Source of the DNA: Thermocatellispora tengchongensis
Lineage (GTDB): Bacteria; Actinomycetota; Actinomycetes; Streptosporangiales; Streptosporangiaceae
Direction: 5' to 3'
DNA length: 64,000 nt
Assembly: GCF_014202315.1 (NCBI RefSeq)
Contig: NZ_JACHGN010000003.1
Coordinates: forward strand, 124,001-188,000
Shown: positions 1-64,000 of the stretch, in pieces
Numbering within the stretch: the first letter of the stretch is position 1
How the letters are laid out: each line of letters begins with the position of its first letter
Translations under genes and position numbers: made by a program
Notes under the pieces: model-generated
The model's database searches: none
What the model was told of the DNA's origin: nothing
What the model saw: only the letters and a program-made list of their open reading frames with translations

Positions 1-1
1 C

Positions 2-1213
2 CGCTCGCTCGGCGCGCTGACCATCGGCGTGGTGACCCGGCCGTTCAGCTTCGAGGGCCGCAGGCGCGCCTCGCAGGCCGAGGCCGGCATCGAGACGCTG
101 CGCGACGAGGTCGACACCCTCATCGTGATCCCCAACGACCGGCTGCTGTCGATCTCCGACCGGCAGGTCAGCGTGCTGGACGCGTTCAAGGCGGCCGACC
201 AGGTGCTGCTGTCCGGTGTCCAGGGCATCACCGACCTGATCACGACCCCCGGTCTGATCAACCTCGACTTCGCCGACGTGAAGTCGGTCATGTCCGGCGC
301 CGGGTCGGCGCTGATGGGCATCGGCCACGCCCGGGGCGACGACCGGTCCGTGGCCGCGGCCGAGATGGCGGTCTCCAGCCCGCTGCTGGAGGCGAGCATC
401 GACGGCGCCCACGGCGTCCTGCTCTCGATCGCGGGCGGCTCCGACCTCGGCCTGTTCGAGATCAACGAGGCGGCCCAGCTCGTGTCCAACGCGGCGGCCA
501 CCGACGCCAACATCATCTTCGGTACGGTCATCGACGACGCGCTCGGCGACGAGGTGCGGGTGACCGTGATCGCGGCCGGCTTCGACGAGCCGCCCAGGGA
601 GCAGCGCGCCGCGGCCCAGCAGCCCGCCGCCCGCCCCCAGCCCAGCCGTCCCGCGACCGGCTCCACGGCCCCCGTACGCCCGGTGCCGCCCGCCCCCAGT
701 GTCAAGTCCGAGCCCCGCGCCGGGCTCGGCTCCGGGGTGTCTGAGGCGCGCCAGGAGCCGCGTACGGAGGCGCGCATGGAGCCCCCGCGTACGGAGCCTC
801 GCCTGGAGCCGCCGCGCCCCGAACCGCGCCATGAGCCCCGTGTCGAGCCCCGCCACGAGGTCCGCCACGAGATCCGGCCCGAGCCGCGGATCGAGGCCCG
901 CCCCGAGCCGAGGGCCGAGGCCCGGCCCGAGCCGCGTCTTGAGCCGCCCGCGCCCGTGCGGCCGATCGGCACGTCCTCCGGCCCGGCCGCCCACGCCGAG
1001 AGCCCGGCGCCGGCGCAGCCCCAGGCCGCCGCGCCGCAGCCGGCGGCCGAGGAGCCGGGCGGGCCGGTGTCGATCCCCAGGCCCACCCCCGAGCCCCCCG
1101 CGCCCACGCCGCCCACGCCGATCAGCTCCCGGCTGTCGGAGCCCGCGCGGCGGCGTCCGGTGGTGTTCGAGGAGCAGGAGGAGGAGCTCGACGTCCCCGA
1201 CTTCCTGAAGTGA
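2..1213 (+). CDS. ftsZ: Cell division protein FtsZ, C-terminal part (5' end outside window)
   Basis: Tubulin-like GTPase that forms the cytokinetic Z-ring. The window begins inside the gene; the open frame from base 2 gives 403 residues covering the end of the GTPase domain (TRPFSFEG, the FADVKSVM segment near the T7 loop, and the C-terminal subdomain to about base 590). A long disordered linker of about 190 residues follows, built of Pro/Arg/Glu blocks ([18 protein letters not shown]), and the protein ends with the conserved C-terminal peptide DVPDFLK, the docking site for SepF and other partners. sepF lies two genes downstream. Identity is certain; the N-terminus and nucleotide-binding motifs are not visible. 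Confidence 0.97.
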
Positions 1214-1311
1214 CCGCCCTCGCCGGGGCCCGCGCGGCGCGCCGCATCGGCGCAGCGCGGGCGTTGCCCTGTGCGGGCCCGGCGACGCCGCCGCGCCGCT
1301 GACGGTGCAGG

Positions 1312-1398
1312 ATGGATGGCGCGCGGCATGGCGCGTGTAACGGAGTTGTCGAGGTGATCGAGGCGGCCGAGGCCGCCATGGGCGGGGGTGCCGGGTGA
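1312..1398 (+). CDS. Possible 28-aa upstream frame overlapping the yggS start
   Basis: ATG at 1312, preceded by a GCAGG, opens a 28-codon frame rich in Ala, Glu and Gly whose TGA overlaps the GTG start of yggS (GTGA at 1395-1398). The geometry would allow translational coupling. No domain or homologue is recognised. It sits where other actinomycetes carry ylmD/pgeF between ftsZ and yggS. It may be chance or a vestige. Confidence 0.2.
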   Translation: MDGARHGACNGVVEVIEAAEAAMGGGAG

Positions 1399-2111
1399 CG
1401 GAGCCTGCGGAGGCGGAGGAGCGGCGGGCGCGGCTCGCGGCGAACCTGGCCGAGGTCGAGGACCGGATCGCGGCGGCGTGCCGGGCGGCCGGGCGCGAGC
1501 GGTCCGAGGTGACGCTGATCGCGGTGACCAAGACCTACCCGGCCTCCGACGTGCGGCTCCTGGCCGAGCTGGGCGTGCGCCACGTGGGCGAGAACCGCGA
1601 CCAGGAGGCGGGGCCCAAGGCCGCCGAGTGCGCGGGGCTCCCGCTGACCTGGCACTTCGTCGGCCAGTTGCAGACCAACAAGGCCCGCTCGGTCGTCGGG
1701 TACGCCGACGTGGTCCACTCCGTGGACCGGCTCCGGCTGGTCGCGGCCCTGGGCCGGGAGGCGGTGCGGGCCGGGCGCGAGGTCACCTGCCTGGTGCAGG
1801 TGGCCCTGGACGACGACCCCGAGCGCGGTGGGACGCCCCCGGTGGAGGTGCCGGCCGTGGCCGAGGCGGTCGCGCGCACGGAGGGGCTGACCCTGGGCGG
1901 GGTGATGGCGGTGGCGCCGCTGGGGGAGGACCCGGCCAAGGCGTTCGCCCGACTCGCCGAGGTCGCGAGATCGTTGCGCGCCGACCATCCGGATGCAAAG
2001 ATCATCTCAGCGGGCATGAGCGGGGATCTGGCCGAGGCGGTCGCCTCCGGCGCGACACACCTGCGCATTGGTACGGCGTTGCTCGGTCGCCGCAAGCCCT
2101 TCGTCAGGTAA
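1395..2111 (+). CDS. yggS: YggS-family pyridoxal-phosphate homeostasis protein
   Basis: 238-residue single-domain PLP-binding protein of the YggS/PROSC family (ylmE in Gram-positive division clusters), which buffers free PLP rather than catalysing a known reaction. The PLP-binding lysine is K46 in AVTKTYP. The family motifs [17 protein letters not shown] and the C-terminal [12 protein letters not shown] and RIGTALLG are present and the length is typical. The GTG start is chosen because it begins just before the alpha-helical [11 protein letters not shown] segment. It lies between ftsZ and sepF, the usual actinomycete position. Confidence 0.93.
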
Positions 2112-2229
2112 TGTCCTTTCCAGTGGACCTTGCCGTCCACACTCCAGTAGAGGTCGAGCAGCGGTTGGTCCCAAGGGGGTACGGCTACCGCAAACGGACC
2201 TTCAACGCACGACGGAGGACGACGTAGCG

Positions 2230-2733
2230 ATGGCCGGCGCGATGCGCAAGATGGCGGTCTACCTCGGTCTCGTGGAGGACGACCGCTACGAGAGGTATGA
2301 GAGCTACCCCGACGACGACTACGACGACTACGACGAGTCCAGGCGCGGCGCGGACGAGCGGTCCGCCCCCGAGAGCGAGCGCGAGGACGACACCGAATCC
2401 GGAGTCCCCGCCCCCAGGCCCGCGACCACGGTCATCGAACGGCGTACGACGGATCTCGCGCGCATCACCACGCTGCACCCCCGCACCTACAACGAGGCGC
2501 GGACCATCGGGGAGCACTTCCGCGACGGCACCCCGGTCATCATGAACCTGACAGAGATGGTTGACAGCGACGCCAAGCGACTGGTCGATTTCGCGGCAGG
2601 TCTCATCTTTGGCCTACACGGGAGCATCGAACGTGTTACCAACAAGGTGTTCCTGTTGTCCCCTGCCAATGTCGAGGTGACTGCCGAGGACAAGGCTCGA
2701 ATCGCGGAACGCGGGTTCTTCAACCAGAGTTAG
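2230..2733 (+). CDS. sepF: Cell division protein SepF
   Basis: 167-residue SepF, the membrane anchor and bundling partner of FtsZ; in actinobacteria, which lack FtsA, it is the main Z-ring tether. The N-terminal amphipathic helix ([14 protein letters not shown]) is the membrane-binding segment. An acidic, Tyr-rich linker (about residues 18-70, with DDDYDDYDE) leads to the SepF core from about residue 70 ([35 protein letters not shown]). ATG 2230 is chosen over upstream in-frame starts because it places the helix at the N-terminus and has a GGAGG at 2214-2218. Confidence 0.95.
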
Positions 2734-2830
2734 AGTTCGGCTATGCGTGTAACGTACGGCCGAACCCGTGGCCCCCGGCACGGCCGGGGACGGGGATGCT
2801 GCGACACCAGGATGGAGGCAGGGCAACGCT

Positions 2831-3118
2831 GTGGGGATCGTTAGGGAGATCTTGGTAGTTGTCCTGTCGCTGTACCTCGTGCTCCTCATCGGTAGAATGA
2901 TCTTCGAGACGGTGCAGGCGTTCGCCAGGCAGTGGCGGCCCACCGGGGTCGTGCTCGTGGTGGCCGAGGCCACCTACACGGCCACCGATCCACCTCTCAA
3001 GTTCCTCCGCCGTTTCATTCCGCCACTCCGGTTGGGTAACGTGGCCTTTGACCTAAGCTTCACAGTGCTCTTCATTGTGGTCTTGGTCTTGATCCAACTC
3101 GTGTCCGCGCTTCCATGA
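2831..3118 (+). CDS. yggT: YggT-family small membrane protein
   Basis: 95-residue integral membrane protein of the YggT family (ylmG), with hydrophobic segments near residues 4-22 and 70-92 separated by a short hydrophilic loop holding the FLRRFIPPLR motif, a family hallmark. Role unresolved; it is always near sepF and divIVA and is linked to division or membrane organisation. The GTG at 2831 is preferred because it starts directly before the first TM (VGIVREILVVVL) and has GGAGG upstream. A longer frame would only add Gly/Ala-rich residues. Confidence 0.88.
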   Translation: MGIVREILVVVLSLYLVLLIGRMIFETVQAFARQWRPTGVVLVVAEATYTATDPPLKFLRRFIPPLRLGNVAFDLSFTVLFIVVLVLIQLVSALP

Positions 3119-3167
3119 CGGGTACCGTCCCTCCGGACAGACTCCGAGCGCGCCAAGGAGACCGAAA

Positions 3168-4049
3168 ATGCCGCTGACGCCCGCTGATGTGCGGAACAAG
3201 CAGTTCAGTACGACCCGGCTACGGCCGGGCTACGACGAGGAGGAGGTGGACGCGTTCCTCGACGAGGTCGAGGCCGAGCTCGACCGCCTCATCCAGGAGA
3301 ACGAGGAGCTCCGCGCCAAGCTCGCGGAGTGCCTGCGGGGCAAGGTCCCCGGCGGGATGGGCATGGCCATGGCGCCCGCCCCGGTCGCCGAGCCCAAGCC
3401 CGAGATGATGGCCCCCCAGCCCGAGCCCATGAAGCCGCCGGAGCCCCCGCAGCCCCAGCCGCAGCCGCAGCCCGTCCCCGTGGGCATGGGCATGCCGCCG
3501 GCCGAGGACAACATGGACACCGCGGCCCGCGTTCTCGCTCTGGCCCAGCAGACGGCCGACCAGGCCATCGCCGACGCACGCCGCGAGGCGGACGAGACGG
3601 TGACCCGGGCGCGCCGTGAGGCCGACGAGATCCTGAGCAAGGCCCGGCGACAGGCCGAGCAGGTCATCGGCGACGCCCGCGCCCGCGCCGAGACCCTGGA
3701 GCGCGACGCGCAGGAGCGCCACCGCCAGGCCATGGGTTCGCTGGTGCAGACCCGTGACGAGCTGGAGCGCAAGGTCGAGGAGCTGCGCAGCTTCGAACGC
3801 GAGTACCGCAGCAGGCTCAAGCTGTACCTGGAGAACCAGCTCGCCGAGCTGAACGTCGCCACCGAGGGCAGCGGAGGCTTCCCGATCGTCGGCGGCCAGA
3901 TGCCCGGTGGTCCCGCGATGTCCCACGCCGTCGCCCCCGGCGCCCAGCAGCCGCTCCCCGGCGGTCCCGGCGCCCCCTTCGGCACGGAGCAGCCGCAGCA
4001 CCAGGGCGCCTTCCAGACGGCCGACGGCCCGCACAACGATCGCAGGTAG
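3168..4049 (+). CDS. wag31: DivIVA/Wag31 polar growth scaffold
   Basis: 293-residue DivIVA homologue that marks curved membrane at poles and recruits the apical cell-wall machinery. The N-terminal DivIVA domain (residues 1-58, MPLTPADVRNKQFSTTRLRPGYDEEEVDAFL) is followed by a Pro/Gln/Met-rich insert (about 60-118), then a long coiled coil (about 120-225, repeated ARREADE heptads) and a Gly/Pro-rich tail. The insert between the two coiled parts is typical of actinomycete DivIVA and distinguishes it from the Bacillus protein. A GGAG lies upstream of the ATG. Gene order after yggT is the conserved one. Confidence 0.95.
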   Translation: MPLTPADVRNKQFSTTRLRPGYDEEEVDAFLDEVEAELDRLIQENEELRAKLAECLRGKVPGGMGMAMAPAPVAEPKPEMMAPQPEPMKPPEPPQPQPQPQPVPVGMGMPPAEDNMDTAARVLALAQQTADQAIADARREADETVTRARREADEILSKARRQAEQVIGDARARAETLERDAQERHRQAMGSLVQTRDELERKVEELRSFEREYRSRLKLYLENQLAELNVATEGSGGFPIVGGQMPGGPAMSHAVAPGAQQPLPGGPGAPFGTEQPQHQGAFQTADGPHNDRR

Positions 4050-4095
4050 GCTTTCGGGTCAACTTCCTTCCTGACCCGTAAGTGGGAGTTCCCCT

Positions 4096-6390
4096 GTGAT
4101 CCTTGTCAGCGCTGGTTTCGTGCTCGCGGCGATCATCTTGTTGATCGCGGGCTTCGTGCTGGCCAAGCCGTTTCTGGTCATGTGGTCGATCGTGGTCAGC
4201 GTGCTGTCCGCGGTCTTCCTGCTGATCGCGGTGTTGCTCAAGCGGCATGAGCTGTTCCCCGGTGGCGGGCGCGGCAAGGAGGCACCCGTGCCCCCGACCG
4301 CTCCCCACCCAGCGGGGCCCGCCGCGGGCCCGATGGCGCCGCCCATGATGGCACCCCAGGCCCAGCAGCACGCCGCCCAGCAGCGCATGGCCATGGCCCA
4401 CCCGGGCACGTACCCCGCGCCGCCGAGCGCCCACCCCATGGCCCCCATGGCGGCGGGCCCGACCGCGGGGGCGGCCCCCCGCGTGGCGGCGAGACCGGGC
4501 GGCGGGATCTCCCCCGACGCGATCGTCCTGGTCATTCCAGGACGCAGGCGCTATCACGTCGCGGGCTGCCGTCAGCTCGCCGGTCGGCCCTTCGAGGAGC
4601 TCACCTACGAGGAGGCGCGGGAGGAGGGCTTCACGCCCTGCACCGCATGCCTGCCCGACGCCGCGCTCGGCGGTGTCCAGACACCCCCCACTCCCGATCC
4701 GGAGTCCGAGACGCCGGACCGGCTCGCGGACCCACCGGCGGCCCTCCGGCAGGAGGCTGCCTCGAACCCCTCCGCGAGCCCTCACCCGGCCCCGGAAGCC
4801 ACTCCCTCCCCGGCGCGGGCCCGCCCCTACGGCACGCCCGCCCCCTCTCCCGGCGCCGCCTCCGCGACGCCCTCCGCCGCCCCCACCGGCGCGGAGCCCA
4901 CGACCCCCGGCCTGCCCGGCGACCCGGAGCATCCCTCCGACCCCGAGGCGGAGCCGACGAAGACCACCCGCGCCGCCGATGCGCCCCCCGCCTTCGGCAT
5001 CCCGCGCGCCACCGATATCCCGGCCGCCCCCGATCTCCGTGGGCCCTCTGCCGCTTTCGAGACGACCCGCGCCTTCGACGTGCCCCGTGCCGCCGGTGTG
5101 GCCCGTGGAGCGGCCTTCTCCGCCGAGGACGCCCCTCGGCCCGCCCACGCCTCCGATACGCCCCCCACCGCCCCCGTAGCAGGCGAGACCGGCGACAGCG
5201 GCGACACCGGCGACGCTCCGGCCACCAAGGCCGCCGTAGCGGATAAGTCCGGCAAGAGCGTCAAGGGCGGCAAGTCCGGCGAGCCCGATGAGTCCGGCAC
5301 CCCAGATCGGCTTGACAAGTCTGACAAGGCCGGCGAGTCAGGTAAGGCGGGCACGATCGGCAAGAGCGGCGAAGCCGCCGATCCCGCCAGGCCCTCCCAA
5401 GCGGACGAACGCGCCAGGCGGTCCGAGACGGCCGGGCGTGCTGAGGCGTCCCGGCCGGATGAGCATGGCGCGCGGGCCGAGGCGGCCGGGCGCGCCGAGC
5501 CGCCCCAGACGGCCGAGGCCGTGAGGCCGCCGCGGAGTGCCGAGCGGGTGAAGCCGTCCGAGAAGCCGGAGAGGCCCGAGAGGCCCGAGAAGGCGGCCGA
5601 GCCCTCGGCGTCCCCGTCGCCCTCCTCCCCGCGTCCGACGCCCCCGGCTTCCCCCGGGGCGGCCACGACGCCGCCGGGCCGTCCGTCGAGTCCGGCGAGC
5701 ACGCCGACCACGTTCGACGCCTTCGGCGCAGGGGCGCGGCCCGGAGCGGCCGATCGCGGGCGCGATGAGCGCGATGAGCGGGACGACCGCGGTCATGCGC
5801 GTGACCGCGGCGGTGCCCCGGCCCGGTTCGCGGTCGAGATCCCCGAGCCCGCCCGTGCGATTCTGGCGGAGACCGCGGAGAAGAAGCCGTCCTCTTCCGG
5901 GGGCGGCTGGTTCACCCGCGATGCCGCAGGCCCCAAGACCACCGGCACCACGGCCGCCACGCCTGCCAAGGGCGCTCCCCGGGCCGAGGGAGCCCAGGAG
6001 CCCGAGCCCGGTCCTCTCGCCGAGGAGCCGTCCACGGCGCCCACGCGCGGGCCGAAGGGCAAGACGGTCAGCGCCGCCCCCGGGGCCGGACGCGAGTCCG
6101 ACGACACCGTCCAGGCCCGGCTTCCCAAGACGCCTCCCGCCCAGACCCCTCCGGCCAAGGGCGCCGCTGGCAAGGGCTCGGCCGCCGAGCCCACCGCGCC
6201 CAAGCCCGCGGACGGGGCCGACGAGATCGTCCGCGTGATGACCGGTACGCGCCGCTTCCACGCCCCGAAGTGCCCGCTGATCCGCGGTGCCGACAAGTCC
6301 GGGCTGGAGAGCATGACCCGCGCCGAGGCGGAGGCCGCCGGGCTGTCGAGCTGCACCGTCTGCCAGCACGACCACCAGACCGTGAGCTGA
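4096..6390 (+). CDS. Membrane protein with two HxxxC...CxxC modules joined by a disordered linker
   Basis: 764-residue protein of unknown function. Residues 1-25 and 29-50 are two closely spaced TM segments. A His/Cys module at 142-189 (RYHVAGC, EAREEGFTPCTAC; H154, C158, C182, C185) is repeated at the C-terminus (RFHAPKC, EAEAAGLSSCTVC; H722, C726, C753, C756). Between them about 530 residues are low complexity, rich in Pro, Ala, Lys, Ser and Gly. The modules resemble small metal-binding tails found after micrococcal-nuclease-like domains and in Ada-like proteins, so zinc binding is likely but inferred. The gene directly follows divIVA, suggesting an envelope or polar-growth role. GTG start with GGGAG upstream. 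Confidence 0.8.
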   Translation: MILVSAGFVLAAIILLIAGFVLAKPFLVMWSIVVSVLSAVFLLIAVLLKRHELFPGGGRGKEAPVPPTAPHPAGPAAGPMAPPMMAPQAQQHAAQQRMAMAHPGTYPAPPSAHPMAPMAAGPTAGAAPRVAARPGGGISPDAIVLVIPGRRRYHVAGCRQLAGRPFEELTYEEAREEGFTPCTACLPDAALGGVQTPPTPDPESETPDRLADPPAALRQEAASNPSASPHPAPEATPSPARARPYGTPAPSPGAASATPSAAPTGAEPTTPGLPGDPEHPSDPEAEPTKTTRAADAPPAFGIPRATDIPAAPDLRGPSAAFETTRAFDVPRAAGVARGAAFSAEDAPRPAHASDTPPTAPVAGETGDSGDTGDAPATKAAVADKSGKSVKGGKSGEPDESGTPDRLDKSDKAGESGKAGTIGKSGEAADPARPSQADERARRSETAGRAEASRPDEHGARAEAAGRAEPPQTAEAVRPPRSAERVKPSEKPERPERPEKAAEPSASPSPSSPRPTPPASPGAATTPPGRPSSPASTPTTFDAFGAGARPGAADRGRDERDERDDRGHARDRGGAPARFAVEIPEPARAILAETAEKKPSSSGGGWFTRDAAGPKTTGTTAATPAKGAPRAEGAQEPEPGPLAEEPSTAPTRGPKGKTVSAAPGAGRESDDTVQARLPKTPPAQTPPAKGAAGKGSAAEPTAPKPADGADEIVRVMTGTRRFHAPKCPLIRGADKSGLESMTRAEAEAAGLSSCTVCQHDHQTVS

Positions 6391-6400
6391 ACCGGCCGGC

Positions 6401-6505
6401 CCTGAGCCGGGCACGACCGGGCCTTGGGCTGCGAACGACCGGGTCCTGATCTGGGCACGACCGGTCCTGAGCTGGGCACGACGGGTCCTGAGCTGGCACG
6501 ACCCG
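6401..6505. repeat. Degenerate 21-bp tandem repeat, about 5 copies
   Basis: Five imperfect units of the form CCTGAGCTGGGCACGACCGGT run head to tail; the second is longer and more diverged. They begin just after the stop of the Cys-module gene. They are not palindromic and lie outside any supported gene. Confidence 0.7.
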
Positions 6506-6927
6506 GCCGGGTGCCGATCTCAAGCGCTCGCCGGCCTCAGGCGGGCCCCGATCTGAGGCGCCCACGCTCGCCGGCAGGCATGCCTCGCCGAACTCCGTGG
6601 CGACCCGTGCCCGTGAGCCTGTGCGTCGGCTGCCAGGGCGACGCCCGCGTCGGCTGCGGGCTCACGGGGACGCGCATATGCCCAGGGTGTCCCGTTCGGG
6701 AGGAGGCGGCGGGAGGGCGTCGCCTTTCCGCAGGTTCCGGCATCCACCCCTGGAAGATCCACCGTTCCCGGACACCTCCGGGCTTTGACACGCATGTGTG
6801 CGGGCGGAGCCGTCGGGTGGAGTGAGGTGGAGGCGGCGGCATGCGTGCCGTGATCGCTCCGTGGCAGGTCGTCGGGGCGGCGCGGGTCCGTGGAGGCGCG
6901 CGCTGGGGCCGATGGGGAAGGGGATGA

Positions 6928-6964
6928 CGAAAGGGTGAGCGCCGAGATGGCGCCCACCCTTTCG
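6928..6964 (-). terminator. Rho-independent-like hairpin after ileS
   Basis: CGAAAGGGTG-A-GCGCC and GGCGC-C-CACCCTTTCG form a near-perfect stem of about 16 bp around the loop GAGAT. It lies 17 bases beyond the ileS stop, in the position of the ileS terminator; it could also serve plus-strand transcripts arriving from the division cluster. Confidence 0.75.
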
Positions 6965-6980
6965 GTGTCGCTGGTCCGCG

Positions 6981-9900
6981 TTACGCGGACGGGGCGAGGC
7001 GGAGCTGGAAGGTCAGGTTCAGGTCCTCGTCGCGGTGGGGGGTGAGGCCGGGTTCCTCGCCCTGGGTGAAGGAGGAGGCCAGGACCTCCTCGCTGATGGT
7101 GGGGGCGTGGGCGGTCAGGGCCTCGGCCAGGTCGGCGTCGGGGGTGGACCACCACAGGTCGATGCGGTCGGTGATCGATAGGCCGGTGGACTTGCGGGCC
7201 TCCTGGACCAGGCGGATCACCTCGCGGGCCAGGCCGGTGCGGCGCAGGTCGTCGGTGATGGCCAGGTCGAGGGCGACGGTCTCGCCGGTGCCGGTGTCCA
7301 CGGCGCCGGTCTCGACCGCCCAGCCCGACTTGGGCTGTTCGGTGACGATCAGGTCGTCGGGGCCGAGTTCGACGGTGCCGACCTCGGGGGCGTCGAGGGT
7401 GACCGTGCCACCGGAGCGGAGGGTGGCGGCCACCGCGGACGGGTCGGCGGCGGAGACCGCGCCGGCGACCAGCTTGGTCTGCGGGCCGAACCGCTTGCCG
7501 AGAGCCCGGAAGTTGGGCTTGACCGTGAACGAGACCAGGTCGGCGGAGAAGCCGGACAGGTCCTCCAGCTTCTGCACGTTCAGCTCGTCGGCGATCAGGG
7601 CGCGCAGCTCGGGGGAGAGCGCGGCCCAGCCCGGGGCGCCGACCAGGGCGCGGCCGAGGGGCTGGCGGGTCTTGACGCCGGAGGAGGCGCGGGCCGAGCG
7701 GCCCAGCTCCACCAGGCGGCGCACCAGGGCCATCTGCTCCGACAGCGCCGGGTCGAGCAGCGACTCGTCGGCGACCGGCCAGGTGGTCAGGTGCACCGAG
7801 GTGGGGGCGTCCTCGTCACGCAGCACGTCCCACACGTAGTCGGTCAGGAACGGGGTGATCGGCGCCATGAGCCGGGTGACGGTCTCCAGGCACTCGTACA
7901 GCGTGGCGAACGCCGAGGTCTCGCCGTTCCAGAAGCGGCGGCGCGAGCGGCGTACGTACCAGTTGGACAGGTCGTCGAGGAAGGCGGCGAGCCGGCGGCC
8001 GGCGCGGGCGGTGTCGAACTCCTCCATCGCCTCGGTGACCTCGGCCACCGTGCGGTGCAGCTCGGCCAGCGCCCAGCGGTCCAGCAGCGGGCGCTCCCCG
8101 TACGCCGGCGCCTCCCGCAGCTTGGCCGGGGACCAGGACTCGGCGTTGGCGTACAGGACCAGGAACGAGGCGGTGTTCCAGTAGGTGAGCAGGACCTTGC
8201 GGACGATCTCCTCAAGCGGGCCGTGGCCGACGCGGCGCGGCGACCACGGGGAGCCGTTGCAGGCCATGAACCAGCGCAGCGCGTCGGCGCCGTGCTGCTC
8301 CATCAGCGGCATCGGCTGCAGCACGTTGCCGAGGTGCTTGCTCATCTTGCGGCCGTCCTCGGCCAGGATCAGCCCCAGGCACAGCACGTTCTCGTAGGAG
8401 GAGCGGTCGAAGACCAGCGTGCCGACCGCCATCATCGAGTAGAACCAGCCGCGGGTCTGGTCGATGGCCTCGCAGATGAACTGGGCCGGGTAGTCGCGCT
8501 CGAACTGCTCCTTGTTCACGTGCGGCGCGCCCAACTGGGCGAACGGCATCGCGCCGGAGTCGTACCAGACGTCGATCACGTCGGGCACCCGCTTGGCCAG
8601 GTTGCCGCAGGTCGGGCAGTCGAAGGTGACGTCGTCCACGTACGGCCGGTGCGGGTCGAGGGCCGACAGGTCGCGCCCGGCGTGCCGGCTCAGCTCGGCC
8701 AGCGAGCCGATGCAGGTCACGTGCGACTCGTCGGCGGTGCACACCCACAGCGGCAGCGGCGTGCCCCAGTAGCGGGAGCGCGACAGCGCCCAGTCGACGT
8801 TGTTGCGCAGCCACTCGCCGTAGCGGCCGTTCTTGATCGTGGGCGGGAACCAGTTGGTGCGCTCGTTCTCCTCAAGCAGCCGGTCCTTGATCGCGGTGGT
8901 GCGGATGTACCAGGACGGCAGCGCGTAGTACAGCAGCGGCGTGTGGCAGCGCCAGCAGTGGGGGTAGCTGTGCTCGAAGTGGCCGCCGCGGAACAGCAGC
9001 CCGCGCTCGCGCAGGTCGGCGGTCAGCTCCTCGTCGGCGTCCTTGAAGAACCGGCCGCCCACCATGGGGACGTCGGGCAGGAAGCGGCCGTCGGGGCCGA
9101 TCGGGTTGACGACGGGCAGGCCGTAGCGCTTGCAGATCGTCATGTCGTCGGCGCCGAACGCGGGCGCCTGGTGCACCAGGCCGGTGCCGTCCTCGACGGT
9201 GACGTAGTCGGCGAGCACGACGTAGTGGGCCGCCGGGATGTCCACCAGCTCGAAGGGCCGCCGGTACGTCGTGTGCTCCAGCTCGGTGCCGGGGAACTCG
9301 GCGACCCGCTCGGCGTCGTCGCCCAGCACCGAGGCGAGCAGCGGCTCGGCCACCACGAGCACCTCGTCGGAGCCGGCGGGGCGGGCGGCGACGTAGGTCA
9401 CGTCGGGGTGCACCGCCACCGCGGTGTTGGACACCAGGGTCCACGGGGTGGTGGTCCAGATCAGCAGCGAGGCGCCCAGCTCGGCGAGCGGGCCCGAGGT
9501 GGCCGGCATGCGCACGTACACCGAGGGGCTGGAGACGGTCTCGTACCCGCCGGGCTGGCCCAGCTCGTGGTCGGACAGGCCGGTGCCGCAGCGCGGGCAG
9601 TACGGCGTGATCCGGAAGTCGCGGAACAGCAGCTCCTTGTCCCAGATGGCCTTCAGCGACCACCAGACCGCCTCGATGTAGGAGGGGTCCATGGTCCGGT
9701 ACGCCTGGGTGGTGTCCACCCAGTAGCCCATGCGCTCGGTCATCTCCTCGAACGCGTCCACGTGCCGCAGCACCGACTCGCGGCACTTGGCGTTGAACTC
9801 GGCGATGCCGTACGCCTCGATCTGCGGCTTGCCGGACAGGCCCAGCTCCTTCTCCACGGCCACCTCGACGGGCAGGCCGTGGCAGTCCCAGCCGGCCTTG

Positions 9901-10172
9901 CGGGGCACGTTGTAGCCGCGCATGGAGCGGTAGCGGGGGAAGACGTCCTTGAAGACGCGGGCCTCGACGTGGTGCACGCCGGGCAGGCCGTTCGCGGTGG
10001 GCGGGCCCTCGTAGAAGACCCAGGACGGCTTGTCGGCGTTCTGCTCGATCGAGCGCTCGAACACCTTGCCGTCGCGCCACCGGTCGAGCACCTCGCGTTC
10101 GAGCGCGGGCAGATCGACCTGGGCCGGGAGCGGCCGGAAATACGCTTGTGACGCTGACGATGCTGAGGACAT
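6981..10172 (-). CDS. ileS: Isoleucyl-tRNA synthetase, type 2 with GVHH signature
   Basis: 1063-residue class Ia synthetase charging tRNA-Ile. The N-terminal YEGPPTANGLP segment is followed by G65-V66-H67-H68 where most class I enzymes have HxGH; KMSKH (in DGRKMSKHLGN) replaces KMSKS. Editing-domain sequence, a CxxC pair (PYCPRCG) and the anticodon-binding region are present. The sequence style (GLPVEVAVEKELG, YWVDTTQAYRTMD) matches the eukaryote-like IleRS2 branch, whose members are mupirocin resistant. The ATG at 10172 is chosen because it starts at family length and sits 11 bases after GGAGG; an open frame continues upstream into the T-box leader, which is untranslated. Confidence 0.97.
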   Translation of the reverse strand: MSSASSASQAYFRPLPAQVDLPALEREVLDRWRDGKVFERSIEQNADKPSWVFYEGPPTANGLPGVHHVEARVFKDVFPRYRSMRGYNVPRKAGWDCHGLPVEVAVEKELGLSGKPQIEAYGIAEFNAKCRESVLRHVDAFEEMTERMGYWVDTTQAYRTMDPSYIEAVWWSLKAIWDKELLFRDFRITPYCPRCGTGLSDHELGQPGGYETVSSPSVYVRMPATSGPLAELGASLLIWTTTPWTLVSNTAVAVHPDVTYVAARPAGSDEVLVVAEPLLASVLGDDAERVAEFPGTELEHTTYRRPFELVDIPAAHYVVLADYVTVEDGTGLVHQAPAFGADDMTICKRYGLPVVNPIGPDGRFLPDVPMVGGRFFKDADEELTADLRERGLLFRGGHFEHSYPHCWRCHTPLLYYALPSWYIRTTAIKDRLLEENERTNWFPPTIKNGRYGEWLRNNVDWALSRSRYWGTPLPLWVCTADESHVTCIGSLAELSRHAGRDLSALDPHRPYVDDVTFDCPTCGNLAKRVPDVIDVWYDSGAMPFAQLGAPHVNKEQFERDYPAQFICEAIDQTRGWFYSMMAVGTLVFDRSSYENVLCLGLILAEDGRKMSKHLGNVLQPMPLMEQHGADALRWFMACNGSPWSPRRVGHGPLEEIVRKVLLTYWNTASFLVLYANAESWSPAKLREAPAYGERPLLDRWALAELHRTVAEVTEAMEEFDTARAGRRLAAFLDDLSNWYVRRSRRRFWNGETSAFATLYECLETVTRLMAPITPFLTDYVWDVLRDEDAPTSVHLTTWPVADESLLDPALSEQMALVRRLVELGRSARASSGVKTRQPLGRALVGAPGWAALSPELRALIADELNVQKLEDLSGFSADLVSFTVKPNFRALGKRFGPQTKLVAGAVSAADPSAVAATLRSGGTVTLDAPEVGTVELGPDDLIVTEQPKSGWAVETGAVDTGTGETVALDLAITDDLRRTGLAREVIRLVQEARKSTGLSITDRIDLWWSTPDADLAEALTAHAPTISEEVLASSFTQGEEPGLTPHRDEDLNLTFQLRLAPSA

Positions 10173-10440
10173 CGTGGGCGGGACCTCCACGCGAAAGCTG
10201 CCTGGCTTGCCGTTGCGCGGAGGGACGAAGCCGCCTGGGCTCCGCGGTACCACCCTCCTTGACCGCCCCGGCGTGACCGGGAGGGCCCTCTCATTGTTCC
10301 TGCGGCCGGTTCTACTGAGCCCGGGGTGCGGGCCGTTCTTCCGGCGGCTCCGGGGTGATCTTCTCTCCGGCTCTCGCCCCGGGCTCACACCGTCCCCGGG
10401 TCGCTCGCGCGAGGTGGCACGGAGGTACTCGTCCCCATCA
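10173..10440 (-). promoter_or_regulatory. Ile T-box riboswitch leader of ileS
   Basis: The minus strand carries the canonical T-box AGGGTGGTACCGCG (plus-strand 10243-10256), which pairs with the uncharged tRNA acceptor end. An upstream GAAGATCACCCC holds a candidate ATC isoleucine specifier at 10357-10359, in a short leader lacking a full Stem I, as in actinobacterial ileS T-boxes. Downstream, CCTCC on the RNA (10219-10223) can pair with the ileS Shine-Dalgarno GGAGG (10184-10188), a sequestrator arrangement that implies control of translation rather than termination. No U-rich terminator separates the T-box from the start codon. Confidence 0.88.
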
Positions 10441-10610
10441 GCGCCTTGCAGCTTAAAACGATAACGCACCCCGGGCCCCGAAGCTTCCCGGTTTCCGGTG
10501 CGGGACCTGTGGGCAGAACAGGGCGGGCGGGGACAGGTAGGGGGCAATGAGAAGGACGTGCCCTAACGGGGTGTCTTTCCACAGGAGGGGTAAATGTCCC
10601 GGCGAGTCAT

Positions 10611-10640
10611 TTGCTGTTCGGTTGTCCACGCCCCTATGCT
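10611..10640 (+). promoter_or_regulatory. Candidate promoter of the dksA-like gene
   Basis: TTGCTG (10611-10616) and TATGCT (10635-10640) are separated by 18 bases and lie 41 bases before the ATG. Consistent with a housekeeping sigma factor; position and spacing are the only evidence. Confidence 0.4.
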
Positions 10641-10680
10641 GCCCGCACCGTTGACCAGCTTGATCTGCTAGGAGGCCGCC

Positions 10681-11088
10681 ATGGCCACAGCCGCGCATGC
10701 CGGCAAGAGCCCGTCCGCGCAGGACGAGAGCGTGTGGACGGAAGAGGAACTCGCGGCCGTACGCGACCGCCTCAACGGCGAGATCGAGGCGCTGCGCGCC
10801 GACATCGACCGGGCGGAGTCGCAGATCGCCTCTGGCGACATCACCGAGGGCGCCGGCGACGACCAGGCCGATGCCGGGGCCAAGACGTATGAGCGCGAAC
10901 GTGAGATCGCCCTTACCCTGAATTCGCGCGACCTGCTCGCGCAGACCGAGCGGGCGATCGCCCGGATCGACGCAGGGACTTACGGAGTGTGCGAATCGTG
11001 CCACAAGCCGATCGGCAAGGAACGGCTGCAAGCGTTCCCGAGGGCGACGCTGTGCGTGGCCTGCAAGCAGCGGGAGGAGCGCCGCTGA
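10681..11088 (+). CDS. DksA/TraR-family zinc-finger protein
   Basis: 135-residue protein with a coiled-coil-like region (about 20-95, EEELAAVRDRLNGEIEAL...) followed by a four-Cys zinc finger near the C-terminus (CESC then CVAC, spacing C-x2-C-x17-C-x2-C). DksA/TraR proteins bind the RNA polymerase secondary channel; actinobacterial versions are general transcription regulators of unclear target. A strong AGGAGG sits 6 bases before the ATG. It precedes lspA with an overlap, a common actinomycete arrangement. Confidence 0.88.
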   Translation: MATAAHAGKSPSAQDESVWTEEELAAVRDRLNGEIEALRADIDRAESQIASGDITEGAGDDQADAGAKTYEREREIALTLNSRDLLAQTERAIARIDAGTYGVCESCHKPIGKERLQAFPRATLCVACKQREERR

Positions 11089-11876
11089 GCGACGGCACGG
11101 CCGGGCGCGGCGCGCAGACGGCCCCCTCCTCCGGCGAGCATCGCCCCCCGCTCGCCGGGCAGGAGCGGCCCGAGGAGAAGCCCTCCGGCGCCGCCGGTGA
11201 GGCGGCTGAGACCGTTGAGGCCGGCGAGACCGGCGGCACGCTCACGGCGGCTCCGGAGACCCCGGCGGCCACCGAGCCGGCCGGAGACGCGAGCGCCGAC
11301 GCCGACGCCATCGCTGGCGACAGCGCCGGCGATGGCGACGGCAGCGGCGCCGCGGGAGGCGGAGCGGTCGCGCGGGCGCGGCGGCTGGGGGTGCTGGCCG
11401 TCCTGGCGGCCTGCATCTACATCGCGGACCTGGTGAGCAAGATCCTCGTCGTGGAGTACATCGAGGGCGGCGAACCGGTCCAGGTCATCGGCGAGTACGT
11501 CCAGCTCCGGGTGATCCGCAACTCCGGCGCCGCCTTCAGCATCGGCACCGGCATGACGATCGTCTTCACGATCATCGCCGCCGGTGTCGTGATCGCGATC
11601 CTGCGCACCGCGCGCAACCTGCGCAGCCTGCCCTGGGCGATCACGCTCGGCATGCTGCTCGGCGGCGCGTTCGGCAACCTGACCGACCGCGTCTTCCGCT
11701 CGCCCGCGCCGTTCCAGGGCCACGTGGTGGACTTCATCCAGGTCTTCCCGGCCACGCACTTCCCGATCTTCAACGTCGCCGACTCGTCGATCGTCTGCGG
11801 CGGTATCCTGGCCGTCTTCCTCGCCTGGCGCGGCTACCAGATCGACGGCACCCGCCACACGGGGGACGAGAAGTGA
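11052..11876 (+). CDS. lspA: Prolipoprotein signal peptidase (lipoprotein signal peptidase II)
   Basis: Membrane aspartyl protease that removes signal peptides from diacylglyceryl-prolipoproteins. The C-terminal 170 residues carry four TM segments and the family motifs [20 protein letters not shown] and FNVADSSI, which supply the two catalytic aspartates. About 100 N-terminal residues of Ala/Gly/Glu/Pro-rich sequence precede the first TM, far longer than the usual 160-residue enzyme. The start is uncertain: GTG 11052 overlaps the previous gene by 37 bases, whereas the best ribosome site (GGGAGGAG at 11070-11077) stands 7 bases before a CTG at 11085 that overlaps the previous stop codon. Confidence 0.9.
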
Positions 11877-12802
11877 GCGACGTACGCAGCCTGCCCGTGC
11901 CCGACGGGCTGGAGGGCGAGCGGCTCGACGCCGCCATCTCACGGCTGTTCGGCTTCTCCCGCACCCGCGCCGCCGAGCTGATCGTGGCCGGCGACGTGCT
12001 GGTCGACGGCAGCTCGGCCGGCAAGTCCGACCGCGTACGGGCGGGCGCCTGGCTGGAGGTCACCCTCCCGCCGCCGCCCACCACGCCCATGCCGGTGGCC
12101 GAGCCCGTGCCCGGCATGAAGATCCTGCACGAGGACGACGACATCGTCGTGGTGGACAAGCCGATCGGCGTCGCCGCCCACCCCACCGTGGGCTGGACCG
12201 GCCCCACCGTGCTCGGCGGCCTGCTCGGCGCCGGGCACCGCGTCTCCACCAGCGGCGCCGCCGAGCGCCAGGGCATCGTGCACCGCCTCGACGCCAACAC
12301 CACCGGCGTGATGGTCGTGGCCAAGAGCGAGTCGGCCTACTCGGCGCTCAAGCGCGCGTTCAAGGAGCGCACGGTGGACAAGCGCTACCACGCGCTGGTC
12401 CAGGGCCACCCCGACCCGCTGCGCGGCACGGTGGACGCGCCGATCGACCGCCACCCGTCCGGCGACGGCCGCTTCGCGGTGGTGGCCGGAGGCAAGCCGT
12501 CGGTGACCCACTACGACACCGTCGAGGCGTTCCGGGCCGCGAGCCTGCTGGACATCAAGCTGGAGACCGGCCGCACCCACCAGATCCGGGTGCACATGGC
12601 CGCACTGCGCCACCCCTGCGTCGGCGACATGCTCTACGGCGCCGACCCCACGTTGGCCGCCCGGCTGGGCGTGTCCCGGCAGTGGCTGCACGCCGTCTCG
12701 CTGTCCTTCGAGCACCCGGGCACGGGGGAGTGGGTCACGTTCACCAGCGACTATCCCGCCGACCTCGCCGCCGCCCTGGACCGAGCCCGCGACGAGAGCT
12801 GA
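11873..12802 (+). CDS. rluD: RluD-type 23S rRNA pseudouridine synthase
   Basis: 309-residue RluA/RluD-family enzyme that isomerises uridines in 23S rRNA. An N-terminal S4 RNA-binding domain (about 1-65, [21 protein letters not shown]) precedes the synthase domain; the catalytic Asp lies in HRLDANTTG. Further motifs are [15 protein letters not shown] and [10 protein letters not shown]. The GTG overlaps the lspA stop (GTGA), implying translational coupling. The exact target uridines cannot be read from sequence. Confidence 0.93.
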
Positions 12803-13017
12803 CCCCCGCTCTCACCACGATCGCCCGGCCGCACGGTCGACGTGCCCCCCCCGCCAGTGCTGACATGTGCTGACGCGCGCTCACGATGCGCGCTGAGGCA
12901 TGCCTCCGCGAGTGGCTGACATACCGGCGCGTGCTCACGGCACGCGCACCGCGCGTGCTCATCGCGACTGCTCACCACCCAATGCCGAGCGTGCCGGGGC
13001 ACGTCTCGTGGAAGGGC

Positions 13018-14898
13018 CTATCCGGCATCGTCCTCGGCGGCGGGTGGGGCGGGGGGCACCTGGTCGGGGTCGTCGGAGTCCTGTGGGGCCTTTTGCTTCT
13101 TCGACTTGTCCGACTTGTTCGTCTTCTCGGACTTGTCTGACTTCTCTGGCCGCTTCGAGTCCTCCGACTTGCCGGACTTGTCGGGCTTGTTGGATTTGCC
13201 GGACTTATCGTCCTGCTGCTCGTCGGCCCGCTCGTCCTGCGGTCTCGTCCGCTCCCCGGTCTCGCCCTCGTCCTCGTCCGTCCGCCGGTCGCTCTCGGTG
13301 GGGCCGCCGTACTGGGTCGGGCCGGTCGTCTGGCCCACCTGCCGGTCGGTGGGCGGCGGGTCCGTCGGCTCGGTCGTGGAGGTGTCGGACGGGCTCTCGG
13401 AGGGAGTGCCCGTGACTCCCGGGTCCCGCGTGCCGACGATCTGCGGCACGACCTGAGGGGTGCCCTGCTGCTGCGACGGCGTCAGGAACCAGGACGCCGC
13501 GCCGCTGATCATGCCCACGGCCATGATCAGCCCGATCAGCCCGGCGACCGCCGGGGCGCGGGGCGCGGGCCGGGCCGGGCTCCCGCGCCTGGCCCGCGGT
13601 CCCGTGCCGCGTCCGCCGGCTCCCGATGGGCGGCCTCCCGAGGTCCGGGACTGCGGCCCGCGCTTGCGGGGCATCGGGCGCGGCCTGGCCGGGGCGGTCC
13701 CCTCGCGCAGCGCGACCGCGCCCGTGGGCCGCCGCTCGGGTGGCGTCTCCGCGTCGGACGACCAGCCGGCGGCGGAGCCGGGGGAGCCCAGGGCCTCTGG
13801 GATCTCGCGCCCCTGCGGGCCCCCCGGCCTGGGGCGCGGTACGGCTAGCGGCCAGGCGGGGGCTCCGTCTCCCTGGGCGGCGGCACGGCCGGTGCCGTCG
13901 CCCGCTCGCCGCTGGGCCGGCACGGCCGGGATGCGTCCCGGGGTGTCCCGCGTACGAGCCCTGCCACGCCCGCCCGCGCGCCGGCCCGGCGGCGCCTCGG
14001 CGGCGAGAGCCCCGGACGCCATGGGTGCGACCGGCGCGACCGGCGAGATGGGCGCGGTGGACTGCGGGACGTACCCGCTCGCGACGGCGCTCAGCAGCGG
14101 CGCCAGCTCCTCCGCGGTGGTCCGCTCGGCGGGGTCCTTGCGCAGCAGCCCGGCGATCACCGGGGCGAGCCGCCCGGCGTGCACGAACGGCGCGGGCTCG
14201 TCGTGCAGCACCGCGGCCAGCGTCGCCAGGGCGTGCGGGCGCTCGAACGGCACCCGGCCCTCCACCGCGACGTACAGGGTGACACCCAGCGACCACAGGT
14301 CCGAGGCGCGCTCGGCCGGGCCGCCCGCCGCCCGCTCGGGCGCGATGAAGGCCGGGGTGCCGATGAGCGCGCCGGTGCGCGTCACCGAGGGATCGCCCTC
14401 CACGGTGGCGATGCCGAAGTCGGTGAGCACCACCCGCCCGTTGTCGGCGATCATCACGTTCTCCGGCTTCACGTCGCGGTGCAGCACGCCCGCCCGGTGC
14501 GCGGCCACCAGCGCGGCCAGGATCTGCGCGCCGATCCCGGCCGCCCGGGGCGGGGCCAGCCTGCCCTCCTCGCGGACCACCGTCCCCAGCGTGCGCGAGG
14601 GCAGCAGCTCCATGGCGATCCAGGGATGGCCCCGGTCCTGTACGACGTCGTATACCGCGGCGACGCCGGGATGGCTCACCCGGCCGGCGGCCCTGGCCTC
14701 CCGGAACGTGCGGTGTATGAAGGTCTCCCGCTCATGACCGCCGAGGTCGGGCGGGGGAGTGATCTCCTTGAGGGCGACGTCCCTGCCGAGCACCTCGTCG
14801 TGCGCGCGCCACACGGTGCCCATGCCGCCGCGTCCGATCGGCTGCAGCAGGCGGTAACGGCCGCCCACCACGTTGTCCGCCTCCCGAGAATCAGACAT
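13018..14898 (-). CDS. Ser/Thr protein kinase with one TM segment and Lys/Ser/Asp-rich tail
   Basis: Hanks-type kinase of 626 residues (637 if the ATG at 14931 is used; neither start has a clear Shine-Dalgarno). The catalytic domain spans about 14-280: glycine loop GRGGMGTVW, ATP-binding K44 in VALKE, catalytic loop HRDVKPEN, DFG, and GTPAFIAPE. A Pro/Arg/Gly-rich juxtamembrane region leads to a TM near residues 448-471, then an external Thr/Ser/Pro segment and a tail of repeated DKSGKS and EKSDKSEK units. No PASTA or sensor domain is present. It is adjacent to a second kinase in the same direction, with no phosphatase nearby. Confidence 0.93.
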   Translation of the reverse strand: MSDSREADNVVGGRYRLLQPIGRGGMGTVWRAHDEVLGRDVALKEITPPPDLGGHERETFIHRTFREARAAGRVSHPGVAAVYDVVQDRGHPWIAMELLPSRTLGTVVREEGRLAPPRAAGIGAQILAALVAAHRAGVLHRDVKPENVMIADNGRVVLTDFGIATVEGDPSVTRTGALIGTPAFIAPERAAGGPAERASDLWSLGVTLYVAVEGRVPFERPHALATLAAVLHDEPAPFVHAGRLAPVIAGLLRKDPAERTTAEELAPLLSAVASGYVPQSTAPISPVAPVAPMASGALAAEAPPGRRAGGRGRARTRDTPGRIPAVPAQRRAGDGTGRAAAQGDGAPAWPLAVPRPRPGGPQGREIPEALGSPGSAAGWSSDAETPPERRPTGAVALREGTAPARPRPMPRKRGPQSRTSGGRPSGAGGRGTGPRARRGSPARPAPRAPAVAGLIGLIMAVGMISGAASWFLTPSQQQGTPQVVPQIVGTRDPGVTGTPSESPSDTSTTEPTDPPPTDRQVGQTTGPTQYGGPTESDRRTDEDEGETGERTRPQDERADEQQDDKSGKSNKPDKSGKSEDSKRPEKSDKSEKTNKSDKSKKQKAPQDSDDPDQVPPAPPAAEDDAG

Positions 14899-14980
14899 GG
14901 GGGACGAGCTACCCGAGCGCGCGGGTGACATGCGACGGCGGAACCGGGCCGCAGGTAGGGGGCCGGTTCCGCCGTGTTCG

Positions 14981-17900
14981 TCACTTCTTCTTCCCGGCCG
15001 GTACGAACGTCGCCGCGAACCCGTCGAAGTAGCGCAGGTCGTCCTTCCAGGTGGAGGCGGGGGTGTGCCAGTAGAGCGCGTACCCGCGCCCGGTGTCGGT
15101 GAGGAAGCCCCGGTTGCGCACGTGGGCGCGGCCCGAGCTGGTCCGCCAGGTGAACTCCCAGTCGGCCGCGGCCTTCATGTAGTCCACCTTCTCGATCTTG
15201 ACCCGCTCGTAGCCGGGGAACCTCGGCCGGGCGGACTTCTCCTGCTCGCGCCAGTCCTTCACCGGGTCGGGACGGGTCTCCGCGGCCTCCTCGACCAGCA
15301 GGAAGCTGCCCCTCCCGGGGCCGGGGCCGCGGAACCAGACCTGGCGCCCGCCGCGCTTGTACACGTCCCAGCCCTTGGGCAGGCCGACCTGGAAGCCCAT
15401 CCTGTCGCGGTACATCCGCCAGCCCTCGGGGAGCGCGTCCTCCCCCTGCGCCGGGCTCTCCTCGGCCTCGTCCTCCTTCTCCTCCCCGGCCGCGTCCCCG
15501 TCGGCGGGGGCGTCCTTCTCAGTCTCCTCGGTCTTGTCGGCGTCATCGCCGGCCTCGTCGCTCGGATCGGACGTGGGGGAGGCGTCCGTGCCCGCCGGGC
15601 CGGCGGCGTCGGCCGTCTGGCCGGTGCCCGCCGGAGTCGCGGACGCCACCGTGGTGACCTCGGGGGCCCCCGCCGCGCCGGTCCCGGCCGAGCCGCTGCG
15701 CATGCCCAGCCACGCCGCCAGGACCGCCACCACCAGGATGGCGAGCAGCACCACCGGCAGCGCCTTCCTGACCGGCCGCGAGCGGGCCACGCGGCGCAGG
15801 CTGGCGGGGTCGCCGAAATCGATCCGCCGGATCGCGCCCACGATCCGCCTGCCCGTGCCGGGCCGCCCCGCGTACGTCCTCATCCCGATCTCGTCCTGGA
15901 ACGCCGGCGCCACCGTGGTGGGCGCGGGCTCGTCCCGGCCGAACCCCGGCGCGTGCCGCAGCGGCGGAGGCGGGGGAGGCACGGGGGTCACGGGCGTCCG
16001 CGCGGGCGGCGGCCCCACCGGCGGCGGCAGCAGCGGCATGGGCTTCGACCGCGGCTTGGGCGGACGCTTCCCGCTCCCGAGCAGCTTGGTCGAGGTGTCC
16101 AGCCCCGGCTCCGCGCCCTCCCCCGGCTCCTCCACGGACCCGGCTTCCGGCTCCTGGGGGAGGGGGGCGGCATCGGTGCCCGTACCGGCGGTGCGCGCGT
16201 CGCCCTCATCATCCCCGGCCGCGTCCCCGAGATCCCCGGTGTCGCCGGGCTCGGCGAGCATGCCGGCCGTCCCGGTCGCTCCGGCGGCGGAGACCGCGCC
16301 CTCGGTGCCCTCGGTGCCCCCGGTGCCCCTGGTGCCCCCGGTGCCCCTGGTGCCCCCGGCATCGCCGGCGTCGTCGGTCCCGGCGTCCCGTGCCGTGCCC
16401 GTTCCGGTGCCGCCGGTGGCGGAGGTCGTGCCGGTGGCGGCCTTCGGATCGGCCGTGGCGCCGGTCGCGGTGGCTCGCGCGCTCGTGCCGGTCCCGGTGG
16501 CGGAGGCCGCACCAGGCGTGGCGGCGGTGCCCGCGTCCCCCGCCGTGCTCGTGCCGGTTTCGGCGTCCGCTGTCGTGCCCGTGCCGGTCCCGTCGGTGGC
16601 GGGGCCGGTGGTGGTCTTGGGCCGTACGGTGGCGCCGGTGGCGGGGAGGGGCTTGGCCTTGGTCCCCTTGCGCACCTTCGGGCGGGTCGGCGGGTCGAGT
16701 TCCAGTTCGGCGTCCGGCGCACCGTCCTGTGCGCCATCCTGAGCGCCGTCTTGTGCCTGCGCCGGCTCGGCCTCGAGGGCGGCGGCGCCGGGCGCGGGGG
16801 GCGCGAGCTCCGGAGCGGTGGCGGCGTCCGCGGTCGCCTCCTCGGGCGCGTCCTCCGCGGGCTCCTGTACGACGGCGGGGTCCCGCACGGCCTCGCCCGC
16901 CGAGACGTCGTCCCTCGCCGCAGGCGTCTCGGGCTTGACGAACGCCGTCTCCGGCTCGGCCGCCGGCGTGGGCGTGGCCACGGTCTTCTTGGCGGCCTTC
17001 GGCTTGGCCGTCGTGGTCCGCTTCGGCTTGGCGGCGGGCTTGGCCGGGGCCGCCGCCTCGGGCGCGTCGGCGGCCGGCTCGTCGGCGGCGGGCTCCTCGG
17101 CCGCCGGGGGCCGGGCGGACGGCGCGGGCGTGGAGAGGGGCAGGGTCTTGGGCCTGGCCCCGCCGGTGCGCGGCTTGGTCTCGGTCGTGGACTCGTCCGT
17201 GTCGGCCGCCGCCTGCGCCGAGGGGGTGACCTCGGCCTGGGCGGCCCCGTCCTGCGGCACCCTGCCCTTGGCCGGCGCCGACGCGGGGCCGGCGCCCTTC
17301 CTGGGCGCGGAGGCGGGCCGGGCCGTCGGCGGCGGATACGGCGGACGCCGCTTCCCGGGAGCGGGAGCCGGAGACGGGGCCGGGGCCGGGACGGCGGGGG
17401 CGGGCGCCGGGGCCGCCTTCGCCGGGGGCGCGGGGATCGGGGCCGCGTTGCCGGTCACCGGGAACTGGGGCAGCACCGGGGGCGGCTCCGGCGCCGGGGC
17501 AGGAGGCTGGGGGCGCGGGGCCGGGCGGGCGGGGGGCTGGGGCCTGGGGGCGGCCCCGGGGCGGCCGGGCGCGGGCTCGGGACGCCGGACGGCCGGCTCC
17601 GGGCGGCCGAGCGGCGGCGCGGCCGACGGGCGTACGACGGGCCAGGTGCGGGTGGGCGCGCCGCCGGCGATGACCCGCTCCAGCATCTCCGCGGCCTCGT
17701 CGTGGGTGAGGCGCTGCACCGGCTCCTTGACCAGCAGGCCCTCGATCACGGCCAGCAGCGGCCCGGCGTTGGGCGCCGGGTCGGGCGGGTCGTTGAGCAC
17801 GGAGTGCATGGTGGCCATGGCGGTGCCCCGGTCGTGCGGGGGACGGCCCTCCACGGCCGCGTACAGGGTGGCGCCCAGCGACCACAGGTCGGACTCGCGG

Positions 17901-18484
17901 CGCGCGGGGCGGCCCTTGAGCCGTTCGGGCGCGATGAAGGCGGGCGTGCCCGCCAGGCCCGTCATGGTGAGCGAGGTCTCGGCCTCCATGGTGGCGATGC
18001 CGAAGTCGGTGAGCACGACCCGGCCGTCGTCGGCGAGCAGCACGTTCTCCGGCTTCACGTCGCGGTGGAGCACGCCCGCGCGGTGCGCGCTGCGCAGCGC
18101 GTCCACCACGTCCAGGCCGATCTTGGCCGCGCGGCGCGGCGAGAGCACGCCGTCCTCGCGGATGACCTGGCCGAGCGAGCGCGAGTGCACGAGCTGCATC
18201 ACGATCCAGGGCCGGCCGTCCTCCTCGATCACGTCGTGGACGACCACCACGTTCGGGTGGGTCAGCCGCGCCGCGGCTCGGGCCTCCCGCATCGTGCGGC
18301 GGTTGAGCTGCTGGACCTCATCGCCCAGGACGCTGGCGTACCGCACTTCCTTGATCGCCACCGTGCGGTCGAGCAGGTCGTCGTGGGCACTCCAGACCAC
18401 CCCCATGCCGCCCCGGCCGATGGGCGCGAGTAAGTGGTAACGCCCCGCGACCACGCGTGCGCCTTGCTGCCCATCCGACATCAC
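14981..18484 (-). CDS. Ser/Thr protein kinase with very long linker, TM segment and small ectodomain
   Basis: 1167-residue Hanks-type kinase. Catalytic domain about 10-285 with GRGGMGVVW, VAIKE, HRDVKPEN, DFG and GTPAFIAPE. Residues about 290-850 are disordered (Pro/Ala, then Thr/Gly/Ala, including TRGTGGTRGTGGTEGTEG encoded by a 9-bp DNA repeat). A TM at about 905-928 is followed by an acidic stalk and a 140-residue external domain starting LPEGWRMYRDRMGFQVGLP, resembling small PsbP/LpqN-like folds (inferred). Start is GTG 18484 or ATG 18481; AGGGGG lies upstream. Confidence 0.93.
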   Translation of the reverse strand: MMSDGQQGARVVAGRYHLLAPIGRGGMGVVWSAHDDLLDRTVAIKEVRYASVLGDEVQQLNRRTMREARAAARLTHPNVVVVHDVIEEDGRPWIVMQLVHSRSLGQVIREDGVLSPRRAAKIGLDVVDALRSAHRAGVLHRDVKPENVLLADDGRVVLTDFGIATMEAETSLTMTGLAGTPAFIAPERLKGRPARRESDLWSLGATLYAAVEGRPPHDRGTAMATMHSVLNDPPDPAPNAGPLLAVIEGLLVKEPVQRLTHDEAAEMLERVIAGGAPTRTWPVVRPSAAPPLGRPEPAVRRPEPAPGRPGAAPRPQPPARPAPRPQPPAPAPEPPPVLPQFPVTGNAAPIPAPPAKAAPAPAPAVPAPAPSPAPAPGKRRPPYPPPTARPASAPRKGAGPASAPAKGRVPQDGAAQAEVTPSAQAAADTDESTTETKPRTGGARPKTLPLSTPAPSARPPAAEEPAADEPAADAPEAAAPAKPAAKPKRTTTAKPKAAKKTVATPTPAAEPETAFVKPETPAARDDVSAGEAVRDPAVVQEPAEDAPEEATADAATAPELAPPAPGAAALEAEPAQAQDGAQDGAQDGAPDAELELDPPTRPKVRKGTKAKPLPATGATVRPKTTTGPATDGTGTGTTADAETGTSTAGDAGTAATPGAASATGTGTSARATATGATADPKAATGTTSATGGTGTGTARDAGTDDAGDAGGTRGTGGTRGTGGTEGTEGAVSAAGATGTAGMLAEPGDTGDLGDAAGDDEGDARTAGTGTDAAPLPQEPEAGSVEEPGEGAEPGLDTSTKLLGSGKRPPKPRSKPMPLLPPPVGPPPARTPVTPVPPPPPPLRHAPGFGRDEPAPTTVAPAFQDEIGMRTYAGRPGTGRRIVGAIRRIDFGDPASLRRVARSRPVRKALPVVLLAILVVAVLAAWLGMRSGSAGTGAAGAPEVTTVASATPAGTGQTADAAGPAGTDASPTSDPSDEAGDDADKTEETEKDAPADGDAAGEEKEDEAEESPAQGEDALPEGWRMYRDRMGFQVGLPKGWDVYKRGGRQVWFRGPGPGRGSFLLVEEAAETRPDPVKDWREQEKSARPRFPGYERVKIEKVDYMKAAADWEFTWRTSSGRAHVRNRGFLTDTGRGYALYWHTPASTWKDDLRYFDGFAATFVPAGKKK
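16299..16360. repeat. 9-bp tandem repeat inside the kinase linker
   Basis: About seven copies of GTGCCCCCG/GTGCCCCTG/GTGCCCTCG. On the coding strand they read as Gly-Thr-(Gly/Arg/Glu) triplets. In-frame repeat number could vary between strains without breaking the gene. Confidence 0.75.
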
Positions 18485-18684
18485 CGACTTTCAACCCCCT
18501 TCCCAAGGTCCAAAATCCTTCCATAACGGGGGATAGCGAGCGACCGCACCAGGAAGGTTTCCTGACACCTGCCGGTTGCCTTCCCGTATGCGGTTGTTTC
18601 GACTGGCTCTCCGATTGTCGGCCATATGGGCGGTTATCGCCCGCAAGTGGCGGACGACCCGGGGCATGGCCTAAGGTCGGAGGC

Positions 18685-18744
18685 ATGACCCGCTATCACG
18701 TCTTTATCAGGCCGGCTCCGGGAGGGCCGGTCGCAGCCGCGTGA
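18685..18744 (+). CDS. 19-residue leader peptide, putative Phe/Tyr attenuator
   Basis: ATG-initiated frame MTRYHVFIRPAPGGPVAAA with AAGG 8 bases upstream (a GGAGG also lies directly before the ATG). It contains Tyr as TAT, Phe as TTT and Arg as AGG, codons that are rare in this GC-rich genome, clustered at positions 4-9. It ends 25 bases before a perfect terminator hairpin and 141 bases before a chorismate-mutase gene. This is the layout of an attenuation leader, with Tyr/Phe supply as the plausible signal. Function is inferred. Confidence 0.55.
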   Translation: MTRYHVFIRPAPGGPVAAA

Positions 18745-18767
18745 TCTAGCGACCATCCGGAGCCGGC
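18711..18767 (+). promoter_or_regulatory. Leader hairpin with 11-bp perfect arms
   Basis: GCCGGCTCCGG (18711-18721) and CCGGAGCCGGC (18757-18767) are exact reverse complements. The 5' arm lies within the leader-peptide codons and the 3' arm just before the terminator, so ribosome position on the leader would decide whether it forms. The competing antiterminator pairing was not resolved by eye. Confidence 0.6.
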
Positions 18768-18769
18768 AA

Positions 18770-18803
18770 GGCAGAGACGCCATCGTCTCTGCCTTTTGTG
18801 TTT
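18770..18803 (+). terminator. Intrinsic terminator (attenuator) before the DAHPS/CM gene
   Basis: GGCAGAGACG, loop CCAT, CGTCTCTGCC, then TTTTGTGTTT: a 10-bp perfect stem followed directly by a U-rich run. It lies between the leader peptide and the structural gene with no other plus-strand gene ending nearby, so a regulatory role fits better than ordinary termination. Confidence 0.8.
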
Positions 18804-18885
18804 CTCACCCCCAGTGCCGCAGGTGGCACGCGCAGGGCGCCGGCCGCATGACGGGCGACCGGCCGAGTGTCAGGAGCCGAGAGTT

Positions 18886-19896
18886 ATGTCCTCTGCCGCG
18901 GAGGCGCTACCCCCCGCAACCACGACAACCCGTCCCCGGAGCCACGAGGTTCGCACCGTGCCGATAGGCGAGGCGATGATCGGGGCCCCGGGCGAGGCCG
19001 TCATCGTCGCGCCGGCGCCGGACGGCGGCGCCGCGGCGGCGGACCCGGGCGCGGACGGGCGTCCGGACGTGGGCTGGATCACCATGCGCGCGCCCGGTTC
19101 GGCCGGGGCGCTGGAGGCGGCGCGCCGGCACTGGGCGGGGCCGCTGCTGGTAGAGCCGTCCTCGCCCGCGGACCTGGCCGCGATCCGCGAGACGGCCGAC
19201 GGCGTGATCGTCGGCGCCGCCTGGACCCGCGACCTGGTCCTGGTGCGCGCCTCGGCCCGGCTCGGCCTGCCGGTGATCGTGCAGCGCGGGCCGCACGCGA
19301 GCCTGGGCGAATGGCTGGCCACCGTCCGCGAGTGCGAGGCCGAGGGCAACGACCTGCTGGTGCTGTGCGAGACCGGCGGGCGCGCGCACGACGGGAGCAC
19401 GGCGCCCGACCTCGGGCTGATGCGCGCCGCCAGGGAGCGCTCCGGCCGCCCCGTGCTGGCCGGGCTGGGCGAGGACGCCGGGCTGGCCGGCGCCGCGGTC
19501 GCGGCGGGCGCGGACGGCCTGGTGCTCGCCCCCGGCGCCGACGGCCGCACCGCCGCGGCGGCCCGCCGTACGGCGACGCTGGTGCGCGCGGTCACCGCGC
19601 CCCTGGACGGCCCGTCACGGCCCGGCTCGGTCGCCGCGGCGCGGGCCGAGATCGATCGGGTGGACGCCGCGCTGGCCACCCTCCTGGAGCGGCGCGCCGA
19701 GCTGGCCGGGGTCGTGCAGCGGCTCAAGCCGGTCGGCGGGTTCGCCGGTCGCGACATGGAGCGCGAGCGCCGCCTCGTCGCCGCGATGGCCAGGCACGCG
19801 CCCCGCCTCGGCGAGGCGCGCCTGGCGGCGATCATGAACGCGGTGATCGAGGCGGGCCTGGACCTCAGCGAGGAGGAGCGCCGGGCGTCTCCGTGA
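18886..19896 (+). CDS. Degenerate DAHP-synthase-like domain fused to chorismate mutase (AroQ)
   Basis: 336 residues. The C-terminal part (about 245-325, AEIDRVDAALATLLERRAELAGVVQRLK) is an AroQ-type chorismate mutase helix bundle. The rest resembles a class I DAHP synthase barrel: VIVQRGPHASLGEWL and EGNDLLVLCETGGR align with the family's KRG...EEWL and CERGIRTFE. Several hallmarks are lost: no GPC motif, Lys of KRG is Gln, and the metal-binding ends (DPSHATG, EVHPDP) are replaced. The barrel is therefore probably regulatory or inactive while the mutase (chorismate to prephenate) may be active. AGGAG lies before ATG 18886. It is preceded by the leader peptide and attenuator. Confidence 0.72.
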   Translation: MSSAAEALPPATTTTRPRSHEVRTVPIGEAMIGAPGEAVIVAPAPDGGAAAADPGADGRPDVGWITMRAPGSAGALEAARRHWAGPLLVEPSSPADLAAIRETADGVIVGAAWTRDLVLVRASARLGLPVIVQRGPHASLGEWLATVRECEAEGNDLLVLCETGGRAHDGSTAPDLGLMRAARERSGRPVLAGLGEDAGLAGAAVAAGADGLVLAPGADGRTAAAARRTATLVRAVTAPLDGPSRPGSVAAARAEIDRVDAALATLLERRAELAGVVQRLKPVGGFAGRDMERERRLVAAMARHAPRLGEARLAAIMNAVIEAGLDLSEEERRASP

Positions 19897-21301
19897 CCGG
19901 CGCGGCGGCCGGTCCGGGGACGGCGCGGCGGCGGCGGGCGCACACCGCCCTCCAGCCCAGCGCGATCGCCAGGGCCAGGGCCGGGATCAGCAGGAACGCC
20001 GTACGCTGCGCGCTGTCGGCCACCGCCATCAGCAGCACCACGAGCAGCAGGAACGCCAGCGTCAGCCAGTTGGTCCACGGCGAGCCCGGCATCCGGAACG
20101 CCGGGCGCTCCAGCTCGCCGCGCAGCGCCGCCGCGCGCAGCCGGAGCTGGCAGTACACCAGGGTCCCCCACGTCGTGACCACCCCCAGCGAGGCGACCGC
20201 GGTGGCGATGTCGAAGGCCTGGCGCGGCACGAAGTAGTTCAGCGCGACCCCGCCCAGGAACACGGCCGCGGTGAACAGGATGCCGCCGTACGGCACGTGC
20301 CGGCCGCTCATCCGCCCCGTCGCCGCGGGCGCCTCGCCCCGCAGCGCCATCGCGCGCAGGATGCGGCCGGTGGAGTACAGCCCCGAGTTGCACGACGACA
20401 GCGCGGCGGTGATCACGATCAGGTTCATCACGTCGCCGGCCGCGGGCACGCCCAGCCGGGAGAAGACCGTCACGAACGGCGACTCGCCCGCCGCGTACGC
20501 CGTCCAGGGCAGCACCATCGCCAGCAGCAGCACCGACCCGACGTAGAACACCGCGATCCGCCACACCACCGCGTTGACCGCCTTCGGGATCACCCGCCGC
20601 GGGTCCCTGGTCTCGCCCGCCGCGATGCCGACCAGCTCGATCGACGCGTACGCGAACACCACCGACTGCAGGCTCATCAGCACCACCGGGAACCCCGACG
20701 GGGCGAACCCGCCGTGCGCGGTCAGGTTGCCCGCGCCCGCCCCGCCCACCGAGAACACCACCAGCGCCAGCCCCACGACCAGGAACGTGACGATCGCCAG
20801 CACCTTCAGCAGCGCGAACCAGAACTCCAGCTCCCCGAACACCCGCACCGACAGCAGGTTGACGGCCAGCACCACGGCCAGCGCCGCCAGCGCCGTGATC
20901 CAGTGCGGCAGCGCGGGCGCCCACTTGGCGACGTACGTCGCGATGGCGGTCAGCTCGGCCACCCCGGTGGCGGCCCAGTTGACCCAGTACATCCAGCCCG
21001 TCGCGAAGCCCGCCCAGGGGCCGATGAACGTGTGCGCGTAGTCCACGAACGAGCCCGACGTCGGCCGGTACAGCACCAGCTCGCCCAGGGCCCGCATCAC
21101 GAAGAACGCGGCCACGCCGGCGGCGGCGTACGACAGGACCAGCGCCGGGCCCGCCGCCTCCAGCCGCCCGCCCGCCCCCAGGAACAGCCCCACCCCGATC
21201 GCCCCGCCGATCGCGATCATCTGCACCTGGCGGTTGCCCAGCGCGGGGCTGTATCCTCCGTTCATGGGCTCGCTCGTATGTTCGATTCTCGCCGCGTCCA
21301 C
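19865..21301 (-). CDS. Amino-acid permease, APC/AAT family
   Basis: About 478-residue transporter with 12 predicted TM segments. The N-terminal LGNRQVQMIAIGGAIGVGLFLGAG is the signature of the AAT group (AnsP, GabP, aromatic amino-acid permeases); a proton-coupled importer in the cytoplasmic membrane. The exact substrate cannot be assigned. GTG 21301 is preferred because GGGGGG stands 6 bases upstream; ATG 21265 is the alternative. Its 3' end overlaps the convergent DAHPS/CM gene by 32 bases. Confidence 0.88.
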   Translation of the reverse strand: MDAARIEHTSEPMNGGYSPALGNRQVQMIAIGGAIGVGLFLGAGGRLEAAGPALVLSYAAAGVAAFFVMRALGELVLYRPTSGSFVDYAHTFIGPWAGFATGWMYWVNWAATGVAELTAIATYVAKWAPALPHWITALAALAVVLAVNLLSVRVFGELEFWFALLKVLAIVTFLVVGLALVVFSVGGAGAGNLTAHGGFAPSGFPVVLMSLQSVVFAYASIELVGIAAGETRDPRRVIPKAVNAVVWRIAVFYVGSVLLLAMVLPWTAYAAGESPFVTVFSRLGVPAAGDVMNLIVITAALSSCNSGLYSTGRILRAMALRGEAPAATGRMSGRHVPYGGILFTAAVFLGGVALNYFVPRQAFDIATAVASLGVVTTWGTLVYCQLRLRAAALRGELERPAFRMPGSPWTNWLTLAFLLLVVLLMAVADSAQRTAFLLIPALALAIALGWRAVCARRRRAVPGPAAAPVTETPGAPPR

Positions 21302-21532
21302 CGATGTCCCCCCGTAAACCCGCAGCTCAGGCCCCTGTGCCTGGCCCGTGACCGGCCGGTCACAGGTCACGGTTGAGACTGTAGGGCGAGGTGTGCCCAA
21401 AGCCGCGGAGAACGCGCGTAGGCTCATCGTCAGCCCGCCCGCACGCGGGCGGGCGATCGGCAACGGGGTAGTCGAGGGAGCCGCGTGAGCGAGCGCAGCG
21501 TTTCAGCGCACGCGGCTGACGAAGGAGGTCGC

Positions 21533-24500
21533 GTGAGCGAGTCGTTTGTCCATCTGCACGTCCACACCGAGTACTCCATGCTCGACGGTGCGGCGAGGCT
21601 CAAGCAGATGTTCAAGCAGGTCGGCGAGCTGGGCATGCCGGCCATCGCGATCACCGACCACGGCAACATGCACGGCGCCTACGACTTCTACAAGCAGGCG
21701 ACCGGGGCGGGCATCAAGCCGATCATCGGCATCGAGGCGTACGTCGCGCCCGAGGCCCGGCACAACAAGAAGCCGGTGCTGTGGGGCGAGCCGCACCAAA
21801 AGCGCGACGACGTCTCCGCCGGCGGCTACTACACCCACATGACCATCTGGGCCCGCAACCGCACCGGCCTGCACAACCTGATGAAGCTCACCTCCCGCGC
21901 CTACACCGAGGGCTTCGTCCGCAAGTGGGCCCGCATGGACACCGAGCTGCTCGCCGAGCACAGCGAGGGGCTCATGGCCACCACCGGCTGCCCCTCCGGC
22001 GAGGTGCAGACCAGGCTGCGCCTCGGCCAGTACGACGAGGCGGTGGCCGCCGCCGCGAAGTACCAGGAGATCTTCGGCAAGGACAACTACTACCTGGAGA
22101 TCATGGACCACGGCCTCGACATCGAGCGCCGCGTCCGCGACGGGCTGACCAGGATCAGCAAGGAGCTGGGCATCCCGCCGCTGGTCACCAACGACTCCCA
22201 CTACACCTACGAGTCCGACGCCGCCGGCCACGACGCCCTGCTGTGCATCCAGACCGGCAAGCAGCTCTCCGACCCCGACCGCTTCCGCTTCGACGGCACC
22301 GGCTACTACATCAAGACCGCCGACGAGATGCGGGCCATCGACTCCTCCGACCTGTGGGCCGAGGGCTGCCGCAACACCCTCCTGGTCGCCGAGAAGGTCG
22401 ATCCCGAGGGCATGTTCACCTACAAGAACCTGATGCCCAGCTTCCCGGTGCCCGAGGGCGAGACCGAGGAGAGCTGGTTCCGCAAGCAGGTCTGGGAGGG
22501 CATGCACCGGCGCTGGCCCGAAGGCCCCGACGAGGAGCACCGCAAGCAGGTCGAGTACGAGATCGACATCATCCTGCAGATGGGCTTCCCGTCCTACTTC
22601 CTCGTGGTCGCCGACTTCATCATGTGGGCCAAGCGCAACGGCATCCGCGTCGGCCCCGGGCGAGGGTCGGCGGCGGGCTCGCTGGTGGCGTACGCGCTGG
22701 GCATCACCGACCTCGACCCGCTCCCGCACGGACTGATCTTCGAGCGGTTCCTCAACCCCGACCGCGTGTCCATGCCCGACGTCGACATCGACTTCGACGA
22801 GCGCAGGCGCGGCGACGTGATCCGCTACGTCACCGAGAAGTGGGGCGCCGACAAGGTCGCCATGATCGCCACCTTCGGCACCATCAAGGCGAAGGCCGCC
22901 ATCAAGGACGCCGCGCGCGTCCTCGGCTACCCCTACGCGCTGGGCGACAAGGTGTCCAAGGCGTTCCCGCCGGCCGTGATGGGCAAGGACATCCCGCTCA
23001 GCGGCATCTTCGACCCCGAGCACCCCCGCTACAACGAGGCCGGCGAGCTGCGCAAGCTCTACGAGGAGGACGTCGACGTCAAGGCGGCCATCGACCTCGG
23101 CCGGGGCCTGGAGGGCCTGATCCGGCAGACCGGCGTGCACGCCGCCGGCGTCATCCTGTCGGCCGAGCCGCTGACCGACAACATCCCGATCATGCGCCGC
23201 GACTCCGACGGCGCGATCATCACGCAGTTCGACTACCCGACCTGCGAGACGCTCGGCCTGCTGAAGATGGACTTCCTGGGCCTGCGCAACCTCACGATCA
23301 TCGACGACTGCCTGAAGATGATCGAGGCCAACACCGGCACCATGATCGACCTGCTGAAGGTGCCGCTCGACGACCGCAAGACGTACGAGCTGCTGGGGCG
23401 GGGCGACACCCTGGGCGTGTTCCAGCTCGATGGCGGCGGCATGCGCTCGCTGCTGCGGCTGATGAAGCCCGACAACTTCGAGGACATCTCCGCGGTCGGC
23501 GCCCTCTACCGGCCCGGCCCGATGGGCGCCAACTCCCACACCAACTACGCCCTGCGCAAGAACGGCCAGCAGAAGATCGAGCCGATCCACCCCGAGTTCG
23601 AGGAGTCCCTGGCCGACATCCTCGGCACGACCTACGGCCTGATCGTCTACCAGGAGCAGGTCATGGCCATCGCGCAGAAGGTCGCCGGGTTCTCGCTCGG
23701 CAAAGCGGACCTGCTGCGCCGCGCGATGGGCAAGAAGAAGAAGGCCGAGCTGGACAAGCAGTTCGAGTCCTTCGAGGCCGGCATGAAGGCCAACGGCTAC
23801 TCCGACGAGGCCATCAAGACCCTGTGGGACATCCTGCTCCCGTTCTCCGACTACGCCTTCAACAAGGCCCACAGCGCGGCGTACGGGCTGGTGTCCTACT
23901 GGACCGCCTACCTCAAGGCCAACTACCCCGCCGAGTACATGGCGGCCCTGCTCACCTCGGTCAAGGACGACAAGGACAAGTCGGCCCTCTACCTCAACGA
24001 GTGCCGCCGCATGGGCATCAAGGTCCTGCCGCCCGACGTCAACGACTCCGACTTCGACTTCACCCCGCGCGGCACCGACATCCGCTTCGGCCTGTCCGCG
24101 ATCCGCAACGTCGGCGGCAACGTCGTGGACGGCATCATCAGCGCCCGCCGCGACAAGGGCCGCTTCGCCGACTTCAAGGACTTCCTGCGCAAGGTCCCCG
24201 CGATCGTGTGCAACAAGCGCGTCATCGAGTCGCTGATCAAGGCCGGCGCGTTCGACTCGTTCGGGCACGTCCGCAAGGGCCTGGTCATGGTGCACGAGCA
24301 GGCCGTCGATGCGATCATCGACATCAAGAAGAACGAGGCGATCGGCCAGGACTCCCTCTTCGGCGCCATTGAGGGCACCGAGGACCAGACCTTCGACGTG
24401 CAGATCCCCCCGGGCGAGTGGGACAAGACCACCCTGCTCACCTTCGAGCGCGAGATGCTCGGCCTGTACGTCTCCGACCACCCGCTCTTCGGCGTCGAGC

Positions 24501-25054
24501 ACATCCTCGCCCAGGGCGCCGACTGCTCCATCGCCGCCCTCCAGGACGAGATCCGCCCCGACGGCCAGGTCGTCACGGTCGGCGGCATCCTGTCGGGCGT
24601 GCAGCGCAAGGTGACCAAGAAGGGCGACACCTGGGTCCTGTGCAACCTGGAGGACCTCGAAGGCGCGATCGAGGTCATGGTCTTCCCGTCGGCGTACCAA
24701 CTGTGCTCCACCGTCCTCGCCGAGGACGCGATCGTCTTCGTCAAGGGCCGCCTGGACAAGCGCGAGGACGTCGCCAAGATCATCGCCATGGAGGTCACCG
24801 CCCCCGACCTCTCCCAGGAGGCCGGCGGCCCCCTGCTGGTCAGCCTCCCCCTCAACCGCTGCACCCCACCCGTGGTCGCCGGCCTGAAGGAGGTCCTGAC
24901 CACCCACCCCGGCACCACCGAGATCCACCTCCAGGTCCACAACGGCCCCAAGACGACCGTCGTCCGCCTCGACGACCGCCTCCGCGTGACCCCGTCCCCG
25001 GCCCTGATGGGCGACCTCAAACAACTCCTGGGCCCCGCCTGCCTGGGCGCCTGA
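21533..25054 (+). CDS. dnaE: DNA polymerase III alpha subunit, DnaE1
   Basis: 1173-residue replicative polymerase. The N-terminal PHP domain begins [15 protein letters not shown], with the metal-binding His/Asp set that gives DnaE1 proofreading in actinobacteria. The palm catalytic Asp cluster is in [13 protein letters not shown], preceded by [18 protein letters not shown]. The C-terminus has the helix-hairpin-helix, the OB fold ([18 protein letters not shown]) and the tail. GTG 21533 is chosen over GTG 21485 because AAGGAGGT stands 5 bases upstream and the family starts at this point. Length is that of DnaE1. Confidence 0.98.
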
Positions 25055-25065
25055 CCCCCACCTGA

Positions 25066-25384
25066 CCTCCGCGCGGCCGCGCACCCGTGACGGACACGCC
25101 GGCCCGCCCACATGCCCTCGCGCGGCCGCGCGCAGGTGCTGGGTGTGCCGGCGCGCTCGCGTGGCCGCGCGCGCATGGCGGATAGTGCCGGCCCGCCCCG
25201 TGTGTCCTCGTGCGGCCGCGCGCCTGTGACGGACATGCCGGCCCGCTCGCGTGTCCTCGCGCGGCCGTGTGCGGGTGGTGGGCATGTCGGCCCGCTCGCG
25301 TGTACTTGCGCGGCCGTGCACGCGTGGCGGGTATGTCGGCCTGCCCGTGTGTTCTCGCACGGCCGCGCTGTGCTGTGGGCTGCT
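25066..25384. repeat. 49-bp tandem repeat array, about 6.5 copies
   Basis: Head-to-tail units, each with a CTCGCGCGGCCGCGCG core then TGCCGGCCCGCTCGCGTGT-like sequence. Units 4-6 (25206-25254, 25255-25303, 25304-25352) are exactly 49 bp; unit 1 is about 50 bp, units 2-3 carry an indel near their junction, and the last is partial. Copies differ at several positions and 49 is not a multiple of 3. Each unit contains a near-palindromic GCGCGGCCGCGC. Confidence 0.85.
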
Positions 25385-25635
25385 GACCCACCTGACCCAC
25401 CCACCACTCCCTGCTGGGGCCCCTCGGGCCCGCCTTGCACGCACGCGGCGTACCCCCGCAGCCCCGGCATGCGCGGACTGTGCGTGCGCGCCTACACCCA
25501 CGGCCGCATGCGCGCTGGGGTGGCGGTGGTCCGCATGCGCGGAGGGCGGGAGGCCTCTGCTCGCCCACCACGGGCCCGGTCCTGGCCGGTGAAACGGGCC
25601 TGCGTTAACCCGCGCGTAACAAGCCCGTAACGCCA

Positions 25636-25665
25636 TTGACGGACATCAGATATCTGATCTATTTT
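25636..25665 (+). promoter_or_regulatory. Operon promoter with palindromic operator in its spacer
   Basis: TTGACG (25636-25641), 18-base spacer, TATTTT (25660-25665). The spacer contains the perfect palindrome ATCAGATATCTGAT (25645-25658), placed so that a bound repressor would block RNA polymerase. The AT-rich site stands out from its surroundings. The likely binder is the FadR-type GntR regulator encoded within the operon; this is inferred. Confidence 0.65.
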
Positions 25666-25700
25666 CCCTTCTCAGTGATCCATGACACGGGAGGGCCCTC

Positions 25701-26948
25701 ATGAGATTCGGTGGGCGTTCGTTCCGTCGTGCCGCGGCGCTGCTCGCGGCGGGCGTGCTGGTGGCGGGCTGCGGCGGTGGGGCCGGTGGTGACGCCTCGA
25801 CAGCCGAGGGTGGCAAGACGGTGAGCCTGTGGCACTACTACGGCCCGCCGGACAGTGCGACCGGGGCGGCACTGGTGCGGCTCGTGGAGCGGTACGAGAA
25901 GGAGCACCCTGGCGTCGACATCCAGCCCCGGCACATCCCGTTCGGCGACTTCACCCGCACCCTGCTGCAGTCCGCGGCGGGTGGCGATCTTCCCGACATC
26001 GCCCTGATCAACGCCTTCCACACCGAGGCGATGGTGGAGGCGGGCGTCATCCAGGAACTGGACGACCGGGTCGCGGCCTGGGGCAAGAAGGACGGCTTCT
26101 TCCCGGCGAGCTGGCGGACGACCCAGGTGGGCGGCAAGACGTACGGGCTGCCCCACCTCGCCGACGCGTACGCCGTCTACTACAACACCAAGATGCTCGA
26201 CAAGGCCGGCGTCGAGCCGCCGCGGACGTGGGACGAGATGGCCGAGGCCGCGAAGAAGCTGGCGACCGGCGGGCGGCAGGGGCTGGCGGTGAGCGGCATC
26301 GAGGGCGACGAGGGGGCCACCGGTCTGATCATCCGGATCCTCGCGGCCGGGGGCGACGTGGCCGACGTGGACTCGCCCGAGGCGAACGAGGCGCTGACGC
26401 AGTTCAAGGAGATGGTGGACGACGGCGCCATGTCCAAGGGCATGCTCGGCTGGAACGAGGAGGACGTCAAGAACCAGTTCGCCAACGAGCAGACCGCGAT
26501 GATGATCAACTCGGCCACGTACGTCAGCACGCTGCGCACCGAGAAGCCCGACCTGGAGTGGAAGGTGGCGCTGCTGCCCGAGGACGAGCAGCGGCTGACC
26601 CTGCTCGGGGCCGAGAACCTGACCATCACGGCCGGTAGCCGCGATCCCGACGCCGCCTGGGACGTGATGACGTGGATGCAGCGTCCCGAGGTCCTGGCCG
26701 AGTACCTTCCCGACCGCAACAAGCTGCCGGCCCGCCTCGACGTCCCGGCCGGGCAGGACGAGACGCGGGCGGTCTTCCAGGAGCAGCTCAAGTCGGCCTG
26801 GGTGCCCGAGGGCAAGCTGGCCGGCGCCGCGGGAGAGGTGTTCACCCACATCCAGGGAGCGTTGCAGGCCGCGGTCAGCGGCTCGGCGAGTGTGGCCGAC
26901 GCCTTGACGCAGGCCCAGCAGAAGATCGACAAGGCGCTGGCCGGCTAG
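25701..26948 (+). CDS. Sugar ABC transporter substrate-binding lipoprotein (CUT1)
   Basis: 415-residue extracellular binding protein. A signal peptide (RRAAALLAAGVLVAGC) ends in a lipobox with Cys24, so it should be lipid-anchored outside. Family-1 binding-protein features include WHYYGPP, VERYEKEHPGVDI, PDIALINAFHT and YGLPHLADAYAVYYNTKM. The ligand is probably an oligosaccharide or acidic sugar, judged from neighbours. First gene of the operon, directly after the operator, with GGAGGG before the ATG. The permease genes follow after 1 base. Confidence 0.92.
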   Translation: MRFGGRSFRRAAALLAAGVLVAGCGGGAGGDASTAEGGKTVSLWHYYGPPDSATGAALVRLVERYEKEHPGVDIQPRHIPFGDFTRTLLQSAAGGDLPDIALINAFHTEAMVEAGVIQELDDRVAAWGKKDGFFPASWRTTQVGGKTYGLPHLADAYAVYYNTKMLDKAGVEPPRTWDEMAEAAKKLATGGRQGLAVSGIEGDEGATGLIIRILAAGGDVADVDSPEANEALTQFKEMVDDGAMSKGMLGWNEEDVKNQFANEQTAMMINSATYVSTLRTEKPDLEWKVALLPEDEQRLTLLGAENLTITAGSRDPDAAWDVMTWMQRPEVLAEYLPDRNKLPARLDVPAGQDETRAVFQEQLKSAWVPEGKLAGAAGEVFTHIQGALQAAVSGSASVADALTQAQQKIDKALAG

Positions 26949-26949
26949 C

Positions 26950-27909
26950 GTGCCGAACCAGGAGAAGGCGGTGACGCTGCTGCTCGGCAAGCGCCGCGCC
27001 GTGGTCGCGGGGGTGAGCCCGCGGCCGCGGCGGCGGGTGCCGCTCTCGGCGTACCTGTTCGTGCTGCCCGCGGTGCTCTTCGTCGCGGCGACCGTGCTGT
27101 ACCCGCTGGCGTACAACATCGACCTCAGCTTCCGCGATGTGGGCCTGCGGGAGATCGTGGCCGGCGGCGGCGATTTCGTCGGGCTGCGGAACTACGCCGC
27201 CGAGCTGGGCCGGCCGGAGTTCCGCCACGCGCTCGCCGTCTCGCTGATCTACACCGTGCTCAGCGTCGGGCTGGCCTTCGGCTGCGGCCTGGCCATGGCG
27301 GTCTTCCTCAACCGCCGCTTCCCCGGCCGCAACCTCATGCGCTCGGCCCTGCTGGTGGCGTGGGTGCTGCCCACCGTCGTCAGCGCCAACATCTGGCGCT
27401 GGATGCTCGACGGCACCTACGGGCTGGTCAACACGGCCCTCGGCGGGCTCGGCCTGATCGACCGCGGCGTGTTCTGGCTGGTCGAACCGGTGACGGCGCT
27501 GGCGGCGGTGATCCTGGCCACGGTGTGGACGATGGCGCCGTTCGCGATGATCCTGCTGCTGGCCGGCCTGCAGAACATCCCGGCCACCCTGTACGAGGCC
27601 GCGCGCATCGACGGCGCGGGCGCGCTGCGCCGTTTCACGAGCATCACGATGCCGATGCTGCGCCCGGTGAACATGACGGTCCTGCTGTTGCTGTTCGTCA
27701 CCACGTTCAAGACCTTCGACACGATCTACCTGATGACCCGTGGCGGGCCCGGTGACGCGACCACCATCCTGCCCATCCACGCCTACCTGGAGGCGTTCCA
27801 GTTCTTCAGGTTCGGCACGGGAGCCGCCGCGACCACCGTCATGCTGCTCATCCCGCTGCTGCTGAGCGTGTTCTACTTCCGCGCGCTGAGGAAGGAGGAC
27901 CTGGCATGA
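26950..27909 (+). CDS. Sugar ABC transporter permease, MalF/UgpA type
   Basis: 319-residue inner-membrane subunit with six TM segments after an Arg-rich N-terminus. The binding-protein-dependent transport signature EAARIDGAGALRRFTSITMPML, which contacts the ATPase, is at about 217-238. Starts 1 base after the binding-protein stop; its end overlaps the next permease by 4 bases. Pairs with that permease to form the channel. Confidence 0.92.
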   Translation: MPNQEKAVTLLLGKRRAVVAGVSPRPRRRVPLSAYLFVLPAVLFVAATVLYPLAYNIDLSFRDVGLREIVAGGGDFVGLRNYAAELGRPEFRHALAVSLIYTVLSVGLAFGCGLAMAVFLNRRFPGRNLMRSALLVAWVLPTVVSANIWRWMLDGTYGLVNTALGGLGLIDRGVFWLVEPVTALAAVILATVWTMAPFAMILLLAGLQNIPATLYEAARIDGAGALRRFTSITMPMLRPVNMTVLLLLFVTTFKTFDTIYLMTRGGPGDATTILPIHAYLEAFQFFRFGTGAAATTVMLLIPLLLSVFYFRALRKEDLA

Positions 27910-28733
27910 CCTCCCGCCGCGCCTGGCTGAGCACCGCGATCGGCACGCTGCTGGCCGCGCTGTACGTCGTCCCCGTGTACTGGATGGTGGCGACGTCGCT
28001 GAAGCGTCCCGGCGACATCTTCGCCAGCCCGCCGGACCTGGTGCCCTCACCGGTGTCGTTCGCCGCGTACGCCGACAGCGTTCTGACCCACGCCGGAGTG
28101 CTGCGCGGGCTGGCCAACAGCACCGTGATCGGGCTGGCCACGACCGTGCTCACGCTGGCGCTGGCCATGCCGGCGGCGTACGGGCTGGCGCGCTTCCGGC
28201 TGCGGTTCGTCAACGGCTTCCTGCTGCTGTTCCTCGTGGTACAGATGATTCCGGCGATCAACGTCGCGCTGCCCATGTTCGTCATCCTCAGCCACCTGGA
28301 CCTCGTGAACACCTACACCGGGCTGGTGCTCGCCAACTGCTCGCTGGCCCTGCCCCTCGCCGTGACCGTGCTGCGGCCCTACTTCCTGGCGGTGCCCGGC
28401 GAGGTGGTCGAGGCCGCTCGCGTGGACGGCTGCAACCAGTGGTCGGCCTTCGTACGCATCGCGCTGCCGGTGACGGTGCCGGGCATCGTCACGGTGGCCG
28501 TGGTGAGCTTCCTCGGCGCCTGGGGGGAGTTCGTCTTCGCGCTCGCCCTGACCACCAAGGACGAGATGCAGCCGATCAGCGTCGTCCTCGCCGGGCTGAC
28601 CAACGCGTTCGGCACCCGCTGGAACGACGTCATGGCGGTCTCCGCCGTGGTCGCGCTGCCCATCTTCCTGGCGTTCCTGTTCCTGCAGCGCTTCGTCGTC
28701 GGAGGCTTGACCGCCGGCGCGAGCAAGAGTTGA
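27906..28733 (+). CDS. Sugar ABC transporter permease, MalG/UgpE type
   Basis: 275-residue partner permease with six TM segments. EAA loop: VVEAARVDGCNQWSAFVRIALPV. The ATGA overlap with the upstream permease indicates coupled translation. No ATP-binding subunit follows; CUT1 importers in actinomycetes commonly share the multitask ATPase MsiK encoded elsewhere, and that is presumed here. Confidence 0.92.
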   Translation: MTSRRAWLSTAIGTLLAALYVVPVYWMVATSLKRPGDIFASPPDLVPSPVSFAAYADSVLTHAGVLRGLANSTVIGLATTVLTLALAMPAAYGLARFRLRFVNGFLLLFLVVQMIPAINVALPMFVILSHLDLVNTYTGLVLANCSLALPLAVTVLRPYFLAVPGEVVEAARVDGCNQWSAFVRIALPVTVPGIVTVAVVSFLGAWGEFVFALALTTKDEMQPISVVLAGLTNAFGTRWNDVMAVSAVVALPIFLAFLFLQRFVVGGLTAGASKS

Positions 28734-28757
28734 TTCCCGATCGAGAAGGGCTACTTG

Positions 28758-29690
28758 ATGCACCGTGTTCCCGAAGGCGCCGACCTGGAGATCTGGGCGG
28801 CCGTCACCACGCCGTTCGGCCCGGACGGCGAGCTCCGCCTGGACGCCGTCGGCGACCAGGCGGCGCACCTGCTCGCGGCGGGGGTGAACGGTGCCTTCGT
28901 CGGCGGCACGACAGGGGAGTTCCCCGCGCTGTCCACGGCCGAGCGGCTGGAACTCGCCGCCGCCTGGGCCGAGCGCCGGCCCGCGGCGCTCGGTCTCGGC
29001 GTCCACGTCGGGCACACGGTTCTCAGCGAGGCGCGTACGCTGGCGCGGCAGGCGGCCGGCCTGGGCGCCGACATGATCGCCGCGGTGGCGCCGTACTACG
29101 GCTCCGCCGCGCGGGTGGAGGCGGTCGTGGATCATCTGGCCCGGATCGCGGAGGAGGCGCCGGGCGTGCCCTTCTGCTACTACCACATACCGGGTATGAC
29201 GGGCCTGGACCTGCCGGCCTCCGCGGTGGTGACCGAGGCCGTCAAGCGGATCCCGACGTTCTCGGCGGTCAAGTTCACCGACGACGACCTGCTGGAGTTC
29301 GCCCGGACGAGGGAGGCCGCCCCCGGCGTGCGCGTCTACTTCGGCAAGGACGAGCTTCTCCCGGCGGCCCAGGCCATGGGCGCCCGTGCGGTCATCGGCA
29401 GCCTGTACAACTTTCTCGCCCCGCTGGCGCGGCGTGTCTTCCAGGCCGCGGCGGAGGGGCGCCTGGAGGAGGCGGCGCGGCTGCACCGGCCCTTCCGGGA
29501 GGTGGCCGAGACCGCCGGGCGGCATGGCGGCCTGGCGGTGGTGAAGGAGCTGGCGGGCCGGTTCGGCCCGTATGCCGGACGATGCCGCTCGCCCTGGGAC
29601 ACTTTGGGTACCGAAGGGCTGGCGGCGGTCGATCGCCTCATCCGCGATCTGGGCCCGATCGTGGCGGGGCGGGAAGAGGAGACGCGGTGA
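28758..29690 (+). CDS. N-acetylneuraminate-lyase-like aldolase (DHDPS/NAL superfamily)
   Basis: 310-residue (beta/alpha)8 class I aldolase. The Schiff-base lysine is K172 in AVKFTDDDLLEF and the catalytic Tyr is at 141-142 in CYYHIPGMTG; GGTTGEFPALS is the carboxylate-binding loop. YYHIP..TG and the KFTDxDL segment resemble N-acetylneuraminate lyases more than dihydrodipicolinate synthases (YN.P) or keto-deoxy-gluconate aldolases. Expected reaction: cleavage of a sialic acid or related nonulosonic acid to pyruvate and an aldose. Substrate (Neu5Ac, Kdn, other) is inferred. GAGAAGGG precedes ATG 28758; TTG 28755 is an alternative start. Confidence 0.8.
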   Translation: MHRVPEGADLEIWAAVTTPFGPDGELRLDAVGDQAAHLLAAGVNGAFVGGTTGEFPALSTAERLELAAAWAERRPAALGLGVHVGHTVLSEARTLARQAAGLGADMIAAVAPYYGSAARVEAVVDHLARIAEEAPGVPFCYYHIPGMTGLDLPASAVVTEAVKRIPTFSAVKFTDDDLLEFARTREAAPGVRVYFGKDELLPAAQAMGARAVIGSLYNFLAPLARRVFQAAAEGRLEEAARLHRPFREVAETAGRHGGLAVVKELAGRFGPYAGRCRSPWDTLGTEGLAAVDRLIRDLGPIVAGREEETR

Positions 29691-30412
29691 GCAAGTCACC
29701 GATCTACCGGCAGGCGCAGGCGCGGCTGAAGGAGTACATCCAAACCCACCGGATGCGTCCGGGTGACCGGCTGCCGCCGGAGGCCGCGCTCGCCGAGGAA
29801 CTGGGCGTCAGCAGGCTGTCGCTGCGCGAGGCGACCAGGAGCCTGCAGACGCTGGGGGTCATCGAGGCACGGCACGGCAACGGGCTGTTCGTCTCCTCCT
29901 TCTCCTTCCGGCCGATCATCGAGCAGCTTCCGTACGGTCTGGCCGACACCGGCGCGCGATTCGGCGAGATCCTGGTGGCCCGCGAAGCCATGGAGGTCGG
30001 TCTGATGGCGTTCGCGGCCAAGCTGTCCAGCGGTCCCGAACTGGCCGAGTGCGAGCGGCTGGCCGAGCTGATGGGGGAGCGGGAGGCCGCCGGGCTGCCC
30101 TGCCCGGACCTGGACAAGGAGTTCCACCTCCAGCTCTACCGCGGGCTGGGCAACACGCTGGTCGATCAGGTGATCGAGACCTTCTGGGAGCTGTTCGCCC
30201 GGCTCGGCCCCAACGCCGTGGCGCCGGGCGAGCGGCGTCTCGCCCCCGTCCATCTGGCGATCGTCCGCGCGCTGCGCAAGGGCGACGCCGAGCTCGCGGC
30301 GGCCGAGATGCGCGCCCACTTCGACGACGTACGGGCGCGCACCGCGGCCATCGAGGAGACCGCGCCCTCCGCCGGTGACGACGGAAACCGGGGCGGCGGT
30401 GGACGTACATGA
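29687..30412 (+). CDS. GntR-family regulator, FadR/FCD subfamily
   Basis: 241-residue regulator with an N-terminal winged helix (about 1-72, RPGDRLPPEAALAEELGVSRLSLREATRSLQTLGVIEARHG) and a C-terminal all-helical FCD ligand-binding domain (EFHLQLYRGLGN, HLAIVRALRKGD, HF). FCD proteins usually release DNA on binding a sugar acid or other carboxylate, consistent with sensing a nonulosonic acid or its product. The GTG overlaps the aldolase stop and the stop overlaps the GH36 start, so it is inside the operon it probably represses through the 25645-25658 palindrome. Confidence 0.9.
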   Translation: MSKSPIYRQAQARLKEYIQTHRMRPGDRLPPEAALAEELGVSRLSLREATRSLQTLGVIEARHGNGLFVSSFSFRPIIEQLPYGLADTGARFGEILVAREAMEVGLMAFAAKLSSGPELAECERLAELMGEREAAGLPCPDLDKEFHLQLYRGLGNTLVDQVIETFWELFARLGPNAVAPGERRLAPVHLAIVRALRKGDAELAAAEMRAHFDDVRARTAAIEETAPSAGDDGNRGGGGRT

Positions 30413-32535
30413 CCGAGCCGCTGATCCTGCGCGCCGACGGCACCGCCCTCGTGCTCGACCCCGATGGGCCCGGCCTGCCCCGCGTCCTGCACTGGGGTCC
30501 GGCGCTCGGCCCGCTCGACGGGGTGACGACCGAGGCGCTGGCCGCCGCCTGGCGGCCCGCCCGGCTGGGCTCCTCCCCGCCGCTGCCGCCGGTGCTGTCG
30601 CTGCTGCCGGGCGAGCACGAGGGCTGGCAGGGCCGGCCCGGCGTCGCCGGGCACCGCGACGGCCGGATGCCGCACCTGCGGCTCCTCAGGACGGGCGGGA
30701 TCGAGACGGACCCCGCGGCGGGAAGCGTGCTGATCCGCGCCGAGGACGCCGAGGCGGGCGTCGCGACGGTGACCGAGCTGCGCCTGGAGCCGCAAGGCGT
30801 GGTGCGGCTGCGGCACACCCTGACCAACCTCGGCGAGGAGCCGTGGACGGCGGTCGCCCCGCTGACGCTGCTGCCGGTGCCCGACCACGCCGGTGAGCTG
30901 ATGGACTGGACGGGACGCTGGGGCCGCGAGCGCCATCCCCAGCGCTCGCCGTTCCACCAGGGCATCCGCTCCCTGGAGTCGCGCCGGGGCCGCACCGGGC
31001 ACGGCGCCACCGGCCTGCTGGTCGCGGGCACGCCCGGTTTCGGATTCCGGCACGGGGAGGTGTGGGCGGTCCACCTCGCCTGGAGCGGCAACCACCAGCA
31101 CTACGCCGAACGGCTCGCCGAGGGCTGGTCGGTGATCGGCGCCGGCGAACTGCTCGCGCCCGGTGAGGTGCGGCTGGCCCCGGGCGAGAGCTACGAGTCT
31201 CCGTGGGCCTTCTTCGTCTACTCCGAGCACGGCCTGGACGGCGCGAGCGCCCGGCTGCACCGCTGGCTGCGCGCCCGTCCCGGCCACCCCCGCTCACCCC
31301 GCCCGGTGGTGCTCAACACCTGGGAGGCCGTCTACTTCGACCAGCGGCCCGACCATCTGCTCTCGCTGGCCGAGCGGGCCGCGCACATCGGGGTGGAGCG
31401 GTTCGTCCTGGACGACGGCTGGTTCCGGGGCCGCCGCGACGACTCCGCCGGTCTGGGCGACTGGTACGTCGCCGAGGACGTGTGGCCCAAGGGCCTGCAC
31501 CCGCTGGCCGACCGCGTACGCGAACTGGGCATGCAGTTCGGGCTCTGGGTCGAGCCCGAGATGGTGAACCTCGACTCCGACCTGGCCCGCGCACACCCCG
31601 AATGGCTGCTCGCCGCCCCCGGCCGGACCCCGCGTGAGTGGCGGCGCCAGCACACGCTCGACCTGGCCGTCCCCGAGGCCTTCGCCCACATCCTCGACCG
31701 GTTGGACGCGCTGGTCACCGAGTACCGCATCGACTACCTGAAGTGGGATCACAACCGCGACCTGCTGGAGGCGGTCCACGACGGCGGCGCGGGGGTCCGC
31801 GAGCAGACACTGGCGGTATACCGCCTGCTCGACCGGCTCCGCGAACGGCATCCGCGCCTGGAGATCGAGTCGTGCTCCTCCGGCGGCGCGCGCATCGATC
31901 TGGGGATACTCGCCCGCTCCGACCGGGTGTGGGCCTCCGACACCAACGACCCGCTGGACCGCCAGGACATCCAACGGTGGCTTTCGGTCCTGGTGCCGCC
32001 CGAGCTCATCGGCTCGCATGTCGGGCCGCCGGTCGCGCACGTCACCGGTCGCGCCGCCGGCCTTCCGTTCCGGGCGGCCACCGCGCTGTTCTGCCACGCG
32101 GGCCTGGAATGGGACCTCACCACCTGCGACCCCGCCGAACTCGACTACCTGCGCCTGTGGCTCGCCGAGTACAAGCGGCTGCGCCCGCTGCTGCACACCG
32201 GGGAGGTCGTCAGAATCGATCCCGGGCACCGGCCGGAACTCCTGGTGCACGGGGTGGTCGCGGCCGACCGCTCCCACGCCCTGTTCGCCGGCGTCACCAC
32301 CGCCACGTCCCCGTACGTCGCCCCGCCGCGGCTGCGCCTGGCCGGGCTCGACGAGCACGCCGTCTACGACGTCACCCCCCTGACCCGCCTGACCGCCCCC
32401 GACCGCCGCTTCCGGCAGCCCTCCTGGGCGGACGGCGGCACCACGCTGCCCGGAGCGCTGCTGATGCGCGCGGGGCTCGCCGCGCCGCTGCTGAACCCCT
32501 CCCAGGCGATGCTCGTCGAACTGCGCGCCCGCTGA
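30409..32535 (+). CDS. GH36 alpha-galactosidase
   Basis: 708-residue retaining glycoside hydrolase. An N-terminal beta-supersandwich (1-300) precedes the TIM barrel; nucleophile D447 is in YLKWDHNRD and acid/base D511 in WASDTNDPLDRQDIQRW; ERFVLDDGWFRGRRDD and CSSGGARIDLGIL are family motifs. It hydrolyses terminal alpha-1,6- or other alpha-galactosides. There is no signal peptide, so it should act in the cytoplasm on imported oligosaccharide. ATGA overlap with the regulator gene. Confidence 0.94.
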   Translation: MTEPLILRADGTALVLDPDGPGLPRVLHWGPALGPLDGVTTEALAAAWRPARLGSSPPLPPVLSLLPGEHEGWQGRPGVAGHRDGRMPHLRLLRTGGIETDPAAGSVLIRAEDAEAGVATVTELRLEPQGVVRLRHTLTNLGEEPWTAVAPLTLLPVPDHAGELMDWTGRWGRERHPQRSPFHQGIRSLESRRGRTGHGATGLLVAGTPGFGFRHGEVWAVHLAWSGNHQHYAERLAEGWSVIGAGELLAPGEVRLAPGESYESPWAFFVYSEHGLDGASARLHRWLRARPGHPRSPRPVVLNTWEAVYFDQRPDHLLSLAERAAHIGVERFVLDDGWFRGRRDDSAGLGDWYVAEDVWPKGLHPLADRVRELGMQFGLWVEPEMVNLDSDLARAHPEWLLAAPGRTPREWRRQHTLDLAVPEAFAHILDRLDALVTEYRIDYLKWDHNRDLLEAVHDGGAGVREQTLAVYRLLDRLRERHPRLEIESCSSGGARIDLGILARSDRVWASDTNDPLDRQDIQRWLSVLVPPELIGSHVGPPVAHVTGRAAGLPFRAATALFCHAGLEWDLTTCDPAELDYLRLWLAEYKRLRPLLHTGEVVRIDPGHRPELLVHGVVAADRSHALFAGVTTATSPYVAPPRLRLAGLDEHAVYDVTPLTRLTAPDRRFRQPSWADGGTTLPGALLMRAGLAAPLLNPSQAMLVELRAR

Positions 32536-32585
32536 GCGGCCCGCACGCCTCCCCTTCACCACGCACCACCATGTAAGGAGCCGTC

Positions 32586-34430
32586 ATGACCCATGCCTCG
32601 ATTCCCCCGATGTCGAGGAGAAGGCTGCTGGGATACGCCGGCGCCGGAGCCACCGGCGCGTACCTTCTCGGCGCGGTGCCCGCCCCCGCGCACGCCGACA
32701 CCGGCCAGGCGGAGACGGCACGGACGGGCACCGCCCTCCAGGTGGCCAGCGCCGCCGCCGTCGCCGGGCAGCACGTGCCCGCCAAGCACACGGCGCTGCG
32801 CACCGACGGGTACGCCGAGCCGGGCGACGGAGGCGGCGCGCTTTACCGGCGGCTGCCCGCCGCGCCCGCCACGCCGGACCGGTGGCATCTGAAGTCGGCC
32901 GACGGCGCCTGGTGGGAGATCGCCGACGACGTGGTGTCGGTGCGGGCGCTGGGCGCCAAGGGCGACTACGACGAGGAGAGCGGCACCGGCTCCGATGACA
33001 CCGAGGCGCTGCTCGCGGCCGCCCGACTGAACCGGGTCATCTACGTGCCGGGCACCGACAAGACCTACCGGTGCACCCAGCAGATCACCCTGCTGAACGA
33101 CGGAACGACCTGGTACGGCGACGGCTACCGTTCGAAGATCACCCTGTTCTCCGTCGCGAGCGGGGCCGGCGCCCTGATCGGCATCCGGGGCGACGCGCCC
33201 ACCACGGCCGACGGCCCGCCGGCGCGCACGGTTCGCGGCGTACGGGTCTCGGGACTGCACCTGGACACTCGCGACAGCAAGAACAACAACGGCCTCGGCG
33301 GCTCCTTCCTGGCCGATGTCCAGGTCGACGACATGTACTTCTCCCGCATCGGCCGCAAGGCGCTGACGTTCCAGTACCACTGCCGCAACGTGCGATGCCG
33401 GGACATCACGATCTACAGCACGGCGACGGAGCCCGGCTCGACGTTCTCGGCGATCAGCGTGGAGGGCCAGACGGCGGGAGTGGACCTCAGCTACTACCCC
33501 GGCGGCGTCAAGAGCACCGCCGACCTGCAGGGCGCCGACATGGCCGATATCCGCTTCACCCGGGTGCACTGCGCCGCCACCGGCTATAACGGCATCGTGG
33601 TGTCCAACGCGTACCGGGTCTCCTTCGACGACATCGACTTCGGTGACACCTCCGGGGCCGGCTCCTTCGTGATCTTCACCCGGCTGGTGCGCGACAGCCA
33701 TGTGCGCGGCATTCGCGGCGGCGACACCCGGCGTCGCATGATCTTCTTCGACGCCAACGTGCGGAACTGCTCGGTGCGCGACTTCCACTTCGGCGCCACG
33801 CTGGGGACCGGCGGTGACGGCCGGGCCATTCACTGCGCCGGGCCGTCGAACCTGTTCGCCGACGGCTCGTTCGCGCACCGCAACGCCGCGACGCAGGAGG
33901 CCGTCCTCGTCACCGGCGCCGCCGTCACCCTGCGCGGGCTGGAGGTGCGCGAGTGCGCGTCCGCGTTCGTGCTCAACGGCCCGCCGGCGGCCGAGGGACT
34001 GACCCTCACCGACTCGCGCTTCACCACCGCGGGCGCTGCGGCCTTCCGGGTGAAGGGCCCCAGGACCGTCATCCGCGACAACCGGTTCGACGTGGCCGGC
34101 GCGCCCTTCGCCGGACGCTTCGAAGGGCCGGACAACCAGTGCGTCGGCAACACCGTGGCCGGCACCGGTGACCGGCGCCTGATCGTCACCGCAGGCGCTT
34201 CCGCGCTGATCGCCCTGAACACCTTCGGCCAGGGCTCGAAGATCAGCTTCGAGGGCGGCACGCTGTACGCCGGTGCCTGCTTCGGCAACACCGGCCTGGA
34301 CGGCATCGCGCCCAACCACCTGCCCATGGGCGGCGGAGCGCTGCACGTGGACGGCTCCGGCCGGCTGCGCGTCAAGACCGGCCCGTTCACCTCCGATACC
34401 GACGGGGTCGTGGTCGGCAGCCAGACCTGA
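32586..34430 (+). CDS. Tat-exported right-handed beta-helix protein (pectate-lyase/tailspike-like)
   Basis: 614 residues. N-terminal signal with SRRRLLGYAGAGATGAYLLG and an AHA cleavage site, a likely Tat signal. The mature part starts with a segment like pectate-lyase-superfamily N-termini (VSVRALGAKGDYDEESGTGSDDTEALLAAA) then parallel beta-helix coils (VRGVRVSGLHLDTRD, VRCRDITIYS, VSFDDIDFGD, LRGLEVRECAS). This fold occurs in polysaccharide lyases, glycosidases and phage tailspikes. Catalytic residues are not identified. As the only secreted enzyme of the operon it is the natural candidate for depolymerising the glycan outside. AAGGAG lies 7 bases before the ATG. Confidence 0.8.
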   Translation: MTHASIPPMSRRRLLGYAGAGATGAYLLGAVPAPAHADTGQAETARTGTALQVASAAAVAGQHVPAKHTALRTDGYAEPGDGGGALYRRLPAAPATPDRWHLKSADGAWWEIADDVVSVRALGAKGDYDEESGTGSDDTEALLAAARLNRVIYVPGTDKTYRCTQQITLLNDGTTWYGDGYRSKITLFSVASGAGALIGIRGDAPTTADGPPARTVRGVRVSGLHLDTRDSKNNNGLGGSFLADVQVDDMYFSRIGRKALTFQYHCRNVRCRDITIYSTATEPGSTFSAISVEGQTAGVDLSYYPGGVKSTADLQGADMADIRFTRVHCAATGYNGIVVSNAYRVSFDDIDFGDTSGAGSFVIFTRLVRDSHVRGIRGGDTRRRMIFFDANVRNCSVRDFHFGATLGTGGDGRAIHCAGPSNLFADGSFAHRNAATQEAVLVTGAAVTLRGLEVRECASAFVLNGPPAAEGLTLTDSRFTTAGAAAFRVKGPRTVIRDNRFDVAGAPFAGRFEGPDNQCVGNTVAGTGDRRLIVTAGASALIALNTFGQGSKISFEGGTLYAGACFGNTGLDGIAPNHLPMGGGALHVDGSGRLRVKTGPFTSDTDGVVVGSQT

Positions 34431-34446
34431 CCACCCCGCTCACCTG

Positions 34447-34474
34447 CCCCGCCGCGGACGGCTCCGCGGCGGGG
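34447..34474. terminator. Strong GC hairpin ending the carbohydrate operon
   Basis: CCCCGCCGCGGA, loop CGGC, TCCGCGGCGGGG: a perfect 12-bp stem 16 bases after the beta-helix gene stop and between convergent genes. No U-tract, as usual in actinomycetes; it may serve both strands. Confidence 0.7.
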
Positions 34475-34513
34475 CGCCGGCAGCGCGCCCCGCAGAAGAA
34501 GGGCTCCTTCGCG

Positions 34514-35227
34514 TCATCGCTTGAGGCCGCGGCTGGTGTCCAGGGCGAGGAGGGTGAGCCAGGCCCAGCCGATGGTGACGGCGGTGCGCTGGAAGAGGCC
34601 GCCCAGGGCGACCAGGTCGGGGTGCTGCTGGAAACCCATGGTGGACAGGACGAACGTGGTCACGAAGGCCGCGGCGGCGAGCACCGAGAAGACGGCCCAG
34701 GCGGGGCGGCGGTGGGCGGCGAAGCGGACGGCGAGGACCACGGGGGCGGCGGCGATGGCGGCGAAGCCGGGGACGGAGAACGCGTCGTGCAGGAAGGCCG
34801 GGACGCCGCTGTAGTGCACCAAGAGGCCGGGGGTGCCCGGCGGGTAGCCGCTGACGGGGTCGGTGGTGAAGACGCCGGCGCCGAGCAGGCTGATCGCCCA
34901 GATTCCGATCAGGAGTGGGCCCCAGACGGAGCCGCGGGCCGGGCCGGGGGCGGTGCGGAGGGCGCGGCGCAGGCCGATGGCCAGGGCCAGCGTGAGCACG
35001 CCGGCGACGAGGAAGTTGGCGGTCTGCACCCAGCCGTGCTCGCCCAGGGCCAGCGAGCTGACGGGGTGGCGCAGGGGGTCGTAGTGGGGGCGGATGGCGC
35101 CGGCGACGAGGAATGTGGCCACGAAGAGCGGGCCGGCCACGGCGCCGGCGATGAGCAGGCGTCTGGTCCCGTTCGGGTGGTTGCGAGGGGCGGCCGGGGG
35201 AGTGGTCGCGAGCAGAGTCCGAGTCAT
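34514..35227 (-). CDS. DUF998 family membrane protein
   Basis: 237-residue protein with six TM segments. Features of the DUF998 family are LLIAGAVAGPLFVATFLVAGAIRPHYDPLRHPVSSLALG and GLLVHYSGVPAFLHD. Function unknown; the family is frequent in actinomycetes beside transcription regulators. ATG 35227 is nearly at the predicted transcription start. The promoter is covered by two 16-bp palindromes, so expression should be tightly controlled. Confidence 0.85.
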   Translation of the reverse strand: MTRTLLATTPPAAPRNHPNGTRRLLIAGAVAGPLFVATFLVAGAIRPHYDPLRHPVSSLALGEHGWVQTANFLVAGVLTLALAIGLRRALRTAPGPARGSVWGPLLIGIWAISLLGAGVFTTDPVSGYPPGTPGLLVHYSGVPAFLHDAFSVPGFAAIAAAPVVLAVRFAAHRRPAWAVFSVLAAAAFVTTFVLSTMGFQQHPDLVALGGLFQRTAVTIGWAWLTLLALDTSRGLKR

Positions 35228-35230
35228 GGC

Positions 35231-35274
35231 GTCAACCTAGATTGACGCTCGGCCATGTGTCAACCCTAGTTGAC
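35231..35274 (-). promoter_or_regulatory. Promoter with two palindromic operators upstream of the DUF998 gene
   Basis: Two 16-bp near-identical palindromes, GTCAACCTAGATTGAC (35231-35246) and GTCAACCCTAGTTGAC (35259-35274), are centred 28 bp apart. On the minus strand the upstream one supplies TTGACA and the downstream one overlaps a TAGGTT-like -10 region after 17-18 bases. A dimeric MarR- or TetR-type repressor bound to both would cover the promoter. The regulator is not encoded next door. Confidence 0.65.
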
Positions 35275-35860
35275 GCCTGCCTGTCGCGCTGTGGCCTGCC
35301 ATGTGGTGAGGTTCAGCCTGACGTACTGGGACTGGGCCTCCGGAGGGCTCCTGTCGGCGACCTCCAGCAGGTGCACCAGCCCGCCCTCGGAGTCGGTGAC
35401 GCAAATGGACCTGCCTTTGGGCCGCCGCTCGGCCTTCCCTGTGCCGGGGTATTGCGGGTTGGTGATGTACCGCTGCGCAAGGCCATGGTTTATGGGGCCA
35501 TGACCATGGTCTCGGCGTATTTCCTGGCCCGTACGGGACGGTCGGTGAGGTCGATCCCTTGACCGGCGGCCACGACGATGCCCTTTTCCCGGTATATCGG
35601 AGCGGGCTGTGAGGATCTGCCGGAAGGCGGTGAATCCGCAGGCCGGGTCACGAGGGCGTCGCCGGGGGGGCGGGGGTTTCGATCGGTCAGATGGGTGACG
35701 ATGGTCCTGGTCAGGACCGTGACGACGGCGCCGGCCGTCGCGCCGGCGATGGTTTTGCCCCACCCGGGGTCGCGCCGCGGGCGCCGCCGCCGGGTCTGGT
35801 GAAAACGGGGTCCATGTCAGAGCCGTACGCCATGCCGCCCTTTCTGTCAGGGAATACCGC
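35266..35860 (-). pseudogene. Decayed gene of unknown function, at least one frameshift
   Basis: Two minus-strand frames read like one broken protein. One covers about 35490-35790 (GWGKTIAGATAGAVVTVLTRTIV, then GIVVAAGQGIDLTDRPVRA, ending ETMVMAP) and has no start codon. The other covers 35266-35500 (YITNPQYPGTGKAERRPKG, CVTDSEGGLVHLLEV, ending TARQAGVN). They join at a one-base shift near 35495; another shift near 35800 would link to MDPVFTR. Family not recognised. Composition is less GC-biased than in neighbours. Confidence 0.35.
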
Positions 35861-36143
35861 GGCGTGCATCGCATGATATGGCGGGAATCGAAATTGGCGA
35901 CGGCGACTCCGCGGTCGCGTCGGAGTCAATTCGAAGCGGCCTCCATTTGAGGTGAGCGGTACCACCCCGTGCCGGAAGCATCGTGGACGGTGTGCCAGGG
36001 AATGCCGTCCGGCGCGCTCGCGGCACGGCCATGCGGCCGGCCTCCCGTTTGCGGGCCGGTCGCGGCACCCGCCGGGTCGGCTGTGCGCCGCCTCGGTGGA
36101 ACCGGTGCCTGGGCCGGTTCCGCTTGTTCGGCTCAGGAGCTGA
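35275..36143. other. Non-coding or decayed interval before padR
   Basis: Apart from the decayed frames on the minus strand up to about 35860, bases 35861-36143 show no gene, repeat or hairpin that could be supported. GC is lower than in the flanks. Confidence 0.5.
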
Positions 36144-36166
36144 TATATATCGGTGGCCGATATATA
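36144..36166. promoter_or_regulatory. PadR-type operator overlapping the padR promoter
   Basis: TATATATCGG, TGG, CCGATATATA: perfect 10-bp inverted arms around a 3-bp centre, 8 bases before the padR start. The AT-rich palindrome fits an autoregulatory PadR site and would also hold the -10 region. Confidence 0.7.
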
Positions 36167-36174
36167 GTGAGGGC

Positions 36175-36540
36175 GTGACCGCACGAGGGATCACCGAGCC
36201 CGCCTTCCTGGTCCTCACCGCGCTGGCGGACGAGGCCAGGCACGGCTACGGCATCGTCGGCGAGGTCGAGCGGCTCTCCGGCGGCCGGATACGCATGCCG
36301 GTCGGCACCCTGTACGGCGTGCTCGACCGGCTCAGTGGCGACGGGCTGGTCGAGCTGGACCGCGAGGAGGTCCAGCAGGGGCGGCTGCGCCGCTACTACC
36401 GGCTGACCGAGGCGGGAGCCGGGGCGCTCGACGCGGAGGCCGCGCGGCTGGCCGCGAACGTACGGGCGGCGCGGGAGCGGCTGCGGGCGCGCGGCCTGGC
36501 GCGCCACCGGCCCGCCTGGGAAGGCGGAGGACCGGCATGA
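36175..36540 (+). CDS. PadR-family transcriptional regulator
   Basis: 121-residue PadR winged-helix protein: ITEPAFLVLTALADEARHGYGIVGEVERLSGGRIRMPVGTLYGVLDRL, then the wing and YYRLTEAGAGAL, with a C-terminal dimerisation helix. GTG 36175 is chosen because the family starts here, just after the operator. It normally represses its own operon and is released by a small molecule. The stop overlaps the ATG of the next small frame. Confidence 0.92.
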   Translation: MTARGITEPAFLVLTALADEARHGYGIVGEVERLSGGRIRMPVGTLYGVLDRLSGDGLVELDREEVQQGRLRRYYRLTEAGAGALDAEAARLAANVRAARERLRARGLARHRPAWEGGGPA

Positions 36541-36645
36541 GCACGGGGAGGCGGAGGGCCGGTGTGAGCGCCGGGAGGCGGTGGACCGGCGTGAGTGCCG
36601 GGGGGCGGAGGGCCTGTGTGAGTGCCGTGCCGAGGGGTGGTGAGC
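36537..36645. repeat. 27-bp tandem repeat at the padR 3' end
   Basis: About four units resembling GTGAGCGCCGGGAGGCGG plus nine more bases, starting exactly at the ATGA junction. Each unit carries a GTGAG and an internal GGGAGG, so each duplicates a ribosome site and start codon. Length 27 keeps the frame open. Confidence 0.75.
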
Positions 36646-36734
36646 CCGTCGTGGGGGCGGCCCGTACGGGGTGCGCTCCCGCCCGCCGAGGGCGTCGTGT
36701 GGGTGGACCAATGGGAGTGAAGGGCAGTCGATGA
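36537..36734 (+). CDS. Possible 65-aa Arg/Gly-rich small protein built of 9-residue repeats
   Basis: The frame starts at an ATG overlapping the padR stop and ends in a TGA overlapping the ATG of the membrane-protein gene, so all three genes would be coupled. The first half is about four 9-residue units (VSAGRRWTG, VSAGGRRAC, VSAVPRGGE) encoded by 27-bp DNA repeats. No domain. It may be a repeat-generated spacer whose translation only couples its neighbours. Confidence 0.35.
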   Translation: MSTGRRRAGVSAGRRWTGVSAGGRRACVSAVPRGGEPVVGAARTGCAPARRGRRVGGPMGVKGSR

Positions 36735-37714
36735 GCAGTCTTCTTGAGGATCGCTACCGGTTCCTGCTGCGCATGCTGCCGCGGTCGTACCGGGCCGGCG
36801 GGCGCGAGGAGGAGATGCTCGCGACCTACATGGAGGGGGCGGGCGAGTCCGAGGAGGCGCTGCTCGGCCGGCCGCGCTGGGCGGAGGCGCGGGCCATCGC
36901 CGCCCTCGCCGTACGTGTGCGGCTCGGCGGTGCGGGCGCCACCGCGCGCTCCCTGGCGAGCGGGCGCGTGGTGCGGTGGATCGCCCTGCTCGGCGTGGCG
37001 GGCAACGCCGTCACGACCGGCCACGAGTTCCTGGCCGGCCTCGCCCGGGGGGCGGACCTCGCCCCGCTCGACGCGCTGATCCCGCTGGGCTGGGCGGCGG
37101 CCTTCTGCCTGCTGGCCGGCGGCCGGCCGCGCGCGGCGCGGATCGTCGTGCTGCCCGTCCTGCTCGCGCAGGTGGCGGTGATGTCCGCCTGGCAGGACGC
37201 CGGGGCGGCGCTGAGCAGTGTGCCGTCGGCCGCGTTCACCGTGGCGTGGCTGCTCATGACGGCCGTGCCCGCGCTGGCCCTGGTGGCGGGCTACCACCGC
37301 GACGCGCCGCCGCCCTCGCGCCGCTGGCTCGCGCTCCTGCCCGCCGGGCTCGCCTTCGCCGCCGCCTGGACGCTGCTGCCGGGCTGGCACCCCGCCGACG
37401 AGGCGTACGCGGTCGCGCTGGTCGGCGCGGCGGCCTACCTGCACGCGGGCGCGCTGCGGCGGCGTGCCGCGCCCGACGGGGCCGCCTCGCTCGCGCTCGC
37501 CGCGCTGGGGCTGCCGGTCCTGCTCGCCAGTGCCGCGTCCGTGGACGGCCGGCTCGCCGCCCAGGGCGACGGCCCCTACGCTCCGTACGCGGCGGCGATC
37601 GCGGTCGGCGTGACCGTGCTGCTGGCCGTGGCCGTGGCGGCGCTGCTGGTGACCGGCGTACGGTTCCTCGCCCGGCTCCCGGCCGCCGGCCCGGCCAGCC
37701 CCGCTCCCGCCTGA
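36731..37714 (+). CDS. PadR-associated multi-pass membrane protein
   Basis: 327 residues. A cytoplasmic N-terminal helical segment (residues 1-55, RYRFLLRMLPRSYRAGGREEEMLATYMEGA) resembles the short prefix domain found in membrane partners of PadR regulators, followed by about eight to nine TM segments. Likely a sensor or permease-like partner; substrate unknown. ATG 36731 overlaps the preceding small frame. Confidence 0.75.
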   Translation: MSSLLEDRYRFLLRMLPRSYRAGGREEEMLATYMEGAGESEEALLGRPRWAEARAIAALAVRVRLGGAGATARSLASGRVVRWIALLGVAGNAVTTGHEFLAGLARGADLAPLDALIPLGWAAAFCLLAGGRPRAARIVVLPVLLAQVAVMSAWQDAGAALSSVPSAAFTVAWLLMTAVPALALVAGYHRDAPPPSRRWLALLPAGLAFAAAWTLLPGWHPADEAYAVALVGAAAYLHAGALRRRAAPDGAASLALAALGLPVLLASAASVDGRLAAQGDGPYAPYAAAIAVGVTVLLAVAVAALLVTGVRFLARLPAAGPASPAPA

Positions 37715-37736
37715 CGCCGCCGGGGACGGCCCCCCG

Positions 37737-40136
37737 TCACCAGAGGCCCGGCGGGAGCCATGGCGGCCGGTCGCCGCGGCCGCCCTGATCCTCTCGGCCC
37801 TGATTCTCTCGGCCCCGGTCCCGTCGGTCCTGGTCCCGTCGGTCCTGGTCCCGTCGGTCCTGGTCCCATCGGTCCTGGTCCCAGCGGTTTCGGTCTCGGT
37901 GGCCGGGCCGGTCCCAGGGCGGCCAGAGCCCGTCGAAGAGGTTGCGCTCGAAGCGGCGGCGGCCCCGGGCCTCCGAGCGGTCGTCGTCGCCCCGTTCCCC
38001 GCGCTCGCGGTCCTCGGCGTCCTCCAGGCCGGGCGTGTGGCCGCCGCCGAAGCGGCCCATGTCGGGGCCGTGGAAGCCGCGCGGCTCGGTGTCGCGCAGC
38101 GCCCGCGACATCGACTCCACCCAGATCGGGCCCGGCAGCGTCGCGCCCTGCACCGAGCCGTAGTACCGGCCGCCGATCTCCACCCCGCGCAGCGGGTACT
38201 TGTACGACCCGCGGATGTCGCCCACGCTCACCGCCGCCGCCAGGTCGGGGGTGTAGCCGGCGAACCAGGCCGAGGTGTAGCCGTTGTTGGTGCCGGTCTT
38301 GCCCGCGGCGGGCCTGCCGATGTCCTGGCCGCGCATGGTGCCCTCGGTGAAGACGCCCTGGAGCACGTGGTTGACCGCGTCGGCGACCTCGGGCTCGATG
38401 GCCTGCCGGCAGCTCGGCGGGATCGGGGTGCGGCGGCCGTCGCGCTCGATGATCTCCAGGACCGCGATCGGGCGGCAGTACCTGCCCCGCGCGGCGAAGG
38501 AGGCGAAGGAGGCGGCGACCGTGAGCGGGTCCATCTCGTTGACGCCGAGGGTGAAGGTGGGCACCTCGCGCAGCGGCTTGCCGTCGGCGCGGGCGATGCC
38601 GAGCTTGCGCGCCGTGCGCACCACGTCGCACAGGCCCACCTTCTGCTCCAGCATCATGAAGAAGATGTTCACCGACTTCCAGGTGCCGGTGGAGATGCTG
38701 TGCGGCCCGCCCTCGCCCTCGCCGCCGGCGTTGTGGATGGTGGTGCCGGGCGAGTTCACCCCGCGCCCGGCGCAGTCGCGGTAGCCGGAGGCCGGCGAGA
38801 AGGCGCCCGGGGTGTCGAAGCCCTGGTCGAACCGCCAGCCCTCGCCCAGCGCCGTGGCCAGGGTGTACACCTTGAACGTCGAGCCCGCCTGCAGGCCGAG
38901 CCCGCCGCCGTGCTTGACGTCCACCGGCAGGTTGTAGGTGGTGCGCGGCCCCTTCTTGGCGCCGCCCTTGTTGCTGCCGTACTTCTTGCTCGCCGCCAGG
39001 GCCAGGATGCGGCCGGTGCCCGGCTCCACCATCGCCTCGGCCGCCACCTGGTCGTCCTTCGGGTGCACCCACTCGGAGATGGCCCGTTCCGCGGCCCGCT
39101 GCGCGCGCCGGTCCAGGGTCGTGCGCAGCACCAGCCCGCCCTGGTTCAGGCGGCGCTCGCGCTCGGCCCGGGTGTGCCCGAAAGCGGGGTTGGACAGCAG
39201 CTCAAGCTGGACGTACCTGCAGAAGAACGGCGACTCGCTCTCGTAGCAGCCGCCCGGCTCGGGCCGCAGCCGGATGCCCAAAGGCTCCCGTTTGGCCGCC
39301 GCGGCCTGGGCCGGCGTGATCGCCTTGACCTCGGCCATCCGGTCGAGCACCAGGTCGCGCCGCTGCTTGAGCCGGGCGCGCCGGGCCTCGCCGAGGGCGG
39401 GGTCGGTGGCGTTCGGCGTGCGGATCGCGCCCGCCAGCGTCGCCGCCTGCGGCAGCGTGAGCCGGTCGGCGGTGGTGGAGAAGAACCGCCGGGCCGCGGC
39501 CTCGACCCCGAACGCCCCGGCGCCGAAGTAGTTGATGTTGAGGTAGCGCTCCAGGATCTCGTCCTTGGTGTACTTCTTCTCCAGGGCGAGCGCCAGGCGC
39601 AGCTCGGTGATCTTGCGTTGCAGGTTCGGCGCCCGCGCCCGGTCGCGCTCGGCCTGCGTCTCGGCGCTCTGCACCAGCAGGTTCTTCACGAGCTGCTGGG
39701 TCAGCGACGAGCCGCCCTGCTTGATGTTCCCGGCGCGGGCGTTGGCGATCAGCGCCCGGATCGTGCCGCGGACGTCCATGCCGGCGTGCTCGTAGAAGCG
39801 GGCGTCCTCGATGGCCACGATCGCCTTGCGCATCACCGGGGCCACCTTGGCCAGCGGGACGGCCGTCCGGTTCTCGTAGTAGAACTGGGCGAACTGGCGG
39901 CCGTCGCGGTCCAGCAGCCGGGTGCGCAGGGGGAGCGGCTCCTCGTGAGGCGGGGCCGGGAGGTCGGTGAACGTGCGCGCCACGCCCTTGACGACCAGCC
40001 CGGCCCCGCCGACCGCGGGCAGCAGTATCGCCGCCGCGATCACCCCGCCGAGCGCGCCCGCCAGGCCGAGCCCGGCCAGGGCGCGCCGCCGTCCTCGCGC
40101 ATCGACGGTGTCATGCCGGGTACCGCGGGATCTCAC
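37737..40136 (-). CDS. Bifunctional class A penicillin-binding protein (GT51 and transpeptidase)
   Basis: 799-residue peptidoglycan synthase. N-terminal TM (LAGLGLAGALGGVIAAAILLP), GT51 glycosyltransferase with EDARFYEHAG, GGSSLTQQLVKN and KITELRLALALE, then the transpeptidase: S419 in GSTFK, the SVN-like motif, and KTGTNNG. It polymerises lipid II and cross-links stem peptides outside the membrane. The C-terminal tail (about 715-799) is Arg/Asp/Gln-rich with repeated DQDRR, from a 15-bp DNA repeat. The GTG start has no clear Shine-Dalgarno. Confidence 0.95.
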   Translation of the reverse strand: MRSRGTRHDTVDARGRRRALAGLGLAGALGGVIAAAILLPAVGGAGLVVKGVARTFTDLPAPPHEEPLPLRTRLLDRDGRQFAQFYYENRTAVPLAKVAPVMRKAIVAIEDARFYEHAGMDVRGTIRALIANARAGNIKQGGSSLTQQLVKNLLVQSAETQAERDRARAPNLQRKITELRLALALEKKYTKDEILERYLNINYFGAGAFGVEAAARRFFSTTADRLTLPQAATLAGAIRTPNATDPALGEARRARLKQRRDLVLDRMAEVKAITPAQAAAAKREPLGIRLRPEPGGCYESESPFFCRYVQLELLSNPAFGHTRAERERRLNQGGLVLRTTLDRRAQRAAERAISEWVHPKDDQVAAEAMVEPGTGRILALAASKKYGSNKGGAKKGPRTTYNLPVDVKHGGGLGLQAGSTFKVYTLATALGEGWRFDQGFDTPGAFSPASGYRDCAGRGVNSPGTTIHNAGGEGEGGPHSISTGTWKSVNIFFMMLEQKVGLCDVVRTARKLGIARADGKPLREVPTFTLGVNEMDPLTVAASFASFAARGRYCRPIAVLEIIERDGRRTPIPPSCRQAIEPEVADAVNHVLQGVFTEGTMRGQDIGRPAAGKTGTNNGYTSAWFAGYTPDLAAAVSVGDIRGSYKYPLRGVEIGGRYYGSVQGATLPGPIWVESMSRALRDTEPRGFHGPDMGRFGGGHTPGLEDAEDRERGERGDDDRSEARGRRRFERNLFDGLWPPWDRPGHRDRNRWDQDRWDQDRRDQDRRDQDRRDRGRENQGREDQGGRGDRPPWLPPGLW
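37815..37890. repeat. 15-bp tandem repeat in the PBP C-terminal tail
   Basis: Five copies of CGGTCCTGGTCCCGT with few changes, encoding RDQDR/WDQDR on the minus strand. In frame, so copy number may vary without truncating the protein. Confidence 0.8.
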
Positions 40137-40263
40137 GAGAGAGAAGGTGCGACCGGACGATCAGCACCAAACCCCCGTCCGCCCGTTCTTTACCTGCCGC
40201 GCCCGACCTTTACCCGGCGTATCCGGGCATATCTCGGCATTCGGTACGGTGCGCCGCCGGAGA

Positions 40264-41592
40264 TCAGGACTCGGGCGCCACCGCCCGCATCTCGCGGCTG
40301 ATCTTCAGCCCCAGGGAGGCGAACTGCTCGAAGGGCCGGTGGTAGCCCCGCTCGATGTGGTGCACGCCGCGCAGCGTGGAGGTGCCCTCGGCTGCCGCGG
40401 CGGCGAGGACGGCCGAGAAGCCGGCGCGGATGTCGGGCAGGGTCACGTCGGCGCCGCGCAGCTTGGACACGCCGCGCACGACGGCGGAGTGCTTGGCGTT
40501 GGTGTCGTGGTACCGGCACGCGGGCCCGCCCAGGCACACGTCGAACACCTCGATCTCGCAGCCCATCTTCTGCAGCGCGGGCACGTACACCAGGCGGTTC
40601 TCGAAGACGGTCTCGTGCAGCACCGACATGCCCTGGCTCTGGGTGAACAGCACCATCAGCGGGGTCTGCCAGTCGGTCATGAACCCCGGGTGGGTGTCGG
40701 TCTGCACCGCGGCCTGCCGCAGCCCCGCGGGGGCGGAGGCCGACAGCCAGTCGTCGGTGATGTCCACCTGGGCGCCCATGCGGGCCAGGGTGGTGATCGC
40801 GGTCACCAGGCGGTCCTGCGGGCAGCCGTGCACCCGCACCTGGCCGCCGGTGATCAGGCCGGCGACGAGGTAGGAGAACGCCTCGATGCGGTCGCCGACC
40901 AGCCAGGTGGAGGCCCCGCGCAGCGACTCCACGCCCTCGATCACGATCCGCCGGTCGGGGCTCAGCTCGATGCGCGCGCCCATGCGCTGCAGGAACAGCG
41001 CCAGCTCGACGACCTCGGGCTCGGTGGCCGCGCCCTTGAGCACGGTCTTGCCCTCGGCCAGCACCGCGGTCATCAGCACCGTCTCGGTGGCGCCCACGCT
41101 GGGGTAGGGCAGCTCGATCCGGGTGCCGTGCAGGCGCTTGGCCTTGGCGGTGATGCCGGTGTCGCCGACCTCGACCTCGGCGCCCATCGCGCGCAGCGCG
41201 TCCACGTGGAAGTTCACCGGGCGGCGCCCGATCGGGTCGCCCCCGACCAGCGGCACGTACGCCTCGCCCGCGAGGTGCAGCAGCGGGCCGAGCATGAGGA
41301 TCGGAATCCGGTTCAGCCCGGTGAACGCCTCGGGCACCCGGGGCTGGATCACCGGTCCCCGCGCCACCGTGATCTCCCGCTGGGTGATCTCCACGTCGAT
41401 GCCGAGCGCGCGCAGCATCGCCGCGGTGATCTCGACCTCGCCCACCTCGGGCGCGTTCTGGATCGTGCTCTCCCCCGTGCCGAGCATGGCCGCGACCATG
41501 TGCTTGGACACGCCGTTCTTGGACCCCCGAACCTCCACGTCTCCGCGCAACGGACCCGAGGGCTCGATCAACCAGACCTCTTCTTCTTTCAC
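40264..41592 (-). CDS. murA: MurA-family enolpyruvyl transferase with Asp at the fosfomycin-target position
   Basis: 442-residue EPT-fold enzyme related to UDP-GlcNAc 1-carboxyvinyltransferase, first step of peptidoglycan synthesis. The active-site loop reads VGGDPIGRRPVNFH: D119 replaces the usual Cys that fosfomycin alkylates, as in mycobacterial MurA. Other motifs: GSKNGVSKHMVAAML, ATETVLMTAVLAEG, DIRAGFSAVLAAAAAEG. GTG 41592 matches the family start; upstream frame sequence is unrelated. It may be the main or a second paralogue; the rest of the genome is not visible. Confidence 0.88.
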   Translation of the reverse strand: MKEEEVWLIEPSGPLRGDVEVRGSKNGVSKHMVAAMLGTGESTIQNAPEVGEVEITAAMLRALGIDVEITQREITVARGPVIQPRVPEAFTGLNRIPILMLGPLLHLAGEAYVPLVGGDPIGRRPVNFHVDALRAMGAEVEVGDTGITAKAKRLHGTRIELPYPSVGATETVLMTAVLAEGKTVLKGAATEPEVVELALFLQRMGARIELSPDRRIVIEGVESLRGASTWLVGDRIEAFSYLVAGLITGGQVRVHGCPQDRLVTAITTLARMGAQVDITDDWLSASAPAGLRQAAVQTDTHPGFMTDWQTPLMVLFTQSQGMSVLHETVFENRLVYVPALQKMGCEIEVFDVCLGGPACRYHDTNAKHSAVVRGVSKLRGADVTLPDIRAGFSAVLAAAAAEGTSTLRGVHHIERGYHRPFEQFASLGLKISREMRAVAPES

Positions 41593-41729
41593 GGTGCACC
41601 AGCCTAACCGTCCGGGCCACGGCGATCCCGATGCGTGCGAGCGTGGTTCTATAGCATCGGACTGGTCAGCACAATGAGCCGTTTTCACCTCAGTAACCGG
41701 GGTTCCGGCTCGCGGCGAGGGGAGGTCAA

Positions 41730-42248
41730 TTGCGGCATTTGCGGGACTTCGCCGCCACTGTGCTGATCCTGGCGGTCGCCGGTGTCGCCGCCGGGCTGCT
41801 GTGGTCGTACGTCGCGCCGCGCGCGCCGTACGTGCCCACTGACGGTGGGCTGGTCCTCGCCGACGCCTCCACGCAGTCGCTGATCGCGGCCGACGGCTGG
41901 TTCGCCGTGATCACCGGCGGCGCCGGGATCGTGTGCGGCGTCGCCGCGTTCGCGATCGGGCGCGACCGGCTGACCATGGTGCTGAGCCTGGCCGGGGGCG
42001 GGCTGCTGGCCGGGTTCCTGGCCCGGTGGATCGGCGGCGCGGTCAACCTGGGCACGCCCAGCGTGTCGGCGTCGGGGGTGACCGGGCACGTCGTGCCGGG
42101 GAGCCTGGGCCTGACCGCGACCGGCGTGATCGTGAGCTGGCCGCTGCTGGCGGTGGCGGTCTTCGGGCTGATGGTCGGCTTCGGCACCTACCGCGACACG
42201 CCGCCGCCGCCCCCGCCGCTGGACGGCACCTACGACCTCAGCCGCTGA
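41730..42248 (+). CDS. Conserved membrane protein of unknown function
   Basis: 172 residues with four TM segments (about 8-27, 55-78, 82-103, 127-152) and a short C-terminal Pro run. A TTG start with GGGGAGG 5-10 bases upstream; no other good start in frame. Divergent from murA across 137 bases containing a TATAGCAT that may be a -10. Ends 11 bases inside the convergent amidase gene. Family not recognised with confidence. Confidence 0.75.
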   Translation: MRHLRDFAATVLILAVAGVAAGLLWSYVAPRAPYVPTDGGLVLADASTQSLIAADGWFAVITGGAGIVCGVAAFAIGRDRLTMVLSLAGGGLLAGFLARWIGGAVNLGTPSVSASGVTGHVVPGSLGLTATGVIVSWPLLAVAVFGLMVGFGTYRDTPPPPPPLDGTYDLSR

Positions 42249-43686
42249 CGCCGTCCGCGCCGCCCGGCCCGCCGGGCACAGGCGCGTCGAGCACCGGCGG
42301 CCTGCGCGCGGCGTGGCCGGTCGCGCGCTCGAAGGCGGCGGCCACGCGCAGCACCTCCAGGTCGGCGTACGGGCGCCCGACGATCTGCACCCCGACCGGC
42401 AGCCCGCCGGGGGTGAACCCGCACGGCACGGAGGCCGCCGGCGCGTGCAGCACGCTGATCCAGTACGCCGAGCGCATCCACGCCAGGTAGTCGGGCATAA
42501 CCCGCCCCGCCACCTCGGTCACGTACGGCTGCTCGACCGGGAACGGCGGCACCTGGCTGACCGGCGCGATCAGCACGTCGTACTCGTCCCAGAAGGCGCT
42601 CATGCGGGCGAACAGCCCGCTGCGCAGCCGCTCGGCGCGGGCCAGGTCGGCGGCGGTCACCTCGCGTCCCCTGGCGACGTTCCAGCGCACGTTCTCGCCC
42701 AGCTCCTCCTGCGGCAGCTCGCCGTACGACAGGGCGTAGTACCAGGCGCGGTAGATCCGGAACGCGTCCTCGGCGGCCGAGAGGTCCAGCTCGACCGGCT
42801 CCACCCGCGCCCCCAGCTTCTCGAACACGGCGGGCGCGGTGCCGGTCACGGCCGCCGTCGCCGGGTCCACGGGCAGCCCGCCCAGGTCGGCGCTCCAGGC
42901 CACCCGGAGCCCGGTGACGTCCGGGTCGAGCGGGCGGGCGAACGCCGAGCCGTCGTCGGTCACGGTCAGCGGCACCGCCGGGTCGTACCCGGAGATCACG
43001 CTCATCATCAGCGCCAGGTCGCCCGCGGTGCGCGCCATGGGGCCCGCCACGCCCAGGGTGTACCAGGCGGCGACGGCGCTGGGCGCGGCCACCCGGCCGG
43101 GCGTGGGCCGCAGCCCGGCGACGTTGCAGAAGGAGGCGGGGTTGCGCAGCGAGCCGCCCATGTCGGAGCCGTCGGCCAGGGCCACCATGCCGGTGGCCAG
43201 CGCCGCCGCGGCGCCGCCGCTGCTGCCGCCCGCGCTCTTGGTCAGGTCGTAGGGGTTGCGGGTGGCGCCGAACACCTCGTTGACGGTGTGGGAGCCGGTG
43301 CCGAACTCCGGGGTGTTGGTCTTGCCCAGCGTGATCGCGCCGGCGGCGCGCAGCTTGCGCACGACCGGCGCGTCGTGCGCGGGCACGTGCTCGGCGAACA
43401 GCCGCGAGCCGTACGTCGTGCGGATGCCGGCGGTGTCGGTCAGGTCCTTGTGGGCGACCGGCAGCCCGTGCAGCGGCCCGCGCGGACGCCCGGCGGCCAG
43501 CTCGGCGTCCGCCGCGGCGGCGTCGGCCAGCGCCCGCTCGGCGACCAGGGTGACGATCGCGTTCACCGCCCCGTTGACCTGCTCGACGCGGCGCAGGTGA
43601 GCCTCGGTCAGCTCCACCGCGGACACCTCGCGCCCGCGTACGAGCGCGGCCATCTCCGCCGCGGTCAGGTCGCACAGCTCGCTCAT
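42238..43686 (-). CDS. Amidase, amidase-signature family
   Basis: 482-residue hydrolase with the Ser-cisSer-Lys triad: K80 in VAHKDLTD, the Ser pair in SAGGSSGGAAAALATG and DMGGSLRNPASFCN. Hydrolyses C-N amide bonds; substrate undetermined. It is not clearly GatA: no gatB/gatC nearby and the C-terminal half differs. No signal peptide. Confidence 0.9.
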   Translation of the reverse strand: MSELCDLTAAEMAALVRGREVSAVELTEAHLRRVEQVNGAVNAIVTLVAERALADAAAADAELAAGRPRGPLHGLPVAHKDLTDTAGIRTTYGSRLFAEHVPAHDAPVVRKLRAAGAITLGKTNTPEFGTGSHTVNEVFGATRNPYDLTKSAGGSSGGAAAALATGMVALADGSDMGGSLRNPASFCNVAGLRPTPGRVAAPSAVAAWYTLGVAGPMARTAGDLALMMSVISGYDPAVPLTVTDDGSAFARPLDPDVTGLRVAWSADLGGLPVDPATAAVTGTAPAVFEKLGARVEPVELDLSAAEDAFRIYRAWYYALSYGELPQEELGENVRWNVARGREVTAADLARAERLRSGLFARMSAFWDEYDVLIAPVSQVPPFPVEQPYVTEVAGRVMPDYLAWMRSAYWISVLHAPAASVPCGFTPGGLPVGVQIVGRPYADLEVLRVAAAFERATGHAARRPPVLDAPVPGGPGGADGVSG

Positions 43687-43772
43687 CCCCGGCCCCCCGA
43701 TCCGTCGTGCCTCACCGCAGAGTCTGCCGCGCCCGGGGCCGGGCCCGCCTCGGCAAGGTTCGCCGACCGGGG

Positions 43773-44276
43773 CTAGCCCGCCTTGGCGATCGGGGCGGTG
43801 ACCGCCTTGATGAGGGCGATGAGGTTGCCGGGCGCGGTCTCGATCTGCAGCCCACGCCGCCCGGCGGAGAAGTAGATGGTCTCGAACCCGAGGGCCGACT
43901 CATCGACCACCGTCGGCAGCGCCCGGCGCTGGCCGAGAGGGCTGATGCCGCCCACGACGTACCCGGTGACCCGCTCCACCTTGGCGGCGTCGGCCATCGC
44001 GGCGCGCTTGCCGCCGCCGAGCGCGCCGGCGAGCGCCTTGAGGTCCAGTTTGCCCGCGACCGGCACCACCGCGACCGCCAGGTTCCCCTCGACCTCGGCG
44101 ACCAGCGTCTTGAAGATCCGCTCGTACGGCACGCCGAGCGCGTCGGCGGCCTCCTCGCCGTACGCCTGGGCGTTCGCGTCGTGCTCGTAGGGGTGCAGCG
44201 TGAACGGCAGCCCGGCCTGGGTCAGCGCCACGGTGGCGGGTGTGCCCTGCCCGCCCTTGCTCTTGGTCTTCGCCAC
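43773..44276 (-). CDS. ybaK: YbaK/EbsC-type Cys-tRNA(Pro) deacylase
   Basis: 167-residue single-domain editing protein that hydrolyses Cys misattached to tRNA-Pro. Family motifs: YGEEAADALGVPYERIFKTLVA, AVAVVPVAGKLDLKAL, GYVVGGISPLGQRRALPTVVDE. Length typical. Divergent from hisD, which starts 117 bases away. Confidence 0.93.
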   Translation of the reverse strand: MAKTKSKGGQGTPATVALTQAGLPFTLHPYEHDANAQAYGEEAADALGVPYERIFKTLVAEVEGNLAVAVVPVAGKLDLKALAGALGGGKRAAMADAAKVERVTGYVVGGISPLGQRRALPTVVDESALGFETIYFSAGRRGLQIETAPGNLIALIKAVTAPIAKAG

Positions 44277-44381
44277 AGGTCGGTAGCCTAATGCCGTGCC
44301 CGGCGCACCCCCACAATAGATCTACAGTGTAAAGGCCGTGTCCGGACAGCGGGCACGATAGGTGCAGGCGGTGGCACTCCG

Positions 44382-44393
44382 TAGACTATGAGG
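44382..44393 (+). promoter_or_regulatory. Candidate -10 element and leaderless start of the his operon
   Basis: TAGACT (44382-44387) fits an actinobacterial TANNNT -10 and ends 6 bases before GTG 44394. Transcription from it would begin at or near that GTG, making hisD leaderless. No clear -35 was seen. Confidence 0.4.
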
Positions 44394-45701
44394 GTGATTT
44401 CCCGTATCGATCTGCGCGGCGTCCTGCCCGAGGACCTCCGCGCCGTGCTGCCCCGAGCCGACCTCGACGTCGCCGCGGCCCTGGAGCTGGTCCGGCCGAT
44501 CTGCGAGGACGTGCATCATCGCGGGGTGGCCGCGCTGCGGGAGCTCACCAAGCGCTTCGACGGGGTGGAGCTCGCCTCCACCCGGGTCCCGGCCGAGGCG
44601 ATCGAGCGGGCGCTCGGCGCGCTCGACCCGAAGGTGCGGGCCGCGCTGGAGGAGTCCATCCGCCGCGCCCGCCTGGTCCACCGCGACCAGCGCCGCACCG
44701 ACACGACCACGCGGGTGGTGCCGGGCGGCACCGTGACCGAGCGCTGGGTGCCGGTCGAGCGCGTGGGCCTGTACGTCCCGGGCGGGCGGGCCGTCTACCC
44801 CTCCAGCGTGGTCATGAACGTCGTGCCCGCGCAGGAGGCCGGGGTGGGCTCGCTGGCCGTGACCAGCCCGGCCCAGGCCGAGCACGGCGGGCTGCCGCAC
44901 CCGACCATCCTGGCCGCGTGCGCGCTGCTCGGCGTCAACGAGGTCTACGCCGTGGGCGGCGCGCAGGCGGTGGCGATGTTCGCCTACGGCACCGAGGAGT
45001 GCCCGCCGGTCACCATGGTCACCGGCCCCGGCAACGTGTACGTCGCCGCGGCCAAGCGCCTGCTCAAGGGCCGCATCGGCATCGACTCCGAGGCCGGCCC
45101 GACCGAGATCGCGATCCTGGCCGACCGCACCGCCGACCCGGTGCACGTCGCCGCCGACCTGATCAGCCAGGCCGAGCACGACGTGATCGCCGCCGCGGTG
45201 CTGGTCACCGACTCCACCGAGCTGGCCGAGGCGGTGGAGAAGGAGCTGCCGGGCCAGGTCGCCGCCACCCGCCACTCCGAGCGCATCGCCGAGGCCCTGG
45301 CGGGGCGGCAGTCGGGCATCGTGCTGGTGTCCGGCATCGACGACGGGCTCAAGGTCGTCGATGCCTACGCCGCCGAGCACCTGGAGATCATGACCGCCGA
45401 CGCCGCCGCGGTCGCGGCGAGGGTGCGCAACGCGGGCGCGATCTTCATCGGGCCCTACTCGCCGGTCTCGCTCGGCGACTACCTGGCCGGGTCCAACCAC
45501 GTGCTGCCGACCGGCGGCTGCGCCTGCCACTCCTCGGGGCTGTCGGTGCAGACCTTCCTGCGCGGCATCCACGTCATCGACTACGACCGCGACGCGCTGG
45601 CCGGCTCGGCCGCCCACGTGTGCGCGCTCGCCGACGCCGAGGACCTCCCCGCCCACGGGGCGGCGATCCGGGCCCGATTCGACTGGGAGATCCCGCAGTG
45701 A
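44394..45701 (+). CDS. hisD: Histidinol dehydrogenase
   Basis: 435-residue zinc enzyme catalysing the last two steps of histidine synthesis, L-histidinol to histidine with two NAD. Motifs: [36 protein letters not shown]-like segment [53 protein letters not shown] 44394 (ISRIDLRG) matches the family N-terminus; ATG 44388 would add two residues. First gene of the operon; its stop overlaps hisC. Confidence 0.97.
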
Positions 45702-46792
45702 CGTCATCCTCCGTCGGCGAGGTCTCCCTCGCCGACCTGCCGATCCGCGCCGACCTGCGGGGGCGCTCGCCGTACGGGGCGCCGCAGATCGACGTGCCCG
45801 TGCGGCTGAACACCAACGAGAACCCCTACCCGCCGCCGCCCGGCCTGGTCGAGGACCTCGCCGAGGCCGTGCGGCGCGACGCCGCGGGCCTGAACCGCTA
45901 CCCCGACCGCGACGCGCTGGCGCTGCGCGCCGACCTCGCGGCCTACCTCGGCCACGGGCTCGACTCCGCGCGGGTGTGGGCGGCCAACGGCTCCAACGAG
46001 GTGCTGCAGCAGATCCTCCAGGCGTTCGGCGGTCCCGGCCGCACCGCGCTGGGCTTCGAGCCGTCCTACTCGATGCACCCGATCATCACCACCGGCTGCT
46101 CGACCGAGTGGATCTCCGGGGCGCGCGAGGACGATTTCGGGCTCGACCCGGGCAAGGCCATCGCGGCGATCGAGGAGCACCGGCCCGACCTGGTCTTCCT
46201 CACCTCGCCCAACAACCCGACCGGCACCGCCCTGCCGCCCGCGACGATCGCGGCGGTGGTGGAGGCGGCGCCGGGCATGGTCGTGGTGGACGAGGCGTAC
46301 TTCGAGTTCGCCCGTTCCGGCACTCCCTCGGCGCTGACGCTGCTGCCCGAGCACCCGCGCCTGATCGTGACCCGCACGATGTCCAAGGCGTTCGCGATGG
46401 CCGGCACCCGGCTCGGCTACCTCGCCGCGCACCCCGCGGTGATCGAGGCGCTGCTGCTGGTGCGGCTGCCGTACCACCTGTCCACGCTGACCCAGGCGGC
46501 GGCGCGGGTCGCGCTGGCGCACCGCGAGGCGCTGCTCGGCACGGTGGACGAGCTGCGCGCCGAGCGCGACCGCACGGTGGCGTGGCTGCGCGGCAAGGGG
46601 CTCAAGGCGGCCGACTCCGACGCCAACTTCGTGCTGTTCGGCGAGTTCCCGCAGCGGCGCGCGGTGTGGGAGGGGCTGCTCGCCCGCGGCGTGCTGATCC
46701 GCGAGGTCGGCCCGCCCGAGTGGCTGCGGGTGTCCATCGGAACCGGAGACGAGATGGCGGCCTTCAGGGCCGCGCTGGAGGCTGTGCTGTGA
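45698..46792 (+). CDS. hisC: Histidinol-phosphate aminotransferase
   Basis: 364-residue fold-type I PLP aminotransferase. Motifs: [40 protein letters not shown], and the PLP lysine in [15 protein letters not shown]. Converts imidazole acetol phosphate and glutamate to histidinol phosphate. GTGA overlaps at both ends link it to hisD and hisB. Confidence 0.97.
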
Positions 46793-47382
46793 CGAGAGTG
46801 GGCCGGATCGAGCGCACGACGAAGGAGACCTCGGTGCTGGTCGAGGTCGGCCTCGACGGCACCGGCCAGGTGGACGTCGCCACCGGCGTGGGGTTCTACG
46901 ACCACATGCTGGCCCAGCTCGGCAAGCACGGCCTGTTCGACCTGACCGTCAAGACCGAGGGCGACCTGCACATCGACGCGCACCACACGATCGAGGACAC
47001 CTCGCTGGCGCTGGGCGCGGCGTTCCGCGAGGCGCTGGGCGACAAGTCGGGCATCCGGCGGTTCGGCAGCGCGTCCTGCCCGCTGGACGAGTCGCTGGCC
47101 CAGGTCACCGTGGATCTGTCCGGGCGGCCCTACCTGGTGCACACCGAGCCCGAGGGCATGGCCCCGATGATCGGTCCCGACTACGACACCACGATGACCC
47201 GGCACATCCTGGAGTCGTTCGTCGCCCAGGCCGCGATCTGCCTGCACGTGCACGTCCCGTACGGGCGCAACGCGCACCACATCGTGGAGGCGCAGTTCAA
47301 GGCCCTGGCGCGGGCGCTGCGCGAGGCGTCGGAGCCCGACCCGCGCGCCAGCGGCGTGCCCAGCACCAAGGGCGTGCTGTGA
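46789..47382 (+). CDS. hisB: Imidazoleglycerol-phosphate dehydratase
   Basis: 197-residue monofunctional HisB (no phosphatase domain). Mn-binding motifs are [28 protein letters not shown] and [22 protein letters not shown]. Step 6 of the pathway. The GTG overlaps the hisC stop. Confidence 0.97.
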
Positions 47383-47445
47383 GCGAGCGCGGCGGGCGGG
47401 CCGATGGGCGCCGCGGCCTCTCCGAGTGCCGGAGGAGGAGGGGCT

Positions 47446-47601
47446 GTGACCGATAACTGGACTGCCGCGATCATGGTCTTCGTGGGCCTGTTCCTGGTCG
47501 GCGGCGTGGTCTCCTTCTTCAAGCAGGGCCTGAAGCTGTTCGCCGCGGTGCTCGGCGTCGGCGCGGCGCTCGCGATCACGGCGGGGGTGCTGTGGTGGTG
47601 A
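47446..47601 (+). CDS. Small two-TM membrane protein in the his operon
   Basis: 51 residues: [20 protein letters not shown], a short loop with Phe-Lys-Gln-Gly, then a second hydrophobic stretch ending LWW. GGAGGAGGAGGGG precedes the GTG and the stop overlaps the hisH start, so it is clearly translated. A small protein in this place is usual in related actinomycetes; function unknown. Confidence 0.8.
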
Positions 47602-48227
47602 ACGTGGTGGTGCTCGACTACGGGTCGGGCAATCTGCGCTCGGCCGAGCGGGCGCTGGCCCGTGTCGGGGCCGAGGTGACCGTGACGGCCGACCTGGACG
47701 CGGCGCTGGAGTGCGACGGCCTGGTGGTGCCCGGCGTCGGCGCCTTCGCGGCCTGCATGGCCGGGCTGACCGGCGTGCAGGGCGACCGGGCGATCGCCCG
47801 GCGGCTGTCGGCCGGGCGGCCGGTGCTCGGCATCTGCGTCGGCATGCAGATCCTGTTCGAGGAGGGCGTGGAGCACGGCGTGCACACCAAGGGCTGCGGT
47901 GAGTGGCCCGGTGCCGTCGAGCGGCTTGAGGCGCCGGTGCTGCCGCACATGGGGTGGAACACCGTTTCCGCGCCCGAGGGCTCGGTGCTGTTCGCGGGCC
48001 TGCCCGCCGACACGCGCTTCTACTTCGTCCACTCCTACGCGGTGCGCCGCTGGGAGCTGCAGGCCGGGCCCGGGTTCCCCGAGCCCCTGGTGACCTGGGC
48101 CGAGCACGGCGAGCGGTTCGTGGCCGCCGCCGAGAACGGCCCGCTGATGGCCACCCAGTTCCACCCGGAGAAGTCCGGCGACGCCGGCGCCACCCTGCTG
48201 GAGAACTGGGTCAGGACCCTGAAGTGA
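47598..48227 (+). CDS. hisH: Imidazole glycerol-phosphate synthase glutaminase subunit
   Basis: 209-residue class I glutamine amidotransferase supplying ammonia to HisF. Nucleophile Cys in [10 protein letters not shown], His and Glu in [19 protein letters not shown] at the start. GTG 47598 is preferred over the two preceding GTGs because it overlaps the small-protein stop (GTGA) and fits the family N-terminus. Confidence 0.96.
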
Positions 48228-48568
48228 GCGAGCGGGGCGAGCGGGCGCGGCGGCGCGCGCTGCGCGAGGCCGAGCGCGCCAGGCAGGCCGCGTTACGCGC
48301 CGAGCGCGAGGCCAGGGCGGCGCGCCGGCGCGAGCTGCGCGGCCGGGTGACCGCCCTGCTGCCCCGGCCGGTGCGCGTGGCGCGGCAGGGCGGCCTGATC
48401 GCCCGCCGCCGCCGCGCGCAGAACGCCGTGGTCGTGCTGCTGTTCGTGCTCGTCCAGGTGCTCGCCTGGCTGCTGACGTCCGCATGGGCGGCGCGCCTGG
48501 GCGTGTTCGTACTGTCGTTGTTGCTGGTCCCGGTGCTCGTCACCCTCATCTTCGACCGGAGGTCGTGA
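48224..48568 (+). CDS. Coiled-coil/two-TM conserved protein in the his operon
   Basis: 114 residues: an Arg/Ala/Glu-rich helix (1-45, [20 protein letters not shown]), a basic loop, then two TM segments (about 67-84 and 89-108). GTGA overlap with hisH; ends 4 bases before priA. Membrane-anchored with a cytoplasmic charged helix. Function unknown. Confidence 0.8.
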
Positions 48569-48572
48569 ACAC

Positions 48573-49298
48573 ATGTCGTCGCTGGTGCTGCTGCCCGCCG
48601 TGGACGTCGCGGACGGCCAGGCCGTGCGCCTGGTCCAGGGCGAGGCCGGAAGTGAGACCTCCTACGGCGATCCGCTCGCCGCCGCCCTCGCCTGGCAGGA
48701 GGCCGGCGCGGAGTGGATCCACCTGGTCGATCTGGACGCGGCGTTCGGCCGCGGCTCCAACCGAGAGCTGCTGGCCTCGGTGGTCGGGGCGCTGGACGTG
48801 AACGTGGAGCTGTCCGGCGGGATCAGGGACGACGAGTCGCTGGCCGCCGCGCTGGCCACGGGCTGCCGCCGGGTCAACATCGGCACCGCCGCGCTGGAGG
48901 ACCCGGCCTGGTGCGCGAAGATCATCGCCGAGCACGGCGACAAGATCGCGGTCGGGCTGGACGTGCGCGGCACCACGCTCGCCGCCCGGGGCTGGACCCG
49001 CGAGGGCGGCGACCTGTGGGAGGTGCTGGACCGGCTGGAGTCCGACGGCTGCCCCCGCTACGTCGTCACCGACGTGACCAAGGACGGCACGCTGCGCGGG
49101 CCGAACGTCGAGCTGCTGCGCGAGGTCTGCGCCCGTACCGACAAGCCGGTCATCGCCAGCGGGGGCGTTTCCTCCCTCGATGACCTGCGTACTCTCGCCA
49201 CCCTCGTTCCCGCCGGAGTGGAGGGCGCGATAGTGGGCAAGGCGCTGTACGCACGGGCGTTCACCCTTGAGGAAGCCCTCGCCGCGGTGAGCACCTGA
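48573..49298 (+). CDS. priA: Bifunctional phosphoribosyl isomerase PriA (HisA/TrpF)
   Basis: 241-residue (beta/alpha)8 isomerase. Start [20 protein letters not shown] with the first catalytic Asp; second Asp within the [16 protein letters not shown] strand. In actinomycetes this single enzyme isomerises both ProFAR (His) and PRA (Trp). No trpF is present near trpC/trpB, consistent with PriA use. GGAGG lies 9 bases before ATG 48573. Confidence 0.95.
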
Positions 49299-49325
49299 GG
49301 CCCGACCAGCGTGTGGAGGGATCCG

Positions 49326-49766
49326 GTGGGCAATCGCATCTTCAGCGGCGGAGTGTGGGAAGAGCGTTACGGCTACGCGCGTGCCGTCGTGGCCGGGCCA
49401 TGGGTGATCGTCTCGGGGTGCACCTCGACGATCGACGGTGAGGTGCGCCACGTCGGCGACGTGCGCAAGCAGGCGCTCACGGCCTTCGGCATCGCGCTCG
49501 ACGCGGTCGAGCGCGCCGGGCTGACGCGCGACGACGTCGTCCGCACCCGCTACTACGTCGTGGACCCCTCCCACTACGACGAGGTGGGGGCGGCGCACGC
49601 GCAACTGTTCCGGCACGTGCGCCCGGTGTGCACCGGCGTGCAGGTCGCCGGGCTCATCGACCCGCGCATGCTGGTCGAGATCGAGGTCGAGGCGTACCGG
49701 AGGGACGAGCAGGTCCCCGCGCCGAGAGGGCTCCCGGAGGAGCCGCAAGGGGAGGGAGTGCGGTGA
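49326..49766 (+). CDS. RidA-family (YjgF/YER057c) protein
   Basis: 146-residue RidA-like protein: [29 protein letters not shown] at the start and [18 protein letters not shown] at the end. RidA enzymes hydrolyse reactive enamines or imines formed by PLP enzymes; this one sits among his genes, between priA and hisF. GTG 49326 has GGAGGG 5 bases upstream. The stop overlaps the hisF start. Confidence 0.87.
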
Positions 49767-50533
49767 GCGTCGCCGTACGCGTGATTCCGTGCCTGGACGT
49801 CGATGCGGGCCGGGTGGTCAAGGGCGTCAACTTCGAGAACCTGCGCGACGCGGGCGACCCGGTGGAGCTCGCCCGCCGCTATGACGCCGAGGGCGCCGAC
49901 GAGCTGACCTTCCTCGACATCACCGCGTCGTCGGGGGAGCGCGAGACCATGTACGACGTGGTGCGGCGCACGGCCGAGCAGGTGTTCATCCCGCTGACCG
50001 TCGGCGGGGGAGTGCGCTCGGTGGAGGACGTCAACCGGCTGCTGCGCGCGGGGGCGGACAAGGTCTCGCTCAACACCGCGGCCATCGCCCGGCCCGAGCT
50101 GCTGACCGAGGCATCGCGCCGGTTCGGCGCCCAGTGCATCGTGCTGTCGGTGGACGCCCGCCGGGTCCGTGAGGGGGTGTCCACGCCGAGCGGCTTCGAG
50201 GTGACCACCCACGGCGGCCGGCGCGGCACCGGCATCGACGCGGTGGAGTGGGCGCGGCGGGGCCAGGAGCTGGGCGTGGGCGAGATCCTGCTCAACAGCA
50301 TGGACGGCGACGGCACCCGCGACGGCTACGACCTGGAGATGATCCGCGCCGTGCGGGCGGCGGTGACGGTCCCGGTCATCGCCAGCGGCGGGGCGGGCGC
50401 CCTGGAGCACTTCCCGCCCGCGGTGGAGGCCGGCGCCGACGCGGTGCTCGCCGCCAGCGTGCTGCACTTCGGCCAGCTCACGATCGGCGAGATCAAGAAG
50501 ACCATGGCGAACGCGGGCATCCCCACTCGCTGA
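49763..50533 (+). CDS. hisF: Imidazole glycerol-phosphate synthase cyclase subunit
   Basis: 256-residue barrel enzyme forming IGP and AICAR with HisH. Motifs: [18 protein letters not shown] (catalytic Asp), [50 protein letters not shown] precedes the GTG; start overlaps the RidA-like stop. Confidence 0.97.
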
Positions 50534-50599
50534 CCCACTGGGAGAAATACCCCGCTTAACCGATTGACTTTGTGGGTTTATCGGCGCGACCATGGCGGG

Positions 50600-51733
50600 G
50601 TGCTGAAGTTCCACTGGTTCCTGCCCACGTCCGGCGACAGCCGGGCGCTCAGCGGCGGCGGCCACGGCCTGGCGCGGGGCCACGGCCTGCCCGGCGGCGC
50701 GTCGGGCGCGTACCGGCCGCCGGACATCGAGTACCTCGCCCAGGTCGCCCGCTCGGCCGAGCAGCTCGGGTTCGAGGCCGTGCTGACCCCCACCGGCACC
50801 TGGTGCGAGGACGCCTGGCTGGTGACCGCGGCGCTGACCAGGGAGACCCGGCGGCTGCGGTTCCTGGTGGCCTTCCGGCCCGGCTTCCTGTCGCCCACGC
50901 TCGCCGCCCAGATGGCGGCCACCTACCAGCGGCTCTCGCGCGGGCGGCTGCTGCTCAACGTGGTGACCGGCGGCGAGGACGCCGAGCAGCGCAGGTTCGG
51001 CGACCATCTACCGCACGACGAGCGCTACGCCAGGACCGAGGAGTTCCTGTCGATCGTGCGCGGCGCGTGGAGCGGCACGCCGTACGACTTCGAGGGCGAG
51101 CACTACCGAGTCGAGGGCGCGACCGTGGCCGAGCCGCCCGAGCCGGCGCCGCTGATCTACTTCGGCGGCTCGTCCCCGGCGGCGGGGCCGGTCGCCGCCG
51201 GGCACGCCGACGTCTACCTCACCTGGGGCGAGCCGCCGGACCAGGTGGCCGCCAAGATCGCGTGGATGCGGGAGCTGGCCGGGGAGCGGGGGCGTACGCT
51301 GCGGTTCGGCATCCGCCTGCACGTGATCACCCGCGACACCGAGGCCGCCGCCTGGGCCGAGGCCGCCCGCCTGCTCGACGCGCTCGACCCCGCCGACATC
51401 GCCCGCGCCCGCGAGGTCCTGGGCCGCAGCGAGTCGGTCGGCCAGCGGCGCATGCTCGACCTGCACTCCTCCTACACCCCCGGCGACGGCGTGCGCGCCC
51501 TGGAGATCCACCCCAACCTGTGGGCCGGAGTGGGCCTGGTCCGCGGCGGCGCCGGCACCGCCCTGGTCGGCTCGCACGCCCAGGTGACCGAGCGCATCGA
51601 GGAGTACGCCGCGCTGGGCGTGGAGGAGTTCATCCTGTCCGGCTACCCCCACCTGGAGGAGGCGTACTGGTTCGGCGAGGGGGTCCTGCCCGCCTTCCGC
51701 GCCCGGAACCGGCCGGCCCCTGCCTTCGTCTAG
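50600..51733 (+). CDS. ssuD: Luciferase-like FMN-dependent monooxygenase, SsuD type
   Basis: 377-residue LLM-class flavoprotein close to alkanesulfonate monooxygenase, which frees sulfite from alkylsulfonates using FMNH2 and O2. Motifs: HWFLPTSGDSR, FEAVLTPTGTWCEDAWL, VAFRPGFLSPTLAAQMAATYQRLS, NVVTGGEDAEQRRFGD, ILSGYPHLEEAYWFGEGVLP. GTG 50600 fits the SsuD N-terminus. A TTGACT at 50565-50570 may belong to its promoter. No ssuE or ABC sulfonate genes adjoin. Its stop shares CTAG with the convergent gene. Confidence 0.85.
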   Translation: MLKFHWFLPTSGDSRALSGGGHGLARGHGLPGGASGAYRPPDIEYLAQVARSAEQLGFEAVLTPTGTWCEDAWLVTAALTRETRRLRFLVAFRPGFLSPTLAAQMAATYQRLSRGRLLLNVVTGGEDAEQRRFGDHLPHDERYARTEEFLSIVRGAWSGTPYDFEGEHYRVEGATVAEPPEPAPLIYFGGSSPAAGPVAAGHADVYLTWGEPPDQVAAKIAWMRELAGERGRTLRFGIRLHVITRDTEAAAWAEAARLLDALDPADIARAREVLGRSESVGQRRMLDLHSSYTPGDGVRALEIHPNLWAGVGLVRGGAGTALVGSHAQVTERIEEYAALGVEEFILSGYPHLEEAYWFGEGVLPAFRARNRPAPAFV

Positions 51734-53133
51734 AAGACGCGGAAGTGGTGGAACAGTTCGTATGACGCGTCGTGGGCGGCGAAGGCGGCGGCCTCGGAGC
51801 GCTTGACCGCCAGGTACGCCGTGCGGCGCAGCGGGCCCAGGGCCTCCATCAGCAGTTCGTCCGACTCCAGGGCGTCCAGGGCCTCCGGCAGGGTGGCCGG
51901 GAGGCGGTGGATGCCCGCGCGTGACCGGTCGGCGTCGGAGAGGGTGTCGGGGTCCACGGTCACCGGGTCGCCGGGGTCCAGGCGGCGGCGGATGCCGTCG
52001 AGGCCGGCGTGGATCACCGCGCCCAGGGCGAGGTAGGGGTTGGCCGAGGAGTCGGCGGGCTTGAACTCCAGGTTGGTGGCGCCCTCGGTGAGGGGGGAGC
52101 ACACCCGCACCGCGGCCTCGCGGTTGTCGGGGCCGTAGCAGGCGTACGCGCTGGACCACATGCGGGGGGAAAGGCGGCGGTAGCTGTTGACGGTGCCGGC
52201 CGTGAGCGCGACCAGGGCGGGCAGGTGGGCGAGCAGGCCCGCGACGAAGTGGCCGCCGAGGTCGGACAGGGCGGCGCCGCCCTCGCCGCCCGGGGCGGGG
52301 GCGAACAGGTTGGTCTTGCCCTCGGAGTCCCACAGCGACAGGTGGATGTGGGCGCCGTTGCCGGCCTGGTCGGCGATCGGCTTGGGGGCCAGGGAGGCCC
52401 ACATGGACATGCGCAGCGCGATCCCGCGCACGGTCTCGCGATAGATCACCTGGTTGTCCGCGGCGCGCAGGGCCGGGGCGTGGCGGATCGACAGCTCCTG
52501 CTGCCCGTGGCCCAGCTCCGGGTGGTAGTGCTCCACCCGCAGGCCCTGGGTCTCCAGGGCGCGCACCAGCCGCATCGCGTAGTCGTGGGCGATGTCGAAG
52601 CCGGTCGTCGCGTAGCACAGGCTGTCGTCGATCGGGGCCAGGCGCTCCAGCCCTTCGGTGGGCAGCCTGCGGCCCAGCGTGAACTCCGGCTCGAACGCCG
52701 CCATCAGCGTGTATCCCTCGCCCGCCAGTTCCGCGACCGCGTCGCGGAGGAAGGAGCGCGGGCACGCCGCCCACGGCCGGCCGTCCTGCGTGCGCAGGTC
52801 GGAGAGCATCGCCGCCGCGCCCGGCGCGTACGGCAACGGCACGAACGTCGCCACGTCGGGCACGATCCGCACCTCGCCCACCGGGCCCATGCCCTCGACC
52901 GGCTGGAGCTGGTCGAGCATGTTCATGGCCATCATGGCCACGGTGTGGCCGATGCCGGTGCCGAGGCGCTCGGAGAGCCGGGCGCGCGAGGTCGCCTTAC
53001 CGCGGATGACGCCGCCGTGGTCGGCGTACAGGAACCGGATGAGCTCGATGCCCTCGATCTCGGTGCGCTCCAGGATGCGCCTGGCGGCCGGGTCGAGGGG
53101 CTGGATCTCGCGTGCTGTGGGGCGATCTCTCAT
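51730..53133 (-). CDS. Glutamine-synthetase-like enzyme (GlnA-like, gamma-glutamyl ligase)
   Basis: 467-residue GS-fold ligase: RFLYADHGGVIRGKA in the N-domain, FEPEFTLG, GNGAHIHLSLWD, NSYRRLSPRMWSSAYACYGPDNREAAVRV and NLEFKPADSSANPYLALGA. No adenylylation Tyr motif of GlnA1. Such GlnA-like proteins in actinomycetes often ligate glutamate to polyamines or ethanolamine; substrate unknown. ATG 53133 chosen; ATG 53154 is possible. Confidence 0.85.
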   Translation of the reverse strand: MRDRPTAREIQPLDPAARRILERTEIEGIELIRFLYADHGGVIRGKATSRARLSERLGTGIGHTVAMMAMNMLDQLQPVEGMGPVGEVRIVPDVATFVPLPYAPGAAAMLSDLRTQDGRPWAACPRSFLRDAVAELAGEGYTLMAAFEPEFTLGRRLPTEGLERLAPIDDSLCYATTGFDIAHDYAMRLVRALETQGLRVEHYHPELGHGQQELSIRHAPALRAADNQVIYRETVRGIALRMSMWASLAPKPIADQAGNGAHIHLSLWDSEGKTNLFAPAPGGEGGAALSDLGGHFVAGLLAHLPALVALTAGTVNSYRRLSPRMWSSAYACYGPDNREAAVRVCSPLTEGATNLEFKPADSSANPYLALGAVIHAGLDGIRRRLDPGDPVTVDPDTLSDADRSRAGIHRLPATLPEALDALESDELLMEALGPLRRTAYLAVKRSEAAAFAAHDASYELFHHFRVF

Positions 53134-53344
53134 CCTGCCTGCGTAGCACGTCATCGCCGCCGGGAAAAGGACCGCCCACGCCTCGGCCCCGCCGTGTGCG
53201 GCGGCGGGGGTGAGGTGCGGCCCGAGCCATGGGCGGACCCGGCGCGGCGTGCCCGGTCGCGGGCACGCCGATGACGGTCAGGGTGGACGCGACCCGGGAG
53301 ACGTCAGCGGTGAACTCCCCGAATTGACTCCACGACCGGACCTG

Positions 53345-53506
53345 TCAGGTCAGTACCTCACTGAAGAATGTCGCGAGTTGGTCCGCTCCATTCATGATCC
53401 CGGCGATCACACCGTTGACCGCGCTGGCCGCGTCAGTCGGCCGGGTGAACAAGTAGAACACCACGAACGCCACGGCTGCATATGTGGCGACCTTCTTGAC
53501 CTGCAT
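53345..53506 (-). CDS. 53-aa single-TM small protein
   Basis: Basic start MQVKKVATYAAVAFVVFYLF forms one N-terminal TM, followed by an Asn/Gly/Ala-rich amphipathic tail. GCAGGAGG lies 6 bases before the ATG, one of the strongest ribosome sites in the window. Probably a real small membrane protein; function unknown. Confidence 0.7.
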   Translation of the reverse strand: MQVKKVATYAAVAFVVFYLFTRPTDAASAVNGVIAGIMNGADQLATFFSEVLT

Positions 53507-53833
53507 GGGGGGCCTCCTGCAGTCCAATCCCTGGCGTATATACCCGGTTCTGACGGGTTGCTCTCGGGAACATTCGTGATCATAGCCGCCGTCTCGGCGG
53601 TCGCCTGCCACGCCCTGACCCGGCCGATGCCCGTCCATCACGCACACTAGCCGCCCGCGCGGCGCCGTGTGCGGCCAAAATGCGCAGAGGTTGGAGCAGA
53701 AAAGCGGCAAACTGCTCGAAATCCGGCTAGTTCCCCGCCGCTACCTCGGCGTCCTTTCGAGCCATGCCGGTTGTGTGAGATGTCGCACGCCGCCGCGGGG
53801 TGTGACCGGGTTCAGGAACGGGAACCGGTCACC
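53507..53833. other. Gene-free interval before the TIGR03085 gene
   Basis: 327 bases holding the expected promoter of the 53-aa gene. No gene, repeat or clear hairpin was supported; long frames on the plus strand antisense the TIGR03085 gene. Confidence 0.5.
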
Positions 53834-54487
53834 TCATACGCCCAGCGGAGCCTCCTTCAGGCGCGCGACCGCCCCGGGGTCGCCGGTCAGCTCGACCCGG
53901 GCGTGCTCCTGGCGGCCGAAGCAGAACAGCAGCAGCTCCCCGGCCGTGCCGGTCACCTCCACCCGCGGGCCGCCCTTGGGGCCGCCGAGCGCGACCGCCC
54001 GGCCCTGTGCGCCCTCGGGGGCGCCGATGCGGTGCAGCACCACGCCCACCGGCGACCTGCGCAGCATGAACCGGGCGCCGGCCGACAGGCGCTTCCAGAT
54101 CACGTTGTCCAGGTCCGGCGGCAGCTCGCGGGGCGCCCAGCCCTCCTGGGCCCGGCGCAGGTCCTCGTGGTGCACGAAGTACTCCAGCGTGTTGACCGCC
54201 TCGTCCATGCCGGGGATCAGGCGGTAGAAGCCGCCGGGGCCCGAGCGCACCAGGCGTACCAGGCCCTCGAAGCCGTGGCGCTCCTTCAGGGCGCGCTGCA
54301 CCCCCGCGGTGTATCCGGCCAGGGCCGGCAGTGCGATGCCTCCGGCGGCGGCGGGGCGGCGCTCGCGCAGGACCAGGTGGGCCGCCAGGTCGAAGGCGGT
54401 CCAGCCCGCGCAGAGAGTCGGCGCGTCGGGGCCGAGGCGCTCGAACAGGTCGCTGATCGCGGCGCGTTCCGCTCGTGCGTGGCTCAC
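53834..54487 (-). CDS. TIGR03085-family protein (DinB/maleylpyruvate-isomerase fold)
   Basis: 217-residue actinobacterial protein. Features: LCAGWTAFDLAAHLVLRERRP near the N-terminus (first metal-ligand His), EYFVHHEDLRRAQ in the middle, and a C-terminal sterol-carrier-like domain ending PGAVARLKEAPLGV. The fold binds a divalent metal; substrate, perhaps a thiol such as mycothiol, is inferred from relatives. Divergent from the ABC exporter genes. Confidence 0.87.
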   Translation of the reverse strand: MSHARAERAAISDLFERLGPDAPTLCAGWTAFDLAAHLVLRERRPAAAGGIALPALAGYTAGVQRALKERHGFEGLVRLVRSGPGGFYRLIPGMDEAVNTLEYFVHHEDLRRAQEGWAPRELPPDLDNVIWKRLSAGARFMLRRSPVGVVLHRIGAPEGAQGRAVALGGPKGGPRVEVTGTAGELLLFCFGRQEHARVELTGDPGAVARLKEAPLGV

Positions 54488-54548
54488 GTTCGCGATCGTA
54501 ACAAGCGCAGGCTTGGGAATAAGCCAGGAGCGTGCCGTGATAGGGACT

Positions 54549-54589
54549 TAAGCGGAAATGGCGCTTACCGACCACCAAAGAGCGGTAAG
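54549..54589. promoter_or_regulatory. Overlapping inverted repeats upstream of the ABC exporter
   Basis: TAAGCG(54549-54554)/CGCTTA(54562-54567) and CTTACCG(54564-54570)/CGGTAAG(54583-54589) share their central arm. They lie 34 bases before the exporter start in the divergent region, a plausible operator; no regulator gene is adjacent. Confidence 0.35.
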
Positions 54590-54622
54590 GGCGACCGGAC
54601 TCGGCGAAAGGACGCTCACGAC

Positions 54623-56497
54623 GTGGCGAGCAAGGTCACCTCGGCCATCATGAGACAGGGGCTCGCGGTCCTGTGGGTGTCCATCCGAGCCGAGCCCGTG
54701 GTGTTCACCTTCGCGGTGCTGGCCAGCGGCGTCTACGGCCTGATGACGGTCGCGTCCGCCTGGGCGCTGGGCTGGGCCACCGAGCACGTGGTGCTGCCCT
54801 CCTTCGCCGACGGGGACGTGGCGGGCGGCACGGTCGCGGCCGGCGTCGCGCTGATCATCGGCGTGGCCCTGGTCAAGGCCGGCGGCGTCGCCTTCAGGCG
54901 CTTCCTGGCCGGCGTCATGCAGTACCGCATGCAGGCCCGCTCCCGGCGCGAGGTCACCCGGCAGTACCTGCGGCTCCCGCTGGCCTGGCACCACCGCCAC
55001 CCCACCGGCCAGCTCCTGTCCAACGCGAGCGCGGACGCCGAGGCCGCCTGGGCGCCGCTCGCGCCGCTGCCGATGGCGGTCGGCGTGGTGGTCATGCTGG
55101 TCGCGGCGGCCGTGGCCATGGTCCTGGCCGACCCGGTGCTGGCCCTGGTCGGCTTCCTGATCTTCCCCGCCATCGCGCTGCTGAACATGGTCTACCAGCG
55201 CAGGCTGAGCCCGCTGGCCGCCCGCGCCCAGCAGCTCCGCGCCGAGGTCAGCGAGATCGCGCACGAGAGCTTCGACGGCGCGCTGGTGGTCAAGACGCTG
55301 GGCCGGGAGGACCTGGAGGCCGCCAGGTTCCAGGCCAAGGCGCACGAGCTGCGCGACGCCAACATCGCCGTGGGCCGGGTGCGCGGCCTGTTCGATCCCA
55401 TGCTGGAGGCCCTGCCCACCCTCGGCGTGCTCGCGGTGCTGCTGTTCGGCGCGATGCGGCTGGAGTCGGGCGCGGTCACCGCCGGCACGCTGGTCCAGGT
55501 CGCCTACCTGTTCACGCTGCTGGCCTTCCCGATCCGGGCCCTGGGCTGGGTGCTGGCCGAGCTGCCGCGCAGCGTCGTGGGCTGGAGCCGGGTGCAGGCC
55601 GTGCTGGAGGCGACCGGCTCGATGTCGTACGGCACCGCCGTCATCGACGGCGACTCCCCGGCCCGGCTGGAGGTCAGCGGCCTGGCGTACTCCTACGGCG
55701 ACGCGCCCGTGCTGCGCGATGTCACCTTCGAGGTGCCCGCCGGGCGCACGGTCGCGCTCGTGGGGCCCACCGGGTCGGGCAAGTCCACCCTGGTGCAGGC
55801 CCTGGTACGGCTCGTGGACCCCGACGAGGGCTCGGTGCGCGTGGACGGCGTGGACCTGCGCGAGGTCGAGCGCGGCGGGATCAGCCGGGCCGTCGCGCTG
55901 GCCCCGCAGCACACGTTCCTGTTCGACGACACCGTGCGCGGCAACATCACCCTCGGCCTGCCCGTCCCGGACGAGGACGTGTGGGCCGCGCTGCGCCTGG
56001 CCCAGGCCGACGGCTTCGTCAGCGCGCTGCCCGCCGGGCTGGACACCAAGGTGGGGGAGCGCGGCACCAGCCTGTCGGGCGGCCAGCGCCAGCGCATCGC
56101 GCTGGCCCGCGCCGTCGTGCGCCGGCCCCGGCTGCTGGTCCTCGACGACGCCACCTCCAGCGTGGACCCCCAGGTCGAGGCCAAGATCCTGTACGGCCTG
56201 CGCGACGCCGCCGAGGCGTCCACCGTCGTCGTGGTCGCCTACCGCATGGCCACGATCGCGCTCGCCGACGAGGTGGTCTACCTGGAGCACGGCCGGGTCG
56301 CCGACCGGGGCCCGCACGAGGAGCTGATCACCCGCTGCGAGGGCTACCGCAACCTGGTCACCGCCTACGAGCGCGAGGAGGCCGAGCGCGCCGCGCTCAA
56401 CCAGGACCAGGAACCAGACGACGAACTGGACGAACTGGACGAACTGGACGAACTTCAGGACTTGCAGGACGACGACATCGAAGGGGTCTCCGCGTGA
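54623..56497 (+). CDS. ABC exporter half-transporter with degenerate ATP site
   Basis: 624 residues: six TM helices (about 25-310) then the nucleotide-binding domain with Walker A GPTGSGKST, signature LSGGQRQR and Walker B LLVLDDATSSVD. The catalytic Glu after Walker B is D509 and the H-loop His is Y540 (VVAYRMATI), so its own ATP site should hydrolyse poorly. The C-terminus has four DEL triplets from a 9-bp DNA repeat. The GTG start gives the family N-terminus. Forms a heterodimer with the next gene (overlap GTGA). Substrate unknown, lipid or drug type. Confidence 0.93.
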   Translation: MASKVTSAIMRQGLAVLWVSIRAEPVVFTFAVLASGVYGLMTVASAWALGWATEHVVLPSFADGDVAGGTVAAGVALIIGVALVKAGGVAFRRFLAGVMQYRMQARSRREVTRQYLRLPLAWHHRHPTGQLLSNASADAEAAWAPLAPLPMAVGVVVMLVAAAVAMVLADPVLALVGFLIFPAIALLNMVYQRRLSPLAARAQQLRAEVSEIAHESFDGALVVKTLGREDLEAARFQAKAHELRDANIAVGRVRGLFDPMLEALPTLGVLAVLLFGAMRLESGAVTAGTLVQVAYLFTLLAFPIRALGWVLAELPRSVVGWSRVQAVLEATGSMSYGTAVIDGDSPARLEVSGLAYSYGDAPVLRDVTFEVPAGRTVALVGPTGSGKSTLVQALVRLVDPDEGSVRVDGVDLREVERGGISRAVALAPQHTFLFDDTVRGNITLGLPVPDEDVWAALRLAQADGFVSALPAGLDTKVGERGTSLSGGQRQRIALARAVVRRPRLLVLDDATSSVDPQVEAKILYGLRDAAEASTVVVVAYRMATIALADEVVYLEHGRVADRGPHEELITRCEGYRNLVTAYEREEAERAALNQDQEPDDELDELDELDELQDLQDDDIEGVSA

Positions 56498-58272
56498 CCA
56501 CCGCGTTCCAGGGGATCGACCGCTCGGCCCTGGCCACCGTGCGCAGAGGGCTGTCGCTGACGCCCGAGTTCCGCCGCGGCTTGGCCGGCACGCTGGCGCT
56601 GGCGGTGGTCGCCACCATCGGCAAGATCATCGTGCCGATCGCGGTGCAGCAGACCATCGACACCGGCCTGAAGGGCTCGGTGCCCGACGTGCCCTACATC
56701 CGCACCGCCGTGCTGGTGTGCGCCGCCGCCGTCGTGCTGACCGCGCTCGCGGCGTACTGGATGAACGTGCGGCTGTACAAGTCGACGGAGTCCTCGCTCG
56801 CCACGCTGCGCACCCGCGGCTTCCGGCACGTCCACGACCTGTCGGTGCTCACGCAGAACACCGAGCGGCGCGGCGCGCTGGTCTCGCGGGTCACCGGCGA
56901 CGTGGACCAGATCACGACCTTCATGCAGTCCGGCGGACTGATGATCATCATCGCGGGCGGCCAGTTGCTGGTGGCCAGCGTGCTGATGCTGATCTACTCC
57001 TGGCAGCTCACGCTGCTGGTGTGGGCGTGCTTCCTGCCGCTGGCGGTCGCGCTGCCCCGGTTCCAGCGCTGGCTGTCGGGGGCGTACACGACCGTGCGCG
57101 AGCGCACCGGCGACGTGCTGGCCGCCGTGAGCGAGTCGGTGGTCGGCGCCGCGGTGATCCGGGCGTACGGCTCGGAGGACCGCACCGCCCGGCGCGTGGA
57201 CGCGGCCATCGAGGCCAACCGCGCCGCCCAGACCCGGGCGCAGCGGATCGTGGCCACCGTGTTCCCGCTCACCGAGATCATGGCCGCGGTCGCCATCGCG
57301 GGAGTGGTGCTGCTCGGCGTGCGGCTCGGCCTGGACGGCGGCATCACCGCCGGCCGCCTGATCGCCTTCCTGTTCCTGATCACGCTGTTCATCTCGCCGC
57401 TGCAGATCGCCACCGAGGTGCTGAACGAGGCGCAGAACGCGGTGGCGGGCTGGCGGCGCATCCTCGGCGTGCTCGACACCCCGCCGGACGTGGCCGACCC
57501 GGGCGAGGACGGCGTGACGCTGCCGCGCGGCCCCATCTCGGTCACCTTCGAGAACGTCGGCTTCGCCTACCCGGGCGGCCCGCAGGTGCTGCACGAGGTG
57601 TCGGTGGAGATCCCGCCGCGCTCCCGCGTCGCCGTCGTCGGCGAGACCGGCTCGGGCAAGACCACCTTCGCCAAGCTGCTCACCCGGCTGATGGACCCCA
57701 CCGGCGGCCGGGTGCTGGTGGACGGGCACGACCTGCGCGAGGTCCGCTTCTCCTCGCTGCGCGAGCGGATCGTGATGGTGCCCCAGGACGGCTTCCTGTT
57801 CGACGGCACGCTGGCCGACAACATCCGCTACGGCCGCCCCGCCGCCACCGACGAGGAGATCCTGCTCGCGCTCACCGAGCTGGGCCTGGCCGACTGGCTG
57901 GAGGGCCTGCCCGCCGGGCTGGAGACCCGGGTCGGGCAGCGCGGGGAGTCGCTGTCGGCCGGGGAGCGCCAGCTCGTCGCGCTGACCCGCGCCTACCTCG
58001 CCGACCCCGACCTGCTGCTGCTGGACGAGGCCACCTCCGCCGTGGACCCGGCCACGGAGGTGCGGCTGGCGCGGGCCCTGGAGGGCGTGACCCGGGGGCG
58101 TACGGCCGTGTCGATCGCGCACCGGCTGTCCACCGCCGAGGCCGCCGACGAGGTGCTGGTCTTCGACAAGGGCCGCATCGTGCAGCGCGGCCCGCACGCC
58201 GAGCTGGTCGCCGAGCCCGGGGTCTACGCGGGCCTGTACGCGAGCTGGGCCGCCACCACCGGCTCCCGCTGA
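56494..58272 (+). CDS. ABC exporter half-transporter with canonical ATP site
   Basis: 592-residue partner: six TM helices and an NBD with Walker A GETGSGKTT, Walker B LLLLDEATSAVD and H-loop SIAHRLST intact, while its signature reads LSAGERQ. Together with the upstream LSGGQ it would form the one active site of an asymmetric exporter such as BmrCD or TM287/288. GTGA overlap with the upstream gene. Confidence 0.94.
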   Translation: MTTAFQGIDRSALATVRRGLSLTPEFRRGLAGTLALAVVATIGKIIVPIAVQQTIDTGLKGSVPDVPYIRTAVLVCAAAVVLTALAAYWMNVRLYKSTESSLATLRTRGFRHVHDLSVLTQNTERRGALVSRVTGDVDQITTFMQSGGLMIIIAGGQLLVASVLMLIYSWQLTLLVWACFLPLAVALPRFQRWLSGAYTTVRERTGDVLAAVSESVVGAAVIRAYGSEDRTARRVDAAIEANRAAQTRAQRIVATVFPLTEIMAAVAIAGVVLLGVRLGLDGGITAGRLIAFLFLITLFISPLQIATEVLNEAQNAVAGWRRILGVLDTPPDVADPGEDGVTLPRGPISVTFENVGFAYPGGPQVLHEVSVEIPPRSRVAVVGETGSGKTTFAKLLTRLMDPTGGRVLVDGHDLREVRFSSLRERIVMVPQDGFLFDGTLADNIRYGRPAATDEEILLALTELGLADWLEGLPAGLETRVGQRGESLSAGERQLVALTRAYLADPDLLLLDEATSAVDPATEVRLARALEGVTRGRTAVSIAHRLSTAEAADEVLVFDKGRIVQRGPHAELVAEPGVYAGLYASWAATTGSR

Positions 58273-58428
58273 CCCTCCCGCTGACCCCTTCGCCCCTTCC
58301 CTCATCCCGATCCATGCCGGCGCCAAGTCGCCGCCAACGCGCCGCCAAGGCACCGCCAAGTCGCTCCCAAGGCGGCCCCGCGATGCTGACGGGGAACCGA
58401 CGGTGACGGGGAGTACGAAGGGAAGGCG

Positions 58429-59799
58429 ATGAGCCACAACGACGGGGTATTGGGGGACGACCTGCGGCGCGTGGTGCGCGGGCGGGTGCTCGTGCCGGGC
58501 GAGGAGGGCTTCGCGGCGGCGGCGACGCCGTGGAACGTCGCGGTCGCCCAGCCGGTGCGGGCGGTCGTGGAGGTGGCCGACGCGGACGACGCCGCCAAGC
58601 TGGTCGCCTTCGCGAGCGGGGCCGGCCTGGCGGTGACGACGCAGCCGACCGGCCACGGCGCGACCGGCGACGTCGAGGGCGCCATCCTGGTGCGTCCCTC
58701 GCGGCTGCGCGGGGTCGAGGTGCGCCCCGCCGAGCGGGTCGTGCGCTTCGAGGCGGGCATGTCCTGGGGCGAGGTGCTGGACGAGGCCGGCAAGCACGGC
58801 CTGGGCGCGCTCGCGGGCAGCAGCCCCGTGGTCGGCGCCACCGGCTACCTGCTCGGCGGGGGCATGAGCTGGTTCGGCCGGGCCCACGGCGTCGCGGCGA
58901 ACAGCGTGCGCGCCTTCGAGGTGGTGGACGCCGACGGGGAGCGCGCCCGGGTCACGGCCGGCTCCGACCCGGGCCTGTTCTTCGCCCTGCGCGGCGGCGG
59001 AGGTGACTTCGCCCTGGTCACCGCGGTCGAGCTGGAGCTGTTCGACGCGCCCGAGCTGTACGGCGGCCGGATCATGTGGCCGTACGCGATGGCCCGCGAG
59101 GTCGGCGAGGCGTTCCTGGAGATCACCCGGGACGCGCCCGAGGAGCTGTCGGTGTGGTTCGCCCTGATGCACTTCCCGCCGTCCCCGAACGTGCCGGAGC
59201 CGCTGCGCGGGCTGTCGGTGGTGGTCGCCGACGCGGTCCACCTCGGCGGCGAGGCCGAGGGCCGTGAGCTGCTGCGCCGGTTCGAGCCGATCCCGGGCGT
59301 GATCCTGGACACCAGGACCGGCAGGCGGATGTCGGAGCTGGGCGACGTGTGCGCCGAGCCGGTGGCCCCCATGCCGGTCAAGGCGGCCGGGCGGATGCTG
59401 ACCCGCTTCGACGACCTGGTGCTCGACCGTCTGCTGACGGCCGCGGGGCCCCAGGGCGTCGGGCCGCTGAACAGCGTCCAGATCCGCCACACCGGCGGCG
59501 CGCTGGCCCGTACGCCGGCCGTGCCGTCCGCCGCCGGGAGCTTCCCCGAGCCGTACCTGTGCAACAACGTGGGCGTGCTCGCCACGCCCGAGACGGCGCG
59601 GCTGGTCGCCGCCCGCGACGCAGAGATCGCCGCCGCCCTCGCGCCGTACACCGGCGAGCGCCGCCCGCTGACCTTCATGGAGGCGGGCGACACGGCCGCC
59701 GCCGCCTTCTCCCCGGAGACGCTGGCCCGCCTGCGCGAGATCAAGCGGGCCCGCGACCCGCACGGCGTGTTCCGCGGCAACTTCCCGGTCATGGGCTGA
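58429..59799 (+). CDS. FAD-linked oxidoreductase, berberine-bridge-enzyme-like
   Basis: 456 residues. FAD-binding PCMH domain at about 30-205: TTQPTGHGATGDVEGAILV with the His that in related enzymes binds FAD covalently, then VVGATGYLLGGGMSWFGRAHG and RGGGGDFALVTAVELELF. C-terminal BBE segment ends ARDPHGVFRGNFPV. No signal peptide. Substrate undetermined. AAGGGAAGG precedes the ATG. A short array of CGCCGCCAA-like repeats (about 58320-58375) lies upstream. Confidence 0.88.
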   Translation: MSHNDGVLGDDLRRVVRGRVLVPGEEGFAAAATPWNVAVAQPVRAVVEVADADDAAKLVAFASGAGLAVTTQPTGHGATGDVEGAILVRPSRLRGVEVRPAERVVRFEAGMSWGEVLDEAGKHGLGALAGSSPVVGATGYLLGGGMSWFGRAHGVAANSVRAFEVVDADGERARVTAGSDPGLFFALRGGGGDFALVTAVELELFDAPELYGGRIMWPYAMAREVGEAFLEITRDAPEELSVWFALMHFPPSPNVPEPLRGLSVVVADAVHLGGEAEGRELLRRFEPIPGVILDTRTGRRMSELGDVCAEPVAPMPVKAAGRMLTRFDDLVLDRLLTAAGPQGVGPLNSVQIRHTGGALARTPAVPSAAGSFPEPYLCNNVGVLATPETARLVAARDAEIAAALAPYTGERRPLTFMEAGDTAAAAFSPETLARLREIKRARDPHGVFRGNFPVMG

Positions 59800-59850
59800 C
59801 CGGCGCCGGGCGGGGGCGGGACCGCGCGCCCCGTGCGGCAGAATTGAGCC

Positions 59851-60210
59851 ATGGCCGCCGACTCGCTCGATCCCGCCGTCGCCGCCAGGCTCAAGCGCAA
59901 CCCCGATGGCCTGGTGCCCGCCGTCGTGCAGCAGTACGACACCGGCGAGGTGCTCATGCTCGCCTGGATGAACGACGAGGCGCTGCATCGCACGCTCACC
60001 ACGGGCCGCGCCACCTACTGGTCGCGCAGCCGCTCGGAGTTCTGGGTCAAGGGCGACACCTCCGGCCACGTCCAGTGGGTGAAGTCGGTGGCGCTCGACT
60101 GCGACGGCGACACGATCCTGCTCCAGGTGGACCAGGTCGGGGCGGCCTGCCACACCGGCGACCGCACCTGCTTCGACGCCGGGGCCCTCACGGTCACCGG
60201 CACGCGCTGA
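59851..60210 (+). CDS. hisI: Phosphoribosyl-AMP cyclohydrolase
   Basis: 119-residue HisI (no HisE fusion), third step of histidine synthesis. Motifs: [55 protein letters not shown] with the zinc Cys residues. Separated from the main his operon by the LLM to FAD-oxidoreductase block. Its stop overlaps the Trp-associated gene by one base. Confidence 0.96.
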
Positions 60211-60824
60211 TGCGCGGCGGAGCGGGCCCGTGGGTCCTCGCCTGCGCGGCGGGGGCCGGGCTCGCCCTGCTCGCGTCCGGGCGCGAGTGGGCCACCGTCG
60301 CCTCCGGCACCGCGGGCCCGCACGGCCAGATCGCGGTGACGGGCGGCGAGCTGTCCGCCGGGGCGAGCACGCTCGCGCTGGCCGGCGGCGCCGCCGCGCT
60401 GGCGGTCCTGGCCGCCCGGGGCGTGTGGCGGCGGGTGCTCGCCGTGGCGCTCGCCCTGTGCGGGGCGGGTGTGGCCGCGGCGGCGTGCTCCGCCGCCTTG
60501 TCCGGCTCGGCCGCGCTCGACGCCGCGGCCGCCAAGGGCGTCATCGCGGGCGACGCGGTGCGGGTCGCCGTGGCCTGGCCGTGGCCGGCAGCGGCGGTCG
60601 CGGGCGGGTTGGTGCTGGTCGCGGCGGGTGTGGTGGCCGTGATCCGCGGCGGGCGCTGGCGCGGCATGTCCGACCGCTACGAGCGCCCCGGCACCCGTAC
60701 GGCGTCCGCCGGCGCCGCCCGGAGCGGCGCTCCGGCGAGCGCCCGTGAGCTGTGGGACGCCATCGACCAGGGCGCCGACCCGACCCTCGACGGCGACCCC
60801 GCGCCCGGCCGCAGCGAGAAGTGA
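60210..60824 (+). CDS. Trp biosynthesis-associated membrane protein (TIGR02234 family)
   Basis: 204 residues with four TM segments, a first-loop GREWATV motif typical of the family, and a charged C-terminal tail. In other actinomycetes it follows trpE; here it follows hisI directly (TGATG overlap). Function unknown; name comes from conserved location. Confidence 0.85.
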   Translation: MRGGAGPWVLACAAGAGLALLASGREWATVASGTAGPHGQIAVTGGELSAGASTLALAGGAAALAVLAARGVWRRVLAVALALCGAGVAAAACSAALSGSAALDAAAAKGVIAGDAVRVAVAWPWPAAAVAGGLVLVAAGVVAVIRGGRWRGMSDRYERPGTRTASAGAARSGAPASARELWDAIDQGADPTLDGDPAPGRSEK

Positions 60825-60950
60825 CAGTCGCTCGCACAATTGACTGTCGGTTACAAGTTGTCCACAAAGCGGACGATCCCCTGTTCGGCGCCCCAGTTCT
60901 CGCTAGGCTTTCGCCCCGCAACTCGAACTTGAGTACATAGGAGTCAGTTA

Positions 60951-61361
60951 ATGAGCTACGGGAATCAGCCGGGCGGTCCGGGCGATTACGGGACGCCTCC
61001 CCCTGGCGGGTACGGTCCGCCCGGTGGCGGCTACGGCCCGCCGCCCGGCGGCGGCTACGGCCCGCCCGGCGGCTACGGCGCGCCTCAGTCGCCTCCCGAC
61101 AACCACCTCGTCCCGGCGATCCTCACGACGCTGTTCTGCTGCCTTCCGTTCGGTATCGTGTCCATCGTGAAGTCCTCGCAGGTCAACTCCAAGTGGGCGG
61201 CGGGCGACTACCAGGGCGCGATCGCGGCCTCCGACGAGGCCAAGACGTGGTGGAAGCGGGCGCTCATCGTCGGTCTGATCGTCAACGTGCTCGCCATCGT
61301 GCTCTACTTCGTCTTCGTCGTGATCGTCTTCTCCACCGCGACGACCTACAGCAGCTACTGA
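60951..61361 (+). CDS. CD225/dispanin-family small membrane protein
   Basis: 136 residues. A Gly/Tyr/Pro-rich N-terminal part with repeated GGGYGPP units (1-45) precedes two membrane segments: LVPAILTTLFCCLPFGIVSIV (CD225 core with paired Cys) and a second at about 105-128. The loop between has SSQVNSKWAAGDYQGA, a family feature. Role unknown. TAGGAG precedes the ATG. Stop overlaps the next start. Confidence 0.88.
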   Translation: MSYGNQPGGPGDYGTPPPGGYGPPGGGYGPPPGGGYGPPGGYGAPQSPPDNHLVPAILTTLFCCLPFGIVSIVKSSQVNSKWAAGDYQGAIAASDEAKTWWKRALIVGLIVNVLAIVLYFVFVVIVFSTATTYSSY

Positions 61362-61801
61362 TGACGTTGCACCTTGCGACCGCCGGGCGGCGGACGACGA
61401 GAGAACGGCTCCGGGCCGTCCTCGCGCCGCTCGGTGTCGCGGCGGCGACGGGCGCGGTGTTCGTCGTCGTGGGGTTGCGCGACCCCAACCAGCCGGGCCA
61501 CTACCCGACCTGCCCCTTCCTGTGGGCGACCGGGCTGTTCTGTCCCGGCTGCGGCACCCTGCGCACGATCCACGCGCTCGCGCACGGCGACGTCGTCGCC
61601 GCGCTCGGGCTCAACCCTCTCGCCGTGGCCACGATTCCGTTCCTGCTGTTCTGGTGGGGGCGCTGGGCGCTGAGATCGTGGCAGGGCAGGCCCGTACGCA
61701 CGAAGCTGGCGCACCCGGCGTACATCTGGGGATTCTTCGTGCTCGTCATCGCGTACTGGATCGTGCGCAACCTGCCTTTCGGCGCATTCCTCGCCCCCTA
61801 G
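61361..61801 (+). CDS. DUF2752-family membrane protein
   Basis: 146 residues, three TM segments, with the family motif PTCPFLWATGLFCPGCGTLRTIHALAHGD. Often found next to CD225 proteins, as here (ATG overlaps the previous TGA). Function unknown. Confidence 0.85.
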   Translation: MTLHLATAGRRTTRERLRAVLAPLGVAAATGAVFVVVGLRDPNQPGHYPTCPFLWATGLFCPGCGTLRTIHALAHGDVVAALGLNPLAVATIPFLLFWWGRWALRSWQGRPVRTKLAHPAYIWGFFVLVIAYWIVRNLPFGAFLAP

Positions 61802-61968
61802 CCGGCCCATACGCGACCGGCCCCGTCCACCCAATGGCGGGGTCGGGCGGCCGAGGCCGATAACATCGGCAGACGAGGCCGCGCACAATGCCCGGCCGGG
61901 GGCCGCCGGCTCGCCTGGCCGCGGATCGGGGCCAGTCCACACACATCGACCGGAGGGACCCTGATCGG

Positions 61969-62043
61969 GTGAGCGAGCGGACGGATCGGCCCGACGTGTT
62001 CGCGACCGCGAACTCCGAGCTCCGCAGCGAGGAGATGGCATGA
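61969..62043 (+). CDS. 24-residue upstream frame coupled to trpC
   Basis: A GTG with GGAGGG 11 bases upstream opens 24 codons (beginning [11 protein letters not shown]) whose TGA overlaps the trpC ATG (ATGA). It lacks Trp codons, so classical Trp attenuation is unlikely. It may couple translation into trpC, which also has its own GAGGAG 7 bases before the ATG inside this frame. Confidence 0.35.
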
Positions 62044-62879
62044 CAGTGCTCGATGAGATCCTGGACGGGGTGCGGGAAGACCTCGCCGACAGGCAGCGGG
62101 CCGTGTCGCTCGACGAGCTCAAGCGGCGCGCCGAGCGCGCGCCCGACCCCAAGGACGCCTACGCCGCCCTGGGCGGCGACAAGGTCTCGGTCATCGCCGA
62201 GGTCAAGCGGTCGAGCCCGTCCAAGGGCGCCCTGGCCGCCATCGCCGACCCGGCGGCCCTGGCCGCCGACTACGAGGCGGGCGGCGCCCACGTGATCAGC
62301 GTGCTGACCGAGCGGCGCCGCTTCGCCGGCACGCTGGACGACCTGGCCGCGGTGCGCGCCGCCGTGGACATCCCGATCCTGCGCAAGGACTTCATCGTCA
62401 CCTCCTACCAGCTCTGGGAGGCGCGGGCCTACGGCGCCGACCTGGCGCTGCTGATCGTGGCCGCGCTGGACCAGAACGCGCTGGTGTCGCTGATCGAGCG
62501 GGCCGAGTCCATCGGCCTGGCGCCGCTCGTCGAGGTGCACACCGAGGAGGAGACCGAGCGCGCGCTCGCCGCCGGGGCCAAGATCATCGGGATCAACGCG
62601 CGCGACCTGAAAACCCTCCAGGTCGACCGCGAGGTCTTCGCGAAGCTCGCGCCGAAGATCCCCGACGGTATCATCAAGATCGCCGAGTCCGGGGTCCGAG
62701 GCCCCCACGACCTGCTCGCGTACGCCCGTGCGGGCGCCGACGCGGTGCTCGTGGGCGAGAGCCTGGTCACCGGCAAGGACCCCAAGGCCGCCGTCGTCGA
62801 TCTGGTCACCGCCGGGGCGCATCCGGCGACGCGATTCGACGCCACGCGCCCTGACCAAGGATCAGAGGGACACCAGTGA
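62040..62879 (+). CDS. trpC: Indole-3-glycerol-phosphate synthase
   Basis: 279-residue barrel enzyme converting CdRP to indole-glycerol phosphate. Motifs: [83 protein letters not shown]. Monofunctional, no TrpF fusion. The stop overlaps the trpB GTG; no trpM/trpX frame lies between. Confidence 0.96.
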
Positions 62880-64000
62880 CCACATCCAACGCGCCCGCCG
62901 AGGGCGCCCTGATCACCGCGGCCGACTTCGCCGGCGGCGGCCCGCACGGCGACGACCCCGACATCCGGGGCAAGTTCGGCATCTTCGGCGGGCGCTACGT
63001 GCCCGAGGCGCTCATCCCGGCCCTGGACGAGGTCGCCAGGACCTACGAGGAGGCCAAGCGCGACCCCGAGTTCCTGCGCGAGTTCGACCACCTGCTGCGC
63101 ACCTACGCCGGCCGCCCGACCACGCTGACCGACGTGCCGCGCTTCTCCGAGCAGGCCGGCGGGGCCCGGATCGTGCTCAAGCGCGAGGACCTCACCCACA
63201 CCGGCGCGCACAAGATCAACAATGTGATCGGCCAGGCGCTGCTGACCAAGCGGCTCGGCAAGACCCGGGTGATCGCCGAGACCGGCGCCGGCCAGCACGG
63301 CGTGGCCACCGCGACCGCCGCGGCCCTGCTCGGCCTGGAGTGCGTGATCTACATGGGCGCCGTCGACTGCGAGCGCCAGGCGCTCAACGTCGCCCGCATG
63401 AAGCTGCTCGGCGCCACCGTCGTGCCCGTCCACAACGGCAGCAAGACCCTCAAGGACGCCATCAACGAGGCGTTCCGCGACTGGGTCACCAACGTGGACC
63501 ACACCCACTACCTCTTCGGCACCGTCGCGGGCCCGCACCCGTTCCCCGAGATCGTGCGCGACTTCGCCCGGATCATCGGGGTCGAGGCCCGCCGCCAGAT
63601 GCTGGAGCTCACCGGCAGGCTGCCCGACGCGGTGTGCGCGGCCGTCGGCGGCGGCTCCAACGCGATCGGCATCTTCCACGCCTTCATCGGCGACGAGGGG
63701 GTTCGGCTCCACGGCTACGAGGCCGCCGGGCACGGCCTGGAGAGCGGCGAGCACGCGCTCACCCTCACCGCGGGCAGCGTCGGCGTGCTGCACGGCGCGC
63801 GCACGTACGTGCTGCAGGACGACGAGGGCCAGACCATCGAGTCGCACTCGATCTCGGCCGGCCTCGACTACCCCGGGGTGGGCCCCGAGCACGCCTGGCT
63901 CAAGGACTCCGGCAGGGCGACCTACCACGGCGTCACCGACGACGAGGCCATGCAGGCGTTCTCGCTGCTCGCCCGCACCGAGGGCATCATCCCGGCCATC
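62876..64000 (+). CDS. trpB: Tryptophan synthase beta subunit (3' end outside window)
   Basis: First 375 codons of TrpB, which joins indole and serine with [23 protein letters not shown] at the start, PLP lysine K113 in [29 protein letters not shown], and [14 protein letters not shown] for phosphate binding. GTGA overlap with trpC. Open at the right edge; trpA presumably follows. Confidence 0.97.

Follow-up and report, generated by a model that had tools for sequence, protein, structure and literature searches.

The canonical nan cluster of sialic-acid catabolism has been defined by nanK and nanE lying no more than 10 ORFs from nanA (Li and Huang 2022, PMC8754123), a definition by which the Jiangellales score 0 of 13 species. 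NanA from E. coli accepts both Kdn and Neu5Ac (PMC8141875), and a Kdn-specific aldolase, for which a specificity residue is reported, is known from Sphingobacterium (Nakagawa et al. 2022, as cited in PMC10017367). In Streptomyces, Kdn teichulosonic acids rank among the major wall polymers, and other actinobacteria have them too (PMC11481543, PMC7831098, PMC6801904); examples are the Gal-Kdn polymer of Streptomyces walls (PMC11481543, PMC7831098) and the alpha-hexose-(1->4)-Kdn of Promicromonospora (PMC6801904). We found no breakdown route for Kdn teichulosonic acids in the literature on these polymers, nor, in that on the Streptomyces Gal-Kdn polymer, the anomeric configuration of its galactose.

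In the window (the whole 64,000-nucleotide stretch of DNA that was analysed) from the soil actinomycete Thermocatellispora tengchongensis, seven genes lie behind one promoter (25701–34430; Table 1). We give roughly an even chance to the explanation that they act together, under GntR control, in the catabolism of a nonulosonic acid, Kdn derived from Gal-containing actinobacterial wall polymers being the most likely one.

Gene set and control region

Successive genes are spaced by 1, -4, 24, -4, -4 and 50 bp; their Pfam domains comprise SBP_bac_1, two copies of BPD_transp_1, DHDPS, GntR plus FCD, and Melibiase with GH36 N- and C-terminal domains. All seven genes and the single promoter listed in an earlier, sequence-only reading of this DNA are present as described there. 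The SBP_bac_1 lipoprotein and the two permeases make up a CUT1 importer lacking an ATPase of its own. Related loci, found by searching contigs with an aldolase alignment (a single aldolase used as query gave no match), place the same pairing of transporter and aldolase in several other actinobacterial genera. Regulator, operator and GH36 pairing also recur in other genera; the gene set is not a chance assembly.

Table 1. Features of the T. tengchongensis operon (window coordinates)
Feature	Position	Strand	Details
Promoter	25636..25665	+	-35 TTGACG, -10 TATTTT, 18-bp spacer
Candidate operator ATCAGATATCTGAT	25645..25658	.	Perfect 14-bp palindrome within promoter spacer
CUT1 sugar-binding lipoprotein	25701..26948	+	Lipobox VAGC; SBP_bac_1; orthologues 51-70% identical at other loci
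CUT1 permease A	26950..27909	+	BPD_transp_1
CUT1 permease B	27906..28733	+	BPD_transp_1
N-acetylneuraminate-lyase-type aldolase (DHDPS/NAL superfamily)	28758..29690	+	Schiff-base Lys172, T174, D198, E199, S215
FCD-type GntR regulator	29687..30412	+	GntR and FCD domains; same-operon regulators 57-63% identical (Kribbella, Pseudonocardia, Glaciibacter)
Cytoplasmic GH36 alpha-galactosidase-type enzyme	30409..32535	+	KWDHNR at 445, WASDTND at 508; clade with Jiangella operon GH36s
Tat-exported right-handed beta-helix protein, putative depolymerase	32586..34430	+	Phage tail spike/fibre homology; Jiangella homologues 60-62% identical
14-bp hairpin, possible terminator	34445..34476	+	3' of last gene; no U-tract; z = -1.5

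Two sigma-70-like sites were observed in 11.5 kb, against 0.2 expected, the operon promoter being one of them. The palindrome within its spacer, ATCAGATATCTGAT, has no other exact copy in the 11.65-Mb genome; the near-matches inspected elsewhere in the genome look incidental. A GATATC-centred operator, together with a regulator gene, recurs across related operons: the core TCAGATATCTGA is common to Kribbella and Glaciibacter and TTAGATATCTAA is found in Pseudonocardia, all three with an operonic GntR gene. TTGAC(A/G) and operator are arranged in the same way 5' of the orthologous binding-protein gene in Spongiactinospora, Jiangella, Haloactinopolyspora, Kribbella and Pseudonocardia; in Glaciibacter the operator is again upstream of this gene, with a less clear -35 element. 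Jiangella carries the aldolase operon despite the nanA/K/E score of its order. The regulator itself, with its GntR and FCD domains and a palindromic candidate site at the operon promoter, has the features of an FCD-type protein acting on its own operon. At the far end, the hairpin may close the operon; it has no U-tract and, by its z-score, is weak.

The exported beta-helix protein

The last gene encodes the Tat-exported beta-helix protein recognised in the earlier reading, an assignment backed by the twin-arginine sequence SRRRLLG and by Pfam matches of the family as a whole (PF13229, best E 2.3e-6; PF12708, 6.5e-5); on its own, the window protein is sub-threshold in Pfam and has no NCBIfam match. 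It is 28% identical over 80% of its length to a tail-region protein of a Sinorhizobium phage, with a core motif in common, and its last 38 residues are 63% identical to phage tail proteins. A phmmer search against the PDB and a scan of viral contigs gave no match; AlphaFold models of the beta-helix, computed without an alignment, reached a pLDDT of 44 and 47, and Foldseek returned nothing significant for these poor models. As a right-handed beta-helix homologous to tail spikes, the protein is a phage-tail-spike relative and a putative depolymerase.

Its membership of the operon might be questioned. Jiangella homologues lie 15–24 kb from the operon's GH36 gene, as against the 50-bp gap in T. 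tengchongensis; the gene is missing from most operon carriers (J. muralis, J. asiatica and all tested carriers outside Jiangella), and fragments of it are found in two related genomes. In Jiangella, a search for an operator common to the aldolase operon and the beta-helix gene found none. The gene could be a passenger, either a leftover phage tail gene or one for an unrelated secreted protein, which would leave our main explanation of the remaining six genes intact. Against this, full-length copies were found, among 343 family and 395 class genomes, only in those carrying the aldolase-GH36 operon, namely T. tengchongensis and Jiangella; moreover, the T. tengchongensis gene has a Tat signal and an intact frame, and follows the GH36 gene on the same strand with no promoter-like site between them. 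We consider passenger status possible, if rather doubtful.

Aldolase, GH36 enzyme and the choice of acid

The aldolase scores 154.5 bits against PF00701, and its Lys172 aligns with Lys165 of E. coli NanA, placing it in the DHDPS/NAL fold; the YYHIP and KFTDDD signatures reported earlier are found at residues 141 and 172. In a tree whose few reference enzymes all come from E. coli, it joins NanA (support 100/99), apart from YagE, YjhH and DapA. This phylogeny had been chosen beforehand as the point on which the claim of a nonulosonate aldolase might fall, and the claim survives it, the enzyme grouping with NanA and not with KDG aldolases or DapA. NanA residues T48, K165, T167, D191, E192 and S208 are all kept in the alignment; T167, D191, E192 and S208, the side-chain-binding set, correspond to T174, D198, E199 and S215 here, and E192 and S208 are absent from YagE, YjhH and DapA. 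Assignment as a KDG aldolase was considered and ruled out by the tree and the active-site residues. The scores against the curated NanA equivalogs fall below both cut-offs (139.5 of 281 bits for PRK04147; 119 of 382 bits for TIGR00683), so the enzyme is filed as NAL-type and not as a NanA equivalog; in a search across the class, no protein reached the TIGR00683 threshold for canonical NanA. Sialidase genes neighbour relatives of the aldolase in 18 of 90 loci, and NanM genes do so in several; the Kribbella operon has the order SBP-perm-perm-aldolase-GntR-sialidase-NanM. Tree, active-site residues and genomic context together make its prediction as a nonulosonate (NanA-type) lyase well supported.

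As to which acid is cleaved, neither the ManNAc-6-P epimerase NanE (PF04131) nor the GlcNAc/ManNAc 2-epimerase (PF07221) was found in the T. tengchongensis genome, and both are also absent from Kribbella sp. ALI-6-A, Microbacterium MAH-37 and S. gelatinilytica. Without these two known ManNAc-epimerase families Neu5Ac would dead-end at ManNAc; Kdn is thus favoured, and is most likely the aldolase's substrate. In a scavenging alternative, Neu5Ac or a derivative of it would come from sialoglycans of a host or of the environment, and ManNAc, made alongside pyruvate, would be excreted or enter an unknown route. This alternative fits the sialidases and NanM beside related aldolases, the acceptance of both acids by E. 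coli NanA (PMC8141875), the presence of NanE in several Jiangella genomes and Haloactinopolyspora, and a separate sialidase-like gene in the T. tengchongensis genome (G000:C1:318215). It is nonetheless unlikely, given the four genomes lacking both epimerases, the absence of nanK and nanE from the conserved operons seen, and a T. tengchongensis operon that contains no sialidase.

Less likely still is the catabolism, by the same architecture, of some other nonulosonic or ulosonic acid (e.g. legionaminic acid or Kdo-type sugars). Here too a ManNAc epimerase would be unnecessary; the genome encodes a PseI above its curated cut-off, and the phage that carries a homologue of the beta-helix protein has as its host Sinorhizobium, K-antigens of which contain 3-deoxy-2-ulosonic acids. 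Set against these points, the aldolase keeps the NanA-type residues that bind the glycerol side chain of Neu5Ac and Kdn, and the configuration of pseudaminic acid does not suit an NAL. Returning to Kdn, the genome also encodes one 686-aa protein that fuses a CTP-transferase, a KdsC-like HAD phosphatase and NeuB, predicted to be a Kdn pathway enzyme; its phosphatase part reaches a score of 86.5, the cut-off being 180. No strong NeuB is present in Jiangella, which rules out self-recycling as what the operon does in general.

The GH36 enzyme, read earlier as cytoplasmic, is confirmed in its family by all three domains (PF16875, N-terminal; PF02065, catalytic; PF16874, C-terminal) and by nucleophile and acid/base Asp motifs, KWDHNR and WASDTND, that align with those of Geobacillus AgaB; GH36 relatives with specificities other than alpha-galactose exist. 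Co-operonic in Jiangella also, it forms its own clade with the Jiangella operon enzymes (support 100/98), one common, among the sequences compared, only to aldolase operons. The genome's second GH36 sits beside CUT1 genes elsewhere, in an ordinary-looking locus. The operon enzyme is thereby supported as a dedicated, co-inherited partner, distinct from the genome's ordinary alpha-galactosidase. In Spongiactinospora, source of the closest aldolase relatives, the operon has transporter and aldolase with neither GH36 nor beta-helix gene, so the substrate does not always include galactose. An ordinary plant-galactoside or sugar-acid operon, its GH36 acting on raffinose-type sugars and its aldolase on KDG-like acids, might be suggested by the frequency of GH36 enzymes and CUT1 importers in such operons and by the sugar acids that FCD regulators often sense (FCD models matched by ours include UxuR and ExuR), but is very improbable with the aldolase outside the KDG/pentonate aldolase group, the second GH36 already provided with CUT1 genes, and the operon GH36 in its separate clade.

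Proposed pathway and known systems

In the Kdn scheme that we prefer, the regulator encoded by the fifth gene would, without inducer, bind ATCAGATATCTGAT and block the promoter, as the site's position and conservation suggest. The polymer, a teichulosonic acid of the organism's own wall or a neighbour's, would be bound or cut outside the cell by the tail-spike-related protein; mono- or oligosaccharides would enter through the CUT1 importer, its ATPase presumably encoded elsewhere, and the GH36 enzyme, whose family is clearer than its substrate, would remove the alpha-galactosyl unit. The aldolase, to judge from its family and active site, would cleave the freed acid by a Schiff-base retro-aldol reaction to pyruvate and a hexose; were the acid Kdn, as we infer, this hexose would be mannose, making NanK and NanE unnecessary. 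Of the earlier interpretation, the nonulosonate aldolase (tree, residues, context) and the dedicated GH36 (clade, shared operon) stand, and the acid is refined to Kdn over Neu5Ac; its alpha-Gal-nonulosonate scheme, with alpha-linked Gal, oligomer uptake and depolymerisation, is plausible but unproven. More speculatively, actinobacteria may have a dedicated and unrecognised degradation of Kdn teichulosonic acids that dispenses with ManNAc enzymes, two lineages having recruited a Tat-refitted phage tail-spike depolymerase to open Gal-Kdn wall polymers.

For testing Kdn wall-polymer breakdown, the operon supplies named genes, a regulator and a candidate operator. With phage tail spikes and fibres (Sinorhizobium phage ort11; N4-kind Pectobacterium and Klebsiella phages) the beta-helix protein shares its beta-helix body, N-terminal cap and 38-residue C-terminal tail, differing in its N-terminal Tat signal, its location in a catabolic operon and its lack of adjoining phage genes; if it is an active depolymerase, a tail-spike enzyme would have become a bacterial exoenzyme of catabolism, one that could be used to open actinobacterial walls. 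Actinobacterial GH36 alpha-galactoside operons similarly combine GH36 with a CUT1 importer, but the T. tengchongensis operon departs from them in its separate GH36 clade, aldolase and FCD regulator. The Kdn-specific aldolase of Sphingobacterium sp. (Nakagawa et al. 2022) is alike, by description only, in proposed reaction and substrate; the citing text (PMC10017367) describes no Sphingobacterium operon with a GH36 or tail-spike homologue. Closest is the canonical nan cluster (Li and Huang 2022, PMC8754123), which has in common a NanA-type lyase, a dedicated importer and a NanR-like GntR/FCD regulator, as well as, in operons related to ours, sialidase and NanM. Our operon differs in having no nanK or nanE, in a genome devoid of NanE and PF07221, and in its added GH36 and tail-spike homologue; the earlier remark that no described system holds this set is consistent with the nanA/K/E definition, and surveys based on that definition (PMC8754123) miss the conserved operon set, for example in Jiangella. 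The operon is a real gene set and probably a new form of sialic-acid catabolism.

Layout and conservation of the operon

The seven-gene anatomy proposed by the sequence-only reading is borne out: all genes lie on the forward strand after one promoter, with successive gaps of 1, -4, 24, -4, -4 and 50 bp, and both the gene set and the family assignments are established. The host assembly (11.65 Mb) belongs to the same family as Spongiactinospora and Streptosporangium. The stretch from the end of a DNA polymerase III alpha-like gene to the promoter of the operon holds an array of ~49-bp GC-rich tandem units with internal palindromes.

Features of the window (no prefix) and of other contigs (C) of the same genome (G000); L, extracted loci
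Feature	Position	Strand	Remark
Tandem array	25070-25368
Promoter	25636-25665	+	TTGACG-18-TATTTT
CUT1 binding lipoprotein gene	25701-26948	+
First CUT1 permease gene	26950-27909	+
Second CUT1 permease gene	27906-28733	+
DHDPS/NAL-family aldolase gene	28758-29690	+
FCD/GntR regulator gene	29687-30412	+
GH36 gene	30409-32535	+
Predicted Tat-exported protein gene	32586-34430	+
Convergent gene after operon	34514-35227
Cytidylyltransferase/HAD phosphatase/NeuB fusion	G000:C3:506973-507680 region (L164:9420-11477)	-
PseI	G000:C29:30319-31041 (L165:9331-10758)		amid glycosyltransferase-like genes
Sialidase-like protein gene	G000:C1:318215-319117 (L113:9614-10726)	-	far from operon

Scanning ~85,000 genomes, we found close relatives of the aldolase (55-72%) in Spongiactinospora, Jiangella, Haloactinopolyspora, Kribbella, Glaciibacter, Microbacterium and Pseudonocardia, the order binding protein-permease-permease-aldolase being kept, at 51-82% identity, in every one of these genera except Microbacterium. 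Six Jiangella loci place GH36 after the aldolase gene (60-62% identity), and the Kribbella, Pseudonocardia and Glaciibacter operons include a regulator that is 57-63% identical; judged by sequence comparison, the operon is not a chance gene set. Pseudonocardia operons carry an extra divergent DHDPS-family gene after GntR (L036:11645-12232, L037:11633-12220, L038:11617-12204).

The upstream region is also kept across genera: TTGAC(A/G), then a GATATC-centred site that reads TCAGATATCTGA in the window, Kribbella and Glaciibacter, TTAGATATCTAA in Pseudonocardia and GGGATATCTGAC in Jiangella, and is degenerate in Spongiactinospora. In the window the site, ATCAGATATCTGAT, forms a perfect palindrome within the promoter spacer and has no second exact copy in the genome; we read it as a candidate operator of the operon's regulator. 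Conservation of this candidate operator, of the transporter-aldolase core and of the GH36 link is established.

The aldolase and its acid

The best curated models for the aldolase are NanA, yet it scores under their cut-offs (139.5 of 281 bits); among PDB entries, N-acetylneuraminate lyases match it best. A maximum-likelihood tree of 90 rows, whose reference enzymes are from E. coli only and include some long branches, places it with NanA (100/99), apart from YagE, YjhH and DapA. NanA residues T48, K165, T167, D191, E192 and S208 are kept as T52, K172, T174, D198, E199 and S215, establishing a NanA-type active site; the other three enzymes differ at the E192 and S208 positions. A sialidase gene is present in 18 of the 90 loci bearing this aldolase family and NanM in several, the orthologous operon of Kribbella sp. 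ALI-6-A running aldolase, GntR, secreted sialidase (PF13088), NanM (PF24996). Against these references, the aldolase therefore does not group with KDG aldolases, the outcome that the sequence-only reading, with its alpha-galactosylated nonulosonic-acid glycan, had named as contrary to it.

Remoter relatives in the window's own family adjoin Opp-type transporters, sulfatase and sialidases, and this Opp/sulfatase-associated subgroup is without D191/E192. A cluster in a related genus (L014-L020) combines a NanR-like GntR, Opp-type ABC transporter, aldolase (A/G and K replacing D191/E192), sulfatase and sialidases; it possibly serves a modified or sulfated sialic acid.

ManNAc released from Neu5Ac requires NanE or a GlcNAc/ManNAc 2-epimerase; Kdn cleavage yields mannose and requires neither. 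Profile searches established that PF04131 and PF07221 are absent from the window's genome, and they are also absent from Kribbella sp. ALI-6-A, Microbacterium MAH-37 and S. gelatinilytica. The genome does encode a 686-residue fusion of CMP-sugar cytidylyltransferase, KdsC/Kdn-9-P-phosphatase-like HAD domain and NeuB, every part under its equivalog cut-off; a nonulosonate-9-phosphate phosphatase fused to NeuB would point to the Kdn route. A DUF6716 putative glycosyltransferase gene lies close by, and big NeuB-containing ORFs in related genomes suggest that the fusion is common in the family. A second NeuB is PseI (pseudaminic acid synthase), above its curated cut-off; two different nonulosonic acids are thus probably produced by this organism.

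Kdn as well as Neu5Ac is a substrate of E. coli NanA (PMC8141875), and an aldolase specific for Kdn has been described (Nakagawa 2022, as cited in PMC10017367). Gal-Kdn teichulosonic acid occurs in Streptomyces walls (PMC11481543, PMC7831098) and alpha-hexose-(1->4)-Kdn in Promicromonospora (PMC6801904). Because of the missing epimerases, the NeuB fusion and these actinobacterial wall polymers, we favour Kdn as the probable substrate acid. The sialidase-like protein on contig C1, which carries a FRIP motif but lacks an obvious signal peptide, could be the pathway's cytoplasmic sialidase/Kdnase.

GH36 and the beta-helix protein

GH36 enzymes of the window and Jiangella operons form one clade (100/98) that leaves out other GH36s from the same genomes and from related ones, and contig C18 encodes a further GH36 next to CUT1 genes, apparently an ordinary alpha-galactoside locus; from this separation and second enzyme, the operon GH36 looks dedicated to the operon's pathway. 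The Spongiactinospora operon is without GH36, so galactose would be an accessory of the substrate.

The exported protein's family matches beta-helix models; structure prediction, run without an alignment, gave models of poor quality. The exported protein is related to phage tail proteins. Its N-terminal cap is 28-46% identical to tail spikes/fibres, a protein from the tail region of Sinorhizobium phage ort11 matches residues 122-614 at 28% identity (common core ~residues 225-265, including N233, N235, R257, K258, Q263, Y264 and H265), and the last 38 residues are 63% identical to Pectobacterium and Klebsiella phage tail proteins. We regard it, with moderate confidence, as a putative recruited tail-spike depolymerase, the main rival being that the gene is a passenger. 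In searches of 343 family and 395 class genomes, full-length copies turned up only where the genome has the aldolase-GH36 operon. Where one contig bears both, the Jiangella homologues (60-62%) are 15-24 kb away from the GH36 gene of the operon; J. muralis, J. asiatica and the other operon carriers tested gave none. In one related genome a degraded homologue adjoins a short DHDPS-family-like ORF (L115:10000-11880).

Proposed pathway and known sialic-acid clusters

With the depolymerase reading, the operon would serve Kdn catabolism from Gal-containing wall polymers: GntR would repress it, the beta-helix protein would cleave outside the cell, Gal-Kdn pieces would be imported, GH36 would take off the galactose, and Kdn would be split into mannose and pyruvate. 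Under the nanA/K/E definition of a sialic-acid cluster (PMC8754123; Jiangellales 0/13 there) the operon falls outside, although it appears to work like one. Compared with the canonical cluster it has another downstream half and two added proteins, and it is as such a variant of sialic-acid catabolism that we file what is new here.
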